A stretch of DNA of 64,000 nucleotides from Rhodothermales bacterium. GTDB lineage: Bacteria > Bacteroidota > Rhodothermia > Rhodothermales > UBA10348. The stretch spans positions 1 to 64,000 of the forward strand of contig JANJTM010000029.1 of assembly GCA_024711125.1 (NCBI GenBank). The letters run 5' to 3'. Under the pieces are notes generated by a model. The model worked only from the letters and a program-made list of their open reading frames with translations, did no database searches and was not told the origin of the DNA. Shown here one piece after another: positions 1 to 64,000 of this stretch. Each line of letters begins with the position of its first letter. Position 1 is the first letter of the stretch. Made by a program: the position numbers and the translations under genes.

Positions 1-7
1 TCGATTC

Positions 8-112
8 GATGCGCCATGGCGCAGCGAAATCCCGCCAGGAGAGTGCGATGCGCCATGGCGCAGCGAAATCCCGTCAGGAGAGTTCGATGCGCCATGGCGC
101 AGCGAATTCCGC
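8..112. repeat. 39-bp tandem repeat array, about 2.7 copies, at the left window edge
   Basis: Units start at 8, 47 and 86, so the period is exactly 39 bp (13 codons). Each unit holds the 14-bp perfect palindrome TGCGCCATGGCGCA at 10-23, 49-62 and 88-101. The first two units differ by only a few bases and the third decays after about 25 bp. Read on the plus strand in frame 1, the array encodes a repeating 13-residue unit (MAQRNPARRVRCA). It could therefore be the tail of a repeat-containing reading frame entering from the left, or a noncoding palindromic array. The window edge prevents deciding. Confidence 0.8.
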
Positions 113-240
113 CGCGTCGAAGGTACCCGGCGACGGCAGTGACAACGAGCCGAATTCGGGGGCAGATTCGTGAAGCCGGCCCCGGGCTCCAGGCTTCCGC
201 CCGAACTGGATGCCCGAAAATGGAAAATGGGGGCACTTTT

Positions 241-328
241 CGACGTATTGACCCGGTTTTCGGGGCAAAAACGTCGATAAGAGGCCATTTTTCGACATAT
301 TTACCCCGTTTTGGGGGTGAACATGTCG
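241..328. repeat. Two tandem 36-nt hairpin elements with compensatory changes
   Basis: Element 1 (241-276) begins CGACGT and ends ACGTCG. Element 2 (293-328) begins CGACAT and ends ATGTCG. Both are exactly 36 nt and lie 52 bp apart, each preceded by a short T run. The interiors also pair: CCCG-GTTT-TCGGG in the first and CCCCG-TTTT-GGGGG in the second. A G-C pair in one outer stem is an A-T pair in the other, so pairing is kept while sequence changes. They lie just past the stop of the minus-strand tricorn gene and could be terminators, mRNA-stabilising hairpins or a small repeat family. Confidence 0.6.
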
Positions 329-438
329 TATTTGGGCCGAATTCCCACATCCGGGCCCTCCGCATCCGCCGCACCCGCCCGGACCTCCGTACCCGGGACA
401 GAACCGCCTGAGGCTACCTCGGATCGCGAGCGGTGGGG

Positions 439-3400
439 CTAGTTCCGCCTCCACGGCGTCGGGAACCCGCTTCCCGGGATGAGTTGTGGGTACGCCGGCG
501 GCTCGGGCCAGACCCGCGGGTCCGATGCGATCAGGCCGCGAAGGTGCTCGACGGCCGCCTCGAGCTGCGCGTCCTTCCCGCCCCACGTGGCATGCGGAAG
601 GTTGTCGACCTCGATGTCGGGCACGAATCCCCAGCCCTCGATCAGCCACTCGCCGTCTGCGAACACCCCGGTCTCGGAGGCGCGCGTGACGCCGCCGTCG
701 ACCTGGATGTTGGACCCGGAAAGCCAGACCTCGCCGCCCCAGGTGCGCACGCCGATCGACGCGCCGAGCCCGAGACGGCGGAACCCGTCGGCGACGGCTT
801 CGCCGTCCGACGCCGATCGCTCGTCGACGAGAATCACGAGGTGCCCTCCGAAGCTGAACTGCATGTTCGGAGTCACCCCTCCCGCACGGCCCTTGAACCA
901 GGCCCACGGCCGCCGAAGCAGCTGCGTAAGCACCCAGGAGTCGATGTTGCCGCCGCCGTTATGGCGAACGTCGAGGATCAACCCCTGCCGGTCCAGCTGC
1001 GAATAGAACTCCCGCGCGAACTGGCCGGCGTCGCCCGAGCCCATGGCGCGCAGGTGCACGTACCCCACCGTTCCGCCCGAGAGCGAATCGGCGGCGAGGC
1101 GGCGCGTATACTCCCACTCGTGGTAGCGGCGGTCGAATTCGTCGCCACCCGAGATGGCGGTCACGACCACGTCGCGTTCCGTGCCGCCGGGGTCCTGTAC
1201 GCGGAGGCGCACCTGCTTGCCGGCCTGTTCGACGAGCAACGCTCCGATCGAACGGGCATCGCGCGCCGGGCGGCCGTTGACGGCAAGGATCACCGAGCCC
1301 TCCTCCACCCGGGCGTCCGGATGGGCCAGCGGCGAGCGGAATTCGGGCAGGTCGGGGTCGTGGACGAGCCGGCGCACGAGGCGGAACCCTCCCGTCTTCG
1401 CGTCGCGATCGAAGTCACCGCCGAGGGCCGCGGGCGCGGCCTGGAACTCACCGGAACGGCGATCGCCTCCGCCCGCATTCGAATGCAGCAGACTGAGTTC
1501 CGAGACGAGCAGGCCCTGCAGGTCGGCCAGCTCCTCGCGGGCGCCGACGCGGGGCAGGAGCGGCGCGTACTTCTCGCGCATGGCGACCCAGTCGACGCCC
1601 CCCATGCCGGGATCCCAGAAATAGTCCCGGTGCAGCCGCCACATGTCCATGTAGATCTGGTTCCACTCGGCGCGCTTGTCCACGGCGAACGCCCAGTCGT
1701 CGAGGTGCACCTCGTTGTCGTCGTCGAGCTTCGCGTCGGCGCCGGCCGAGGATGCGATGACGTGCCACTTCGAGCCCTTGCGCACCAGGATCTTCTCGCC
1801 GTCGCCCGAGAGTTCGTACGCGGCCCCTTCGGCGACGATCTTGACCGGATCGGCGCCGTGCTTGAGGTCGAGAGCCATCAGGCTGCCCTCGTCCACCCAA
1901 TACAGGCGCTTGGCGTTCACTCCGAGGAGTCCCGGGGAGCCGGCCGCGACGGGCGCCTCGCGCAGGCGGTCGGCGAGATCCCAGCGAACCGGGCCACCCG
2001 ATCCCGCGGCCGCCGCCGGAGCCGACCCGGCAGTCGCCGCCGCCGGTTCGCCCGGCTCCGCGAAGGGAAAGACGGCCCCTTCGCGAAGCGGAATCGCGTA
2101 GATCTTCGCCGTATCGTCGAAATACGGCATGGGGGCGCGCTCGCCCCACGGGCTGCCGACGCGGGTGTTCCAGGTGCGCGTCGAGACGAACCAGAGCCAG
2201 TTGCCGTCGGGTGAGATCTGCGGTGCGTAATCGTTGAAGCGGTTGCTCGTGATGGGCACGGCGCGGCCGGTCGAGAGGTCGTGCGCCCAGAGCACGCTCA
2301 GCATGTTGCCGTCGGTCCGCCCGTACACGACCGTCTTCGAATCGGGGGTCCAGGCGACGGCCGACGAAGCCGGGGCCTCTGCGAGGAGCGTCATCTTCCC
2401 GCCCTCGGCGAGGTCGATCAGCCAGAGACGGCCGTCCCGGTTGGTATGTACGAGGTAACGCCCGTCGGGGGACGGCGTCGCGCCCTGGCGCAGCATCGCG
2501 GGACCATTCGTCACCTGCAACGGCGGCGCGGTGCCGTCGATGCGCACCTTCCACCACTCGAGTTCGCCGCTGCGGTCGCTGAGCGCGAAGACGTGCAGAC
2601 TGTCGGTCGTGAAGGTCACGTTGCGATAGCGCACCCCCGAGTCGCGGGATGCGTGGACCCAGCGGCCGGTGCCGACCGGCGCCGTGAACAGCTCGCCTCT
2701 GGCCACGAGGGCAACCGTCTTTCCGTCATGCGAGATGGCCGCGTCGCTCGCCGAGGGGGTCTTCTCCCAGTCCAGGAGGGATTGGCCGAGGTCCGAGGTC
2801 AGGCGGACATCCACCTTGCGGGCCTCCCGGCCCGGAGAGAGCGTCCAGAGATCGGCTCCCAGGCGGAACACCAAGCGTGTTCCGTCGCCCGCCAGCTCCT
2901 GGATGTCGAACTCCGTGAACCCGGTGTGCCGCAGGAGGTCCGAGCCGTCGGGCCGCATCGACCAGACGTTCATCGCGTCCTGGCGATCCGAGAGAAAATA
3001 CACGCGGCCGTCGGCGAGCACGTTCGGCTGGCGCGACGTGCCGGGATAGTCGGTGGTGAGCGGAACGGCTTCCTTTCCGGCGCCGTCGAAGCGCCAGAGC
3101 TTCTGGGCCGTTCCGCCCTTGTACCAGCGGCTGTTCGAGCCCTGGCGCGGCATTCTCGCAAATACCAGCGACCCTTCGGCGGTGACGTCCGCCTCGGCGG
3201 CCTGCGAGAGCGGGATCTCCTCGACCGCGCCCGAAGCCGGATCCACCCAGGCCAGTCGCGAGTCGGGCAGACCGGCCGTCCACGCACCGCGCACGAGTAC
3301 GCGCCCATCCGCGCCCCATCCGACCGGAATCGTCGAGGCGCGGGAGTCCCACGTGATGCGCCGCGGAGCGCCACCCGTCACGGGGATCACGTATACGTCG

Positions 3401-3672
3401 TTCGATCCCTCGTACGATGCCCGAAAGGCCACCTGCGCACCGTCGGGCGAGAAGACAGGGGCCGACTCCTCTCCGGCGTGGGCAGTCAGACGCACCGCAA
3501 GGCCCCCGTCGGCGTCGACCGTCCACAGATCGCCTTCCGCCACGAATACGATGCGGTCACCGTGGATGTCCGGGAAGCGGTAGTAGCCTTCGACCTGGGC
3601 CGAGACCGGCTGCGCGATCAGGCTCGCAAGGAACAGGGTCGCGACGGGGAGTAGCGGGTGCACGCGCTGCAT
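439..3672 (-). CDS. Tricorn-type S41 protease, exported
   Basis: A 1077-residue protein beginning with a signal peptide (residues 1-25, ending VSAQ) and therefore probably periplasmic. Residues about 30-600 form WD40/PD40-like beta-propeller repeats (for example FSPDGAQVAF and SPDGRYLVHT), as in the substrate-gating propellers of tricorn. A central C1 helical region follows, then a PDZ domain around 770-850 (ILAVNGRPARD) and a C-terminal S41 protease core with GYVHLRAMG and the serine-containing segment ERSASDGE near 950-957. Length and order match bacterial tricorn homologues, which trim oligopeptides. A -7-like element lies 41 nt upstream of the start. It is monocistronic and diverges from the interrupted tRNA. 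Confidence 0.9.
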   Translation of the reverse strand: MQRVHPLLPVATLFLASLIAQPVSAQVEGYYRFPDIHGDRIVFVAEGDLWTVDADGGLAVRLTAHAGEESAPVFSPDGAQVAFRASYEGSNDVYVIPVTGGAPRRITWDSRASTIPVGWGADGRVLVRGAWTAGLPDSRLAWVDPASGAVEEIPLSQAAEADVTAEGSLVFARMPRQGSNSRWYKGGTAQKLWRFDGAGKEAVPLTTDYPGTSRQPNVLADGRVYFLSDRQDAMNVWSMRPDGSDLLRHTGFTEFDIQELAGDGTRLVFRLGADLWTLSPGREARKVDVRLTSDLGQSLLDWEKTPSASDAAISHDGKTVALVARGELFTAPVGTGRWVHASRDSGVRYRNVTFTTDSLHVFALSDRSGELEWWKVRIDGTAPPLQVTNGPAMLRQGATPSPDGRYLVHTNRDGRLWLIDLAEGGKMTLLAEAPASSAVAWTPDSKTVVYGRTDGNMLSVLWAHDLSTGRAVPITSNRFNDYAPQISPDGNWLWFVSTRTWNTRVGSPWGERAPMPYFDDTAKIYAIPLREGAVFPFAEPGEPAAATAGSAPAAAAGSGGPVRWDLADRLREAPVAAGSPGLLGVNAKRLYWVDEGSLMALDLKHGADPVKIVAEGAAYELSGDGEKILVRKGSKWHVIASSAGADAKLDDDNEVHLDDWAFAVDKRAEWNQIYMDMWRLHRDYFWDPGMGGVDWVAMREKYAPLLPRVGAREELADLQGLLVSELSLLHSNAGGGDRRSGEFQAAPAALGGDFDRDAKTGGFRLVRRLVHDPDLPEFRSPLAHPDARVEEGSVILAVNGRPARDARSIGALLVEQAGKQVRLRVQDPGGTERDVVVTAISGGDEFDRRYHEWEYTRRLAADSLSGGTVGYVHLRAMGSGDAGQFAREFYSQLDRQGLILDVRHNGGGNIDSWVLTQLLRRPWAWFKGRAGGVTPNMQFSFGGHLVILVDERSASDGEAVADGFRRLGLGASIGVRTWGGEVWLSGSNIQVDGGVTRASETGVFADGEWLIEGWGFVPDIEVDNLPHATWGGKDAQLEAAVEHLRGLIASDPRVWPEPPAYPQLIPGSGFPTPWRRN

Positions 3673-3712
3673 ACGGAGCTCCGTTGGGTGTGGGGCTTTC
3701 TTCGGGACCCGG

Positions 3713-3720
3713 CCAAAATA
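3713..3720 (-). promoter_or_regulatory. Putative TAnnTTTG-type -7 element for the tricorn gene
   Basis: The minus strand reads TATTTTGG, 41 nt upstream of the tricorn ATG. It resembles the Bacteroidota/Rhodothermota -7 consensus TAnnTTTG. Similar TA-N2-TT elements occur before tdh and the btuF-like gene. No clear -33 TTTG is visible. Confidence 0.4.
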
Positions 3721-3781
3721 GATGCGACACCCGTTGTATGTTCGACAGGCCGCTGCGCCGACGGCCGTGCAGCGACCGCAT

Positions 3782-3982
3782 GCGCCCGTAGCTTAATGGA
3801 AAAGGCTTGCCGAGGACGCCTCGCAGATGTCCCTGACGCCTTTCGGTGCCGTACCAGCCTCACACCACTGGGAGCGAGCCGATCGACACGCACGGACTAC
3901 CACTGCGAGGGGAAGCCGGAGGGCTGAAGAGCGCCGGATTATTAACCCGGATGCGCGGGTTCGATTCCCGCCGGGCGTGCCA
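3782..3982 (+). tRNA. tRNA gene interrupted by about 127 bp in the D-loop (anticodon ATT, Asn-like)
   Basis: The 5' part is acceptor strand GCGCCCG (3782-3788), TA, D-stem GCTT (3791-3794) and D-loop AATGGA (to 3800). The 3' part is D-stem GAGC (3929-3932), G26, anticodon arm CCGGA-TTATTAA-CCCGG (3934-3950, one A-C mismatch), variable ATGC, T-arm GCGGG-TTCGATT-CCCGC (3955-3971), acceptor CGGGCGT (3972-3978), G73 and encoded CCA (3980-3982). The acceptor strands pair over 7 bp (one G-U). Removing about 3801-3927 gives a normal cloverleaf. The insert's ends can pair (GGCTT at 3804-3808 with AAGCC at 3913-3917), which would bring the halves together. Anticodon positions 3941-3943 read ATT, unusual for bacteria (tRNA-Asn normally GTT). 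It may be an intron-containing, permanently inserted or dead tRNA. Confidence 0.5.
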
Positions 3983-3993
3983 TCGGGCATGAC

Positions 3994-5523
3994 ATGATGT
4001 CGGAAATCCCGGGCTGGCACCTCAACTTCGATTCCGCGCCGTTCTGCAACGGCTCGCTGCACCTAGGGCACGTGCGCAACTACGCGCTGGGCGACGTGCG
4101 TGCCCGATGGCTGCGATCGAGGGGGGTCGACGTCACCCATGCCACGGCGTTCGACGCCTTCGGGCTTCCTAACGAGATGGGCGCACGCGGATCGGGCATC
4201 TCGACCGATCGGTACGTCGCCCGACAGGCCCGGCGCATCGGCCGCCAGATGGATCGCGTGGGCTTCTCGTACGACGTGCCGCCGCGTGACTATAGCCGAC
4301 CCGGGGCCTACCGCTGGTCGCAGTGGCTCTTCCTGCGCATGTGGGACGCGGGCCTGGTCTATCGGGCCGAGCGCGGCGTTTCGTGGTGCCCCAACTGCGC
4401 CGAGGTGATCTCGGTCACGCAGGCCGACCGCAGCTCGTGCTGGCGCTGCAACGCGCACGCGACCTGGCGACGATCGACCGAGTGGTTCGTTCGATCCTCG
4501 GCCTATTTCGAGCGCCTGGGTCGGGGGCTCGAGACGCTGGACGGATGGAGCGACCGGGCGCGCAGACTCGCGCGGGAATCGATCGTGCGCATCCGCACGC
4601 TGGACCCGGACGGACCCGGCGACTGGTTGCTTTCGCGCGTGCGGTCCTGGGGCACCCCGCTTCCGATGGTCGAGTGTGCCGCGTGCGGCATCCACCCGGT
4701 GGACGATGCCACGCTCCCGGTCCGGCTGAAGGAACACGGGGGTGACGGTCTCGGGACCTGCCGGGGGTGCGGAACGCGGCAACCGCTGGTCGCACGTACG
4801 CTGGACTGCTTCTTCGACGACGCGTGGTGTTTCGAGGGGGCCGTGCGCGACGTCGCCCCGGACGAGAACCCGTTCGAGGCGTGGCGGGACCGCCCGCCCG
4901 CGCGGGTGCACTTCCACGCGGGCCACGACTCGTTTGCCTACCTGTTCGTCTTCCGCCTGATCGCGCACGTGCTCCACGACCTCGGGTTGTCGCGCCGCAC
5001 CGAGCCCATCGACTGGTTCCAGGGACACGACGTGGTGACGGCGGGCGGAAAGAAGATGTCCAAGCGCCACCGGAACGCCCCGAATCTCGATACGCTGCTC
5101 GATCGCGAGGGCGCGGCCGTGCTGCGCCTCTCGGTGCTGGCCGGCGCGAATCCGGACAAGCCGATGGCGTGGTCCGACGACGCGCTCGTCCGGGGGCGGC
5201 GGTTCGCCCGAACGTTGCAGCGGCTGCGGGACGCGGCTCGACCCGTCACGCCCGAGCAGGAGGCCGGCGTGCTCCAACGCATCGACGGGTTCTTCGAGGC
5301 GTACCGCATCGCTTCGGCCCTCGACGTCCTCTTTTCCGAGACGGAACGCGCGCTGAAAGCGGGCTCGACGAGGCCCGGCCGGCTGGCGGCGCTGCTGGCG
5401 CGGTGGGACCTGGTGGTTCCGCCCGACATGCCCGCTTGGAATCACGGCCCGTCCTCCGTTCCTTCCCCTTCGAGCTACCCCGAACCCCCATGCCCGGAAC
5501 CGTTCGACTCCACCGGGTCCTGA
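3994..5523 (+). CDS. Miniature leucyl-tRNA synthetase-like protein lacking the CP1 editing domain
   Basis: 509 residues. It has a class I aminoacyl-tRNA synthetase core of LeuRS type: HLGH at 23-26 in the HIGH position within GHVRNYALGDV, the AFDAFGLPNE segment, a Zn ribbon WCPNC/CWRC, the segment SRVRSWGTPLP that in LeuRS follows the editing insertion, a second Cys ribbon (CAACG/CRGCG), and KMSKR at 354-358. Bacterial LeuRS is usually above 800 residues. Here the CP1 editing domain is reduced to a short linker (about residues 195-210), the anticodon bundle is short, and the C-terminal domain is absent. Catalytic motifs are intact, so activation of an amino acid is plausible. It starts 11 nt after the CCA of the interrupted tRNA without a clear ribosome-binding site, suggesting cotranscription. 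ATG 3997 is an alternative start. The substrate is unknown. Confidence 0.8.
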   Translation: MMSEIPGWHLNFDSAPFCNGSLHLGHVRNYALGDVRARWLRSRGVDVTHATAFDAFGLPNEMGARGSGISTDRYVARQARRIGRQMDRVGFSYDVPPRDYSRPGAYRWSQWLFLRMWDAGLVYRAERGVSWCPNCAEVISVTQADRSSCWRCNAHATWRRSTEWFVRSSAYFERLGRGLETLDGWSDRARRLARESIVRIRTLDPDGPGDWLLSRVRSWGTPLPMVECAACGIHPVDDATLPVRLKEHGGDGLGTCRGCGTRQPLVARTLDCFFDDAWCFEGAVRDVAPDENPFEAWRDRPPARVHFHAGHDSFAYLFVFRLIAHVLHDLGLSRRTEPIDWFQGHDVVTAGGKKMSKRHRNAPNLDTLLDREGAAVLRLSVLAGANPDKPMAWSDDALVRGRRFARTLQRLRDAARPVTPEQEAGVLQRIDGFFEAYRIASALDVLFSETERALKAGSTRPGRLAALLARWDLVVPPDMPAWNHGPSSVPSPSSYPEPPCPEPFDSTGS

Positions 5524-5933
5524 AGGCACCCGCAGACCGGATCTTCAAGGCCCTGACCCAGCCCGACGCGCTCGTGCGCTGGAACCCGCCCTACGGGTTC
5601 ACCTGCACCGTGCACCACCTCGACGCGCGCGAGGGGGGGACCTTCCGCATGTCGTTCACCAATTTCTCGAGCGGAAGGAGCCACGCGTTCGGCGGCACCT
5701 ACCTCGAGTTCGTGCCCGGCGAACGCCTCGTCGCGACCGACACGTTCGAGGACGCGAGCCTGCCCGGCACCATGCGCACGACCTATTCGTTGCGGGCCGT
5801 TTCCTGCGGAACGGAGGTGGAAATCGTCCAGGAGGGCATCCCGGACCAGATCCCCGTCGAAATGTGCTACCTGGGCTGGCAGGAATCGCTCGAGCAGCTG
5901 GCAAGGCTGGTGGAGCCGGAGATCCCGGACTGA
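5490..5933 (+). CDS. SRPBCC / AHSA1-like (START superfamily) protein
   Basis: 147 residues. The opening RLHRVLKAPADRIFKALTQP, then LVRWNPP and GTFRMSFTNF, and the closing YLGWQESLEQLARLVE are typical of the AHSA1/SRPBCC fold, a small hydrophobic-pocket protein related to activators of Hsp90 ATPase and to polyketide cyclase-like proteins. No enzymatic residues can be assigned. The ATG lies inside the 3' end of the LeuRS-like gene (34-nt overlap in another frame), so the two genes are translationally coupled and probably form one transcription unit with the upstream tRNA. Confidence 0.8.
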   Translation: MPGTVRLHRVLKAPADRIFKALTQPDALVRWNPPYGFTCTVHHLDAREGGTFRMSFTNFSSGRSHAFGGTYLEFVPGERLVATDTFEDASLPGTMRTTYSLRAVSCGTEVEIVQEGIPDQIPVEMCYLGWQESLEQLARLVEPEIPD

Positions 5934-6033
5934 CCCCGGTGCCGGGCGGAAGCGCGTGTCGGGCATCCCCCGCTGGTGCGACGGCCGCGCGATGGGTTTA
6001 TTGCGCAGCGAACCCGTCAGCGCACCATCCGCC

Positions 6034-7053
6034 ATGCGTCTCCTCAGCGTCCTTGCCCTGCTCGCCCTCGGAACGGTATCACCGTCCCTCCGGCCGGCCG
6101 TCGCCCAGCCCCGCGATGCGTTCGAGCAGAACGCCCGCCTCGGGCGAGGCGTCAACATCATCGGGTACGACCCGATCTGGCGCGATCGTGGGGAAGCGCG
6201 GTTCCGGGACGAGTATTTCGCGATGATCCGCGGCGCCGGTCTGCAGACCGTGCGCGTCAACCTGCACCCGTTCCGCCACATGGACTCGACGGACGGGTAC
6301 CGGCTGCGCACCGCGTGGCTCGAAACGCTCGACTGGGCGGTGGAGGGCGCGCTGGCCGCGGGATTGATGGTGATCCTGGATCTCCACGAGTTCAATGCGA
6401 TGGCCGACGACCCGGAAGGAAAGAAGGAGATGTTCCTCTCGTTCTGGCGACAGGTGGCGCCCCGGTACGCCGACGCGCCCGACGCCGTCGTCTTCGAGCT
6501 GCTCAACGAGCCGAACCGCAAGGTGACGAACACGATGTGGAACGGCCTGCTGCGTGAGGCGCTGGCCATCGTGAGGAACAGCAATCCGACCCGTACGGTG
6601 ATCGTGGGGCCCGGCGAGTGGAACTCGATTCGCGCGCTGAAGGACCTCGATCTGCCGGAGGACGACCGCAACCTCATCGTAACGGTCCACTACTACACAC
6701 CGATGGAGTTCACCCACCAGGGCGCCCGGTGGACGCCGGAGTTCGTCGACCGCACCGGGGTGGAATGGTTGGGTACGGAGGCCGACCTGGCGCGCATCCG
6801 CACCGATTTCGCGATCGCCGACGCGTGGGCGAAGGCGCACGACCGTCCGGTCCTGCTCGGCGAGTTCGGCGCCTACGACAAGGGGCCCATGGAGTCACGG
6901 GCGCGGTACACGGCAGCCGTGGCCCGATCGGCCGAGTCGCTCGGATGGAGTTGGGCCTACTGGCAGTTCGACTCGGACTTCATCCTGTACGACGTCGCGG
7001 GCGGCCGCTGGGTGCAGCCGATCCTCGAGGCGCTGGTGCCGACCGGTCGGTAG
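6034..7053 (+). CDS. Secreted glycoside hydrolase family 5 (cellulase-like)
   Basis: 339 residues from the third in-frame ATG, chosen because it gives a clean signal peptide (MRLLSVLALLALG to about residue 25). The GH5 TIM-barrel motifs are present: GVNIIGYD near the start, TVRVNLHPF, LDLHEF, the acid/base Glu159 in ELLNEPN, HYYTP, and the nucleophile Glu277 in LLGEFGAY, followed by WAYWQFDSDF. Family members cleave beta-1,4-linked glucans or mannans, and the exact substrate cannot be read from sequence. A short hairpin overlaps the stop codon. Confidence 0.88.
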   Translation: MRLLSVLALLALGTVSPSLRPAVAQPRDAFEQNARLGRGVNIIGYDPIWRDRGEARFRDEYFAMIRGAGLQTVRVNLHPFRHMDSTDGYRLRTAWLETLDWAVEGALAAGLMVILDLHEFNAMADDPEGKKEMFLSFWRQVAPRYADAPDAVVFELLNEPNRKVTNTMWNGLLREALAIVRNSNPTRTVIVGPGEWNSIRALKDLDLPEDDRNLIVTVHYYTPMEFTHQGARWTPEFVDRTGVEWLGTEADLARIRTDFAIADAWAKAHDRPVLLGEFGAYDKGPMESRARYTAAVARSAESLGWSWAYWQFDSDFILYDVAGGRWVQPILEALVPTGR

Positions 7054-7068
7054 GGCGTGTTCACGCCC
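7053..7068 (+). terminator. Hairpin at the GH5 stop codon
   Basis: GGGCGTG (7053-7059), a two-base turn and CACGCCC (7062-7068) form a perfect inverted repeat, in practice a 6-bp stem with a GTTC loop. No T tract follows, so it may act only as a weak or factor-assisted terminator or 3' stabiliser. Confidence 0.4.
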
Positions 7069-7643
7069 TCGATTGACGCTCGCTCCGGCACGTCCTGACC
7101 GCGGGTGCCGAAGCGAAATGGAGCCGTCCTCCAAACGGGCACCGGACTTCCATTTGGCCCCTGAATCGAAGTAGTACGTCCTCATAACCTTCCCGCTGGA
7201 GGCGGACCCCGGAAGGAATCCGGCATGAGGCTCCGATCTGCGGTAACGCGCGGCATTGGAATCGAGGCGGCAAGTAATGCGAAGCGCACACCTGGCCCGT
7301 GGGTCTGGCTCGGTTGCCCGGCCCGTTAGCGTGGCTGCGCCTCGCCCGGTCGCCTCGGCAGTTTGCAGGGCGTGGCCCGAGGCTGGTTCAGCCGACCCCT
7401 GTCACACCACCCAGCCCGTCACGAGGCAAGAATCACACTTCCGCGCCCCTCCCAGCCCCTTCCACGCCTCCTCTGCGCCCTTCCGCCTCCCTCAGCCGCC
7501 CCGACTGCCAGGGGTAGGCGAGCACTCCGCGGTCCCGGGCGCGTTGTGGTCCCCGCCGTTCCCGGTGAGCCCCAGTGGCAGCCGACCTCCCTCGCAGAAG
7601 AACGAGTCCACGGAGTGCGAACACGCCCTGGGCACAGGATCGA
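7069..7643. other. 575-bp region without a convincing gene
   Basis: Open frames here are short and show no recognisable motif. Positions about 7430-7515 are strongly C-rich on the plus strand (runs of C/T), unlike the flanking coding DNA. I see no tRNA, riboswitch fold or insertion sequence end. Confidence 0.5.
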
Positions 7644-8060
7644 TCAACGTGCGGTGCACTCGGGCACGAAACTCGCGACCGTGCGCTCGCTGCGCACGAA
7701 CGTTTCGACCGCGCCGTCCGTCGCCACGGTGAGTCGACCCTCGACGATCTCGAGGGTGACCACGTACCGAAGCGACGGGTTCGTGGGTGACGACAGCGTA
7801 TACGCGTCCCCCTCGACCGTCGTGATGCTTGCCACGGCGGTACGGTAGCAGTCCGGGCCGTTTTCGAGTTCGTCGCCCGCGAAGTCGTACGTCGTGAAGC
7901 GGTGTTTCGTGATTTCGAGGAAGACCCGGTCGATGCCGGTGGAGGCCCAGACGCCCTCGACCGACTCCTGCTCGGCGAGGAAGCCGCAGCCGGAAACGGA
8001 TAGAAGGCCGAGGGTCGCCGCGATCGTCCGCAGGAGCATTCTCCCGATGATGGTGCGCAT
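7644..8060 (-). CDS. Small lipoprotein of unknown function
   Basis: 138 residues from the ATG at 8060 (an ATG at 8039 is equally possible). The N terminus is a lipoprotein signal with lipobox LSVSGC, so the mature protein begins at Cys and is membrane anchored. The rest, about 110 residues, contains alternating polar/hydrophobic strands (VEGVWAS, FTTYDFAGDE, YVVTLEIVEG, LTVATDG), suggesting a small beta-barrel, lipocalin-like fold. Two Cys residues (DCYRT and PECTAR) could form a disulfide. No family is recognised. A perfect 8-bp inverted repeat lies just upstream. Confidence 0.7.
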   Translation of the reverse strand: MRTIIGRMLLRTIAATLGLLSVSGCGFLAEQESVEGVWASTGIDRVFLEITKHRFTTYDFAGDELENGPDCYRTAVASITTVEGDAYTLSSPTNPSLRYVVTLEIVEGRLTVATDGAVETFVRSERTVASFVPECTAR

Positions 8061-8080
8061 TCCCGAAGTCCGGTGGTTTG

Positions 8081-8099
8081 ACCGGATCAACGATCCGGT
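8081..8099 (-). promoter_or_regulatory. Perfect inverted repeat upstream of the lipoprotein gene
   Basis: ACCGGATC-AAC-GATCCGGT is an 8-bp perfect inverted repeat with a 3-nt spacer. It is 21 nt upstream of the likely start of the minus-strand lipoprotein gene and in the divergent space towards korA. It could be an operator or a 5'-UTR hairpin. Confidence 0.4.
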
Positions 8100-8160
8100 G
8101 CCGTCCGGGTTGCCGGCCGGGTCAGGATAGCGCCGCTTCCGGTCATGCGCGGCAGGGAAA

Positions 8161-8238
8161 CCCCTACGGGTACGTTCAGCCCGCCCCTACAGGCCCTCTG
8201 CCGGGGAACCTACAGGGTCACCGGGCCTGAATTCCTAC
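8161..8238 (+). promoter_or_regulatory. Phased CCTAC direct repeats upstream of the kor-rnf operon
   Basis: CCTAC occurs at 8163, 8186, 8209 and 8234, so the spacings are 23, 23 and 25 bp, close to two helical turns. The middle two extend to CCCCTACAGG and CCTACAGGG. Regularly phased sites on one DNA face suggest a multimeric regulator controlling korAB-rnf. Confidence 0.4.
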
Positions 8239-8344
8239 CGTTGCGTGGGCTTTTGGGAGACTGCCCCCAGGTCTCTCCAACCGAGCGCACCCACCCGCAC
8301 GGGCACCTCCCCCGAGGCCCCCGAATCCACGGAAATCCACGCCC

Positions 8345-10249
8345 ATGTCCAGCCACTCCGAGCATGATAACGGCCAGTCGGCCGTCGCCTCCAAGAAGGT
8401 CCGTCCCCTGAGGGAACACGTCGTCGAGATCGTTTCGGACGCCGGCGAAGGCGCCCAGAAAGCCGGGCAGTCGTTCGGGACCGTCTCGGCCAAGATGGGC
8501 AACGGTGTCTGGACCGTCGAGATCATCCCCGCCGAGATCCAGCCGCCGCCGCGCAGCCAGGCCGGCGCGTCGGGCATCCGCGTGCGCATCGGAGCGTTCC
8601 CGATCACCAACATGGGTGACGAGGTCGACCTCATCGTCGCCTTCAACGAGCAGGCCCTGCTCGGCCGCCTCGCCGTGGCCAATTTCAAGCCGGGCTGCAC
8701 GATCCTGCTCGAGAACAAGTGGCGCGACCACGCCGATCCCGACATCGCGCGGGCCTACGGCACGGCGTACGCCCGCCTCGTCGAGGACGGGTACAAGGTG
8801 GTCGAGGTGCCGATGGAAGAGATCTGCCTCAAGTACGTGAACAACCCGCAGCTCGGGAAGAACATGTTCGTACTCGGGCTGCTCTGCAATCTGTACTCGC
8901 GCGACCTCGAGACGGCCCGCGAAACGGTGCGGTACGCGTTCCGCAAGAAGGCGCAGAAGGTCATCGACTCGAACGTCGCCCTGCTCGATGCGGGCTTCCA
9001 GTGGGCCGAGGAAAATGTCGATTACCGCTTCGAAGTGCCGCCGATGAAGATCGACGCGCCGCAGATCGTGGTGAACGGCAACCAGGCGATCGCGCTCGGT
9101 GTCATGGCATCGGGTATGGATGTCTGCGCGATGTACCCGATCACGCCGGCCACGTCGGCCTCGCACTACCTGAGCGAGATCTTCGAGAACGTGGGGGGCG
9201 TCGTGCACCAGGCCGAGGACGAGATCGCGGCCGCGGCGTTTGCCGTCGGCGCCTCCTACGCCGGCAAGTGCGCCGTCACGATCACCTCCGGCCCGGGCAT
9301 GTCGCTCAAGACGGAGGTGCTGGGGCTCGCCTCGATGGCCGAAATTCCGCTCGTCGTGGTCAACGTACAGCGCGGAGGCCCGTCGACCGGTCTTCCGACC
9401 AAGGTCGAGCAGGGTGACCTGCTGCAGGCCCTCTTCGGAACCCACGGAGACGCGCCCAAGGTCGTCATGGCGACCGCGACCATCGAGGACTGCTTCTACT
9501 CGATCCTCACGGCGCGACGCATCGCCGAGACCTTCCGCATCCCGGTGTACGTGTTGAGCGACGCCAACCTCGCGACCGGCCAGCAGCCCTTCAACCGCCC
9601 GGAGTTCCGGTCGGAATGGGTGGCCCCCCCGTTCGACCAGCGCCCGGTGCCCAAGGGCACCAAGCCCTACGACTGGGACGAAAAGACCGGTTTGTCCACC
9701 CGCCTCATCCCCGGACAACCCGGTGGCATGTTCACGCTGACCGGTCTCGCGCACTCGGCCGAGGGCAAGGTGGCCTACGGGCCCGGCGTGAACCAGCAGG
9801 GCATGACGAAGCGTTCGCTGAAACTCGCCGCCCTGCAGAAGACGCTCAAGGCGCCCGCGGTGTTCGGTGACGAGGAGGGCGGCGACCTGCTGCTGGTGGG
9901 CTGGGGCTCGACCAAGGGGGCGATCGAGGAGGCCGTCACGCGCTGCCGCGAGGACGGGCTCTCGGTCTCCAGCCTGCACCTCACGTTCCTCCAGCCGATG
10001 GCCTCGGGCATCGGGGACATCCTCAAGCGCTTCCGCCAGGTGGTCTGCGTCGAGATCAACTACTCGGACTCGACGGAGGAAGAGCTTATCGACGACGAGA
10101 ACCGCCGCTATTCGAACCTGTCCCTGCTGCTGCGAGCCCGCTACCTCGTCGACGTGCAGAACTGGACGAACGTGCACGGGCAGCCGATCGGGCCCGGGCG
10201 CATCGAGTCCATGATCCGCACGCGTCTTGGCGTGATGCAGCCCGCCTGA
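8345..10249 (+). CDS. korA: 2-oxoacid:ferredoxin oxidoreductase, fused gamma-alpha subunit (KorA type)
   Basis: 634 residues. The N-terminal ~200 residues are the gamma domain (RVRIGAFPITNMGDEVDLIVAFNEQ). The rest is the alpha, pyrimidine-binding domain starting at VNGNQAIALGVMASGMDVCAMYPITPATS and including QAEDEIAAAAFAVGASYAGK and TSGPGMSLKTE. This gamma-alpha fusion is typical of two-subunit 2-oxoglutarate (or related 2-oxoacid):ferredoxin oxidoreductases, which convert a 2-oxoacid and CoA to acyl-CoA, CO2 and reduced ferredoxin in the cytoplasm. The beta subunit follows after 67 bp. First gene of the operon that continues into rnf. Substrate assignment as 2-oxoglutarate is inference. Confidence 0.9.
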   Translation: MSSHSEHDNGQSAVASKKVRPLREHVVEIVSDAGEGAQKAGQSFGTVSAKMGNGVWTVEIIPAEIQPPPRSQAGASGIRVRIGAFPITNMGDEVDLIVAFNEQALLGRLAVANFKPGCTILLENKWRDHADPDIARAYGTAYARLVEDGYKVVEVPMEEICLKYVNNPQLGKNMFVLGLLCNLYSRDLETARETVRYAFRKKAQKVIDSNVALLDAGFQWAEENVDYRFEVPPMKIDAPQIVVNGNQAIALGVMASGMDVCAMYPITPATSASHYLSEIFENVGGVVHQAEDEIAAAAFAVGASYAGKCAVTITSGPGMSLKTEVLGLASMAEIPLVVVNVQRGGPSTGLPTKVEQGDLLQALFGTHGDAPKVVMATATIEDCFYSILTARRIAETFRIPVYVLSDANLATGQQPFNRPEFRSEWVAPPFDQRPVPKGTKPYDWDEKTGLSTRLIPGQPGGMFTLTGLAHSAEGKVAYGPGVNQQGMTKRSLKLAALQKTLKAPAVFGDEEGGDLLLVGWGSTKGAIEEAVTRCREDGLSVSSLHLTFLQPMASGIGDILKRFRQVVCVEINYSDSTEEELIDDENRRYSNLSLLLRARYLVDVQNWTNVHGQPIGPGRIESMIRTRLGVMQPA

Positions 10250-10316
10250 CGCACCCTCGGCGAAGGCACCCATCGAAACACCCTGCGCAGCCCCGCTGCG
10301 CCTTTCCTACAGCGCC

Positions 10317-11279
10317 ATGTTCGGACTCCAGGAAACCGCCACCCTCGACCAGGGAAACGACTATTACAGCCTGCAGGACTACCAGTCGGCCGTTCCGCGC
10401 TGGTGTTCGGGCTGCGGCGACAACACGATCCTTTCGAGCGTGCAGAAGCTGCTGCGCGACGAACAGCTTCCGCCCGAGAAGACCGTGTTCGTGTCCGGAA
10501 TCGGGTGTTCGTCCCGTTTTCCGCACTACATGGGCACCTACGGCTTCCACTCGCTGCACGGACGCGCGCTGCCGATCGCGCAGGGCATCAAGATCCGCCG
10601 GCCCGACCTGAACGTCTTCGTCAACATGGGCGACGGCGACTGCTGTTCGATCGGAACCGCGCACTGGATCCACGCCATCCGCTACAACTTCAAGATGGTG
10701 GCGATGGTGCACGACAACGAGGTGTACGGGATGACCAAGATGCAGGCGTCCCCGACCTCGCCGAAGGGCCTCAAGACGAACACCACGCCGAAGGGCACCG
10801 TGCTCGACCCGCTCAACATGCTGACGGCCACGCTGGGCATCTCGAACGTGTCGTTCGTCGCCAACGTGGTCGAGTGGATCCCGGAAATGATGTACCAGGT
10901 GCTGAAGGCGGCGTATCACCACAACGGATTCGCCTTCGTGCGCATCGTACAGCGCTGCCCGCACTTCCTGCCGAACATCTTCGATCCGCTCATGCGGGAT
11001 CCCGACAAGATCCTCATGCTGACCGACGAGAACGGGCTGAAGCCCTCGGCCGACCTGCGCAAGATCTACAAGAACGAGATGGCGCACGATCCGTCGAACA
11101 TCCACCGGGCCCGCGAGATCGCCAGTTCGATGGACCCGATGCCGTGCGGCGTGCTGTACCGCAACCCTGACGTGCCGGTCTACGACGAACTGCGCCGCGC
11201 GCAGCGGGTCGTCACGCACGACGTGCGCCGCGAGGCGCTCGACCGCGAGTTCGACCGGTTTGCCGTCAACGTTTCCTGA
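10317..11279 (+). CDS. korB: 2-oxoacid:ferredoxin oxidoreductase beta subunit (KorB type)
   Basis: 320 residues. It binds thiamine diphosphate: the GDGDCCSIGTAHWIHAIRYN segment and the following NEVYGMTKMQASPTS are the conserved TPP/Mg region. The N-terminal WCSGCGDN and a later Cys would help ligate the 4Fe-4S cluster seen in this family. Together with the fused gamma-alpha subunit it forms an alpha2beta2-type enzyme. The next gene starts 9 bp downstream, so its products are probably made together with the downstream ferredoxin-like protein. Confidence 0.92.
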   Translation: MFGLQETATLDQGNDYYSLQDYQSAVPRWCSGCGDNTILSSVQKLLRDEQLPPEKTVFVSGIGCSSRFPHYMGTYGFHSLHGRALPIAQGIKIRRPDLNVFVNMGDGDCCSIGTAHWIHAIRYNFKMVAMVHDNEVYGMTKMQASPTSPKGLKTNTTPKGTVLDPLNMLTATLGISNVSFVANVVEWIPEMMYQVLKAAYHHNGFAFVRIVQRCPHFLPNIFDPLMRDPDKILMLTDENGLKPSADLRKIYKNEMAHDPSNIHRAREIASSMDPMPCGVLYRNPDVPVYDELRRAQRVVTHDVRREALDREFDRFAVNVS

Positions 11280-11288
11280 GGCCCTTCC

Positions 11289-13673
11289 GTGGAAGCCATC
11301 GAAACCTCCCTCGCCGAACCGGTCGCGACCGAGGACGCCGCGGCCCCGGCCGGCAGGACCTCCGTGCGACGGCCGGCTCCCCGCGACGTCGAGGACGCCG
11401 CCGCTCCGGGCGAGGCCCGGCGGGTGATTTCCCAATTCGTCCGCACCGGACGAGCGCCCGAAGGCTCGTCGCTGCATCCGGGGATCGGCGACAGGCTGCC
11501 GGTGGCCCTGTTCCACGCGCTCTCCTCGCCCGCGTTGCGTTCGCCGTACCCGGTCGTCATCGACGCGGCCGGCGGAGCGCTCCAGGTGCGTCCGCTCGGC
11601 GAGGCGCTCGACGCCCTTGCCGACGTACCCGGGGTTGAAGGGGAAGCGGCCGAGCTGAACCGGTTCTTTCTTCGGAGGGTGGAGACCGCCCTCCGGTCGG
11701 GCACGGTGGTCGACCCGTCGCTCGTGCAGGCCTGGAAGGCCGCTTGCGCCACGGTGCGGGCGTCGACGCGCGAGGATCGCCTCGCCGCGTTCGACGCGTT
11801 CGCCGCAATCACCGGGAAGTCCCTGTCCGTTTCGGCGTCCCTGCTGCCCTGCGAGCCGGAGACGGCGCGCCTGTTCGCACGCGCGGTCGAGGAACGCCTG
11901 TCGACCGAACGCGGACGGGACCTCGTGGCCGAGGCCGATACCCTGCGCCTGTCGCTGTCGGCTCTTCTCGAGGTCGAGAAGGAAGCCGGCCATGACGCCG
12001 TGGCGCCCGACCGGCTCCGCCGGACCGTGGGGGGCGCCCTCGAGAGCGCGTTCGACTTCGACGCCCTGTCGAGCCTTCTCGACGAGGCGCCGCATGGTCC
12101 GGGAATGGCGCCGGAGCGCCGCTCCCGCATCGAATCGCTGGTCGAGACGCTGGCCCATGCCGCGACGTTGTTTTCGTCCGAGGTCGTCTGCCGGCTCGAC
12201 GAGGCCGAAGAGCGCATGGCAGAGCAGACCGCGAACCTGGCTTCGCTCCTCCGCGCGCTGGAAACGGCACGGCTGGAGGCCGCCAACCGGTTCCGCGCCG
12301 ACCTGCACGGCCCGTTGCTCGACGGTTACAGGGCCGACGCGCTGTCGGCCGAAGACCTCGAGCGGTGCCCGCCCGTCGTGGTGGAGGCCGACGAGGCCTC
12401 CCTCGCGGAGGAGCACCTGGGCATGCTGATGTCACTGCTCCGGGATCGGCGGCCGTTCAAGGTGATCCTCACGCTGCGAGCTGCGCCCGGCGGGCCGTTC
12501 GGCGACGCCGCGTCGCTCGCCACGGGCCTCGGAACCGCCTTCGTCGCGCAGGTCGCGCTGAGCGACGTGTCCGGCTGGACGACCGCCGTGGAGCAGGGAT
12601 TCGCCCATCCGGGTCCGGCGCTCCTTGCCCTGTACGCCGGAGGGCCCGGCTTCGACCGGTTGACCCCGTACCTCGCGGCTGCGGCCGCGCGCGACGGGCG
12701 GGCGGTGCCGACCTTCGTATTCCGCCCGACGCCGGGTGTGCCGTGGGCCGACCGCCTGTCGGTGGCGTCGAACGACCTGCCGGACGGCGACTGGCTGACG
12801 ACCGTCGTACCCGTAGTGGCCGACGACGATACGGAGGAGGCGCTCGAGACGACCTTCACGTGGATCGACCACGCCGCCTGCGTACCCGCCTTCGGTACCG
12901 AATTCCTCCCCGTGCCGGCCGACGCCGAGCCGCCGGGTCTCGTGCCGGTCGACCGGTTCCTCGGGATGGACACGGCCGAACGGTCACGCGCCTTCCCCTA
13001 CGTGCTGACGGTCCGGCCGGACGGCGTGCTCGAAAAATGCGTCGTTACGGCGCGCCTCACCGAGCGGGCCGAGGTCGCCCTCGACCGCTGGCGCCGGCTT
13101 CGCGAACTGGGCGGCGTCGGAAATTCGTTTGCGGAACGGGCCGAGGCCGCCGCCGGGCGACGGTTCGCGGCCGAACGGGACGTGGCCGTCGCGGCCGCGA
13201 GGGAGGCGCACGCCGCTGAGATGGATCGCGCCGTCTCTTCGCTCGCCGAGTCGATCGTCGCGAATATCGCCGCATCCCTGCTCGACCTCGAACCGGGCAC
13301 GGCCCCCCGGACGGCGCCAACCCGTACGGCCGCGCCGGCCGCTGCCGCGCCGGCTCCGGCCGAGGGCGAGCCCGCGACCGCGGTCGCCGCGCCCGCGACC
13401 GAGCCGGAGGAAGAGCCCCTGGTCCTCGACGAGGCCTACATCGAGACCCCGCGGTGTACCTCGTGCAACGAGTGCACGCAGCTCAACGGCATGATCTTCG
13501 GCTACAACGCGGAGAAGCAGGCCTACATCAAGGACGCGTCGGCCGGTCCCTACCGCGATCTCGTCATGGCGGCCGAAAAATGCCCGGTGCGCATCATTCA
13601 CCCCGGCAAACCCCTCAACCCGAACGAATCGGGGCTCGACGACCTGGTCGAACGGGCAAAGGCCTTCCGCTAG
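11289..13673 (+). CDS. PFOR-related protein with C-terminal ferredoxin-like Cys motif, probably non-catalytic
   Basis: 794 residues of mostly unfamiliar sequence. Residues about 385-480 resemble the end of the TPP domain of pyruvate:ferredoxin oxidoreductase (AFVAQVALSDV with PGPALLALYA, as in the PFOR VAQVA...PGPSLIIAYAP region). The upstream GDG..N TPP motif cannot be found. An Ala/Pro-rich linker at about 680-715 leads to a C-terminal domain with CTSCNECTQLN and a later KCPVRI, a C-x2-C-x2-C...CP pattern for one Fe-S cluster. The same PFOR-like segment recurs in the 1372-residue protein two genes downstream. It lies 9 bp after korB and 3 bp before rnfB, so an electron-carrying or docking role between Kor and Rnf is likely but unproven. 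Confidence 0.7.
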   Translation: MEAIETSLAEPVATEDAAAPAGRTSVRRPAPRDVEDAAAPGEARRVISQFVRTGRAPEGSSLHPGIGDRLPVALFHALSSPALRSPYPVVIDAAGGALQVRPLGEALDALADVPGVEGEAAELNRFFLRRVETALRSGTVVDPSLVQAWKAACATVRASTREDRLAAFDAFAAITGKSLSVSASLLPCEPETARLFARAVEERLSTERGRDLVAEADTLRLSLSALLEVEKEAGHDAVAPDRLRRTVGGALESAFDFDALSSLLDEAPHGPGMAPERRSRIESLVETLAHAATLFSSEVVCRLDEAEERMAEQTANLASLLRALETARLEAANRFRADLHGPLLDGYRADALSAEDLERCPPVVVEADEASLAEEHLGMLMSLLRDRRPFKVILTLRAAPGGPFGDAASLATGLGTAFVAQVALSDVSGWTTAVEQGFAHPGPALLALYAGGPGFDRLTPYLAAAAARDGRAVPTFVFRPTPGVPWADRLSVASNDLPDGDWLTTVVPVVADDDTEEALETTFTWIDHAACVPAFGTEFLPVPADAEPPGLVPVDRFLGMDTAERSRAFPYVLTVRPDGVLEKCVVTARLTERAEVALDRWRRLRELGGVGNSFAERAEAAAGRRFAAERDVAVAAAREAHAAEMDRAVSSLAESIVANIAASLLDLEPGTAPRTAPTRTAAPAAAAPAPAEGEPATAVAAPATEPEEEPLVLDEAYIETPRCTSCNECTQLNGMIFGYNAEKQAYIKDASAGPYRDLVMAAEKCPVRIIHPGKPLNPNESGLDDLVERAKAFR

Positions 13674-13676
13674 GCC

Positions 13677-14537
13677 ATGGCTGCACTCACGGCCATCGGA
13701 TACCTCGCCGCGCTCTGCGTCGCGCTGGCCGGGCTGCTCGCCCTCGCCCAGCGAAAGCTGTACGTCTGGGAGGACCCGCGTATCGACGACGTGACCGACC
13801 TCCTGCCGGGAGCGAACTGCGGAGCGTGCGGCCTTCCGGGCTGCCGGGCATTCGCCGAGAGCGTGGTGGGCGGAACGATCCAGCCCGGACAGTGCACGGT
13901 AGGCGGTCCGGACGGCGCCACCCGGGTCGCCGAATATCTCGGAATCGACGCCGGCTCGATGGAGAAGCAGGTCGCTCGCCTGCTCTGCGCGGGCGGAACC
14001 GACCAGGCGGTACAGGCAGGCGCCTACGCAGGATACTCCTCGTGCCGCGCCGCCGCGACCGTGGCGGGCGGACCGAAGGAGTGCACCTGGGGCTGCCTGG
14101 GCCTCGCCGACTGCCGTGATGCTTGCACGTTCAACGCGATCACGATGGCCCCCAACGGGTTGCCGGTGGTGGACCTCGACCTGTGCACGGCATGCGGCGA
14201 CTGCGTGCGCGCGTGTCCGAAGCAACTGTTCGAGATCCTGCCGGCCCGCCGCCGCCTGATCGTCCAGTGCCGTTCCCTGCTCGAAGGGGACGCGGCCCTC
14301 GCCACGTGCAACGTCGCCTGCACGGCATGCGGCCTGTGCGTCGCCGACGCGCCCGAAGGACTGCTGTCGATGCAGCGCAACCTGCCGGTGGTCGACCCCG
14401 CGCGCAACGAACTCGAAACCGCCATCGCGACCTATCGGTGCCCGACGGGCGCGATCGCGTGGGTCGAAGGCCAGCAGTTCCCGACCCTCCACGAATCCCT
14501 CGCTTCCGACAAGGCACGCCATGCTGTTCCGGCGTAG
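13677..14537 (+). CDS. rnfB: Rnf complex subunit B, ferredoxin-interacting Fe-S protein
   Basis: 286 residues. One N-terminal membrane helix (residues 3-24) is followed by the RnfB 4Fe-4S motif CGACGLPGC and a downstream Cys. Then come the RnfB-specific segment CTWGCLGLADCRDAC and two ferredoxin-like motifs, CTACGDCVRACP and CTACGLCVADAP. In the last motif the usual fourth Cys is Ala; a later RCPTGAI could supply the missing ligand. RnfB takes electrons from reduced ferredoxin. It overlaps the next gene by 17 bp, so translation is coupled. Confidence 0.9.
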   Translation: MAALTAIGYLAALCVALAGLLALAQRKLYVWEDPRIDDVTDLLPGANCGACGLPGCRAFAESVVGGTIQPGQCTVGGPDGATRVAEYLGIDAGSMEKQVARLLCAGGTDQAVQAGAYAGYSSCRAAATVAGGPKECTWGCLGLADCRDACTFNAITMAPNGLPVVDLDLCTACGDCVRACPKQLFEILPARRRLIVQCRSLLEGDAALATCNVACTACGLCVADAPEGLLSMQRNLPVVDPARNELETAIATYRCPTGAIAWVEGQQFPTLHESLASDKARHAVPA

Positions 14538-17500
14538 AACCGCAGCTCCCGAGGCGGGTCCCCTCGGTCCCGTTCGTTCCGGGCTCGACGCGCTCGTCGC
14601 GGTCGAGCGGTCCCTCGATTCGCGGCTGTTCGTGGCGTCGGGCGACCTGGCAGGCGTGGCCTCCGTCGCGGCCGGATCGGCCGCCGACGCCGTGGCCCGC
14701 GCCTTCGCCGCCGCGGCGACGGGCCGCCGCGCAGCGGCCTTCGCGACAACGACCGGGTTTTCGGACGCGCTTCCGACCATCGAGCAGGCCGTGGCCCGCC
14801 GCGTTCCGTTCGTCGTATACGCGGTGGCCGACGGTCCCTGGGATCCGGCACTTGCCGCCGGACTCGCCGGGGCCGTGGTGTTGGCCGTTCCCGACGTCCG
14901 GGACGTGATCGCCGTGGCCGTGGCCGCGCGCCGCGCGGCCGAGGAGGCCCTGCTCCCGGTGGTCTGCATCGTCGACGCTTCGCTCATCGCGCACGCGGCC
15001 TGCGACCTTCCGGAGCCCGCCGACCTCTCCGGCCTGCTCCAGACCACGCTGGACACCCCGGACCCGGTCCAGAAGATCGTATTCGGGGAGCGCCGACCGG
15101 CCGTGCCGGCGTGGCTCGACGCCGATCACCCGATGGGACTCGGCGCCCGGCTCTCGGGCCACGACGCCGCCGCGGCCGTCGCCGCCCGGCGCCTTCTGCT
15201 CGACGTCGAGATTGCGGGCCTGGTGGATCGTGCGCTGTCCCTCGCCTCGACCGCCTGCGGTCGATCCCTCGCCGCCGTCGTCGCGCTCGGTGACGAACGC
15301 TCGTCCGCGACCCTGGTCACCGCCGGCCCGGCTCCGGCGCCGGCCTCGGCCGGCCGGGCATGGCGCACCGTGCAGTGCGTGCGGCTCTTCCCGTTCCCCG
15401 TGGAAGCCGTGGCGGCGCGCGTCGGACGCAGCGCCGCGGCCCTCCTGCTGCCCGCCGATCCGGCCGCCGTGCCGGCCCGCTTCGCCGCGGCCGTCGGACA
15501 GGCCTCGGGCCGCCCGCTGCGCATCGGCGCCCTGAAGACCGGGTTCGAACCCGACCTGTCGGCCGATTTCGAGGCCGTGGCGACACAACTGGCGGCCGGA
15601 ACGCTTCCGGATCCCTTCTTTCCTTCCACCTGGCGCACGACCGACCGGCCGGGGCTTCCCGAGCCCGAGCGGCTCGAACAGCGCCTCAAGGCCACCCGAC
15701 CCGGCTTCGACCGCGCCCTCGTGCGCGGTTCCGAACCCCGTGAGACCGCACCGTACGTCGTCTTCGGAGGACCGCTTCTCGGTTCGCTGGCCGAACACGA
15801 GGCGGCACCGTCGCTCGGTACGGGCGGAACTCCCGTGCGCACCTGGCGGGCGAGACCGTCCCACGGCCCGGATACCGTGGCGATCGCCCTCGGCGACGCC
15901 GCCCGGCACCCGACGTACGGACGCGCCTCGGCCCTGGTGCTCGAATCGGCCGCCGAACTCGACCGACTCGGACTGCACGACCTCCTCGGGCGCGGAACCG
16001 AAGTCGTCGTCCCGGACCCCGAACGGATCTCGGCCGAAGCGGTCGTACGAATCCGGCGCGCCGGCGCCCGCCTGCGCCGGGTCGAATGGCCCGGACCGGG
16101 GGAAGCACGTCCGCATGCGCTCGAGCGCCCGCTGGCGCTGCTTTCGGCCGCTCCGGGCGCCTCGGGTCCGGCGTTCGCCGAGACCGCTCGGCGGCTGGTG
16201 GCCCGTCTCGTCCAGGCCGGACTCGTGGGCGACCGGGTGGCCGACGACCTGCTTTCGCGACTCGACGGCGTCTCGGTGCAGGACGCCGCGTTTCCCACTT
16301 CCGAGCCCCCCGAGCCGCTGCCGCCGTCGGTACTGGAAGGCATCGGCATCTCCCCGGAGAGCCCGGACGATCCCGTGCGATTCTGGCGCACGGTAGGCTT
16401 CGCGCACGCCTCGGGCCGTGCCTCGGAGCTGATTCCCGATCCCTATCGCGCCATCGGCGCCCTTCCGGCGCGTGCCGGCTGGGCCCCGACCGGAAGCGGC
16501 ACGCCCCCCGCGCTGCCCTCGTTCGTCGCCGAACGCTGCACCGGGTGCGTCGATTGCTTCGCCGCGTGTCCGCAGGGTGCGATCGAAGTCGCGGCCTTCG
16601 CGTTCGACGAAGCCCTGGACGCCGCCTTTGCCGCGCTCGAGCGCGCGGGGTCTGCCGCCTTCAATCTCTCCCGGCTGCGCAAGCCCCTCGCCCAGGAGGC
16701 CCACAAGCTCTTCCGCGGCGACCTGCTGAACCAGTTCCCGAGGGTGCCGGCCGTGTTCGCCGAGGCGCTCGAGCGCACGCTCGTCCGGGCCGGCGCCGAC
16801 GAGGCCAAGCGCAACGAGTTGCAGTCGGAATTCGCGTCCCTCACCCCGTTCCTGCCCGGGATTCCGCTCGCCCGGACCCGGGGCTGGATGACCGCCGCCG
16901 AGGAGACGGCCAAGGGCAGTGGTCGGGCCTTCACGCTGGCCGTCGATCCGGACCGTTGCAGCGCCTGCGGACTCTGCGTGGCGGTGTGTCGCGAGGGTGC
17001 GCTCGAATCGGCGGCCGCTACGCCCGATTCCATCGCGGCCGCGCGGACCGGGGCGGCCTGGTGCCGCTCCCTCCCGGCGCCTCCCGCCGCGTCCATAGCG
17101 ACCGTTTCGACCGAATCGGCGCCGGCGCGCCTCCTCGAGCACCGGGTGAACGACCTGGTATCGGGCGCCGACGACGCCTTCCACGCCACGCTTCGCCTCG
17201 TGGCCATGGCGGCCGACACCGCCGTCTCGAACGCGCGCGCCGAACTGCGGGCGCGCATCGCCGGAGCCCGGAGCGCCCTCCAGGAAGCGGCGCGCAAGGC
17301 GGTCACGAGCGCGGCGTCGATCAACGACTTCGACGCGTTCTCCAAGCGGCTCGCCGCGCTGGGCGAAGGTCTGACGCCGGACCGGTTGCTCTCGGCGGCC
17401 GGAGGCGAGAGCGGAGTGGATGCCGACCGTGTGCGCCGGCTTACCGACGCCGAGCGTCGCCTCGGCGAACTCGAACGCGCCTGGACGAGTCCCGACGCGG

Positions 17501-18639
17501 GCCGCGGGCGCGCACGCACGGTTGCCGTCGTGGATGCCGACTTCGCGGCCACGTGGCCCGTCAACCCGGCTTCGTTCCCCTGGCTGCGCGTGGCGCCCGG
17601 TACCGGCCCGGCCGCCGCAGAGGCCGTCGTCCAATCGGTGCGGGAGGTCTGGCTGGCCGACTGCGCCACGCTGGCCTCGTGCGAAGCGGTTTCCCGCGAC
17701 GTACAGTCGGCGGTCCCCACGTGGGAGTCCCTCTCCGAGGCCGAACGTCGCGCGGCCCCCGCCGTCCTCCTCGTCACGGATCGGCCGGCCGACGGCACGT
17801 CGCGGCTGCTCGCGGGAGACTCCGGCGTCCGGGTGCTGCTGCTGACCGCCGACCCGCTCGACGCCGGCTATTCCGACCCGGCCCTTGCCGCCGCGGCCCT
17901 CGGATCGTCGTTCGTGGCCCAGGGTTCGATCGCCGACGTGCGCGCCCTGGCCTCCTTCGCGCTCGAGGCCTTCGCGTGCGACGGCCCCGCGCTCCTGCAT
18001 GCCCACGTGCCGCCCGGGCCCGTGGACGACGCGTTCGCGGCGGCCCGGGATGCCGTGGCCGGCCGCGTGTTCCCGGCCTTCCGCATGACGCCCGGAACGG
18101 CCGAGGCTCCCTCGGGCCGTTTCGACCTCGGCACGAATCCCCTGCCGACGGACGATTGGGCCGATCCGGATGCGCATCCGATCGCGTGGGCCGGCCTGCA
18201 CGTCCCCGCGGCACGCGACTGGACGGTCGTGCGCCGGGGCGAGGCGCCCGCCGGCCTGGTGGATGCGGCCGATGCCCTGCTCGGCGTGACCGCCGGCCCC
18301 GTGGGCCTGGCGCGCCACGGCGATCGCGTGGCGCTCGTCCCCGCACTGGTCACGGCCTCGGCGCGCCGCCGCGTGCTCGCGTGGAAACGGCTCCGGGCGA
18401 TGGCCGCGGCCGCGAGGGCCGCCGAGCGCGCAGCATCCCCGGTCGAGGCCGAAACCCCGGCCGCCGCGCCGCCGGCCGCCGCGCCCGCTCCGGTCGCTCC
18501 CGCGCTACCCGCCGACGCGCTCGACCGGCTCACGACACGGCTCCTCGCGCTCAGCGGTTTCGCCCCCGGCGATGCCCGGGGCGCCGAATCGCTCCGGTCG
18601 CTCCTCGCTTCGGGCGACGGCGCATCGAACGGGAACTGA
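14521..18639 (+). CDS. Giant PFOR-like iron-sulfur protein inserted between rnfB and rnfC
   Basis: 1372 residues. The domain order follows pyruvate:ferredoxin oxidoreductase: an N-terminal alpha-like region (about 1-200), a domain II-like region with CVRLFPFPVEAVAARV (about 280-350), a gamma-like region (about 410-530), two Fe-S motifs, CTGCVDCFAACPQGAI (about 675-690) and CSACGLCVAVCREGAL (about 818-833, CP changed to CR), then a TPP-domain remnant with SSFVAQGSIADV and DGPALLHAHV (about 1120-1165). The conserved TPP/Mg GDG...N motif and the KS/TS catalytic segments are not recognisable, and the protein is Ala-rich. I infer a non-catalytic, electron-transferring PFOR descendant. It overlaps rnfB by 17 bp and precedes rnfC by 2 bp, so it is an integral part of the operon. 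Confidence 0.75.
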   Translation: MLFRRRTAAPEAGPLGPVRSGLDALVAVERSLDSRLFVASGDLAGVASVAAGSAADAVARAFAAAATGRRAAAFATTTGFSDALPTIEQAVARRVPFVVYAVADGPWDPALAAGLAGAVVLAVPDVRDVIAVAVAARRAAEEALLPVVCIVDASLIAHAACDLPEPADLSGLLQTTLDTPDPVQKIVFGERRPAVPAWLDADHPMGLGARLSGHDAAAAVAARRLLLDVEIAGLVDRALSLASTACGRSLAAVVALGDERSSATLVTAGPAPAPASAGRAWRTVQCVRLFPFPVEAVAARVGRSAAALLLPADPAAVPARFAAAVGQASGRPLRIGALKTGFEPDLSADFEAVATQLAAGTLPDPFFPSTWRTTDRPGLPEPERLEQRLKATRPGFDRALVRGSEPRETAPYVVFGGPLLGSLAEHEAAPSLGTGGTPVRTWRARPSHGPDTVAIALGDAARHPTYGRASALVLESAAELDRLGLHDLLGRGTEVVVPDPERISAEAVVRIRRAGARLRRVEWPGPGEARPHALERPLALLSAAPGASGPAFAETARRLVARLVQAGLVGDRVADDLLSRLDGVSVQDAAFPTSEPPEPLPPSVLEGIGISPESPDDPVRFWRTVGFAHASGRASELIPDPYRAIGALPARAGWAPTGSGTPPALPSFVAERCTGCVDCFAACPQGAIEVAAFAFDEALDAAFAALERAGSAAFNLSRLRKPLAQEAHKLFRGDLLNQFPRVPAVFAEALERTLVRAGADEAKRNELQSEFASLTPFLPGIPLARTRGWMTAAEETAKGSGRAFTLAVDPDRCSACGLCVAVCREGALESAAATPDSIAAARTGAAWCRSLPAPPAASIATVSTESAPARLLEHRVNDLVSGADDAFHATLRLVAMAADTAVSNARAELRARIAGARSALQEAARKAVTSAASINDFDAFSKRLAALGEGLTPDRLLSAAGGESGVDADRVRRLTDAERRLGELERAWTSPDAGRGRARTVAVVDADFAATWPVNPASFPWLRVAPGTGPAAAEAVVQSVREVWLADCATLASCEAVSRDVQSAVPTWESLSEAERRAAPAVLLVTDRPADGTSRLLAGDSGVRVLLLTADPLDAGYSDPALAAAALGSSFVAQGSIADVRALASFALEAFACDGPALLHAHVPPGPVDDAFAAARDAVAGRVFPAFRMTPGTAEAPSGRFDLGTNPLPTDDWADPDAHPIAWAGLHVPAARDWTVVRRGEAPAGLVDAADALLGVTAGPVGLARHGDRVALVPALVTASARRRVLAWKRLRAMAAAARAAERAASPVEAETPAAAPPAAAPAPVAPALPADALDRLTTRLLALSGFAPGDARGAESLRSLLASGDGASNGN

Positions 18640-18641
18640 CC

Positions 18642-20084
18642 ATGTTCGGCCTCGGCAACCCCACCTTCAAGCACGGGATCCACCCCGGGGAGTTTAAGGA
18701 ACTCACCCGGGAGGCGGCCATCGAGCGCATCCCGTTCTCGCGCAAGGTCGTACTGCCGCTCAGCCAGCACCTGGGAGCGCCGTCGAAACCGGTGGTCAAG
18801 ACCGGCGACCGCGTCCGCAGGGGGCAACTCATCGCCGAAGCCGGCGGATTCGTGTCGGTCCCGCTCCACGCGTCCGTCACGGGCCGCGTGACGGCGGTCG
18901 GCCTGCGGCACCACCCGTCGGGACAACTCGTCGATGCCATCGAGATCGAGACCGACGTGACCTCGCCCCAGTCGCTGGCCGGTGAGGAAACGCTCGACTG
19001 GCAGGCGATGTCGCCGCAGGAGATCGTGGCGGCCGTGCAGCGCGGAGGCTTCGTCGGCCTGGGCGGCGCCGCGTTCCCGACGCACGTGAAGCTGTCTCCG
19101 CCCGAGGGCAAGAAGGCGCGTTTCTTCATGGTCAACGCGGCCGAGTGCGAGCCGTACCTGAACTCTGACTTCCGCATCCTGCTGGAGCGCACCGACCACA
19201 TCCTGCTCGGAATCCGCATCCTGATGAAGGCGCTCGGAGCCGAGAAGGTCTACATCGGGACCGAGGACAACAAGGTCGACGCGGCCGAGCACCTGAAGCG
19301 GGCGCTTCCGCCCGACCTGCCCATCGAGGTACTGGTCCTGCAGACGAAGTATCCGCAGGGCGCCGAGAAGATGCTGATCGACGCGGTGCTGCACCGCGAG
19401 GTGCCGAGCGGAAAGCTGCCGATCGACCAGGAGGTCGTCGTGCAGAACGTGGGTACGGTCGCCGGCGTCGGCGAGTGGTTCCAGTGGGGACAGCCGCTCA
19501 TCGAACGGGTGGTCACGGTGACGGGACCGGGCATCCGCGAGCCCAAGAACCTGATGGTGCCCCTCGGTACGCCGCTCAGCGACGTCATCGAGTTCTGCGG
19601 CGGCATGTCGGATGACACCCGGCAGGTCCTCTTCGGAGGCCCCATGATGGGCACGGCCCAGCGTTTCCTGGACGTCCCGGTGATGAAGGGTACGAGCGGA
19701 ATCCTCTTCCTGACCGATCGCGAGGTCGTTCCGCGGGAGGAATACCCCTGTATCAAGTGCCTTCGGTGCGTGGACGCCTGCCCGGTGTACCTCAACCCGT
19801 CCCGGCTCGGGTCGCTCGCCAAGGCGCGCCTGTACGAGGACATGCTGCCGTACCACATCATGGACTGCATGGAGTGCGGTTCGTGTTCGTACGTGTGCCC
19901 GTCCAACATTCCGTTGGTGCAGCGTTTTCGCGTCGCCAAGGGCCTGTTGCGCGAACAGCAGATCCGCGAGAAGAAGGCCGCCGACGAAAAGGCCGCCCGC
20001 GATCGTATCGTGGCCGAGCGCCAGGCGCGCGACGAGGCCATCGCAGCCCGCGCGTCCGTCACCGAACCCGCAAGCGCGTCATGA
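18642..20084 (+). CDS. rnfC: Rnf complex subunit C, NADH-binding FMN/Fe-S protein
   Basis: 480 residues. The N terminus GIHPGEFKELTR and the flavin/NADH-binding GLGGAAFPTHVKL match RnfC. Two complete 4Fe-4S motifs follow, CIKCLRCVDACPV and CMECGSCSYVCPS, and a charged Lys/Arg/Ala-rich coiled tail. RnfC exchanges electrons with NAD(H) on the cytoplasmic side of Rnf. The start is set by the ATG 2 bp after the preceding stop. Its stop overlaps the rnfD start in an ATGA. Confidence 0.93.
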   Translation: MFGLGNPTFKHGIHPGEFKELTREAAIERIPFSRKVVLPLSQHLGAPSKPVVKTGDRVRRGQLIAEAGGFVSVPLHASVTGRVTAVGLRHHPSGQLVDAIEIETDVTSPQSLAGEETLDWQAMSPQEIVAAVQRGGFVGLGGAAFPTHVKLSPPEGKKARFFMVNAAECEPYLNSDFRILLERTDHILLGIRILMKALGAEKVYIGTEDNKVDAAEHLKRALPPDLPIEVLVLQTKYPQGAEKMLIDAVLHREVPSGKLPIDQEVVVQNVGTVAGVGEWFQWGQPLIERVVTVTGPGIREPKNLMVPLGTPLSDVIEFCGGMSDDTRQVLFGGPMMGTAQRFLDVPVMKGTSGILFLTDREVVPREEYPCIKCLRCVDACPVYLNPSRLGSLAKARLYEDMLPYHIMDCMECGSCSYVCPSNIPLVQRFRVAKGLLREQQIREKKAADEKAARDRIVAERQARDEAIAARASVTEPASAS

Positions 20085-21109
20085 GCCAGGATGGACCCCG
20101 GCTGCTCCTCACCACGTCGCCCTTCCTCAAGGACCGGGCCGACACGGCGTGGGTCATGTGGCAGGTCAATCTCGCCCTCGTACCCGTGGTGCTGGCCGCG
20201 ACCTGGTATTTCGGGCTCGGGGCGCTGCTCCTCGTCGCCGCGGCGACGGCCGGCGCGGTCCTGCCCGAATGGTGGGTCGGAAGGGCGACCGGCAAGACAC
20301 CGAACCCGGTGCGCGACGGATCGGCCGTCATCACGGGCGTCCTGCTGGCACTCACGCTTCCGCCCGGTCTGCCGCTCTGGATGGCTTTCGTCGGGGGCGC
20401 CGCGGGCGTAGGCCTCGGCAAGATCGCGTTCGGAGGCATCGGGTTTGCGGCGTTCAACCCCGCACTCGTCGGCCGGGCCTTCCTGCAGGCCTCGTTTCCC
20501 GCGGCCATGACCACGTGGTCGCCGTTCGGCGGCGCGGCCGAACTCACGCAGCTTCGCGGCGACCCGTTCGCCATACCGTTCCTCCGGCCCGGCGTCGACG
20601 CGGTGACGACCGCTACACCGTTGGCGCACATGAAGTTCGAGGGTGTCAGCACGAGCGCGGCCGACCTGGCACTGGGCCGCATCCCCGGCTCGCTCGGCGA
20701 GACCTTCGCGCTGCTCATCCTCGCGGGCGGCATCTACCTCGCGGTGTTGAAGATCGTCAACTGGCGCATTCCGCTTGCCGTATTCGCCGGTACGTTCGTC
20801 ACCGGAGAGCTGGTGCACTGGATCCACCCGACCTACGACGGCGGACTCTTCCACCTCCTGGCCGGGGGGCTCATGCTGGGCGCCGTCTTCATGGCCACCG
20901 ACCCGGTCACGAGTCCCATCACGCAGGCGGGCTGCTGGGTCTTCGGGATCGCGATCGGCGTGCTCGTCGTCGTGATCCGTGTCTACGGCGGCCTTTCCGA
21001 GGGAGTGATGTTCGCGATCCTGCTGATGAACGGCTTCGTACCGGTCATCAACCGGATCACCCAGCCCCGCACGTTCGGAACCCGGCATCATGCCGGATGG
21101 CTGCGCTGA
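20081..21109 (+). CDS. rnfD: Rnf complex subunit D, membrane flavoprotein
   Basis: 342 residues with eight or nine predicted membrane helices. The loop DAVTTATPLAH contains Thr179, the expected site of covalent FMN attachment in RnfD/NqrB (S/T-x-A-T). DGSAVITGVLLALTLPP, FGGIGFAAFNPALVGRAFL and the C-terminal ATDPVTSPIT are family hallmarks. RnfD forms the ion-translocating core with A, E and G. Coupled to rnfC by a 4-bp ATGA overlap. Confidence 0.93.
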   Translation: MSQDGPRLLLTTSPFLKDRADTAWVMWQVNLALVPVVLAATWYFGLGALLLVAAATAGAVLPEWWVGRATGKTPNPVRDGSAVITGVLLALTLPPGLPLWMAFVGGAAGVGLGKIAFGGIGFAAFNPALVGRAFLQASFPAAMTTWSPFGGAAELTQLRGDPFAIPFLRPGVDAVTTATPLAHMKFEGVSTSAADLALGRIPGSLGETFALLILAGGIYLAVLKIVNWRIPLAVFAGTFVTGELVHWIHPTYDGGLFHLLAGGLMLGAVFMATDPVTSPITQAGCWVFGIAIGVLVVVIRVYGGLSEGVMFAILLMNGFVPVINRITQPRTFGTRHHAGWLR

Positions 21110-21111
21110 CC

Positions 21112-21777
21112 ATGGCGAACGAACCCGCATCCCAGGCGGCCCCGTCGGCCGCACGCATGGTCCTCGTGATGGGCTCGGTCGGCCTGGTCGCCGCCGTGGC
21201 ACTCGTCGCCACGTTCGAATTCACGAAGCCCATCATCGAGCGCAACCGCGCCGAGTACCTGGCCCGCTCGATCACCGAGGTCCTGCCGAGCGCCCAGCGC
21301 AACGTCGCTTTCGTGGTCGAAGGGGACGCATTCGTTCCCGCTCCGCCCAAGAGCGAAGGGCGCCGGATCTTCGCGGGCTACGACGCGGCCGACTCGCTCG
21401 TCGGCCTCGCCGTCGAGGCCCAGGGCCAGGGCTACGCCGACGTGATCCGGGTGCTGTACGGGTTCGATGCCGACTGCCGCTGCGTGGTGGGGCTCAAGGT
21501 GCTGGAATCGAAGGAGACCCCGGGCCTGGGCGACAAGATATCCAAGGACGCGAATTTCGTCGCGAACTTCGTCCGACTCGAGATGCGACCGGACGGCGAC
21601 GCCACGATCGAGATGGTCAAGAACGGCGAGAAAACCGAGGCCTGGCAGATCGAGGCGATCACCGGGGCCACGGTGTCGTCCCGGGCGATCACCGACCTCC
21701 TGGCGAAATCGACGGGCGCCCTCCTCCCCGTTCTCGATGCCCATCTCGACCAGTTGAAGCATCCACAACCCGAGTAG
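21112..21777 (+). CDS. rnfG: Rnf complex subunit G, covalent FMN protein
   Basis: 221 residues. A single N-terminal membrane helix (about residues 16-36) anchors a periplasmic FMN-binding domain with GQGYADVIRVLYGFD, SKETPGLGDKI and the covalent-FMN motif ITGATVSSRAI, in which Thr187 is the expected attachment residue. The start at 21112 follows rnfD by 2 bp; an in-frame ATG at 21097 inside rnfD is possible. Confidence 0.92.
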   Translation: MANEPASQAAPSAARMVLVMGSVGLVAAVALVATFEFTKPIIERNRAEYLARSITEVLPSAQRNVAFVVEGDAFVPAPPKSEGRRIFAGYDAADSLVGLAVEAQGQGYADVIRVLYGFDADCRCVVGLKVLESKETPGLGDKISKDANFVANFVRLEMRPDGDATIEMVKNGEKTEAWQIEAITGATVSSRAITDLLAKSTGALLPVLDAHLDQLKHPQPE

Positions 21778-21792
21778 CGCCGGGACCGAACC

Positions 21793-22407
21793 ATGGCTAG
21801 CGACGAACCGACCTCGGCCGACACCTTTCTTCGCGGATTCTGGCGTGACAACCCCGTGCTGGTGCAGGTCCTGGGCATGTGCCCGACCCTGGCCGTCACG
21901 AACGGCGTCATCAACGCCGTCGTCATGGGACTCGCGACGACGTTCGTGCTGGTCGCCTCGGAAGTTCTCGTTTCGGCGACGCGCACCATCATTCCGAAGC
22001 AGGTCCGCATCGCGTCGTACATCCTCATCATCGCCACCTTCGTGACGATGGCCGACTACCTGATCCAGGCCGTCAGCCTCGAGGTGCATCGCGCGCTCGG
22101 TGCGTTCATCGCGCTCATCGTGGTGAACTGCATCATCCTGGGACGCGCCGAGGGCTTCTCGTCCAAGAACACGATCGGCCGCTCGATCCTGGACGGGTTC
22201 GGAATGGGGATCGGGTTCACGCTCGCCCTGCTTGCGCTCGGCACGATCCGCGAACTGCTGGGCAACGGATCGTTCGCCGGCATCGACGTCTTCGGCCCCT
22301 CGTTCGAGCCGTGGGTCGTCATGGTCCTTCCGGCGGGCGGTTTCTTCGTCCTCGGAGGCATCATGCTCCTCGCCAACGTCGTCAAGCAGCGCCAGGCCCG
22401 CGCCTGA
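21793..22407 (+). CDS. rnfE: Rnf complex subunit E, membrane protein
   Basis: 204 residues with six predicted helices. The segments NPVLVQVLGMCPTLAVTN and IVVNCIILGRAEGFSSKN carry the paired Cys positions that in RnfE/NqrD ligate the intramembrane Fe-S cluster shared with RnfA/NqrE. TIRELLGNGSFAG is also typical. The gene follows rnfG by 15 bp. Confidence 0.93.
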   Translation: MASDEPTSADTFLRGFWRDNPVLVQVLGMCPTLAVTNGVINAVVMGLATTFVLVASEVLVSATRTIIPKQVRIASYILIIATFVTMADYLIQAVSLEVHRALGAFIALIVVNCIILGRAEGFSSKNTIGRSILDGFGMGIGFTLALLALGTIRELLGNGSFAGIDVFGPSFEPWVVMVLPAGGFFVLGGIMLLANVVKQRQARA

Positions 22408-22430
22408 GCCCCACCCGAAGGAGCCGCGCC

Positions 22431-23012
22431 ATGAATCCCGAGCCTCTCGGCAACATCTTCCTCAACGCGCTGCTGATCAACAACTTCGTGCTCAGCACCT
22501 TCCTCGGCATCTGTCCGTTCCTCGGCGTGTCGAAGAAGATCGAGACCGCCTCGCGCATGGGCATGGCGGTCACGTTCGTGATGCTCGTCTCGTCGCTGTG
22601 CGCGTACGGCATCAATGCGCTGCTCATCGCGATCGACGCACCCTACCTGCAGCTCATTTCGTATATCGTCATCATCGCGAGCGCCGTGCAGCTCGTCGAG
22701 ATGGTCATCAAGAAGTTCTCGCCGGCTCTCTTCCGGGCGCTCGGCATCTTCCTTCCGCTCATCACGACGAACTGCGCGATCCTCGGGCTGGCGCTCTTCC
22801 AGACGAGCAAGCAGTACGACCTCGTGCAGTCGCTCGTGTACGCGATCGCGGCGGGGCTGGGCTTCATGCTGGCCATCGTACTCATGGCCGGGATCCGCGA
22901 GGAACTCGAGCTCGCCGAAGTGCCCGACCTCATGAAGGGAACGGCTCTCGTTCTTCTCATCGCGGGTATCCTCTCGGTCGCGTTCATGGGATTCGCGGGA
23001 CTCGGAGCGTGA
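22431..23012 (+). CDS. rnfA: Rnf complex subunit A, membrane protein
   Basis: 193 residues with six helices. FVLSTFLGICPFLGVSKK and ITTNCAILGLALFQ are the RnfA counterparts of the RnfE Cys segments. AGIREELELAEVP is the family C-terminal loop. A GAAGGAG-like ribosome-binding site lies about 10 bp before the ATG. It completes the B-C-D-G-E-A set. Confidence 0.93.
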   Translation: MNPEPLGNIFLNALLINNFVLSTFLGICPFLGVSKKIETASRMGMAVTFVMLVSSLCAYGINALLIAIDAPYLQLISYIVIIASAVQLVEMVIKKFSPALFRALGIFLPLITTNCAILGLALFQTSKQYDLVQSLVYAIAAGLGFMLAIVLMAGIREELELAEVPDLMKGTALVLLIAGILSVAFMGFAGLGA

Positions 23013-23014
23013 CC

Positions 23015-23218
23015 ATGGACACTCTCCTGAGACTGGGCATAACCTTCACGGGGATCGTTACCCTCGGACTGGTATGGTTCGGCCTTCAGGCGGCCATCCG
23101 CCGCTGGGTGCCCTCGATGCTTCCTCCCGACGGCGGAGATCCGTTCCGCGCCCGGTTCGGCTGTGGTGGTTCGTGCGCTACCGGCGAATGCGGGACCGAC
23201 CATGCCCATGCGCACTGA
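23015..23218 (+). CDS. Small single-helix membrane protein with Cys/His-rich tail (NqrM-like role suggested)
   Basis: 67 residues: one N-terminal membrane helix (residues 4-27), a basic stretch, and a C-terminal tail CGGSCATGECGTDHAHAH with three Cys and three His. It starts 2 bp after rnfA, so it belongs to the operon. Na+-NQR needs the similar small Cys-rich membrane protein NqrM to insert the intramembrane iron centre in NqrD/E, the homologues of RnfE/A. By analogy this may be the Rnf iron-delivery factor. That is inference from size, topology and position. Confidence 0.7.
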   Translation: MDTLLRLGITFTGIVTLGLVWFGLQAAIRRWVPSMLPPDGGDPFRARFGCGGSCATGECGTDHAHAH

Positions 23219-23753
23219 ATCGCGTTCCCACGCTGCGCGCGCGGCGCTCCTGCTGTGTATCGCGGCCGGACGGGTATTCGTGGGACCTGCGGGCGCCCAG
23301 GATACACCCCTCGCGCCGGGCGCCGCCTGGGAAGGCCGCTGGCAGGGGATCCTGGTCAATCTCCCGGCCCGGACCGGGCAGGGACGCGTCGAGGTATCCC
23401 GCGAGATCGGTCCATACCCGGCCGCCGACTCGACGTGCTCGACGTGGACCACGACCTATTACGAGAACGGCGTGCAGCGGGGCGTGAAGGACTACCGCCT
23501 GTGTCGGGGAATGGGGCCGCAGGATCTCTACGTCGACGAAGGCGACGGCATCCGCCTGACCGCCGGCTGGCTGGGGGATGTGCTCGCGACGCCGTTCAAG
23601 GTCGGCGACCTTTTCCTGGTCGCCATGACCCGGGTCGACGGGGAATCGATGGTCGAGGAAATCCTGACCGTCGACGACCTTCCGGCCACGGCCGGAGTCG
23701 TGCCGCTGCGACCGAAGAACCTGCAGCGCCTGACGCTTCGGCGGGCGCGGTGA
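23202..23753 (+). CDS. Secreted protein of unknown function
   Basis: 183 residues from the ATG at 23202. A signal peptide of about 33 residues ends near GPAGAQDTP. The mature part looks like a beta-rich, lipocalin-like small domain: WEGRWQGILVNLP, STWTTTYYENGVQ, DYRLCRGMG and TPFKVGDLFLVAM. Two Cys residues (STCST, RLCRG) could form a disulfide. The start overlaps the preceding small gene by 17 bp in another frame, so it may be read from the rnf transcript, but nothing suggests it works with Rnf. Confidence 0.7.
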   Translation: MPMRTESRSHAARAALLLCIAAGRVFVGPAGAQDTPLAPGAAWEGRWQGILVNLPARTGQGRVEVSREIGPYPAADSTCSTWTTTYYENGVQRGVKDYRLCRGMGPQDLYVDEGDGIRLTAGWLGDVLATPFKVGDLFLVAMTRVDGESMVEEILTVDDLPATAGVVPLRPKNLQRLTLRRAR

Positions 23754-23911
23754 CGCCGTTCGACCGCGTCGAGCGACCGTTCGGCACTCGGATCGCGACG
23801 AATCCGGCAGCCTTTCACCGGGCCCCTCTTGCCGCAGTGGTCGGCTGTGACCGTTCTTTGCGCCGCTGCGGGCTTCCCGGCCGCGCCGCTACCGCTCCCT
23901 TCCGTCGCCCC

Positions 23912-24745
23912 ATGCGAATCGTCCAGGCGATCCTGCGCCGCTTCCTCACGACCGCGCTCGTTCTCACGCTGTCTGCATGCGTGGGCCCGCGCGTACTGAC
24001 CGAAGCGGACGCACCTCCGACCGGCGCTCCCCTCGGGTGGGCCTCGACCGGGCGATCCGCTCTCCGCGCCGGGGCCACGGTGCCGGCGAGCCGGGCGCCC
24101 GACGCCATGCGTGAACCGGCCGGTCCGCCGGCGCTCGCCGAGCGGTTCGAGGACCTTGTCCCCGACGAGGGCGAGATCGACGACGGCGCCGAGACCTTCG
24201 CGCCGCCGAAGCCGACCGCCCCTCCGCGTACGACGTGCATGGCTCCGCTCGACGATACGGAACCGCTCTACGTGCTTCCGTACGCGGTCGGCGATTCCTA
24301 CCTGGTCCGCCAGGGGACCTGCGGTCCGGTCACGCACAAGGGCGCGTTCTCGTACTCGTACGACTTCGACATGGAACCGGGTACCCCGATTCTCGCCGCT
24401 CGCGGAGGGGTCGTCGTGTCGGTAGTCGAACAGCACCCGGAGAACACGAACCGCTCACGACACGCGAACTACGTGGTCATCCGCCACGAGGACGGCCAGC
24501 ATTCCCGCTACATGCACCTCCAGACCGACGGTGTGACCGTCGCCGAGGGCGACACGGTTTCGGCCGGCGACCTCATTGCCTACTCCGGCAACTCCGGACG
24601 AAGCTCGAAGCCGCACCTTCACTTCGACGTGACGAACGGCTGCGGTCGCGTCTCCTCCCGCTGCCCGACGCTCCCGGTCACCTTCCGCAATGCGGACGAC
24701 CCGGCCCCGGCCGGCGGGCGATCGTACGAAGCACGGTCGTTCTGA
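23912..24745 (+). CDS. M23-family metallopeptidase, lipoprotein
   Basis: 277 residues. Signal peptide with lipobox LTLSAC. After a Pro/Ala-rich linker (about 25-110) comes a LytM/M23 domain: THKGAFSYSYDFDMEPGTPI (zinc-ligand His and Asp in the variant H-x8-D arrangement), the conserved glycine strand GGVVVSVVE, YMHLQTDG, and the zinc motif HLHFDV. M23 enzymes cut peptidoglycan cross-bridges. As a lipoprotein it would act in the periplasm. The stop codon lies in a hairpin shared with convergent arsM. Confidence 0.85.
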   Translation: MRIVQAILRRFLTTALVLTLSACVGPRVLTEADAPPTGAPLGWASTGRSALRAGATVPASRAPDAMREPAGPPALAERFEDLVPDEGEIDDGAETFAPPKPTAPPRTTCMAPLDDTEPLYVLPYAVGDSYLVRQGTCGPVTHKGAFSYSYDFDMEPGTPILAARGGVVVSVVEQHPENTNRSRHANYVVIRHEDGQHSRYMHLQTDGVTVAEGDTVSAGDLIAYSGNSGRSSKPHLHFDVTNGCGRVSSRCPTLPVTFRNADDPAPAGGRSYEARSF

Positions 24746-24765
24746 TCGGCTTTCGCCGGCGATCA
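24743..24765. terminator. Hairpin shared by convergent M23 peptidase and arsM ends
   Basis: TGATCG (24743-24748) pairs with CGATCA (24760-24765). The arms contain the two stop codons, TGA of the plus gene and TCA (minus TGA) of arsM. Probably a bidirectional terminator in the 17-bp gap. Confidence 0.5.
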
Positions 24766-25587
24766 GGCCGGTGAGCGCCGGGCCCTGACGGTGACGCTCG
24801 CCAGCGCCGGACGCGGCGTGGACTCCCGGACCGCGTCGCCCAGTCTTTCGTAGAGCGATTCCGGCACGTGGATCTCCCGGCGCGCCACCGTTTCAACCGA
24901 TTCGAATCCGGCCCCCGCCACGATCTCGCGGTAGTCCGATTCGCCGACCGCACCGGACACGCATCCCGCGTAGGCGGCGGCCGACTCGCGGAGGGCATCG
25001 GGCAGATCGCCCAGCGTCACGATGTCGCTGACGCAGAAATGAGCTCCGGGCTTGAGGACCCGGTGGATTTCGGCGAACGCGCGTGGCTTGTCGGGCACGA
25101 GATTGAGCACGCAATTCGAGATCACGACGTCCACCGAACCGCTTTCGACCGGCAGGTTCTCGATCTCTCCGAGCCGGAATTCGACGTTCGCATACCCAAG
25201 CATCGCCGCATTGCGCCGAGCCCGTTCGATCATCTCGGGGGTGAAGTCGACGCCGATCACGCGCCCCCGATCGCCGACGATGGAGCGGGCCACGAACACG
25301 TCGAGGCCCGCACCGCTACCGAGGTCCAGGACGGTCAGACCCTCGGCCAGGCCCGCGTGTTCGACCGGTACGCCGCAGCCCAGTTTCAGGTCGGCTTCGG
25401 GTACGTATCCGTCCACGCCGTTGTAGGCGTCTCCGATCATGTCGATGCCCTGGAGCAGTTCCTCGTCTGCGCCGCACCCGCACGCGGATCCGCAGCAGGA
25501 ACTGCCCTCCCGCGCTACCTCGGCGTAGCGCTCACGTACGTTCCGGCGGATGGATTCGGGGTCCGAAGGGGTCGGGATGGTGGTCAT
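24763..25587 (-). CDS. arsM: Arsenite S-adenosylmethionine methyltransferase
   Basis: 274 residues from the ATG at 25587. The SAM-binding motif is VLDLGSGAGLDVFVA. The three Cys positions needed for As(III) binding in ArsM are present in LGCGVP, SNCVLNL and YAGCVSG. The N-terminal SSCCGSACGCG Cys cluster is also typical. The enzyme methylates arsenite to volatile or less retained species. It lies just downstream of arsR on the same strand and is probably cotranscribed and arsenic-inducible. Confidence 0.92.
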   Translation of the reverse strand: MTTIPTPSDPESIRRNVRERYAEVAREGSSCCGSACGCGADEELLQGIDMIGDAYNGVDGYVPEADLKLGCGVPVEHAGLAEGLTVLDLGSGAGLDVFVARSIVGDRGRVIGVDFTPEMIERARRNAAMLGYANVEFRLGEIENLPVESGSVDVVISNCVLNLVPDKPRAFAEIHRVLKPGAHFCVSDIVTLGDLPDALRESAAAYAGCVSGAVGESDYREIVAGAGFESVETVARREIHVPESLYERLGDAVRESTPRPALASVTVRARRSPA

Positions 25588-25607
25588 GGGTTGGGTACTC
25601 CGGGGTT

Positions 25608-25931
25608 TCAGGGACAGCAGCCGGTCCGAACCGATCGCACGAACGGTTCGAGCAGCGTGGAAAGTCGCGCCATGCCCTCGACATCGAGGCAGTAGCACGT
25701 CCGGGGTCCGTCGATTTCACCCTGAACGAGGCCGGCTTCCTTCAACGCCTTCAGGTGCTGCGACACCGTGGCCTGCGCGAGCGGAAGCTCGTCGACGAGT
25801 TCGCCGCAGACGCACGCGTTGCGCACGGCCAGCGTTCGAAGGATCGCGAGTCTCGCCGGGTGAGCGAGGGCACGCGCCAGGTCGGCGAGAGCCACGAGGT
25901 CGGCGTCGAAACGGTCCGAGGATCGGGACAT
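25608..25931 (-). CDS. arsR: ArsR-family metalloregulator
   Basis: 107 residues from the second ATG (25931). An upstream in-frame ATG at 25955 would give 115 residues but overlaps the AT-rich operator-like DNA. It has a winged helix-turn-helix with [14 protein letters not shown], a Cys-x-Cys sensor (NACVCGEL) in the arsenic-binding position, the recognition helix [18 protein letters not shown] and a C-terminal GCCP. It represses its operon and releases DNA on binding As(III). Located 20 bp upstream of arsM on the same strand. Confidence 0.92.
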
Positions 25932-25940
25932 GGGCACGCA

Positions 25941-25969
25941 CGATATATCGTTCATCGTCGATATACGAT
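25941..25969 (-). promoter_or_regulatory. AT-rich operator/promoter of arsR-arsM
   Basis: CGATATATCG (25941-25950, a perfect 10-bp palindrome), then ATCGT-N6-ACGAT (25954-25969), with direct repeats CGATATA 18 bp apart. This AT-rich block in very GC-rich DNA is the expected ArsR site and overlaps a TATCGTAT promoter-like sequence on the minus strand. Confidence 0.55.
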
Positions 25970-26017
25970 AAGTCAAACGCCGCGGTTGCGCAACCCCTCC
26001 CACTATACGGTCCCGAC

Positions 26018-27166
26018 TCATCCCGCCATGAACAGCAGCCGACCGAGCACGACGGCGCCCGCCACCACCCACGGGGCCGGGACCTTTCCCCTGGTCACGG
26101 CCGCCAGCGCGAGCGCAAGCACGAGCCACGGTTTCCAGTCGGCAGGCGTTCGCATGGCCAGTTCGAGGGTAACGGCCGCCATGAGTCCCAGCGAAGCGGT
26201 CGTGGCCGCGTCCAGGAACGGCGCGAACCGCCTGGATTCCCTCAGGCGCGGCACCCGTGGGTTGAGCAGCGCCACGAAGACGAAAGACGGCAGGAAGATC
26301 CCCGCCGTCGCCATGAGGGCACCGCCGGGTCCATCCAGGAGCCAGCCGACGAAAGTCGCCGTCGACAGCACCGGGCCGGGAGTGAACTGCCCGACGGCGA
26401 TCGCGTCCAGCAACTGCTGCCCGTCGATCCAGCCCAGCGTCTGTACGAGTCCACCCTCGAGGAAGGCGACCAGGACATACCCGCTCCCGTAGAGCACGCT
26501 GCCGACCGCCAGGAAGAACGCGAAGATCTTCCACGGCGTGGCGGCCGCCGCAACCGCCGCGACGGGCAGGACCGGCGCGATCCACAAGGGCCAGCCCGAC
26601 GTGCGCGGCGGCCGCGCTCCGCCCGCTCCACGGCCGGCGCCGAACGCGAAACCGCCGGCGACCAGCCCGAGGAAGAACGCCGGGATCTCGCCGAGACCGG
26701 CAAGGCCGGCCGCCGCGACACCGACCAGCAACGCCATGCGCCGAAGGTCCGAGCGCATGGGAGAAACGAGACGCCAGAGCGCTCCCGCCACGATCGCCAA
26801 CACGGCCGGGCCGGTTCCGACCAGCCACGGGGCCACGTCCGGAAGCGCCCCGTAGGTTACGTACAGCCACGCGAGCAACGCGGTGATGACCACGGCCGGC
26901 CCGATGAAACACGCACCGGCGACCAGCATGCCCGCGAAACCCGCACGTTCGTACCCGAGGTGCAGGACCATTTCGGTCGAATTCGGGCCCGGAATCAGGT
27001 TCGTGGCACCGATGAGGTCAAGGAAGTGCTCCCTCGTCACCCACGCGCGACGCGTCACGCACGCTTCTTCGAGCATGGCGAGATGCGCGGCGGGGCCCCC
27101 GAATGCGGTGAAACCCAACGGAAGGAAGACCCTCGCCGTTTCGGCGAGGCGGGCACGGGTCTCCAC
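26018..27166 (-). CDS. chrA: Chromate transporter, fused two-half type
   Basis: 382 residues. Two homologous CHR halves: the first with [20 protein letters not shown] and [16 protein letters not shown], the second with [25 protein letters not shown] and [21 protein letters not shown]. Ten to twelve membrane helices are predicted. The FGGP and PGP motifs are diagnostic of ChrA, which exports chromate. It lies on the same strand upstream of arsR-arsM but has its own position before the ars promoter, so it forms a separate unit in an oxyanion-resistance neighbourhood. Confidence 0.9.
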
Positions 27167-27214
27167 GACGGAAACGGGTGGTGGGACGGCCCGGAATATA
27201 CCGGCCGCCGACGG

Positions 27215-27739
27215 TCAGTCGCCTACCCCGTAGTCCTGGTAGAACACGTCCTGTATCAACGTGCGCTCCTGCGACTCGTGCTCCTCGAGGCACTCGACCA
27301 CCTTGCGGAAACGCTCGCGAACGCGGTCCATCACCGGGTTGTCGGGCGTGTAGATGCCTTTCACCGTGTCGAGGATGTGCGTCATGTCGAGGATGATCTT
27401 GCGGTGCTCCTCCTCGAGATGGTCGATCTGCCCGGCGAATTGCGGGGCCAGGCGCAGCAGTTCGACCTTGTACGCTCCCTCCTCCTCCAGGTCGAAGTGT
27501 TTCTGGAGGCTGTTCTGGAAGTCCCGGAGCTGCCAGAGCAGGTCCAGCTTCCAGGCCGAAAACCCCTCTTCCGGCGGCGGCGCCGCGAGATAGTCGGCCA
27601 GTTCGTGCAGGGTCTGGTGCAGCACTTCGTGGTCGTGTTCGACCATCTGGGCGACGCTGGCTCGGTTGGACATGGCCGGAAGGAGTTGGGTGTACGCTTC
27701 GGGCGCAAGAAGCGCTTCCGCAGCCGGTCGCGATGACAT
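27215..27739 (-). CDS. Hemerythrin-domain protein
   Basis: 174 residues from the ATG at 27739, which has a strong GGGGAGAGG ribosome-binding site. The hemerythrin four-helix metal ligands are visible in order: MVEHDHEVLHQTLHEL, KHFDLEEEG, HLEEEHRKI and CLEEHESQE, which would hold a di-iron site. Soluble proteins of this class bind O2 or NO or repair Fe-S centres; the function here is unknown. A perfect 8-bp inverted repeat 40 bp upstream suggests specific regulation. Confidence 0.85.
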   Translation of the reverse strand: MSSRPAAEALLAPEAYTQLLPAMSNRASVAQMVEHDHEVLHQTLHELADYLAAPPPEEGFSAWKLDLLWQLRDFQNSLQKHFDLEEEGAYKVELLRLAPQFAGQIDHLEEEHRKIILDMTHILDTVKGIYTPDNPVMDRVRERFRKVVECLEEHESQERTLIQDVFYQDYGVGD

Positions 27740-27778
27740 AGCCTCTCCCCGCCTCCCGGTAGGTCGATGCCCCCATGA

Positions 27779-27801
27779 CGTGTAGGACGTCTCCCTACAC
27801 G
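27779..27801. promoter_or_regulatory. Perfect inverted repeat CGTGTAGG-N7-CCTACACG
   Basis: Eight-bp arms at 27779-27786 and 27794-27801. It sits 40 bp upstream of the minus-strand hemerythrin gene and about 130 bp upstream of plus-strand tdh. The CCTACA half-site recurs before korA and before the acyl-CoA dehydrogenase, suggesting a shared regulator. Confidence 0.5.
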
Positions 27802-27888
27802 AGGAGGATTCCTTTTCGTGGCTGTTCCTTTTTCGTGAAGCCCCCCACGGCCGACCCGCCCCTCGTTCATTCAACCGGGAGCGCGGAA

Positions 27889-27896
27889 TATCTTGG
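27889..27896 (+). promoter_or_regulatory. Putative -7 element for tdh-kbl
   Basis: TATCTTGG, 34 nt upstream of the tdh ATG, similar to the Bacteroidota/Rhodothermota TAnnTTTG element and to the tricorn promoter. Confidence 0.4.
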
Positions 27897-27929
27897 CATG
27901 ACCCGTTTCCATCCCGTCGCTCCTTCCCC

Positions 27930-28862
27930 ATGATCCTCGTCACCGGTGCCGGCGGCCAGCTCGGCAGCGATCTCGTCGAAGCCCTCGTGGCGCGTCACGG
28001 CGCCGACAACGTGCTCGCGACCGATCTCCGCATCGAACCGGGCAGCCCGGTCGCCCGGTCGGGCGCCCGCACGGCGTCGCTCGACGTGACCGACGCCGAG
28101 GCGCTGACGACCGCGGTGCGCGAGCACGCCCCGGAAGCCGTGTACCACCTCGCGGGCATCCTGTCGGCACGGGGAGAACAGCGCCCGGACCTGTGCTGGG
28201 AGGTCAACATCCAGGGGGTGCGACTTGTGCTCGAACTGGCCCGGATCGCCGGATTCCGCGTATTCTGGCCCTCGTCGATCGCCGTGTTCGGGCCGGACAC
28301 GCCACGGTACGACACGCCCCAGGCCACGGTGACCCATCCGTCGACGATGTACGGCATCACGAAGGTCGCCGGAGAGATGCTCGCCGAATACTACGCGCGC
28401 CGGTGGAACGTGGACGTGCGCAGCGTGCGCTACCCGGGCATCATCAGCTGGTCGGCTCCGCCGGGCGGCGGGACCACGGACTTCGCGCCCGAGATGTTCT
28501 TCGAGGCCCGGCGCTCGTCGAAGTACACGTGTTTCGTCGGGCCCCACACCCGGCTCCCCATGATGTACATGCCCGACGCGGTCAAGGCCGCGCTCGACCT
28601 CATGGACGCCGACGCCTCCCGCCTCACGGTGCGTACGAGTTACAACCTGACGGCGTTCTCGTTCTCGGCCGAGGAGCTGGCGCGGGAAGTGAAGGCCCGC
28701 GTTCCGGGGTTCGAGATCGCGTACGCGCCCGACTACCGGCAGGCGATCGCCGATACCTGGCCGGCCGTCATCGACGACTCGCAGGCCCGCGCCGATTGGG
28801 ACTGGAATCCCGCCTTCGACGTGGGCGCGATGGCCGACGACATGCTGGCGCACCTCGCCTGA
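27930..28862 (+). CDS. tdh: L-threonine 3-dehydrogenase, NAD-dependent epimerase type
   Basis: 310 residues. The Rossmann motif [12 protein letters not shown], then [13 protein letters not shown], the catalytic SSIAVFG and [11 protein letters not shown] (Tyr-x3-Lys), and [17 protein letters not shown] are characteristic of the short-chain dehydrogenase-type threonine dehydrogenases. They oxidise L-threonine to 2-amino-3-oxobutyrate. kbl follows 25 bp downstream and uses the product, so the pair makes glycine and acetyl-CoA from threonine. Confidence 0.93.
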
Positions 28863-28887
28863 TCCCCAACCCTCCCCCACGACACCG

Positions 28888-30078
28888 ATGTTCGACGTTT
28901 CCGCACCCCAGGTCCGCTCGATTCTCGACGACATCAAGGCCTCCGGCCTCTACAAGGAGGAACGGGTCATCACGTCCCAGCAGGCCGCCGACATCGAGGT
29001 GGCCGGCGGCCGCGAGGTCGTGAATTTCTGCGCGAACAACTACCTGGGCCTGGCCAACCACCCCGACCTGATCGCCGCGGCACAGGAGGGCGTCGCGAAA
29101 TACGGGTTCGGCCTCTCGTCGGTGCGGTTCATCTGCGGAACACAGGACATCCACAAGGAGCTCGAGGCGCGCATCGCCGAGTATCTCGCGACCGAAGACA
29201 CGATCCTCTACTCCTCCTGCTTCGACGCGAACGGCGGGCTCTTCGAGACCCTGCTCGACGAGGACTGCGCGATCATCTCGGACCAGCTCAACCACGCCTC
29301 CATCATCGACGGCATCCGGCTGTGCAAGGCCGACCGCCACCGGTATCCGCACGGGGACATGGACGCGCTGGAGGACGCCCTCAAGGCCACGCAGTCGGCC
29401 CGGATGCGACTCATCGCCACCGACGGCGTCTTCTCGATGGACGGCTCGGTGGCGAAACTCGACCAGATCTGCGACCTGGCCGAGCGCTACGGCGCCATGG
29501 TGCACTTCGACGACTGCCACGCGACCGGCTTCTTCGGACCCACCGGGCGCGGCACCCACGAGCAGTGCGGCGTCATGGGCCGGGTCGACGTCATCACCTC
29601 CACGCTCGGCAAGGCCCTCGGCGGGGCGTCCGGCGGGTTCACGACGGGTCGCAAGGAGATCGTCGAGCTGCTTCGGCAGCGGTCGCGCCCCTACCTCTTT
29701 TCGAACTCGCTCGCGCCCGTCATCACGTACGTCTCGCTGAAGGTGCTCGACATGCTCAGCGCGACCACCGAGTTGCGCGATACCCTCGAGCGCAACACGG
29801 CCTGGTTCCGCCGCGAAATGACGGCCGCGGGCTTCGACATCAAGCCGGGCGTGCACCCGATCGTCCCGATCATGCTCTACGACGCCCGTCTCGCGCAGGA
29901 CATGGCGCGCGACCTGCTGGAGGAGGGCATCTACGTGATCGGATTCTCCTTCCCGGTCGTGCCGAAGGGGCAGGCTCGCATCCGCGTGCAGATCTCGGCG
30001 GCCCACACGCCGGCCCACCTGGAACGTGCGGTTGCGGCCTTCACGAAGGTCGGCCGGAAGCACGGCGTCCTTTCCTGA
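28888..30078 (+). CDS. kbl: 2-amino-3-ketobutyrate CoA ligase (glycine C-acetyltransferase)
   Basis: 396 residues, the usual length. PLP fold-type I alpha-oxoamine synthase: [51 protein letters not shown], and the PLP lysine in [15 protein letters not shown]. It cleaves 2-amino-3-oxobutyrate with CoA to glycine and acetyl-CoA. Second gene of the tdh-kbl operon. Confidence 0.95.
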
Positions 30079-30100
30079 ACCTGCCGAGACCCATCCCGTC

Positions 30101-30940
30101 ATGCGATCCGTAACCCCGTCCCGTGTACTTCTGCTCCTCCTGTTGACGGCTTGCTCGGGCGGGGCCACGGAGGACCCCATGGACGAGATTCCTGCCAAGG
30201 ACGGGTTCCGCCTCGTCTGGAACGACGAATTCGACGGGACGAACATCGACGGATCGGCCTGGAACTGGGAAGTTCACGGCCGCCCGGCGAACAACGAGCA
30301 GCAATACTACACGCGCGCCGAAAAGAATTCGCGCATCGAGAACGGGGTGCTGGTCCTGGAGGCGCACAAGGAGACGTACACGGGCCCCGACGCGACGAGA
30401 AACTACACTTCGGCCCGGATCAACACGTCCGGAAAGGCCGACTTCCAGTACGGCCGTTTCGAGATTCGTGCACGCATGCCGGTCGGAAGGGGTCTGTGGC
30501 CCGCCATCTGGATGATGCCGACCCGCTCGGTCTACGGCGGCTGGCCCCGCTCGGGCGAGATCGACATCATGGAATACCTCGGGCACGACCAGCGCACGGT
30601 TTACCAGACGCTGCACTACACGCGCACCGGTACGAACGAGCACGCGTATTCCGGCACGAACTACCGGCTCCCGTCGGGCACGTTCTCGCAGGAGTTCCAC
30701 GTGTTCGCCCTCGAATGGGAGCCCGGCGAAATGCGCTGGTACGTGGACGACCTCCAGGTCGGCAGGCAGAACGCCTGGCACACGCTCGGCGGCCCCTTCC
30801 CCGCGCCTTTCGACCAGGAATTCCACGTCATCCTCAACCTGGCGGTCGGCGGCGACTGGCCGGGCAACCCGGATGCCACGACCGTCTTCCCGGGACGGTT
30901 GGAAGTGGACTACGTGCGGGTTTTCGAGAAGGTCGACTGA
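30101..30940 (+). CDS. GH16 beta-glucanase (laminarinase/licheninase-like), lipoprotein
   Basis: 279 residues from the ATG giving a lipoprotein signal (LLLLTACSGG). The GH16 domain has LVWNDEFDG, RFEIRARMPVGRGLWPAIWM and the catalytic segment SGEIDIMEYLG with Glu153 and Glu158, then FHVFALEWEPGEMRWYVDD and NLAVGGDWPG. Such enzymes cleave beta-1,3 or mixed beta-1,3/1,4 glucans. It probably sits on the cell envelope and works with the other glycosidases nearby. Confidence 0.92.
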   Translation: MRSVTPSRVLLLLLLTACSGGATEDPMDEIPAKDGFRLVWNDEFDGTNIDGSAWNWEVHGRPANNEQQYYTRAEKNSRIENGVLVLEAHKETYTGPDATRNYTSARINTSGKADFQYGRFEIRARMPVGRGLWPAIWMMPTRSVYGGWPRSGEIDIMEYLGHDQRTVYQTLHYTRTGTNEHAYSGTNYRLPSGTFSQEFHVFALEWEPGEMRWYVDDLQVGRQNAWHTLGGPFPAPFDQEFHVILNLAVGGDWPGNPDATTVFPGRLEVDYVRVFEKVD

Positions 30941-31021
30941 TCGGTCCCCCATGGCTCCGCCGTGGACCGGAGCGGCCGGGCCCGAAGTGTAGGGCGATCC
31001 CCGGCAGGCTCCCGTAACGCA

Positions 31022-31053
31022 CCCCTACAGACCCCGTAGCGGAGTTCCGCTAC
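31022..31053 (+). promoter_or_regulatory. CCCCTACAG site and GTAGCGG hairpin before the acyl-CoA dehydrogenase
   Basis: CCCCTACAG (31022-31030) matches the motif before korA. It is followed by the perfect inverted repeat GTAGCGG-AGTT-CCGCTAC (31036-31053). No T run follows, so an operator or a 3' hairpin of the GH16 transcript is more likely than a classical terminator. Confidence 0.4.
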
Positions 31054-31156
31054 CGGATGACAGGCGTTCGCGGGTTCTTTCGGTGCCTTCGTGCGCGGGC
31101 GCGCACGGGGCCCGTCGGCGCGTTCGGGCGCCGGGCGGAATCCAACGCACAGCTCC

Positions 31157-32836
31157 ATGTCGGCTCCCGCCACTCCCGGAATCGATCGGTCCGATCTGGA
31201 CCTGGTCCTCGAATCCATCCGCGATTTTGCGGCCGAGAACCTGCCGGATGCGCTGCTCCTCGACCTCGACCACCGCGACGAGTTTCCGAACGACGTCGTG
31301 CGCAGCCTGTGCGGCGAAGGACTGGGCATCCACCTCCTGTTCATCCCGGAGGCGTACGGGGGCATGGGCGGATCCACGATGGACGTCTACCGCGTGTGCG
31401 AGGCGTTGGGACGCGTGGACCTCGGGGTGGCCACGGGCGTGTTCGCGACGTTCCTCGGCAGCGACCCCATCGTGTTCGGCGGAACCCCCGAGCAGCAGGA
31501 GCACTGGCTGTCACGCATCGCGTCCGAGGGCCTGCTCATGGCGTACGCGGCCACCGAACCGGCCGCCGGCAGCGATCTGGGCGCCCTGCGCTCGACGGCG
31601 GCCCCCGTCGAGGAGGGCGGAACGGTGGTCGGATACCGGCTCAACGGGTCCAAGCAGTGGATCTCCAACGGCGGCTACGCCGATGCCTACACGTTCCTTG
31701 CGAAGACTCCCGGCGGACCGACCTGGTTCGTCGTGGAGCGTGCGACCGAGGGTTTGAGCCACGGGAAGCCCGAGGACAAGCACGGAATCCGACTCTCGAA
31801 CACGACGACCGTCACGTGCGAGGACGTCCTGGTGCCCGTATCGGCGCTGGTCGGCGGCGTCGAGGGCCAGGGGCTGCTCCAGGCCCAGGCCGTCTTCGGC
31901 TACACGCGCCTCATGGTGGCCGCTTTCGGGCTGGGCGGAGGCTGGGCGGCGCTCGACCGGGCGATTCCGTATTCGAAGGACCGCATCCAGGCGGGCACCC
32001 CGCTGTCCGAAAAGGAGGGCTACACGTTCAAGCTCGTCGTTCCGCACGCGGTGCGCCTCGAAGCGGCGCGCGCGTACGTCGAGGAGACGGCCGAACGCAT
32101 CGACGCCGGCGAGGGCGGCCTCAACACCGAGGGCGCCATCGCCAAGTACCTCGCCACCGAGTTCGGCAACGCCGCGGCCGACGCATCCATCCAGGCGCTC
32201 GGCGGATACGGATACACCCGCGAGTACATGGTCGAGAAGATCAAGCGCGACCTGCGTATCACGACCATCTACGAGGGCACGAGCGAGATCATGGAAATGA
32301 CCATCGCCCGCGACCGCTGGCAGCTGCACCTGAAGTCCCGCGGCGCGCACTACGCCGAGCAGGCGGCCGCCCTGCGGGCGCTCACGCCGGGCCTCGCTCC
32401 CCGGTCGGCGCACGGGGTCGGGGCGGCCTTGGCGGCCGACGCGCTCGATGCGCTCGCCGTGCTCCTGGAACGCGCCCGCACCGAGCGTCTCACGCGCAAC
32501 CAGCACGTGCTCCTGCGCCTCGGCGAACTGATCGCGTGGGCCGAGACGGCGGCCACGTTCGCGCGCAAGGCCCTGCGCGTGCGCGAGGGTGCCGGGCACG
32601 ACAAGGCCGACGCCCGCTTCGACGCCCCCACGCTCGCCGCCATGAGCCGCGTCTTCGCCCGGGAGGCGTCGCTGCGTGTGCTCACCGACGGCCTGCGCTG
32701 GATCACCGGCAGCGAGGGCCTCGATGCCGCCGACTATGCCCGCCGGCTCGGGGCCGAGCGCATCTACGCCGGCCAGGCCGGCATGTTGGACGACCTGCAA
32801 CTCGTATCCGATGCGCTCTACGGCCGCAGCGCCTGA
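31157..32836 (+). CDS. Acyl-CoA dehydrogenase family flavoprotein
   Basis: 559 residues from the ATG at 31157. The core matches the family: [52 protein letters not shown], and the C-terminal helical domain with [37 protein letters not shown], including the catalytic-base region. A further C-terminal ~140-residue helical extension is present. FAD-dependent alpha,beta-dehydrogenation of acyl-CoA (or an acyl-carrier-bound chain) is expected. It lies 75 bp before the megasynthase gene and may act on its substrate or product. Confidence 0.9.
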
Positions 32837-32911
32837 CCCCCGCGCCCTGACCGCCATTTCCTGCCGGCCCGTCCGGCGTTCCGAACCCGGCCCTGAGCGC
32901 CGGAACGTACC

Positions 32912-41620
<8,709 letters not shown>

Positions 41621-41640
41621 TGTAATTACGTGTTATTACA
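41621..41640. promoter_or_regulatory. AT-rich imperfect palindrome between megasynthase and PPTase
   Basis: TGTAATTACG-TGTTATTACA: the half-sites match at 8 of 10 positions. It starts right after the megasynthase TGA and covers the GTG start of the PPTase (41630). Such an AT-rich block inside GC-rich DNA suggests a protein-binding operator, an internal promoter or a translation-controlling hairpin. Confidence 0.45.
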
Positions 41641-42340
41641 GGATAGCACATGGATTGTGGCCACCGGTCCGGGCGAATGTGCGTGGTCGGCGGCCGACCT
41701 GCGCACGACGTCCGCTGCGCGGTCCACCCTGACGCCGGTCGAGCGCCGCGCCGCGGCGGCACTGCGCCTCGAGTCCCGTCGTCGCACGTTCCTGGCGGGA
41801 CGGGCGGTCGCCCACCGCGCGCTGATCGCGCTCGATCCGACGCTGGCCGAGGCCGCCGACGCCCGGAGGCTCTCGGTTCTCGCCGCTCCGGACGGCGCAC
41901 CCGATGCGTGGATCGACGGTCGCCTGCTCCCGCTGTCGGTGTCGATCTCGCACCGTGGATCGCAGGTCGTCGCGGCCGCCTCCCGCCTGCCGGTACGCGT
42001 GGGCATCGACGTCGAGCGCCTGGAACTCCGGAGCCCGGAGTTCGTGGCCGACTTCCTGACGCCGGCCGAGATCGGGATCGTGACCGCGTCTTCCGATCCG
42101 GACCTCGCGTCCAACCTGGCCTGGAGCGCCAAGGAGGCCGTGCTCAAGGTGCGCCGGACGGGGCTTCGGCGGGATACCCGAAGCGTGGAGGTGTACGTGA
42201 CGTGTGACGCACGCCGACGGGACGCCTGGGAGCCCCTGGCAGTCCGCGATCTCGAGGTGCCGGAGCCCGTGCGCGCCTGGTGGCGGACGGACGGGGCCTA
42301 CGTGACGGTCGTGGCGCTCGGCTTTTCGCCCGCAGCGTAA
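41630..42340 (+). CDS. Sfp-type 4'-phosphopantetheinyl transferase
   Basis: 236 residues from GTG. Motifs: SISHRGSQVVAAA, the Mg-binding GIDVERLE (Asp127), and WSAKEAVLK (Trp165, Lys168, Glu169), the hallmarks of Sfp/EntD-type PPTases that transfer phosphopantetheine from CoA to carrier proteins. It starts 9 bp after the megasynthase stop, so it is the presumed partner of the four ACPs. A second in-frame GTG at 41657 could be the true start, which would place the palindrome upstream. Confidence 0.9.
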   Translation: MLLQDSTWIVATGPGECAWSAADLRTTSAARSTLTPVERRAAAALRLESRRRTFLAGRAVAHRALIALDPTLAEAADARRLSVLAAPDGAPDAWIDGRLLPLSVSISHRGSQVVAAASRLPVRVGIDVERLELRSPEFVADFLTPAEIGIVTASSDPDLASNLAWSAKEAVLKVRRTGLRRDTRSVEVYVTCDARRRDAWEPLAVRDLEVPEPVRAWWRTDGAYVTVVALGFSPAA

Positions 42341-42402
42341 TCCGGGTCGCCGGGCCCCGGCAAACGCCGTACATTGCGTTTTTCCGCCTTCCCGCCTGTC
42401 CC

Positions 42403-43527
42403 GTGATCCTGATCCTCGAGCCGAACGTCGATCGGCATTCGGAACCCTACCACCGGCTGCTGTCGCATCTCGACGACCTGGCTCCCGCCGTCAACCACCG
42501 CATCCACACCATCCAGGGCGCCGAGCAGCAGCTGACCGAGGTCTACCTCATCGGAAACACCTCGACGCTGGCGATCGACGAGATGCGGGCGCTGCCTTGC
42601 GTCGCACGGGTCATCCGCATCTCCGAGGCCTACAAGGTGCTCGGACGCCACCGTCACGACGACCGTCCGGCCCATTTCGACTACAACGGGCTTCGATTCG
42701 GCCAGGACACGCTCCACGTTTTCGCAGGGCTCTGCGCCGTGGACACGCCCGAACACGTCGAGGCGATGATGAAGGCCCTGCGCGAGCTCGGCCAGCCCTG
42801 CACGCGGATGGGCGCGTACAAGCCCCGCACGAGCCCCTACGCGTTCCAGGGTCACGGAAAGCAGTGCCTGCCGTACGTCTTCGATCTCGCCGGGAAGTAC
42901 GGCATCCGCGTGATCGCGATGGAGGTCACCCACGAGGCGCACGTGGACGAAATCCACGAGACGCTCGAGCGTCTCGGCAACCCGACCGGCGTCATGCTGC
43001 AGGTCGGAACCCGCAATACCCAGAATTTCGAGCTCCTGAAGGCCATCGGGCGCCAGACCACCTACCCGGTGCTGCTCAAGCGCGGATTCGGCATCACGCT
43101 CGACGAGAGCCTGAACGCCGCCGAATACCTGGCGAGCGAGGGCAACCAGCGGGTCGTCTTCTGCCTGCGCGGAATGAAGACCAACATGGGCGATCCGCAC
43201 CGCAATTTCGTCGATTTCGCCCAGGTACCCGTCGTGAAGCGCCTCACCCGCATGCCGGTCTGCATCGACCCGTCCCACTCGGTCGGAAGCCGCTCGCGGT
43301 GCCCGGACGGGATTCTCGACGTCATGCACGTGACGGCGCAGGGCGTGGTCGCCGGCGCAAACATGGTGCTCGTCGATTTCCACCCCGCCCCGGAAAAGGC
43401 CCTCGTGGACGGCCCCCAGGCCATGCGCATGCACGAACTGGGTCCGTTCCTGGAGGATGTGCGCATCGCGCGGGAGGCCTTCGAGGCCCGAAGGCGCCTC
43501 GCGGCATCGATGGCCGATACCGATTGA
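42403..43527 (+). CDS. aroF: 3-deoxy-7-phosphoheptulonate synthase, type I-beta with N-terminal ferredoxin-like domain
   Basis: 374 residues from GTG 42403. Residues about 1-75 form the small regulatory ferredoxin-like domain (ILILEPNV, YLIGNTSTL). The catalytic barrel has AGLCAVDTPEHVEAM, MGAYKPRTSPYAFQG, VGTRNTQNFELLKA, PVLLKRGF and DPSHSVGSRS, which provide PEP, metal and erythrose-4-phosphate contacts. It catalyses the first step of the shikimate pathway. A TACATTGC sequence 25 nt upstream may be its -7 element. Confidence 0.9.
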   Translation: MILILEPNVDRHSEPYHRLLSHLDDLAPAVNHRIHTIQGAEQQLTEVYLIGNTSTLAIDEMRALPCVARVIRISEAYKVLGRHRHDDRPAHFDYNGLRFGQDTLHVFAGLCAVDTPEHVEAMMKALRELGQPCTRMGAYKPRTSPYAFQGHGKQCLPYVFDLAGKYGIRVIAMEVTHEAHVDEIHETLERLGNPTGVMLQVGTRNTQNFELLKAIGRQTTYPVLLKRGFGITLDESLNAAEYLASEGNQRVVFCLRGMKTNMGDPHRNFVDFAQVPVVKRLTRMPVCIDPSHSVGSRSRCPDGILDVMHVTAQGVVAGANMVLVDFHPAPEKALVDGPQAMRMHELGPFLEDVRIAREAFEARRRLAASMADTD

Positions 43528-43549
43528 ACCCGGGCCGCGCCTCCGTTCA
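43525..43549. terminator. Short hairpin spanning convergent aroF and pgm stops
   Basis: TGAAC (43525-43529) and GTTCA (43545-43549) pair, and the arms contain both stop codons. The stem is only 5 bp and the loop is GC-rich, so terminator activity is uncertain. Confidence 0.3.
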
Positions 43550-45196
43550 GTGCGAGCCGGCGAAAACCGCCGAAATCATGGTCTGGGCCTCGTCCTGGAG
43601 CCGGGCGAGGTGATCCGCACCGAGAAAGCTCTCGGCGTAGATCTTGTAGATGTCCTCGGTGCCCGAGGGCCGCGCCGCGAACCACCCGTTCGCCGTCACG
43701 ACCTTCAGCCCGCCGATGGCCGCGTCATTGCCCGGCGCCCGCGTGAGCTTGGCCACGATGGCTTCGCCGGCCAGCGTGTCGCCGGGCACGTCGTTCGGTG
43801 ACAGCCTTGACAGCAGGTCCTTCTGCCGTGCGTCGGCCGGCGCGTCCCGGCGCGCGTACGCCGGACTGCCGTACCGGGCTTCCAGGTCGGCGTACCGCGC
43901 GGCCGGGTCCCTGCCGGTGACGGCCGTGATCTCGGCGGCCAGCAGGTCGAGCAGGATCCCGTCCTTGTCGGTGGACCAGGCCTGCCCGTCCATCTGCAGG
44001 AACGACGCGCCGGCGCTCTCCTCGCCCCCGAACCCGAACGCGCCCGTCAGCAGCCCGTCGACGAACCACTTGAAGCCCACGGGCACCTCGGCCACCCTGC
44101 GCCCGATGCCCGCGGCCACGCGGTCGATCATGGAAGACGAGACGAGCGTCTTGCCCACGGCCGCATCCGCACGCCAACCGGCACGGTGCGTGAAGAGGTA
44201 CTCGACCGCCACGGCGAGGTAGTGGTTGGGATTCATGAGACCGCGGGCCGGGGTCACGATGCCGTGGCGATCGAAATCCGGGTCGTTTCCGAACGCGATG
44301 TCAAAGCGCCCGGCCAGCTCGACGAGGCCCGCCATCGCGTACGGCGACGAGCAGTCCATGCGCACCCTGCCGTCGTGGTCGAGACGCATGAACGAGAAGG
44401 TGGGATCCACGACCGGGTTGACCACCTCCAGGTCGAGCCCGTACCGCTCGGCGATCGGCCCCCAGTACCCGATACCCGCGCCTCCCATCGGATCCACGCC
44501 AATCCGCAGCCCGGACGCGGCGATGCGGCCCATGTCCACCACCTCGGACAGCGCCTCCACGTACGGCGTGACGTAATCCCATGCCTCGACCCGGCCGGAT
44601 GCGGCCGCGTCGGCGGCAGACCATCGCCGTACTCCGCGCAGTCCCGCAGCGAGCAGCGCGTTCGCCCGCGCCTGGATCGCCTTCGTCACCTCGGTATCGG
44701 CCGGCCCACCCGAGGGCGGATTGTACTTGAACCCCCCGTCCTCCGGCGGGTTGTGGGACGGCGTGATCACGATCCCGTCGGCCCGACCGCCGTCGGCGGC
44801 ACGGTTGTGCCGCAGGATCGCGAAAGAGATGACGGGGGTCGGGGTGTAGCCTCCGCCGGCCGCCACGCGCACGTGCACCCCGTTGGCCGCCAGGACCTCG
44901 ATCGCGGTGGTGTGTGCCGGTTCCGACAGCGCATGGGTATCCATGCCGAGGAACAGCGGGCCCGTGATGTCGTGCGCCGCGCGCCATTCGCAGATGGCCT
45001 GGGTGGTCGCGGCGATGTGCGCCTCGTTGAACGTGCCCCGCGTGGAGGAGCCACGGTGCCCCGACGTGCCGAAGGAGACCTTCTGGGAGGGTTCGGACGC
45101 GTCCGGCTCGACGGTGTAGTAGGCCGAGACGAGCCGGGGGATGTTCGCCAGCACGCTGCGGGGCGCCGGCTGGCCGGCATTCGGATGGAGGGGCAT
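43547..45196 (-). CDS. pgm: Phosphoglucomutase (alpha-D-glucose phosphate-specific)
   Basis: 549 residues, the usual length. [13 protein letters not shown] near the N terminus, the phosphoserine loop [18 protein letters not shown], the metal loop [12 protein letters not shown], the sugar-binding [11 protein letters not shown] and the C-terminal phosphate-binding [14 protein letters not shown] are all present. It interconverts glucose-1- and glucose-6-phosphate. Divergent from the polyphosphate glucokinase gene across 107 bp, so both feed the hexose-phosphate pool. Confidence 0.94.
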
Positions 45197-45303
45197 CGTC
45201 AGTTCGAAGAATGAAACCGTAATCTAGCATTCCGCGGTCACCCGTTGTCGTCGGGCAGCGTGCCGCGTAAGTTGAGAACCCGAGAAACCAACCGGAACCC
45301 GGC

Positions 45304-46080
45304 GTGACCGTCCTGGGCATCGACATCGGCGGATCCGGCATCAAGGGCGCACCCGTGGACGTGGTCACGGGCACACTGGGTGCCGAGCGATTCCGCATCG
45401 ACACCCCCAAACCCGCCACCCCCAACCGGATCGCCAAGGCCGTGCGGCAGGTGGTCGACCACTTCGCGTGGAAGGGTCCGATCGGCTGCACGATCCCGGC
45501 CCGCGTGCATGGAGGGGTCGCGCTGACGGCCACGAACATCCACTCCACCTGGATCGATACGCCGGTCGACGTGCTCTTCTCCGATGCCACCGGCTGCCCG
45601 GTGCGCGTGATGAACGACGCGGACGCGGCCGGCGTCGCCTCGATGCAGTTCGGGGCGGGCCAGGGTCGGAAAGGGGTCGTGATCCTGCTGACGGTCGGCA
45701 CCGGCATCGGGACGGCACTTTTCATCGACGGAACGCTCGTTCCCGGGACGGAACTCGGACACCTGGAGGTCCTGGGACGCAATGCCGAGCTGTACGCGTC
45801 GGATCGCACGCGAAAGCAGGTCTCCCTCTCGTGGAAACAGTGGGCGAGGCGGTTCCAGCAGTACCTGGACACGGTCGAGTTCCTGTTCGCGCCCGACCTG
45901 ATCATTCTCGGCGGCGGCATAAGCCGTCCATCGAAGAAGGAGAAGTACATCAAGTTCCTGCACACGAAGGCCGAACTCGTGACCGAGATCCTCGAGAACG
46001 AAGCCGGAATCGTGGGGGCCGCCTTCATGGCCGGCGATCTCGCCCGGCCGGCCCCGCAGGAACGGGCGCCCCGTTCCTGA
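45304..46080 (+). CDS. ppgK: Polyphosphate glucokinase (ROK family)
   Basis: 258 residues from [19 protein letters not shown] (phosphate loop), [10 protein letters not shown] (characteristic of polyphosphate-using glucokinases), [10 protein letters not shown] with the catalytic Asp, [16 protein letters not shown] and [12 protein letters not shown]. It phosphorylates glucose with polyphosphate or ATP. A TAAGTTGA sequence about 30 nt upstream resembles a -7 element. Confidence 0.9.
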
Positions 46081-46108
46081 GCGGCGTCGGGACGCCCCCC
46101 GCCGCCTC
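46079..46108. terminator. GC-rich hairpin between convergent ppgK and SPOR lipoprotein
   Basis: GAG-CGGCG (46079-46086) pairs with CGCCG-C-CTC (46100-46108) with one bulged C. The arms overlap both stop codons. Likely a bidirectional terminator without a T tract. Confidence 0.45.
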
Positions 46109-46622
46109 AGTTCCTCACGCGCACCCGGTCGGGCACGACGAACGCGCCCGGGAAACGCTGCGCGAGCAGCTTGGCCACCCGATCGGCGCGTGCCCTGCCC
46201 GGGAAGTCGCCGACCCGGATGCGGTAGTACGGCTGTCGGAAAAACCGGTATACGGCCGGTTCGTCCAGTCCCGATACCGATTCCGGGGCCGAGGCTTCCA
46301 ACGTCTGCCAGTAGGCCTTGACCTCCTCCTCGGCCGCTGCGGCTTCCGTAAGGTCGAGCGTCGAGAACACCTGCACGCGGAATCCGCCCACCTCCCGCAC
46401 GGTGCCGGCGCCGGCCTGGTTGCGCAGGAGGCGCTCCGGAACGTCGTGCGTGAGTTCGGCCTCGACGGGCGCCGGCTCGTCCACGTACGGTGCCGCATCG
46501 AACCGCTCGACCGGAGGCGCGGGCGCTTCGGGTGCGGGTTCGACCGGGGCCTGGGCAACCCGTGAAGACGAGCATCCGGAGACGAGAAGCAGCGCGAGCC
46601 CGAGCGTGGAAACCCTGTTCAT
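46107..46622 (-). CDS. SPOR-domain lipoprotein
   Basis: 171 residues. Lipobox LLLVSGCSSS, a Pro/Ala/Glu-rich linker, then a C-terminal SPOR domain (about 90-171): FRVQVFSTLDLTEAAAAEE and YYRIRVGDFPGRARADRVAKLL. SPOR domains bind denuded peptidoglycan strands at division sites. Third gene of the minus-strand run with deoC and the lipid-kinase-like gene. Confidence 0.85.
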   Translation of the reverse strand: MNRVSTLGLALLLVSGCSSSRVAQAPVEPAPEAPAPPVERFDAAPYVDEPAPVEAELTHDVPERLLRNQAGAGTVREVGGFRVQVFSTLDLTEAAAAEEEVKAYWQTLEASAPESVSGLDEPAVYRFFRQPYYRIRVGDFPGRARADRVAKLLAQRFPGAFVVPDRVRVRN

Positions 46623-46626
46623 GGCG

Positions 46627-47505
46627 TCAGTAGGTGGAGGTCGAGACGGTTCCCTGTACGATGGCCACGGAGGCGCTCGCCCCGATGCGTGTCGCCCCGT
46701 GCGCGATCAGGTTTTCCGCGTCGGCACGCGACCGGACTCCGCCGGACGCCTTGACCCCCATCCCGGATCCCACGGCCTTCCGCATCAACTCGATGTCGGC
46801 CGCCGTGGCACCGCCCGTAGAGAAGCCCGTGGACGTCTTCACGAAATCGGCGCCGGCGTTCCGGCTCAGTACGCATGCGATGACCTTCTGGCGATCGTCG
46901 AGCAGCGCGGTCTCCAGGATCACCTTCACCGCCGAGGCTCCGGCGCGCCGGGAAGCGGTGACCACCGCACGGATGTCGTCCTCGACGTACCCGTAGTGAC
47001 CGCTGCGCAGCATGCCGACGTGCAGCACCATGTCGATTTCCGACGCCCCGTCGCGCACGGCCGATTCGGCTTCGAACGCTTTCGCCGCGGTCTGGGTGGC
47101 TCCGAGCGGAAAACCCACGACGGTACAGACGAGAACGGGCGATCCCCTGAGCAGTTCGGCGGCGAGCGGTACCCAGGACGGGTTCACGCATACCGACGCG
47201 AAGCAGAACCTTCGCGCCTCGTCACAGAGCGCGCGGATGTCGGCCTCGGTCGTCTCGGCCTTGAGCGCCGTGTGATCGATCATCCGCGCCAGCGGCGGCG
47301 CCAGTTCGCAGGCCGAAAAGCCCGCGTGCTCCGGCCTGTCGGCGCACACGCCGAAGCGGCACGCCCCCTCCACGACCAGTCGGTCCAGCGCCCGATCGGC
47401 CGGAATCGCCACGATCGGCCCGGCGGATCCCGCGTCGGGACCGGCCTCGCGCCGGAACTGCCTCGCAAGGCGGTCGACGAGCTGTTGTCGTTCGGTTTCG
47501 GTCAT
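46627..47505 (-). CDS. deoC: Deoxyribose-phosphate aldolase
   Basis: 292 residues, with an N-terminal extension of about 70 residues before the canonical start of the fold at [47 protein letters not shown], the Schiff-base Lys in [10 protein letters not shown], and [14 protein letters not shown] are typical. It cleaves 2-deoxyribose-5-phosphate to glyceraldehyde-3-phosphate and acetaldehyde. It overlaps the upstream kinase gene by 4 bp (ATGA). Confidence 0.93.
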
Positions 47506-48443
47506 TCCGGAAGATACGGACGCTCGCCCCGGGCCGACGCGACGACAGGCGCGAAGACCGCGAGCCCGGCCGGCACGATCTCGACGTCGAGCCTTCGACA
47601 GCCGCCGGGCAGATCCTCTCCGTCACAGTGGACGGGAACCGGCACCGCGCACTCGATCGAGAACCGGTCGGAACGCATGTTCACGACCTCGGGCTGCGTG
47701 CCGTGATCGCCCCTGCGGGTGCGCGGCATCATGGCGACCGCCCGAACGACCCCGAGCCGGCGAACCACGCACGCGTCGATGAGCCCGTCGAACGGCGAAG
47801 CGTCGGGCGTCACCAGGTAGCCGCCTCCCGAGGAGTGACCGTTCCCGAGGGTCACGAACATGAGCGGAACCCTGACCTCCCCGGACCCTCCCCGAACCAC
47901 CACCTCCGGCGCTTTCCACGTGGCGAGGCCGTGGAGAATGCCCACCGTATAACCCAGGCTGCCCGGAAGCCGCTTGTAGCGGCGCGCGAGCGCCGAGGCG
48001 TGGGCGTCGAACCCGACCCCGACATTGTTGAATGCCAGGCGTCGGAACTCCCGGTCGTCGGCGGCCAGCCGGAAATAGTCCATGCGGCCCAGCCGGGCGC
48101 GGGCCATGGCGGCGAGGCCCTCCGCCAGTCCCCGCCCCATACCGAGGGCTCTCGCGAGGTCGTTCCCCGTACCGAGTCCCAGCACGGCGAGCGCCGCCCG
48201 GCTTCCGGCCCGCACGAGCCCCGTGGCGACCTCGTGTACCGTGCCGTCGCCTCCGCAGGCTACGACGATGTCCTCCCGATCCGACTCGACCGCGATCCGG
48301 ATCGCGTCCCCCGGACCCTCGGTCCAACGGACCACCGCGGCCGGAACCGCCTCGCGGATGCGGCGCTCGACCTCGCCGCGACGTCGGCCTACCCGGCCGT
48401 GCGCCGCCGCGGGATTGACGATGAATACGGTACTGTTCGCCAC
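47502..48443 (-). CDS. Diacylglycerol kinase family lipid kinase (YegS/LCB5-like)
   Basis: 313 residues from GTG 48443, chosen because the family N terminus ([13 protein letters not shown]) follows directly. Nucleotide-binding [17 protein letters not shown] and [15 protein letters not shown], then [33 protein letters not shown]. It phosphorylates diacylglycerol or a related lipid with ATP. Head gene of the kinase-deoC-SPOR run, divergent from the btuF-like gene. Confidence 0.9.
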
Positions 48444-48495
48444 GTAGCCTGGGCGAGAGGAAAACCGGTGGTCTGGGTGGGCGGAAAAGCGGTCG

Positions 48496-48506
48496 TATCT
48501 TTTTGG
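48496..48506 (+). promoter_or_regulatory. Putative promoter -7 element of the btuF-like gene
   Basis: TATCTTTTTGG, about 40 nt upstream of GTG 48543, close to TAnnTTTG. The 100-bp divergent gap is too short for a cobalamin riboswitch and shows no B12-box. Confidence 0.4.
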
Positions 48507-48542
48507 TTTCGCCTTCGTCCGCGCAAGATCGATGTTCCGCCC

Positions 48543-49442
48543 GTGATCCGCCACGTCGTCTTCCTGGTCCTGCTCGTCGCGGGATGCCGGGCCGAAGCCC
48601 CGGTGCCGTCCCGAAGCGTCACGGACGACCTGGGGCGTACACTGGTCCTGCCGGACCGCATGGAACGCATCGTGACGCTGGCTCCGAGCGTCACCGAACT
48701 CGTCGTCGCCGCCGGGGCGGGCCACCTGCTGGTCGCCGTTACCGATGCGGACGATTTTCCGCCCGAAGTGGACTCCCTGCCGCGAATCCAGGCGCTTCCG
48801 GTCAACCGCGAAGCCGTCGTGGCGCTCGCCCCCGACCTCGTGCTCGCGTCGGAGCAGGTCAACGACCCCCGGGACGCGGACGCCCTTGCCGAATTGGGCA
48901 TTGCGACGTGGTTCGTTCGCGTCGATTCGCTTTCGGACGTTCCGCGCGCCCTGCGCGCCCTCGGGGACCTGCTGGGAACGGCCGAGACCGCCCGAAGGAC
49001 GGCCGATTCGCTCGAGGCGATCCGCACTCGGCTGCGCTCGAGCCTGCCGTCGGGACGACCGCCCACGGTGCTCGTCCTGATCGACGATCGCACGCTCTTC
49101 TCGTTCGGAGCCGGTTCGTACGTGCACGAAATGGTCGCGCTGGCCGGCGGACGGTCGATCACTGCCGACCTGGAGACCCGGGCGCCCCGCCTTTCGGACG
49201 AGTTCGTGCTGACACGTGCCCCGGAGGTCATCGTCGGGTCACTGGGAGACGACTACCGCATCGAACGGCTGCTCGAGCACCACCCCACGTGGACCCTCGT
49301 TCCCGCCGTGCGGGATCGAGCCGTGTACTCCGTTCCGGGAGACCTGCTGCTGCGCCCCGGCCCGCGGCTCTTCGCCGGAGCCCTTCTCCTTCGCGAAGCA
49401 TTGGGAACCGGACCCGTACCCGGTGCGGGCTCCGGGGAATGA
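48543..49442 (+). CDS. BtuF-like periplasmic substrate-binding lipoprotein
   Basis: 299 residues from GTG. Lipobox LLVAGC. The class III binding-protein fold is shown by SVTDDLGRTLVLPDRMERIVTLAPSVTELV, ALAPDLVLAS and RAPEVIVGSLG. The family binds vitamin B12, haem or iron-siderophores; the ligand is not determinable here. It overlaps the permease gene by 4 bp (ATGA). Confidence 0.88.
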   Translation: MIRHVVFLVLLVAGCRAEAPVPSRSVTDDLGRTLVLPDRMERIVTLAPSVTELVVAAGAGHLLVAVTDADDFPPEVDSLPRIQALPVNREAVVALAPDLVLASEQVNDPRDADALAELGIATWFVRVDSLSDVPRALRALGDLLGTAETARRTADSLEAIRTRLRSSLPSGRPPTVLVLIDDRTLFSFGAGSYVHEMVALAGGRSITADLETRAPRLSDEFVLTRAPEVIVGSLGDDYRIERLLEHHPTWTLVPAVRDRAVYSVPGDLLLRPGPRLFAGALLLREALGTGPVPGAGSGE

Positions 49443-50458
49443 GACTGCGCCCCTCGATCCTCGTGCTCGCGATTGCCGTTCCGGCGTCGCTCGTCGCGGG
49501 CCTCACCCTGGGAAGCGCCGACGTATCGGCTTCGGACGTCGTGTCGGTGCTCGCCGACCGGCTGGCGGGGCGGCCACCCGCCGATCCGGTGAACGACGCG
49601 ATCGTCTGGTCGCTGAGGTTGCCGCGGGTGTTGCTCGCTTTCGTGGTCGGCGCCGGACTCTCGGTCGTCGGCGTGGCGATGCAGGCCCTCGTGCGCAACC
49701 CGCTGGCCGACCCCTACGTGCTGGGGCTTTCGTCCGGATCGACGGCGGGCGCGGCCCTGTATTTCCTCGGCGTCGTTCCGCTCGGCGCGCTGCCGGCGAT
49801 GTCGCTCCCGGCGGCCGCGTTCGCCGGTGGATTGCTGACCCTCGTCCTCGTCTACGCCGCTGCGCGCGACGGCTCGTCGGTTCCCGTCACGAGGCTGCTG
49901 CTCGCCGGCGTTGCCATGTCGGCCCTGATGGCCTCGCTGACGTCGTTTCTCGCTTTCGTCTCGCCCGACCCCAACAAGTTGCGCGCGGTCCTCTTCTGGC
50001 TCCTGGGTTCGCTCTCGGGCGCGTCCTGGACGGTGCTCCCGGGCCCGGCCATCGTGCTGGCGGTCGTCTTCCTGGCGCTCCTCGGCCTGGCGAGGCCCCT
50101 GGACGCCCTGCTGCTGGGCGAAGACCCGGCGCGCAGCCTCGGCATCCCCGTGGAGCGCATGAAACACGTGCTCATCGCGCTGGCGGCCCTGCTCACGGGC
50201 ACGTTGGTGGCCTACTCGGGAGCGATCGGCTTCGTCGGTCTCATCGTTCCGCACGCCGTGCGCAGCCTCACGGGTGTTTCCCATCTACGGGTGCTCCCCA
50301 CCGCCTTCGTCGGGGGCGGCCTCTTTCTCGTCTGGTCAGACATCCTGGCCCGAGGCGTCCTGCCCGGACAGGACCTTCCCGTGGGCATCGTGACGGCGCT
50401 TGCCGGCGTGCCGTTCTTCCTCCTGCTCCTTCGCCGCAACCGGCGTCCCTTTGCCTGA
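49439..50458 (+). CDS. FecCD/BtuC-family ABC transporter permease
   Basis: 339 residues with about ten membrane helices. LRLPRVLLAFVVGAGLSVVGVAMQALVRNPLADPYVLGLSSGSTAGAAL and the late loop GAIGFVGLIVPHAVRSLTG are diagnostic. It would import the ligand captured by the preceding protein. No ATPase (BtuD-type) gene follows; the next gene is a prenyl synthase, so the ATP-binding subunit must be elsewhere. Confidence 0.92.
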   Translation: MRLRPSILVLAIAVPASLVAGLTLGSADVSASDVVSVLADRLAGRPPADPVNDAIVWSLRLPRVLLAFVVGAGLSVVGVAMQALVRNPLADPYVLGLSSGSTAGAALYFLGVVPLGALPAMSLPAAAFAGGLLTLVLVYAAARDGSSVPVTRLLLAGVAMSALMASLTSFLAFVSPDPNKLRAVLFWLLGSLSGASWTVLPGPAIVLAVVFLALLGLARPLDALLLGEDPARSLGIPVERMKHVLIALAALLTGTLVAYSGAIGFVGLIVPHAVRSLTGVSHLRVLPTAFVGGGLFLVWSDILARGVLPGQDLPVGIVTALAGVPFFLLLLRRNRRPFA

Positions 50459-50530
50459 CGAACTCCGCCCGGCCATCGGCGTTCGCCCGATGCCCGCGCA
50501 GCCGGGTCCCGCACTTCGAACCGAAACCGG

Positions 50531-51565
50531 ATGCTTCCCCCCGACAACGAGCCCCCTGCCGGAGCCCGGCTTGCCAACCGGCTCGCCGGACGCCGGGTGG
50601 ACCTGGGTTCTCTCCAGGAACCCGTCGAGGAGGATCTCGGCCGGTTCAAGACCTACTTTCGGGAGGCCATGCGGACTCGGGTCACGCTGCTCGACACCGT
50701 GATCCGTTACCTGTTGGCGCGCAAGGGAAAACAGCTGCGCCCCCTCCTGGTCCTCCTCTCGGCGAGGGCATGCGGCGGTATCGGCGACACCACGTACCGG
50801 GGTGCCGCGCTCGTGGAACTGCTGCACACGGCGACGCTGGTGCATGACGACGTCGTCGACGACGCCGACCGGCGTCGCGGCTTCTTCTCGATCAACGCGC
50901 TGTGGAAGAACAAGGTGGCGGTCCTGCTCGGGGACTTTCTCCTGAGCCGCGGCCTGCTGCTGGCTCTCGACGCGAAGGATTACCGGCTGCTCCACACCGT
51001 ATCCGACGCCGTCCGTCGCATGAGCGAGGGCGAACTGTTGCAGATCGAGAAGGCGCGGCATCTCGACATCGACGAGGACACCTACTTCCGCATCATCTCG
51101 GACAAGACGGCCTCGCTCCTTTCGGCCTGCACGACGTGCGGTGCCGTATCGGCCACCGACGACGAGGACACGATCCGCCGGATGCACGCGTTCGGCGAGA
51201 AGCTGGGCATCGCGTTCCAGATCCGGGACGACCTGTTCGATTTCGGGGTCGACGACGTCGGGAAGCCGCTGGGCATCGACCTCCAGGAGAAAAAGCTCAC
51301 GCTTCCGCTCATCCACGCGTTGCGGGAGGCCGCCCCGTCGGACCGCCGCGCCGCGATGCGCATCGTTCGAAAGGACCGCAAGTCCAGGGAGGACATACGG
51401 TTCGTATCCGCTTTCGTCCATTCCGCCGGCGGCATCGCCTATGCCCGCGATCGCATGATGCGTCACGCCGACGAGGCTTTCGACCTGCTCGCGCCGCTGC
51501 CGGACTCCGACGCGAAGGAAGCGCTCGCCGACCTGGTGGCGTTCACGGTGACGCGCTCCCGCTGA
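50531..51565 (+). CDS. Polyprenyl diphosphate synthase
   Basis: 344 residues. Trans-prenyltransferase fold with KGKQLRPLLVLLSARACGG, the first Asp-rich motif DDVVDD at 106-111, GDFLLSRGL, and the second motif FQIRDDLFDF followed by KPLGIDLQEKKLTLPL. It condenses IPP with allylic diphosphates to a long chain, probably the quinone side chain. The size and the second motif (DDLFD) suit octaprenyl/heptaprenyl-type enzymes. Confidence 0.92.
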   Translation: MLPPDNEPPAGARLANRLAGRRVDLGSLQEPVEEDLGRFKTYFREAMRTRVTLLDTVIRYLLARKGKQLRPLLVLLSARACGGIGDTTYRGAALVELLHTATLVHDDVVDDADRRRGFFSINALWKNKVAVLLGDFLLSRGLLLALDAKDYRLLHTVSDAVRRMSEGELLQIEKARHLDIDEDTYFRIISDKTASLLSACTTCGAVSATDDEDTIRRMHAFGEKLGIAFQIRDDLFDFGVDDVGKPLGIDLQEKKLTLPLIHALREAAPSDRRAAMRIVRKDRKSREDIRFVSAFVHSAGGIAYARDRMMRHADEAFDLLAPLPDSDAKEALADLVAFTVTRSR

Positions 51566-51571
51566 CCCTCC

Positions 51572-52315
51572 ATGCCCACGATCCACCTGCTCGGAACCGG
51601 TGCCGCCTACACGGACCCGCACCGGACCACGACCATGCTGGCCCTGGAGAGCCCGGGGCATACGCTTCTCATCGACTGCGGCGGAGACGTCATCCAGCGC
51701 GCGCAGGCCGCCGGCATCGACCTGGCGACCATCGACGGCATTTTCCTGACCCACGAGCACCCGGACCACGTCGGAGGGTTCGCGGTATTCGTCGAGAAGA
51801 TCTGGCTGTGCGGAAGGACGCGCCCCATCGACATGTGGGGCATCGCCCCCGCGCTGTCGCAGGCACGGCGCGCCTTCGAGACGTACGACACGAGTCGCTG
51901 GCGGCTGCCCGAACTGCGCTGGCACGAGGTGGCCTACAACGAGGGCGCTCCGGTACTCGAAACCGGAGACTGGCGCATCACCGCGTCTCCGGGCGTTCAC
52001 GGCGTTCCCGTGGTCGGCCTTCGAATCGAATGCCTCCGGACCGGTGCCACCGCGGCCTACTCGTGCGACACCGAGCCCTGTCCGGCCATCGTTCGGCTCG
52101 CGGCCGGGGTCGATCTGCTCGTCCACGAGGCCAACGGCGAGGGACCCGGGCACAGTTCCTCCCTCCAGGCCGCACGGGTGGCCGCCGAAGCGGGCGCGCG
52201 GCGGCTGGTGCTGGTACACGTCGGGCCGGGCACGCAGGACGCCGACCTCGCTCCGGCGCGGTCCGTATTCGCCGAGGTACGGTACGGCGACGAACTCGAC
52301 CGCTACGCGTTCTGA
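51572..52315 (+). CDS. Metallo-beta-lactamase-fold hydrolase, RNase Z-like
   Basis: 247 residues. IHLLGTGAAYTDPHRTTTMLAL at the N terminus, the metal motif THEHPDHVGG, YSCDTEP with the ligand Asp, LLVHEANG and the C-terminal LVLVHVGPG. The layout resembles RNase Z/ElaC and related phosphodiesterases, but the long exosite arm of RNase Z is not obvious, so the substrate is open. It starts 6 bp after the prenyl synthase and overlaps the convergent gene by 13 bp. Confidence 0.85.
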   Translation: MPTIHLLGTGAAYTDPHRTTTMLALESPGHTLLIDCGGDVIQRAQAAGIDLATIDGIFLTHEHPDHVGGFAVFVEKIWLCGRTRPIDMWGIAPALSQARRAFETYDTSRWRLPELRWHEVAYNEGAPVLETGDWRITASPGVHGVPVVGLRIECLRTGATAAYSCDTEPCPAIVRLAAGVDLLVHEANGEGPGHSSSLQAARVAAEAGARRLVLVHVGPGTQDADLAPARSVFAEVRYGDELDRYAF

Positions 52316-53064
52316 GCAGACGGTGCCGGCGCGCCGAAATCCCCGTCGGGCCCGAGGCGCCCCAGCGTCCGCAGCGTGACGTGGTAGGCGGCCGGCTGCA
52401 GCCACGCGTAACGCCCGGGCAGGCGCGCTTCCACGGCATCCCGGAACGGCTGCGTGCACGGGATCCCGTCCCCGATGTGGACCAGCAGGCTCACCTCGTG
52501 AAGCCCTCCCCGGTAGTGCGACTCGCGGTGGCCCTCGGCCATGAGGTCCGGGACGTAGCGCGAGAGTCCTTCCCGCTTCCACTGTGCCAGCACCGCGTTC
52601 ACGGCGACCCGGCTCGCGCGAGCCACCGTTCCCGCGTCGCGTTCCCCTTCGAGGCGGATGCTCTCGACGCGGCCGACGCGCTCCATCGCCCGGTCCCCAA
52701 GTTCCACCACCGAGAGGAAATCCACGGGAATGGGTCCGGGATTGCGGAACAGGCACGTCGTGGCTTCGGCGGTCGCCTCCCGGAGTTGCACGACGTCCTC
52801 TTCCGACAGCCTCTCCCCGTCGCGCAGCGCGGCGAGCGTGGTCTTGGGCCAACGGCTCCCCGGATTCTCTGCGGGCACCGAGGGCAGCGCGGCCGCTAGA
52901 ACGGTCTTCAGACCCGCCAGCGACTCCGGCCAGCCCGAGTACGCCAGCGTCAATACCCCGAACCGGGCGACGAAGAAGGCCTCCGGCCGCAGGCTCGTGG
53001 GCGTGACGGCACGGCACGCGGTCCGCACGGCTTCGCTGTACCGGTGAAAGGCTTCGTGCTGCAT
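52303..53064 (-). CDS. Unknown protein with HxS/HxT motifs (possible 2H-phosphoesterase-like)
   Basis: 253 residues from the ATG at 53064. The N-terminal part carries AFFVARFGVLTLAYSGWP and PGSRWPKTTLAALRDGE. The C-terminal part has HEVSLLVHIG and AYHVTLRTLG, which resemble the paired His-x-Ser/Thr motifs of 2H phosphoesterases (RNA 2',3'-cyclic phosphodiesterase fold), though the spacing between them (about 45 residues) is shorter than usual. Family assignment is tentative. It is divergent from the histidine kinase gene. Confidence 0.55.
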   Translation of the reverse strand: MQHEAFHRYSEAVRTACRAVTPTSLRPEAFFVARFGVLTLAYSGWPESLAGLKTVLAAALPSVPAENPGSRWPKTTLAALRDGERLSEEDVVQLREATAEATTCLFRNPGPIPVDFLSVVELGDRAMERVGRVESIRLEGERDAGTVARASRVAVNAVLAQWKREGLSRYVPDLMAEGHRESHYRGGLHEVSLLVHIGDGIPCTQPFRDAVEARLPGRYAWLQPAAYHVTLRTLGRLGPDGDFGAPAPSAQNA

Positions 53065-53153
53065 GGGCGACCCCCCCGGCAAGATACGGGCAGAAGTCGC
53101 GCTGCACCGCCGCAGAGCGGGGTCCGCGACCGGATTCGGCTTTAGCGAAGTCC

Positions 53154-55964
53154 ATGCCCGCCGATATGCACGATATATCGAATATCCGCGAGAGCCAGGT
53201 GCATCGATCCCACCGTCCACCCCGTCCGGAGGCAGCGCCGGAGACCGTCGTCCCGGTCCCCACGGCCCATCCGTCCGATTCGGACGCGGCGACGTACCTG
53301 CGCATCGCTTTCGGCTCGGCCGCCGCGATCCTTGCCTCGCTCGTCCTCCTTTGGGCGGTGGTTTCCCTCGCCGCGGGCTCCCTCGGCTTCACGACCCATT
53401 CGGCCTTCCTGCTGCTCACCGCCCTCGCGGGCACGGCGGCCGGGGCACTGCGCCGGGCCCTGGTCACGCATACGGAGGAGCTCGGAGAATTCGAGTTTTC
53501 GATGGAGTCGTCGTCAGCCCGCCAGGTCGCCGCCGAGAGCGCGCTCCTGGTATACCGCGACATGCTCCAGGAAGCCGGCATCGGGTGGTATCGCCTCGAT
53601 GCGGAGGGGCACCTCATCACGGCGACCCAGGCGACCGTCGATCTGCTCGGGTACGCGTCGGTCGACCAGATGCGGGAGGCCTACGACGGTCGCATTTTCC
53701 CGGCCTCGGAACACCGCAAGGCCGTGCTGAGCGCCCTGCGTGCGGTAGGGGAGGTGCGCGGACACTCGGCCTCCTGGCCCACCGCGCAGGGCGACATCCT
53801 GCAGGTGCGCGATTCGGCGCGGACGATCCGAGACCACGAAGGCAAGATCCTGTACATCGAGGGATTCGTCTCGGCCGACACCTGGGCGCCCGGCAGCGAC
53901 GCGCGAATCCAGCGCCTGGAAGCCGAACTCTCGGCCGCACGGGCCGAACTGGTGGAAGCCCCGCGCGCGGGCGCTCAGCCCGCGGGCGACCTGCAGTACG
54001 TCGCCCACATGAGCCACGAACTGCGCACGCCGCTGGGCGCCATCGTCGGCTCGGTCGCCCTCCTCGAGAACGCCCGTCTCGACCGTTCGCACCGGGAGCT
54101 GGTCGAGAACATCCGGAGTGCGGCAGACAGCCTGCTGTCGATCGTCGACCATACCCTCGAGTATTCCCGCCTCGACTCCGGAACCATCGATCTCGCATCG
54201 GATCCGGTCGACGCCCGGGCGTGCATCGAGGACGCGGTGTCGGCTTTCGCCCAGCGGGCCGCCGACAAGGGTATCGAACTCGCATACCGGATCGCCGACC
54301 ACGTGCCGGAGGCGTTCCACGGCGACGCGGTGCGCCTGCGCGAGATTCTGACCAACCTGCTCTCGAATGCCGTCCGGTACACGACGGAGGGCGAGATCCT
54401 CGTGCGGCTTGACGGTGAGCCGGCGGCCAACGGACGTTTCGAATACCGGTTCACGGTGCGCGACACGGGACCGGGCATTCCCCCGGAACGGCTGCGCGCC
54501 GTGTTCGAGCCGTGGTTCCGCGCCGATCCCGAAACCGGGCGTCCGTCCGGCGGCACCGGCCTGGGTCTCACCGTGGCCCGCATGCTGGTGGAACGCATGG
54601 GCGGAACCATCGACGTGCAGTCCCAACCCGGCAACGGGTCCACGTTCCGGTTCTCGATCCCTGCCCGCCCGGCGCCCGATCCCGGCCGCGTCGACGCGCG
54701 CCCGGTCGCGGGCCTCCGCGCCCTGCTGTTCGACGACCGATCCTCCTCGCGGTCGCACCTCTCGGCCCTTCTCGAGTCGCTGCACCTGAGCGTCAACGCC
54801 ACGAACCGGGCCGACCTCGCCGTGGACCTGCTGCGCGGGGATTCCACGTTCGACCTCGTGGTGGTCAGCGAGGCTTCGGCCGTGAACGCCGTCGCTTTCG
54901 CGTCCCGGCTGCGCAGCCAGGGAATCGCCGCCCAGCTCCCGATCGTGCTCGTCCTTCCGGTGGGCGCGACCTCCGACGCGCCCACCCTTCCCCGGTGCAG
55001 CGTGATCGCCCGGCCGCTGCGCCGTGATCGCCTCGTCGAGGTCCTTACGGAAGCGGTCGGCCCCGACCCCTCGTCGGGACGGCAGACCCGCAAGACCTCC
55101 GGCTCGCTCTCGGTCCTCGTGGCCGAAGACGATTCGGTCAACGGACGCGTCATCACCCGGATGATCGAACGCCTGGGCCACAAGGCGACGCTCGTGGAAC
55201 GCGGGGACGCGGTGGCCGAAGCCGCGGAGACCGCCCGCTACGACGTGCTGCTGCTCGACGTACGCCTGCCCGGGCTCACGGGCCCGGAAGCCGCACGCGC
55301 GGTGCAACAGCGCCTCGGACCCGTCCGCGGCGTTCCCGCCATGATCGGAATGACGGCCTCCACCGATCGCGCCGAACACCGGGAGTGCCTGGACGCGGGC
55401 ATGTCGGCATGCCTGCTCAAACCAATCACGCCCCAGGTGCTGGGAGCGGCGCTCGAGCGCGCCGCCGCCCTCCCCGCGCAGGTCCCGGACGCCGGCACGG
55501 CCGCTCCCGCCCCCGATCTCGGCCGATGGATCGGCGAAAGTGACTCCGCGGACGCCCTCTTCGAAGGAGCCGAACCGGTTGCCGTGGCCGCCGAATCCGC
55601 GCCGGCCGCCGACGATCCGGTCACCGCCTCGATCCGGAGGGCGACCGCCTCCCGGTTCCGGAACGACCGGGCGGCCGTGGCCTCGGCCCTGATGAGCATC
55701 GAGCGGTCCACCCCCGAACGTCTGCGCGAACTGCAGGCCGCGCTGGAGTCGGGCGACTTCCACCGGTTGGCGGAACTGGCCGCCCGGCTGAAGGACGAAT
55801 GCACCGCCGTCGGCCTCAGCCGGCCCGCCGCGCTGGCCAAGGCGCTCGAAGCGACCAGCCGGGGCAATCCCCGCCCGGCCGCCGCCCTTCCGTTCGTGCG
55901 GGCGATTCAGGCCGCGTTCGACGACGTCATGCCGGTAGTGCGGCGCGAGCGCTCGCGGCTTTGA
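53154..55964 (+). CDS. Hybrid sensor histidine kinase with two receiver domains and a degenerate Hpt
   Basis: 936 residues. Two membrane helices (about 48-100, little periplasmic loop), a PAS domain (about 135-245), HisKA with His288 in HMSHELRTPLG, an ATPase domain with NLLSNAVRYT, DTGPGIPPERL and GGTGLGLTVARML. Then receiver 1 (about 520-640), in which the phospho-acceptor region reads DLVVVSEAS and lacks the Asp; receiver 2 (about 655-770) with Asp702 in YDVLLLDVRLPG; and a C-terminal Hpt-like helical domain where AARLKDECTAVG lacks the phospho-His. Signal output is therefore unclear. The start could also be the ATG at 53166. Confidence 0.88.
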   Translation: MPADMHDISNIRESQVHRSHRPPRPEAAPETVVPVPTAHPSDSDAATYLRIAFGSAAAILASLVLLWAVVSLAAGSLGFTTHSAFLLLTALAGTAAGALRRALVTHTEELGEFEFSMESSSARQVAAESALLVYRDMLQEAGIGWYRLDAEGHLITATQATVDLLGYASVDQMREAYDGRIFPASEHRKAVLSALRAVGEVRGHSASWPTAQGDILQVRDSARTIRDHEGKILYIEGFVSADTWAPGSDARIQRLEAELSAARAELVEAPRAGAQPAGDLQYVAHMSHELRTPLGAIVGSVALLENARLDRSHRELVENIRSAADSLLSIVDHTLEYSRLDSGTIDLASDPVDARACIEDAVSAFAQRAADKGIELAYRIADHVPEAFHGDAVRLREILTNLLSNAVRYTTEGEILVRLDGEPAANGRFEYRFTVRDTGPGIPPERLRAVFEPWFRADPETGRPSGGTGLGLTVARMLVERMGGTIDVQSQPGNGSTFRFSIPARPAPDPGRVDARPVAGLRALLFDDRSSSRSHLSALLESLHLSVNATNRADLAVDLLRGDSTFDLVVVSEASAVNAVAFASRLRSQGIAAQLPIVLVLPVGATSDAPTLPRCSVIARPLRRDRLVEVLTEAVGPDPSSGRQTRKTSGSLSVLVAEDDSVNGRVITRMIERLGHKATLVERGDAVAEAAETARYDVLLLDVRLPGLTGPEAARAVQQRLGPVRGVPAMIGMTASTDRAEHRECLDAGMSACLLKPITPQVLGAALERAAALPAQVPDAGTAAPAPDLGRWIGESDSADALFEGAEPVAVAAESAPAADDPVTASIRRATASRFRNDRAAVASALMSIERSTPERLRELQAALESGDFHRLAELAARLKDECTAVGLSRPAALAKALEATSRGNPRPAAALPFVRAIQAAFDDVMPVVRRERSRL
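53168..53180. promoter_or_regulatory. GCACGATATATCG element, identical to one in the arsR operator
   Basis: This 13-mer is the same as positions 25938-25950 of the arsR region and contains the palindrome CGATATATCG. It lies at the 5' end of the kinase frame, in the divergent promoter space with the unknown gene. Whether it is an operator depends on the true kinase start. Confidence 0.35.
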
Positions 55965-55995
55965 TCCGAAGCCGTCCGTGGGCGATCTTCGCCCC

Positions 55996-57132
55996 ATGTG
56001 CACGGCATCCGATTCCTACCTGGCCCAGGTCGGGCAGCCTCCCGTCCTCGCGGCCCGCGCGCCCGGCCGCGTCGAATTCATCGGCAACCACACGGACTAC
56101 AACGGGGGCCTGGTCCTCGGCGCCGCGGTGGACCGCTACCTGTCCGTGGCCCTTGGGCCCGGTCGCGAGCCCGGAGTCCGCGTTCGTAGCGTGGATCACG
56201 GTCTGCCCGTCTCGTTCGCGCCCGGTGCGGTCCCGTCCGGAAGCTGGGCCGCGTATCCCGCCGGGGTCGTGGCCGTCCTCGCCGAGCGGACCGATATCCC
56301 ACCGTGCGAACTCGTTTTCGCCTCGGACCTGCCCGTGGGCGCCGGGCTCAGTTCCAGTGCGGCGATCGAGACGGCCACCGCCTGCGCGCTCGACGCGTGG
56401 CTGGGACTCGGAATGTCGCGCGCCGACCTCGCGCGGGCCTGCCGCCGTGCCGAGAACGAACACGTCGGGGTTCCGTGCGGGATCCTCGACCAGGCCGTGG
56501 TCACGTTCGGAAGACAGGGCCACCTGGTGCGCGTGGATGCGGCGGCCGAGGTGTTCGAGACGATACCCGTTCCGGGCGAGACGCGCCTCTGGATCTTCGA
56601 CTCGGGCGTTCGGCACCGGCTGACCGACGGCCATTACGCGGCACGCCACCGCGAGTGCGGCGAGGCGTTCGCCGTGCTGTCTGCCGACCGCAGGGACCTG
56701 CCGGGGCTGGCACACATCGACCCCGACGCCGTCGAAGCCGCGCGCGGCCGTCTTTCCGATGCCGCCTGGCGGCGCGCACGGCACGTCACGACCGAGCACC
56801 GACGCGTGCAGAACGTCATCCGGCTGCTCGGACTGGGTCGCCTCAAGGAGGCGGGCGCAGAACTGTTCGCCTCCCACCGATCCTCGCGCGACGACTTCGC
56901 GAACTCGACACCCGAACTCGACCTGCTCGTGGACCGCCTTTCGCAGGAACCGTCCGTTTTCGGCGCCCGGCTGACCGGCGGAGGATTCGGCGGCGCCGTG
57001 CTCGCCTGGACCGACCCGTCGTTCGGCGTGCGCGAGGCCGACGCGGTCTGCCGACTCTTCGAGACCCGTTACGGCCGCCGACCGTCCGTGCTCGCCTGCC
57101 GGGCCAGCGACGGCGTGGGCCTCGTTTCCTGA
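55996..57132 (+). CDS. galK: Galactokinase (GHMP kinase)
   Basis: 378 residues from ATG 55996 (a GTG at 55978 is less likely). Galactose-binding APGRVEFIGNHTDYNGG, the phosphate loop LPVGAGLSSSAAIE, CGILDQAVVTFG with the catalytic Asp, and the GHMP C-terminal motif RLTGGGFGGAVLA. It phosphorylates galactose at C1. It heads a plus-strand run with the GH29 enzyme and the dehydratase. Confidence 0.92.
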   Translation: MCTASDSYLAQVGQPPVLAARAPGRVEFIGNHTDYNGGLVLGAAVDRYLSVALGPGREPGVRVRSVDHGLPVSFAPGAVPSGSWAAYPAGVVAVLAERTDIPPCELVFASDLPVGAGLSSSAAIETATACALDAWLGLGMSRADLARACRRAENEHVGVPCGILDQAVVTFGRQGHLVRVDAAAEVFETIPVPGETRLWIFDSGVRHRLTDGHYAARHRECGEAFAVLSADRRDLPGLAHIDPDAVEAARGRLSDAAWRRARHVTTEHRRVQNVIRLLGLGRLKEAGAELFASHRSSRDDFANSTPELDLLVDRLSQEPSVFGARLTGGGFGGAVLAWTDPSFGVREADAVCRLFETRYGRRPSVLACRASDGVGLVS

Positions 57133-57149
57133 ACCCTGCTTCGCCCCCG

Positions 57150-58631
57150 ATGAGACGCTCCCACCGTATCGTGCGGCACGGCGCCGCGACGGCGCTCTTC
57201 GTCCTCGCCCTGGCATCCGCTGCCGACGTCCGGGCGCAGGACCCTTCCGACCCGGTCACCCCGCCCAGGCCTTTCCTGCCGATCCCCACCGCGGCCCAAC
57301 TCGACTGGCAGCGGGACGAGCTCCGGCTCTTCGTGCATTTCGGCGTCAACACCTTCTCGGACCGCGAGTGGGGCACGGGATCGGAAGACCCGGCCTCCTT
57401 CGTTCCGCGGGACCTCGATCCCGCCCAGTGGGCGCGCGTGGCCGCACGGAACGGGTTCCGCGCGATCGTGCTGACGGCCAAGCACCACGACGGGTTCGCG
57501 CTCTGGCCGACCCGCTACTCCCGTCATTCGGTCGCCTCGTCCCCGTGGCTCGACGGACGCGGTGACGTCGTGGAATCGCTGGCGCTTGCCGTGCGGGCCC
57601 ACGGGCTCAAGCTCGGCCTGTACCTGTCCCCCTGGGACCGCCACGAACCCTCGTACGGCGACGGCGAGGCCTACAACGCGTTCTACCTGGGCCAGCTGCG
57701 CGAGCTGCTGACCCACTACGGCCGCGTGCACGAGGTCTGGTTCGACGGCGCCAAGGGCGAAGACGCGCGGGATATGGAGTACGATTTTGCCGCCTACTGG
57801 GCCACGGTGCGGCAGCTGCAGCCCGAGGCGGTGATCTTCTCGGACGCCGGCCCCGACGTGCGCTGGATCGGCAACGAGGCGGGCTTCGCGGGCGAGACCA
57901 ACTGGTCCACCTACGACCGTTCGAAGGTGGGCGTCGGCATGCACGGCATCCAGGCGTACCTGAACACGGGCGAACGCGGCGCGCCCGACTGGACGCCCGG
58001 CGAGTGCGACGTCTCGATCCGCCCGGGCTGGTTCTACCACCCGCAGGAGCGCCCCAAGACCCTCGCCCGCCTGCTCGAGATCTACTACGGCTCGGTCGGA
58101 CGCAACTGCCTGCTGCTGCTCAACGTGCCCCCGAACCCCGCCGGCCGCTTCGACGAGGCCGACGTCGCCGCCTTGGACTCGCTGGGCGCGGCCGTCCGCA
58201 CGGTTTTCGGGCGGAATCTGGCGGAGGGCGCGACCGTCGAGGCGTCGTCGGTGCGGGGTGCGTCACCCCGATTCGGTGGCGACGCGACGCTCGACGCCGA
58301 TCCGGACACGTTCTGGGCTTCCGATCCGGGCGCGGAAGGGCACGCCTTGACCTACCGGTTCGCAGAGCCCGTGCGTTTCAACGTGGTCCGGCTGCAGGAA
58401 CCCGTGCACCTGGGCCAGCGCGTGGCGGCGTACCGTGTCGAGGCGTGGGTCGACGGATCCTGGAGGGAAATCGCCCGCGGAACGACCGTAGGGCACAAGA
58501 AACTCGACCGCCTGCCCGGTCCCGTGACCACAACGGCGATGCGTGTGACCGTGGATGATGCGCTGGAGACGCCGCTGCTGTCGGAATTCGGCCTCCACTT
58601 CGACCCCTGGGCTCCCGGCGCGACTCCCTGA
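57150..58631 (+). CDS. GH29 alpha-L-fucosidase, secreted, with C-terminal F5/8-type domain
   Basis: 493 residues. Signal peptide ending at VRAQDP. The GH29 barrel shows LRLFVHFGVNTFSDREWG, LTAKHHDGFALWPTRYS, GLYLSPWDRH, and the nucleophile-bearing EVWFDGAKG, then RNCLLLLNVPPNPAG. The last ~140 residues (ASSVRGASPRFGGDATLD onwards) resemble a discoidin/F5-8C carbohydrate-binding domain. It releases fucose from glycans in the periplasm. It follows galK by 17 bp. Confidence 0.9.
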   Translation: MRRSHRIVRHGAATALFVLALASAADVRAQDPSDPVTPPRPFLPIPTAAQLDWQRDELRLFVHFGVNTFSDREWGTGSEDPASFVPRDLDPAQWARVAARNGFRAIVLTAKHHDGFALWPTRYSRHSVASSPWLDGRGDVVESLALAVRAHGLKLGLYLSPWDRHEPSYGDGEAYNAFYLGQLRELLTHYGRVHEVWFDGAKGEDARDMEYDFAAYWATVRQLQPEAVIFSDAGPDVRWIGNEAGFAGETNWSTYDRSKVGVGMHGIQAYLNTGERGAPDWTPGECDVSIRPGWFYHPQERPKTLARLLEIYYGSVGRNCLLLLNVPPNPAGRFDEADVAALDSLGAAVRTVFGRNLAEGATVEASSVRGASPRFGGDATLDADPDTFWASDPGAEGHALTYRFAEPVRFNVVRLQEPVHLGQRVAAYRVEAWVDGSWREIARGTTVGHKKLDRLPGPVTTTAMRVTVDDALETPLLSEFGLHFDPWAPGATP

Positions 58632-58642
58632 TTCCCGACACG

Positions 58643-59677
58643 ATGCTCGACCTGTCCCCGCTGTCCCGCTGGGCGCCGCGTCCCGGTACGAAGACGGTGA
58701 CCACCATCGACGCCCACACAGGCGGCGAGCCCTTCCGCGTCGTCGTGGACGGGGCGGAACCGCCTCGCGGCGAGACGATCCTGGCCCGGCGCCGGGACGC
58801 GAGGGAGCGATTGGACACCCTGCGCACCGCGCTGATGTGGGAGCCCCGCGGCCACGCCGACATGTACGGGTGCCTGCTCACGGGACCGGTGACTCCGGGG
58901 GCCGACCTGGGCGTACTCTTCCTGCACAACGAGGGGTACAGCTCGATGTGCGGCCACGGCATCATCGCGCTCGTCACCGTGCTGCACGAAACCGGCTGCC
59001 TGCCCGGCGAAGGAGACCGGCTCGTGCGCATCGACACGCCGGCCGGACTCGTCTCGGCCACCGCCCACCGGACGGCCGGGCGTCTCGACCGGGTCTCGTT
59101 CGAGAACGTGCCGTCGTTCGTCCAGTCGTCCGGCCGTATCGTCGAGGTGCCCGGGTACGGACCGGTACGCTATGACCTCGCCTTCGGCGGAGCCTTCTAT
59201 GCTTTCGTCGACGCCCGGGGGCTGGACCTTCCGCTCGAACCCGCCTCCTACCGGCGTATCATCGATGCCGGCATGGCCGTCAAGCGCGCCGTCGCCGCGT
59301 TCGAGCCGCCTGAACATCCGTTCGAACCCGACCTCTCGTTCCTCTACGGCACGATCTTCACGGCGCCGTCGTCCGGCGCCGACTCGCGGCACGTCTGCGT
59401 CTTCGCCGACGGTGAGGTCGACCGCTCGCCGACGGGCACCGGCGTCAGTGCGCGGGTGGCCCTCCTGCACTTTTCGGGGGACATGCCGGTGGACCGACCC
59501 GTACGAATCGATTCGATCGTCTCCTCGGCCTTCGACGGCGAAGCCGTCCTGGAAACCACCTTCGGTCCCCACGCGGCCGTGGTGCCCCGCGTGTCCGGCC
59601 GCGCCTGGATCTGCGGCCACAACACGTGGATCCTCGATCCGGAGGACCCCTGGTCCGACGGCTTCTTCCTGCGCTGA
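58643..59677 (+). CDS. Proline racemase-family enzyme, probable trans-3-hydroxy-L-proline dehydratase
   Basis: 344 residues. [14 protein letters not shown] and the first catalytic site SMCGHG with Cys103 are intact. In the second site the motif reads DRSPTGTG, so Thr264 replaces the second Cys. This Cys/Thr pair is the established signature of trans-3-hydroxy-L-proline dehydratases, which make delta1-pyrroline-2-carboxylate, as opposed to the Cys/Cys racemases and epimerases. It starts 11 bp after the fucosidase gene. Confidence 0.85.
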
Positions 59678-59766
59678 AGCACGAATCCGGAGGCGCGGGC
59701 GAAACGTTCGCCCCTTCCGACCCACTCACGGGAAAGCCGAGCCGCCCCCGCCCGGAACCCATCGCC

Positions 59767-60672
59767 ATGCATACGATCCGCACCCCGGACCTGCCCTCGC
59801 GGGAAATCACCGACGAGGCCCTGTACTGGAATCGCCGAGAGTGGCTCAAGGCCGCCGGTTTCGTCGCGGCCGCGCTTCCGCTCGCACCCTCGACGCTCGC
59901 GGCCACCCGCGGCGACGACGACGAACTGACGCCGTGGGAGACCGTCACGGGCTACAACAACTTCTACGAATTCGGAACGGGAAAGGAGGACCCCAAGCGC
60001 AACGCCCAGGGGTTCGTGACCAACCCCTGGTCCGTGGAAGTGTCCGGCGAGGTGAAGAACCCCCGGACGTGGGACCTCGATGATCTGATCCGTGGCCTGG
60101 CGGTTGAGGAGCGCGTCTACCGGATGCGCTGCGTGGAGGCGTGGAGCATGGTCATTCCGTGGAACGGCTTCCGGCTCCGGGACCTCATCGACCGCCTCGA
60201 GCCGACCTCCAAGGCGCGGTTCGTCGAATTCACCACGCTACACGACGTGCGGCGCATGCCCGGTCAGCGGTCCTCGATCCTCGACTGGCCGTACACCGAG
60301 GCGCTGCGGATGGACGAGGCCATGCACCCGCTCACCCTGATGGTCACCGGGGTGTACGGGAAGACGCTACCCCCGCAGAACGGCGCGCCGCTACGGCTCA
60401 TCGTCCCCTGGAAGTACGGGTTCAAGGGCGGCAAGTCCATCGTGCGCATACGGTTCACCCAGCGGCAACCGCTTACGACGTGGAACGTCATGGCGCCGCA
60501 CGAATACGGGTTCTACGCCAACGTGAACCCGAACGTGGACCACCCGCGCTGGAGCCAGAAGAAGGAGCGCCGGCTCGGCGAGTTCTTCCGTCGCGACACG
60601 CTGATGTTCAACGGGTACGCCGACGAGGTCGCGTCGCTGTACACCGGCATGGACCTCCGGCGCAATTACTGA
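59767..60672 (+). CDS. msrP: Protein-methionine-sulfoxide reductase catalytic subunit, molybdopterin type
   Basis: 301 residues. Twin-arginine signal [11 protein letters not shown]. Sulfite-oxidase-fold MsrP (YedY) domain: [16 protein letters not shown], the Mo-ligand Cys122 in [15 protein letters not shown], and [15 protein letters not shown] with [15 protein letters not shown]. It repairs oxidised methionine in periplasmic proteins using electrons from MsrQ, encoded 1 bp downstream. Confidence 0.94.
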
Positions 60673-60673
60673 G

Positions 60674-61318
60674 GTGGAACCGGTCGCCGCACAGGGTCCA
60701 CGCCGGGTCCCGGGGTCGCCGAGACCGGGCGCGCCGCGCCGTCGCTGGGTTCCGATCGCCAAGGTCGGCGTCTGGGCCGCGGCGCTCGTGCCCCTCCTGG
60801 TCCTCTCGTGGGGCCTCGCCGGGGGATTCCATGTGGTCGATCCGGTCGAGGAGATCCAGCGGCGCACCGGGATCGCCATTCTCGTTCTGCTGTTCGCGAC
60901 ACTGTCCGTGACCCCGCTGCGGCGCATCACGGGCTGGAATTCGCTGATCCGGTTCCGTCGCCTGCTGGGGCTTTTCGCGTTCTTCTACGCCGTGCTGCAC
61001 GCGTTTTCGTATTTCGTATTCGACCAGGAACTGTCCTTCCCGGCGATCTCGGCCGACGTTGCCGAACATCCGTGGGTGCTGGTAGGCCTCCTCTCGTTCG
61101 TGCTCATGATCCCGCTCGCCGTGACCAGCACGCAGGGATGGATCCGACGGCTGGGCGGGATGGCCTGGTCAGGCCTCCACGCCCTCGTATACCCGATCGC
61201 CATCTTCGGCGTGCTGCATTTCTGGTGGCTCGTCAAGGCCGACGTCACCGAACCGGCGATCTACGCCGCGGTCCTCGCGGTCCTGCTCGTCGCGCGCTTC
61301 CTCGTGCGCCGGCGCTGA
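60674..61318 (+). CDS. msrQ: MsrQ haem-binding membrane subunit
   Basis: 214 residues from GTG. Six predicted helices, with LGLFAFFYAVLHAFSYFVFD and LHALVYPIAIFGVLHFWWLVK giving the haem-ligand His residues of the ferric-reductase-like family. It passes electrons from the quinone pool to MsrP. Ten Arg/Pro-rich residues precede the first helix. Confidence 0.92.
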   Translation: MEPVAAQGPRRVPGSPRPGAPRRRWVPIAKVGVWAAALVPLLVLSWGLAGGFHVVDPVEEIQRRTGIAILVLLFATLSVTPLRRITGWNSLIRFRRLLGLFAFFYAVLHAFSYFVFDQELSFPAISADVAEHPWVLVGLLSFVLMIPLAVTSTQGWIRRLGGMAWSGLHALVYPIAIFGVLHFWWLVKADVTEPAIYAAVLAVLLVARFLVRRR

Positions 61319-61405
61319 GCGAAGAGCGGACCCCTCGCGCCGGGTGTGCCCGGGCAACCGTCGCGCTTGCGTATACTCGGGCGAGAACCCGAGACCCCGA
61401 CGCCC

Positions 61406-63976
61406 ATGCTCCGCGCGATCGTCTTCGCGTCTGCCCTGTTGGCCGCCGCTCCCGCCGCCGCCCAGGACCCGCTGCCCGGCTCCGTGCCGGACTTCGGGAT
61501 CCGATCCTCGATCGATGGCCTGGAACGCGTCGCCCTCGAGGGCAACTACTTCGACAAGGTGGGATCCATGTTCGCCATGCTCGGCGAGGAGGGCGGCACC
61601 TTCGAGGCCTGGGCGTGGCCGCTGCAGCTCTTCCGCGACTTCCGCCTGTCGTTCTTCATCGGAAGCTCGACCACGCCGATCGAGGCCGCCGACATCGTGC
61701 AGCGCATCCGGGTCGAGCCCGAGACCACGACGCTGACCTACGTCTTCCAGTCCTTCACCGTCAAGGCCCACTTCGTCGCTGCCCAGGATCTTCCGGGCGG
61801 AATGATCCTGCTCGACGTCGACTCGTCGGAGCCGCTGCGCATCGTGGCCGGCTTCATCCCCACGCTGACGCCGATGTGGCCGGCCGGGCTCGGGGGGCAG
61901 TACGCATACTGGTACAACGACTTCAAGGCCTACCTGATATCCGAGCCCAGCCGATCGAGCCACGGATTCGTCGGCTCGCCGGCCGCGGTCGGCCTCTCGT
62001 ACACGCCCGCCCACATGCTCAGCGAACAGCCGAACGAATTCTCGATTCCGATCGACGATCCGGCGACGGTGATCGGGCGCTTCATCCCCATCGTGATGGC
62101 CGGCGGACCGGGCGACCGGGCAAAGATCCGCGCGGCCTACGATCGCATCGCGGCCCGTCCCGACTCGGTCTACGGCGCTACGGTCGCCCACTTCGATCGG
62201 CTGCGGGATTCGGTGATGCGCGTGACGACTCCCGACGAGCGCGTGAACCGGGCCATCGCGTGGGCCGCGTACTCGTACGACAACCTGATGGTATCGAACC
62301 CCCAGTTTCCGCGCCGCGGGCTCGTGGCGGGCCTGGACCGTGCCGGCCGCGGCGGCCGGCCGGGATTCGGATGGTTCTTCGGAGGGGACGCCTACATCAA
62401 CTCGTTGAGTCTCAACGCGTTGGGGGCGCACGAAATGTCGGCCGACGCGCTGGCGTTCACCGAGCTCTTCCAGCGGGACGACGGCAAGATGCCGCACGAA
62501 GTCACCCAGGCGACCGAGTACGTGGATTGGTTCGGCAAATACGGCTACGCCTACATCCACGGCGACACCTCGCCGTACTACGTAGCGGCCGTGTACGACC
62601 ACTTCCTGTGGACGGCCGATTCCTCCTGGGTCCGGGAGCGGTGGCCCTCGCTGCGTCGGGCCTACCTGTGGTCGAAAGCCACCGACGCCGACGGCGACGG
62701 CCTGATGGACAACACCAAGGCAGGGCTCGGAGCCCTCGAATTCGGCTCGCTGACCGGCATCCAGACCGATATATACCTCTCGGCCGTCTGGCTCCGCGCC
62801 ACCGAGGCCATGCGTTCGCTGGCCCGTGTGGCCGGCGACGACAGCCTGGTGACTGCCGCCGGCAGCGACCACGAGGCGGCCGTCGGCGCCTTCGAAAAAT
62901 TCTGGAACCCGGACGTCGGCCAGTATGCCTATGCCTTCAACAAGGACGGCGCCACGGTGGACGAGATCACGCCGTGGGCGGGAGTCGCCCTGATGTGGGG
63001 TTACGGCCGGGACGACCGGGCACGTCGCACGCTGGAGCGCCTGGCGCGCAGCGACATGACGACCGACTGGGGCGTACGCATGATGTCCACCGGCTCCAGG
63101 TACTTCGAACCCCTGAACTACAACTACGGGGCGGTCTGGCCTTTCCTGACGAGCTGGGTCGCCAGCGCCCAGTACGCCCGTGGATTGCCGCTCCGGGGCT
63201 TTTCCACGTGGCGCACCGCCGTCGGCCACGTCGAGAACCGCGCGCTGGGCCACGTGACCGAGGTCATGTCGGGCGCCGCCCACACCTGGCCCCAGGAATC
63301 GGTCCCGCACCAGGGATTCTGTACCGCCGCCACCGTGCTTCCGTTTTCGAGCGGATTGCTCGGCCTGCGACCCGATGCGCCGGCCGGCGTCCTGGGTATC
63401 GCCCCCGCCCTTCCCGCGGACTGGCCGCGGGTCTCGGCCCGGAACGTGCGGGTCGGTGACGCCCGATTCGACATCGAGTACGCGCAGCCGCAGGACGGGC
63501 TGCTGGGCATCCTCGTGAGCCGTTCCGGACAGGGTCCCGGAACCCTCGTTTTCGCTCCGTCGCTGCCCCGGGGCTCGACCGTGCGCACCGTGACCGTGAA
63601 CGGACACACCGTGCCGTTCACCGTCGAATCCCATGCCGAAGCGACGATCGCGCGCTTCGATACCCCGATCCGCGATGGCGTCGACGTCCGGATCGAATAC
63701 GATCCCGGCTTTTCGCTCGTCGCGCCGGCGTGGGAAACCCGCGTGGGCGACCGTGATGGCGGAGTCAAGATCGTCGGCCTTCGGGAATCGGACGGGGCGG
63801 TGGAATTCGACCTCGAGGGCATCGCCGGCCGAACCTACACCGTGGGAGTAACCGGGGCCGGGCGCCTGCAACGGATGGAAGGCGCAGACCTCGTGGGCAA
63901 TTCGCTGCGCATCACCTTTCCCGCGGGTCCCGCCGACACCTTCATCCCGGTGACCGTGCGTGCCCACGTGCGCTGA
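61406..63976 (+). CDS. Secreted (alpha/alpha)6 glycoside hydrolase (glycogen-debranching/GH63-like)
   Basis: 856 residues from ATG 61406, which gives a signal peptide ending AAAQDP. An N-terminal beta-sandwich (about 25-270) is followed by a six-hairpin barrel: RAIAWAAYSYDNLMV, GFGWFFGGDAYINS, ELFQRDDGKMPHEVTQ, YIHGDTSPYYV, DADGDGLMDNT, EITPWAGVALMWGYG and YNYGAVWPFLTSWVA. The family includes amylo-1,6-glucosidases, GH63 and GH15-like exo-enzymes; the acid residues in GGDA and HEVT are candidates but substrate is not assignable. A C-terminal beta domain ends the protein. Confidence 0.8.
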   Translation: MLRAIVFASALLAAAPAAAQDPLPGSVPDFGIRSSIDGLERVALEGNYFDKVGSMFAMLGEEGGTFEAWAWPLQLFRDFRLSFFIGSSTTPIEAADIVQRIRVEPETTTLTYVFQSFTVKAHFVAAQDLPGGMILLDVDSSEPLRIVAGFIPTLTPMWPAGLGGQYAYWYNDFKAYLISEPSRSSHGFVGSPAAVGLSYTPAHMLSEQPNEFSIPIDDPATVIGRFIPIVMAGGPGDRAKIRAAYDRIAARPDSVYGATVAHFDRLRDSVMRVTTPDERVNRAIAWAAYSYDNLMVSNPQFPRRGLVAGLDRAGRGGRPGFGWFFGGDAYINSLSLNALGAHEMSADALAFTELFQRDDGKMPHEVTQATEYVDWFGKYGYAYIHGDTSPYYVAAVYDHFLWTADSSWVRERWPSLRRAYLWSKATDADGDGLMDNTKAGLGALEFGSLTGIQTDIYLSAVWLRATEAMRSLARVAGDDSLVTAAGSDHEAAVGAFEKFWNPDVGQYAYAFNKDGATVDEITPWAGVALMWGYGRDDRARRTLERLARSDMTTDWGVRMMSTGSRYFEPLNYNYGAVWPFLTSWVASAQYARGLPLRGFSTWRTAVGHVENRALGHVTEVMSGAAHTWPQESVPHQGFCTAATVLPFSSGLLGLRPDAPAGVLGIAPALPADWPRVSARNVRVGDARFDIEYAQPQDGLLGILVSRSGQGPGTLVFAPSLPRGSTVRTVTVNGHTVPFTVESHAEATIARFDTPIRDGVDVRIEYDPGFSLVAPAWETRVGDRDGGVKIVGLRESDGAVEFDLEGIAGRTYTVGVTGAGRLQRMEGADLVGNSLRITFPAGPADTFIPVTVRAHVR

Positions 63977-63988
63977 ACCACCGACCGC

Positions 63989-64000
63989 ATGACCTCGACC
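63989..64000 (+). CDS. Possible start of the next gene (cut by the window end)
   Basis: An ATG at 63989 opens a frame reading MTST before the window ends, 12 bp after the preceding stop. Nothing more can be said. Confidence 0.25.

Follow-up and report, generated by a model that had tools for sequence, protein, structure and literature searches.

A tRNA with a long D-loop arm and a stripped-down LeuRS-like enzyme form a two-gene module in a few related Rhodothermales bacteria

The window, the whole stretch of 64,000 nucleotides analysed here, comes from a member of the order Rhodothermales and carries a tRNA gene with a large extra arm in its D-loop, followed directly by the gene of a stripped-down enzyme related to leucyl-tRNA synthetase (LeuRS), hereafter the mini-LeuRS. 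These two genes, about 1.7 kb in the window, constitute a module that is present in a few related bacteria, and the charged RNA which it would yield is probably a special product that ordinary protein synthesis does not need. The features of the locus are as follows.

3782..3982, plus strand: long-D-arm tRNA gene, body 3782-3979 and encoded CCA 3980-3982 (alignment of eight homologues; covariance model R1, 184.9 bits)
3782-3788 / 3972-3978, plus strand: acceptor stem, GCGCCCG / CGGGCGT, with a G1-U72 pair (alignment of eight homologues)
3791-3794 / 3929-3932, plus strand: D-stem (alignment of eight homologues)
3804..3925, plus strand: extra arm of the D-loop, with helices P1 (3804-3807/3922-3925), P2 (3818-3826/3903-3911) and P3 (3829-3838/3889-3897) (covariation)
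3934..3950, plus strand: anticodon arm, loop TTATTAA 3939-3945, anticodon AUU 3941-3943 (sequence)
3955..3971, plus strand: T arm, GCGGG-TTCGATT-CCCGC (sequence)
3979, plus strand: discriminator G (alignment of eight homologues)
3994..5523, plus strand: mini-LeuRS-like synthetase, 509 amino acids, with neither CP1 editing domain nor C-terminal domain and with a remodelled amino-acid pocket
5490..5933, plus strand: AHSA1/SRPBCC protein (Pfam AHSA1, E 2.2e-30), which begins inside the 3' end of the synthetase gene; outside the conserved module

An earlier sequence-only reading of this locus was borne out by the 509-residue translation in its description of the enzyme: HLGH (residues 23-26), KMSKR (354-358) and two CxxC...CxxC zinc ribbons (C132/C135/C149/C152 and C228/C231/C256/C259) are intact, the CP1 editing domain and the C-terminal domain are missing, and the ATG lies 11 nt downstream of the CCA that ends at 3982. 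Translation may begin at 3997, because the alignment of the relatives starts at the second Met. The LeuRS family model TIGR00396 matched the protein with an E value of 1.4e-56 and 192 bits, below the 548-bit equivalog cut-off, and a profile of the mini-enzyme family compared with the PDB matched LeuRS (E 8e-92) far better than MetRS (6e-27). The core is of class Ia, with HxGH and KMSKS, and the mini-LeuRS is a class Ia synthetase closest to LeuRS. The comparison of a predicted structure with LeuRS that had been proposed pointed the same way: the best Foldseek matches of the AlphaFold2 model (pLDDT 75 and pTM 0.79 with LeuRS rows in the alignment; pLDDT 49 from a three-sequence input) were all LeuRSs, among which the Mycoplasma mobile enzyme had the top TM-score (TMq 0.76).

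HxGH and K(M/I)xK are kept in all eight mini-enzymes found. CP1 is absent from four of them (the window, L006, L094, and L095), and the other four have a degenerate insert of 130-140 amino acids at its position. This insert gave no convincing Pfam match, and in hhalign it paired only with the first half of CP1, and weakly (E 7.8e-5, probability 61%), the catalytic half being missing, which reads as an editing domain that has eroded within the family. Our phylogenetic tree placed the eight mini-enzymes in one group apart from the canonical LeuRSs, including the host's own, although the branches are long and the root is uncertain. Because the host genome encodes a separate full-length LeuRS (900 amino acids, with CP1; L029, at G000:C32), the mini-LeuRS is not its sole enzyme of this type. 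That housekeeping LeuRS reads NTMPQWAGSCWYY where most LeuRSs read DTMDTFVDSSWYY, as does L112 in another genome of the class.

The RNA folds, judging from its alignment with the relatives, as a tRNA with a D-stem of GCUU/GAGY, a variable loop of four bases, and a normal anticodon arm, and it retains G18G19, the T-loop, and a normal cloverleaf core. The extra arm of ~122 nt is inserted after the D-loop GG and before the 3' strand of the D-stem. Its helices have strong support from covariation: changes on both sides were seen in 17 of 42 pairs, against 8.4 in shuffled controls and 4-8 when the partner strand was slid, and the alignment of eight sequences to the model gives 18 such pairs. All eight homologues share one acceptor-stem sequence, and this stem and the T arm barely change while the anticodon drifts, from GUU in six (L006, L007, L025, L027, L094, and L095) to AUU in the window and ACU in L028. 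C33 stands in place of U33 in L094 and L095, and the anticodon stem is mismatched in the window and L027. The discriminator is G73 in six homologues and A73 in two. ARAGORN called no tRNA at 3782-3982, presumably because of the D-loop insertion, and no Rfam family matched the extra arm, whether group I or another catalogued intron or a ribozyme.

Several identities for this RNA were considered and set aside. A long variable arm is required of tRNA-Leu, so the long-armed RNA, with its four-nucleotide variable loop in place of the class II arm, is not a tRNA-Leu; A73 is moreover found in only two of eight. An elongator tRNA-Asn does not fit the AUU anticodon of the window, the ACU of one homologue, the C33 of two, and the 122-nt D-loop arm. 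The tmRNA model matched the T arm alone (18.9 bits against a cut-off of 47), and as for a tmRNA-like tag frame in the insertion, an ATG is conserved in most homologues, yet reading from the conserved GATG meets a stop after five codons in L006 and 11 in L028. Nor is G1-U72 a special hallmark, being shared by four canonical host tRNAs (Arg-CCT, Glu-CTC, Glu-TTC, and Leu-CAA). Among host tRNAs the core is closest to tRNA-Arg(UCU), with 55 of 72 positions. The 44 tRNAs found with RF00005 in the host genome include an ordinary tRNA-Asn(GUU).

We searched 245 genomes from the class Rhodothermia (the class) with the protein and with the covariance model of the RNA. A strict protein search found six genomes, all of one order (Rhodothermales, to judge by L006 and L007), while the covariance model, at E below 1e-18, recovered these six and added only G080 and G081. 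In the two added genomes the RNA is followed by a divergent 464-residue member of the enzyme family (33% identity), which had escaped the strict protein search. RNA and enzyme thus occur in the same eight of 245 genomes and neither occurs alone; the RNA is directly upstream each time, 3-24 nt from the start codon at seven loci and about 330 nt at that of G097. This co-occurrence upholds the claim of a dedicated pair distinct from the housekeeping LeuRS. In the wider phylum search, those of the matches listed that fell outside the order sit in frames of LeuRS length, and a search of viral contigs gave distant matches only. Very large phage genomes carry LeuRS-like genes to which most of the query aligned in one piece (LR756501.1 192207-193445 and LR745206.1 404867-405892), and in these CP1 may be short or absent. 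Two cyanobacterial plasmids (L121, AP018309.1 62549-64309; L122, NZ_CP083583.1, about 683.9-685.3 kb) encode a different LeuRS that is devoid of the CP1 editing domain, keeps the C-terminal domain and the leucine pocket, bears the signature HVGN rather than HVGH, and has no tRNA nearby.

The neighbourhoods of the eight loci are unrelated, and no gene neighbourhood conserved across their genera was found. The sole common neighbours are hisF-hisIE, within one genus, and the other flanks differ; what ORFs are otherwise shared are the synthetase itself or shadow frames over the synthetase and RNA, together with a weak similarity among flanking proteins of L007, L025, and L096. The tRNA-synthetase part of the triplet envisaged in the sequence-only reading was recovered at all eight loci, whereas the SRPBCC/AHSA1 protein, taken there as a possible partner, lies beside the window locus only, and no flanking gene is common to different genera. 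On the other side of the tRNA gene, a divergently transcribed gene for a Tricorn-type S41 peptidase (439-3672, minus strand) adjoins it and is not conserved at the other loci. Further along the window (8345-14537) are 2-oxoacid:ferredoxin oxidoreductase-like genes and then an electron-transport-like protein with Fe-S motifs, the translations having been judged by eye.

G079 holds a remnant of the module (L110, G079:C10, 19120-19800) beside the same hisIE. A single deletion, which took most of the RNA and the N-terminus of the enzyme, left the tRNA's first bases running into the central part of the enzyme, and further frameshifts break the frames. Because the two genes were lost together they are dispensable together, and this remnant, with the lack of any module match in G082 of the same genus, indicates that the module is accessory and can be lost as a unit. 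Where it is kept, both parts are under purifying selection: between G080 and G081 the RNA is identical at 202 of 204 positions and the synthetase gene has a dN of 0.075 and a dS of 0.359 (dN/dS about 0.21), the neighbouring hisIE having a dN of 0.044 and a dS of 0.706.

The pocket for the amino acid is altered in a consistent manner. At the leucine-pocket positions all eight mini-enzymes have S14, A15, F17, D276, C/S279, D312, and Y316, where the canonical LeuRSs compared have M40, F/L/Y41, Y43, S496, Y499, H533, and H537; the E. coli LeuRS numbering was assigned by motif. The aspartate that holds the amino group (E. coli D80) is kept as D54 in the window enzyme, as are the ATP motifs. This is the pattern of a putatively active enzyme with a new substrate, and the changed pocket of all eight mini-enzymes speaks against leucine as the amino acid. 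The substitutions predict a changed substrate without naming it, although the conserved Asp 276 suggests, speculatively, a polar or larger side chain. In E. coli LeuRS, M40, L41, Y499, Y527, and H537 have been mutated for other substrates (PMC6610526), and engineered LeuRSs for non-canonical amino acids often add the editing-site change T252A (PMC6610526; PMC7782748).

The best explanation, to which we give about an even chance of being right, is a dedicated pair: the mini-LeuRS would load the tRNA encoded beside it with a non-leucine amino acid, and the product would serve some purpose other than general translation. This explanation is suggested by the exact co-occurrence, the covarying arm, selection, the joint loss, the pocket changes, the lost editing, the fixed acceptor beside a drifting anticodon, and the host's possession of its own LeuRS and tRNA-Asn(GUU). 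The drifting anticodon, the long arm, and the dispensability of the module also speak for the earlier proposal of a role other than proteome-wide translation. In this dedicated pair, the two genes of a self-contained accessory module would probably be co-transcribed, and processing of the tRNA ends would leave a mature RNA and a nearly leaderless mRNA. The RNA would fold as a tRNA of short variable loop with the covarying arm projecting from the elbow, at the D-loop. The mini-LeuRS would activate its amino acid and attach it to the long-armed tRNA only, recognising the acceptor, the T arm, and possibly the elbow arm but not the anticodon. The charged RNA would then be excluded from general elongation and most likely donate its aminoacyl group in a transfer reaction catalysed by an enzyme encoded away from the module. 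Several points count against this explanation: UU is kept at positions 35-36 of seven of the eight anticodons, so the RNA may retain some residual decoding, and no transferase gene common to the module loci was found nearby. Candidate users of aminoacyl-tRNA gave no partner either: none of the 12 genomes searched, which comprise eight carriers and four non-carriers of the module, has LPG synthase, and the Leu/Phe-transferase occurs in some only and does not track the module.

If the RNA does decode, it could bring a non-cognate or non-canonical amino acid to some Asn codons (AAU/AAC), as regulated mistranslation or a restricted expansion of the code, perhaps through a special arm-recognising factor. 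The GUU or AUU anticodon of seven homologues, the tRNA body with its normal core, and a synthetase free of editing would suit such a role, but the ACU anticodon in L028/L097 belongs to a Ser codon, C33 replaces the near-universal U33 in G080 and G081, the anticodon stems of the window and L027 are mismatched, the normal tRNA-Asn(GUU) would compete, and no special elongation factor is linked to the module; we consider it unlikely, while placing it ahead of the other alternatives. A regulatory device comes next and is improbable in our judgement: a tRNA-mimicking leader or sensor would bind the mini-LeuRS, either to sense an amino acid or for autoregulation, and charging would act as a signal, not as a step in donation. 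The strict linkage, the unconserved anticodon and, at seven of eight loci, a start codon that lies 3-24 nt past the RNA and has no obvious Shine-Dalgarno sequence before it accord with this device. Such a leader, however, would not need the intact acceptor end that is the most conserved part of the RNA, the ORF of G097 is about 330 nt away, and the catalytic pocket has been remodelled and kept, not left to decay. As a further point against the dedicated pair, the mini-LeuRS could in principle be an inactive RNA-binding protein.

LeuRS and TyrRS assist the splicing of some group I introns. The 122-nt insertion lies inside a tRNA gene, and its removal could leave an ordinary extra tRNA, with the LeuRS-like protein as splicing helper. 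We hold this to be very unlikely: the insertion is too short for a group I core, Rfam matched no intron or ribozyme, the covarying helix P1 adjoins the D-stem, a splicing helper would not need the strictly conserved pocket, and the excised tRNA would keep its AUU, ACU, or C33 anticodon loop. A pseudogene pair or annotation artefact, for which the patchy distribution and the decayed copy in G079 might be cited, is hardly credible and is already contradicted by the covariation, the dN/dS of G080 and G081, and intact frames with conserved motifs at all eight loci.

Within the preferred reading of a dedicated pair, we tentatively entertain a more specific form, which is rather less probable than the reading itself. 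The pair would be natural and orthogonal: an enzyme derived from LeuRS, its pocket rebuilt, would place a non-proteinogenic or unexpected amino acid on a tRNA of a new structural class, for an undescribed tRNA-dependent reaction. The D-loop arm would act as a private domain for recognition or delivery, possibly in place of the lost C-terminal domain. We know of no bacterial tRNA with a large structured D-loop arm. As far as the accessible parts of the literature and libraries searched extend, none was found, nor did the portions consulted of the open-licence literature on LeuRS paralogues, unusual tRNAs, and dedicated tRNAs describe such a tRNA/synthetase pair. If charging with an amino acid other than leucine is true, the module would offer genetic code expansion a useful orthogonal pair from nature, exemplify how a LeuRS can evolve a new specificity, and point to a tRNA-dependent reaction not yet known. 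Being only two genes, it is directly assayable.

The mini-LeuRS shares its catalytic core, HIGH and KMSKS motifs, zinc ribbons, and fold with bacterial LeuRS (TIGR00396), but it has lost the CP1 editing and C-terminal domains, its leucine pocket is changed throughout, and it scores far under the cut-off of that family. The LeuRS of Mycoplasma mobile (3ziu), which likewise lacks a CP1 editing domain, is the housekeeping enzyme of that organism and was solved with Leu-AMS in its site, whereas the mini-LeuRS of the window comes in addition to the host's ordinary LeuRS, differs in its pocket, and has a tRNA to itself. To our knowledge, no synthetase paralogue of the SbzA type has a dedicated tRNA, and none of the tRNA-Pyl, tRNA-Sec, and allo-tRNA class has an extra arm of ~120 nt in the D-loop. 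Those non-canonical tRNAs (reviewed in PMC7609411) are unusual like the long-armed RNA, with a dedicated synthetase in the case of tRNA-Pyl/PylRS, but they decode stop or other codons and differ by altered arm lengths. SbzA-type paralogues resemble the mini-LeuRS as synthetase relatives used for chemistry outside translation; they serve natural-product clusters that surround them (PMC9437257; PMC6331615), whereas no such cluster is conserved around the window module. LeuRS-I of Sulfolobaceae and LeuRS2 of Halobacteria are also duplicated LeuRSs, with damaged or reduced charging and suspected roles outside translation, but they are archaeal and bind tRNA-Leu, and no dedicated odd tRNA is mentioned for them (PMC9437257). 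Finally, the synthetase paired with this tRNA has pocket changes like those that engineers introduce to retarget LeuRS: the engineered E. coli enzymes are changed at the same pocket positions (M40, L41, Y499, Y527, and H537), often with an editing-site mutation in addition (PMC6610526; PMC7782748), but they are laboratory-made, whereas the mini-LeuRS of the window is a natural enzyme whose partner tRNA is not tRNA-Leu.
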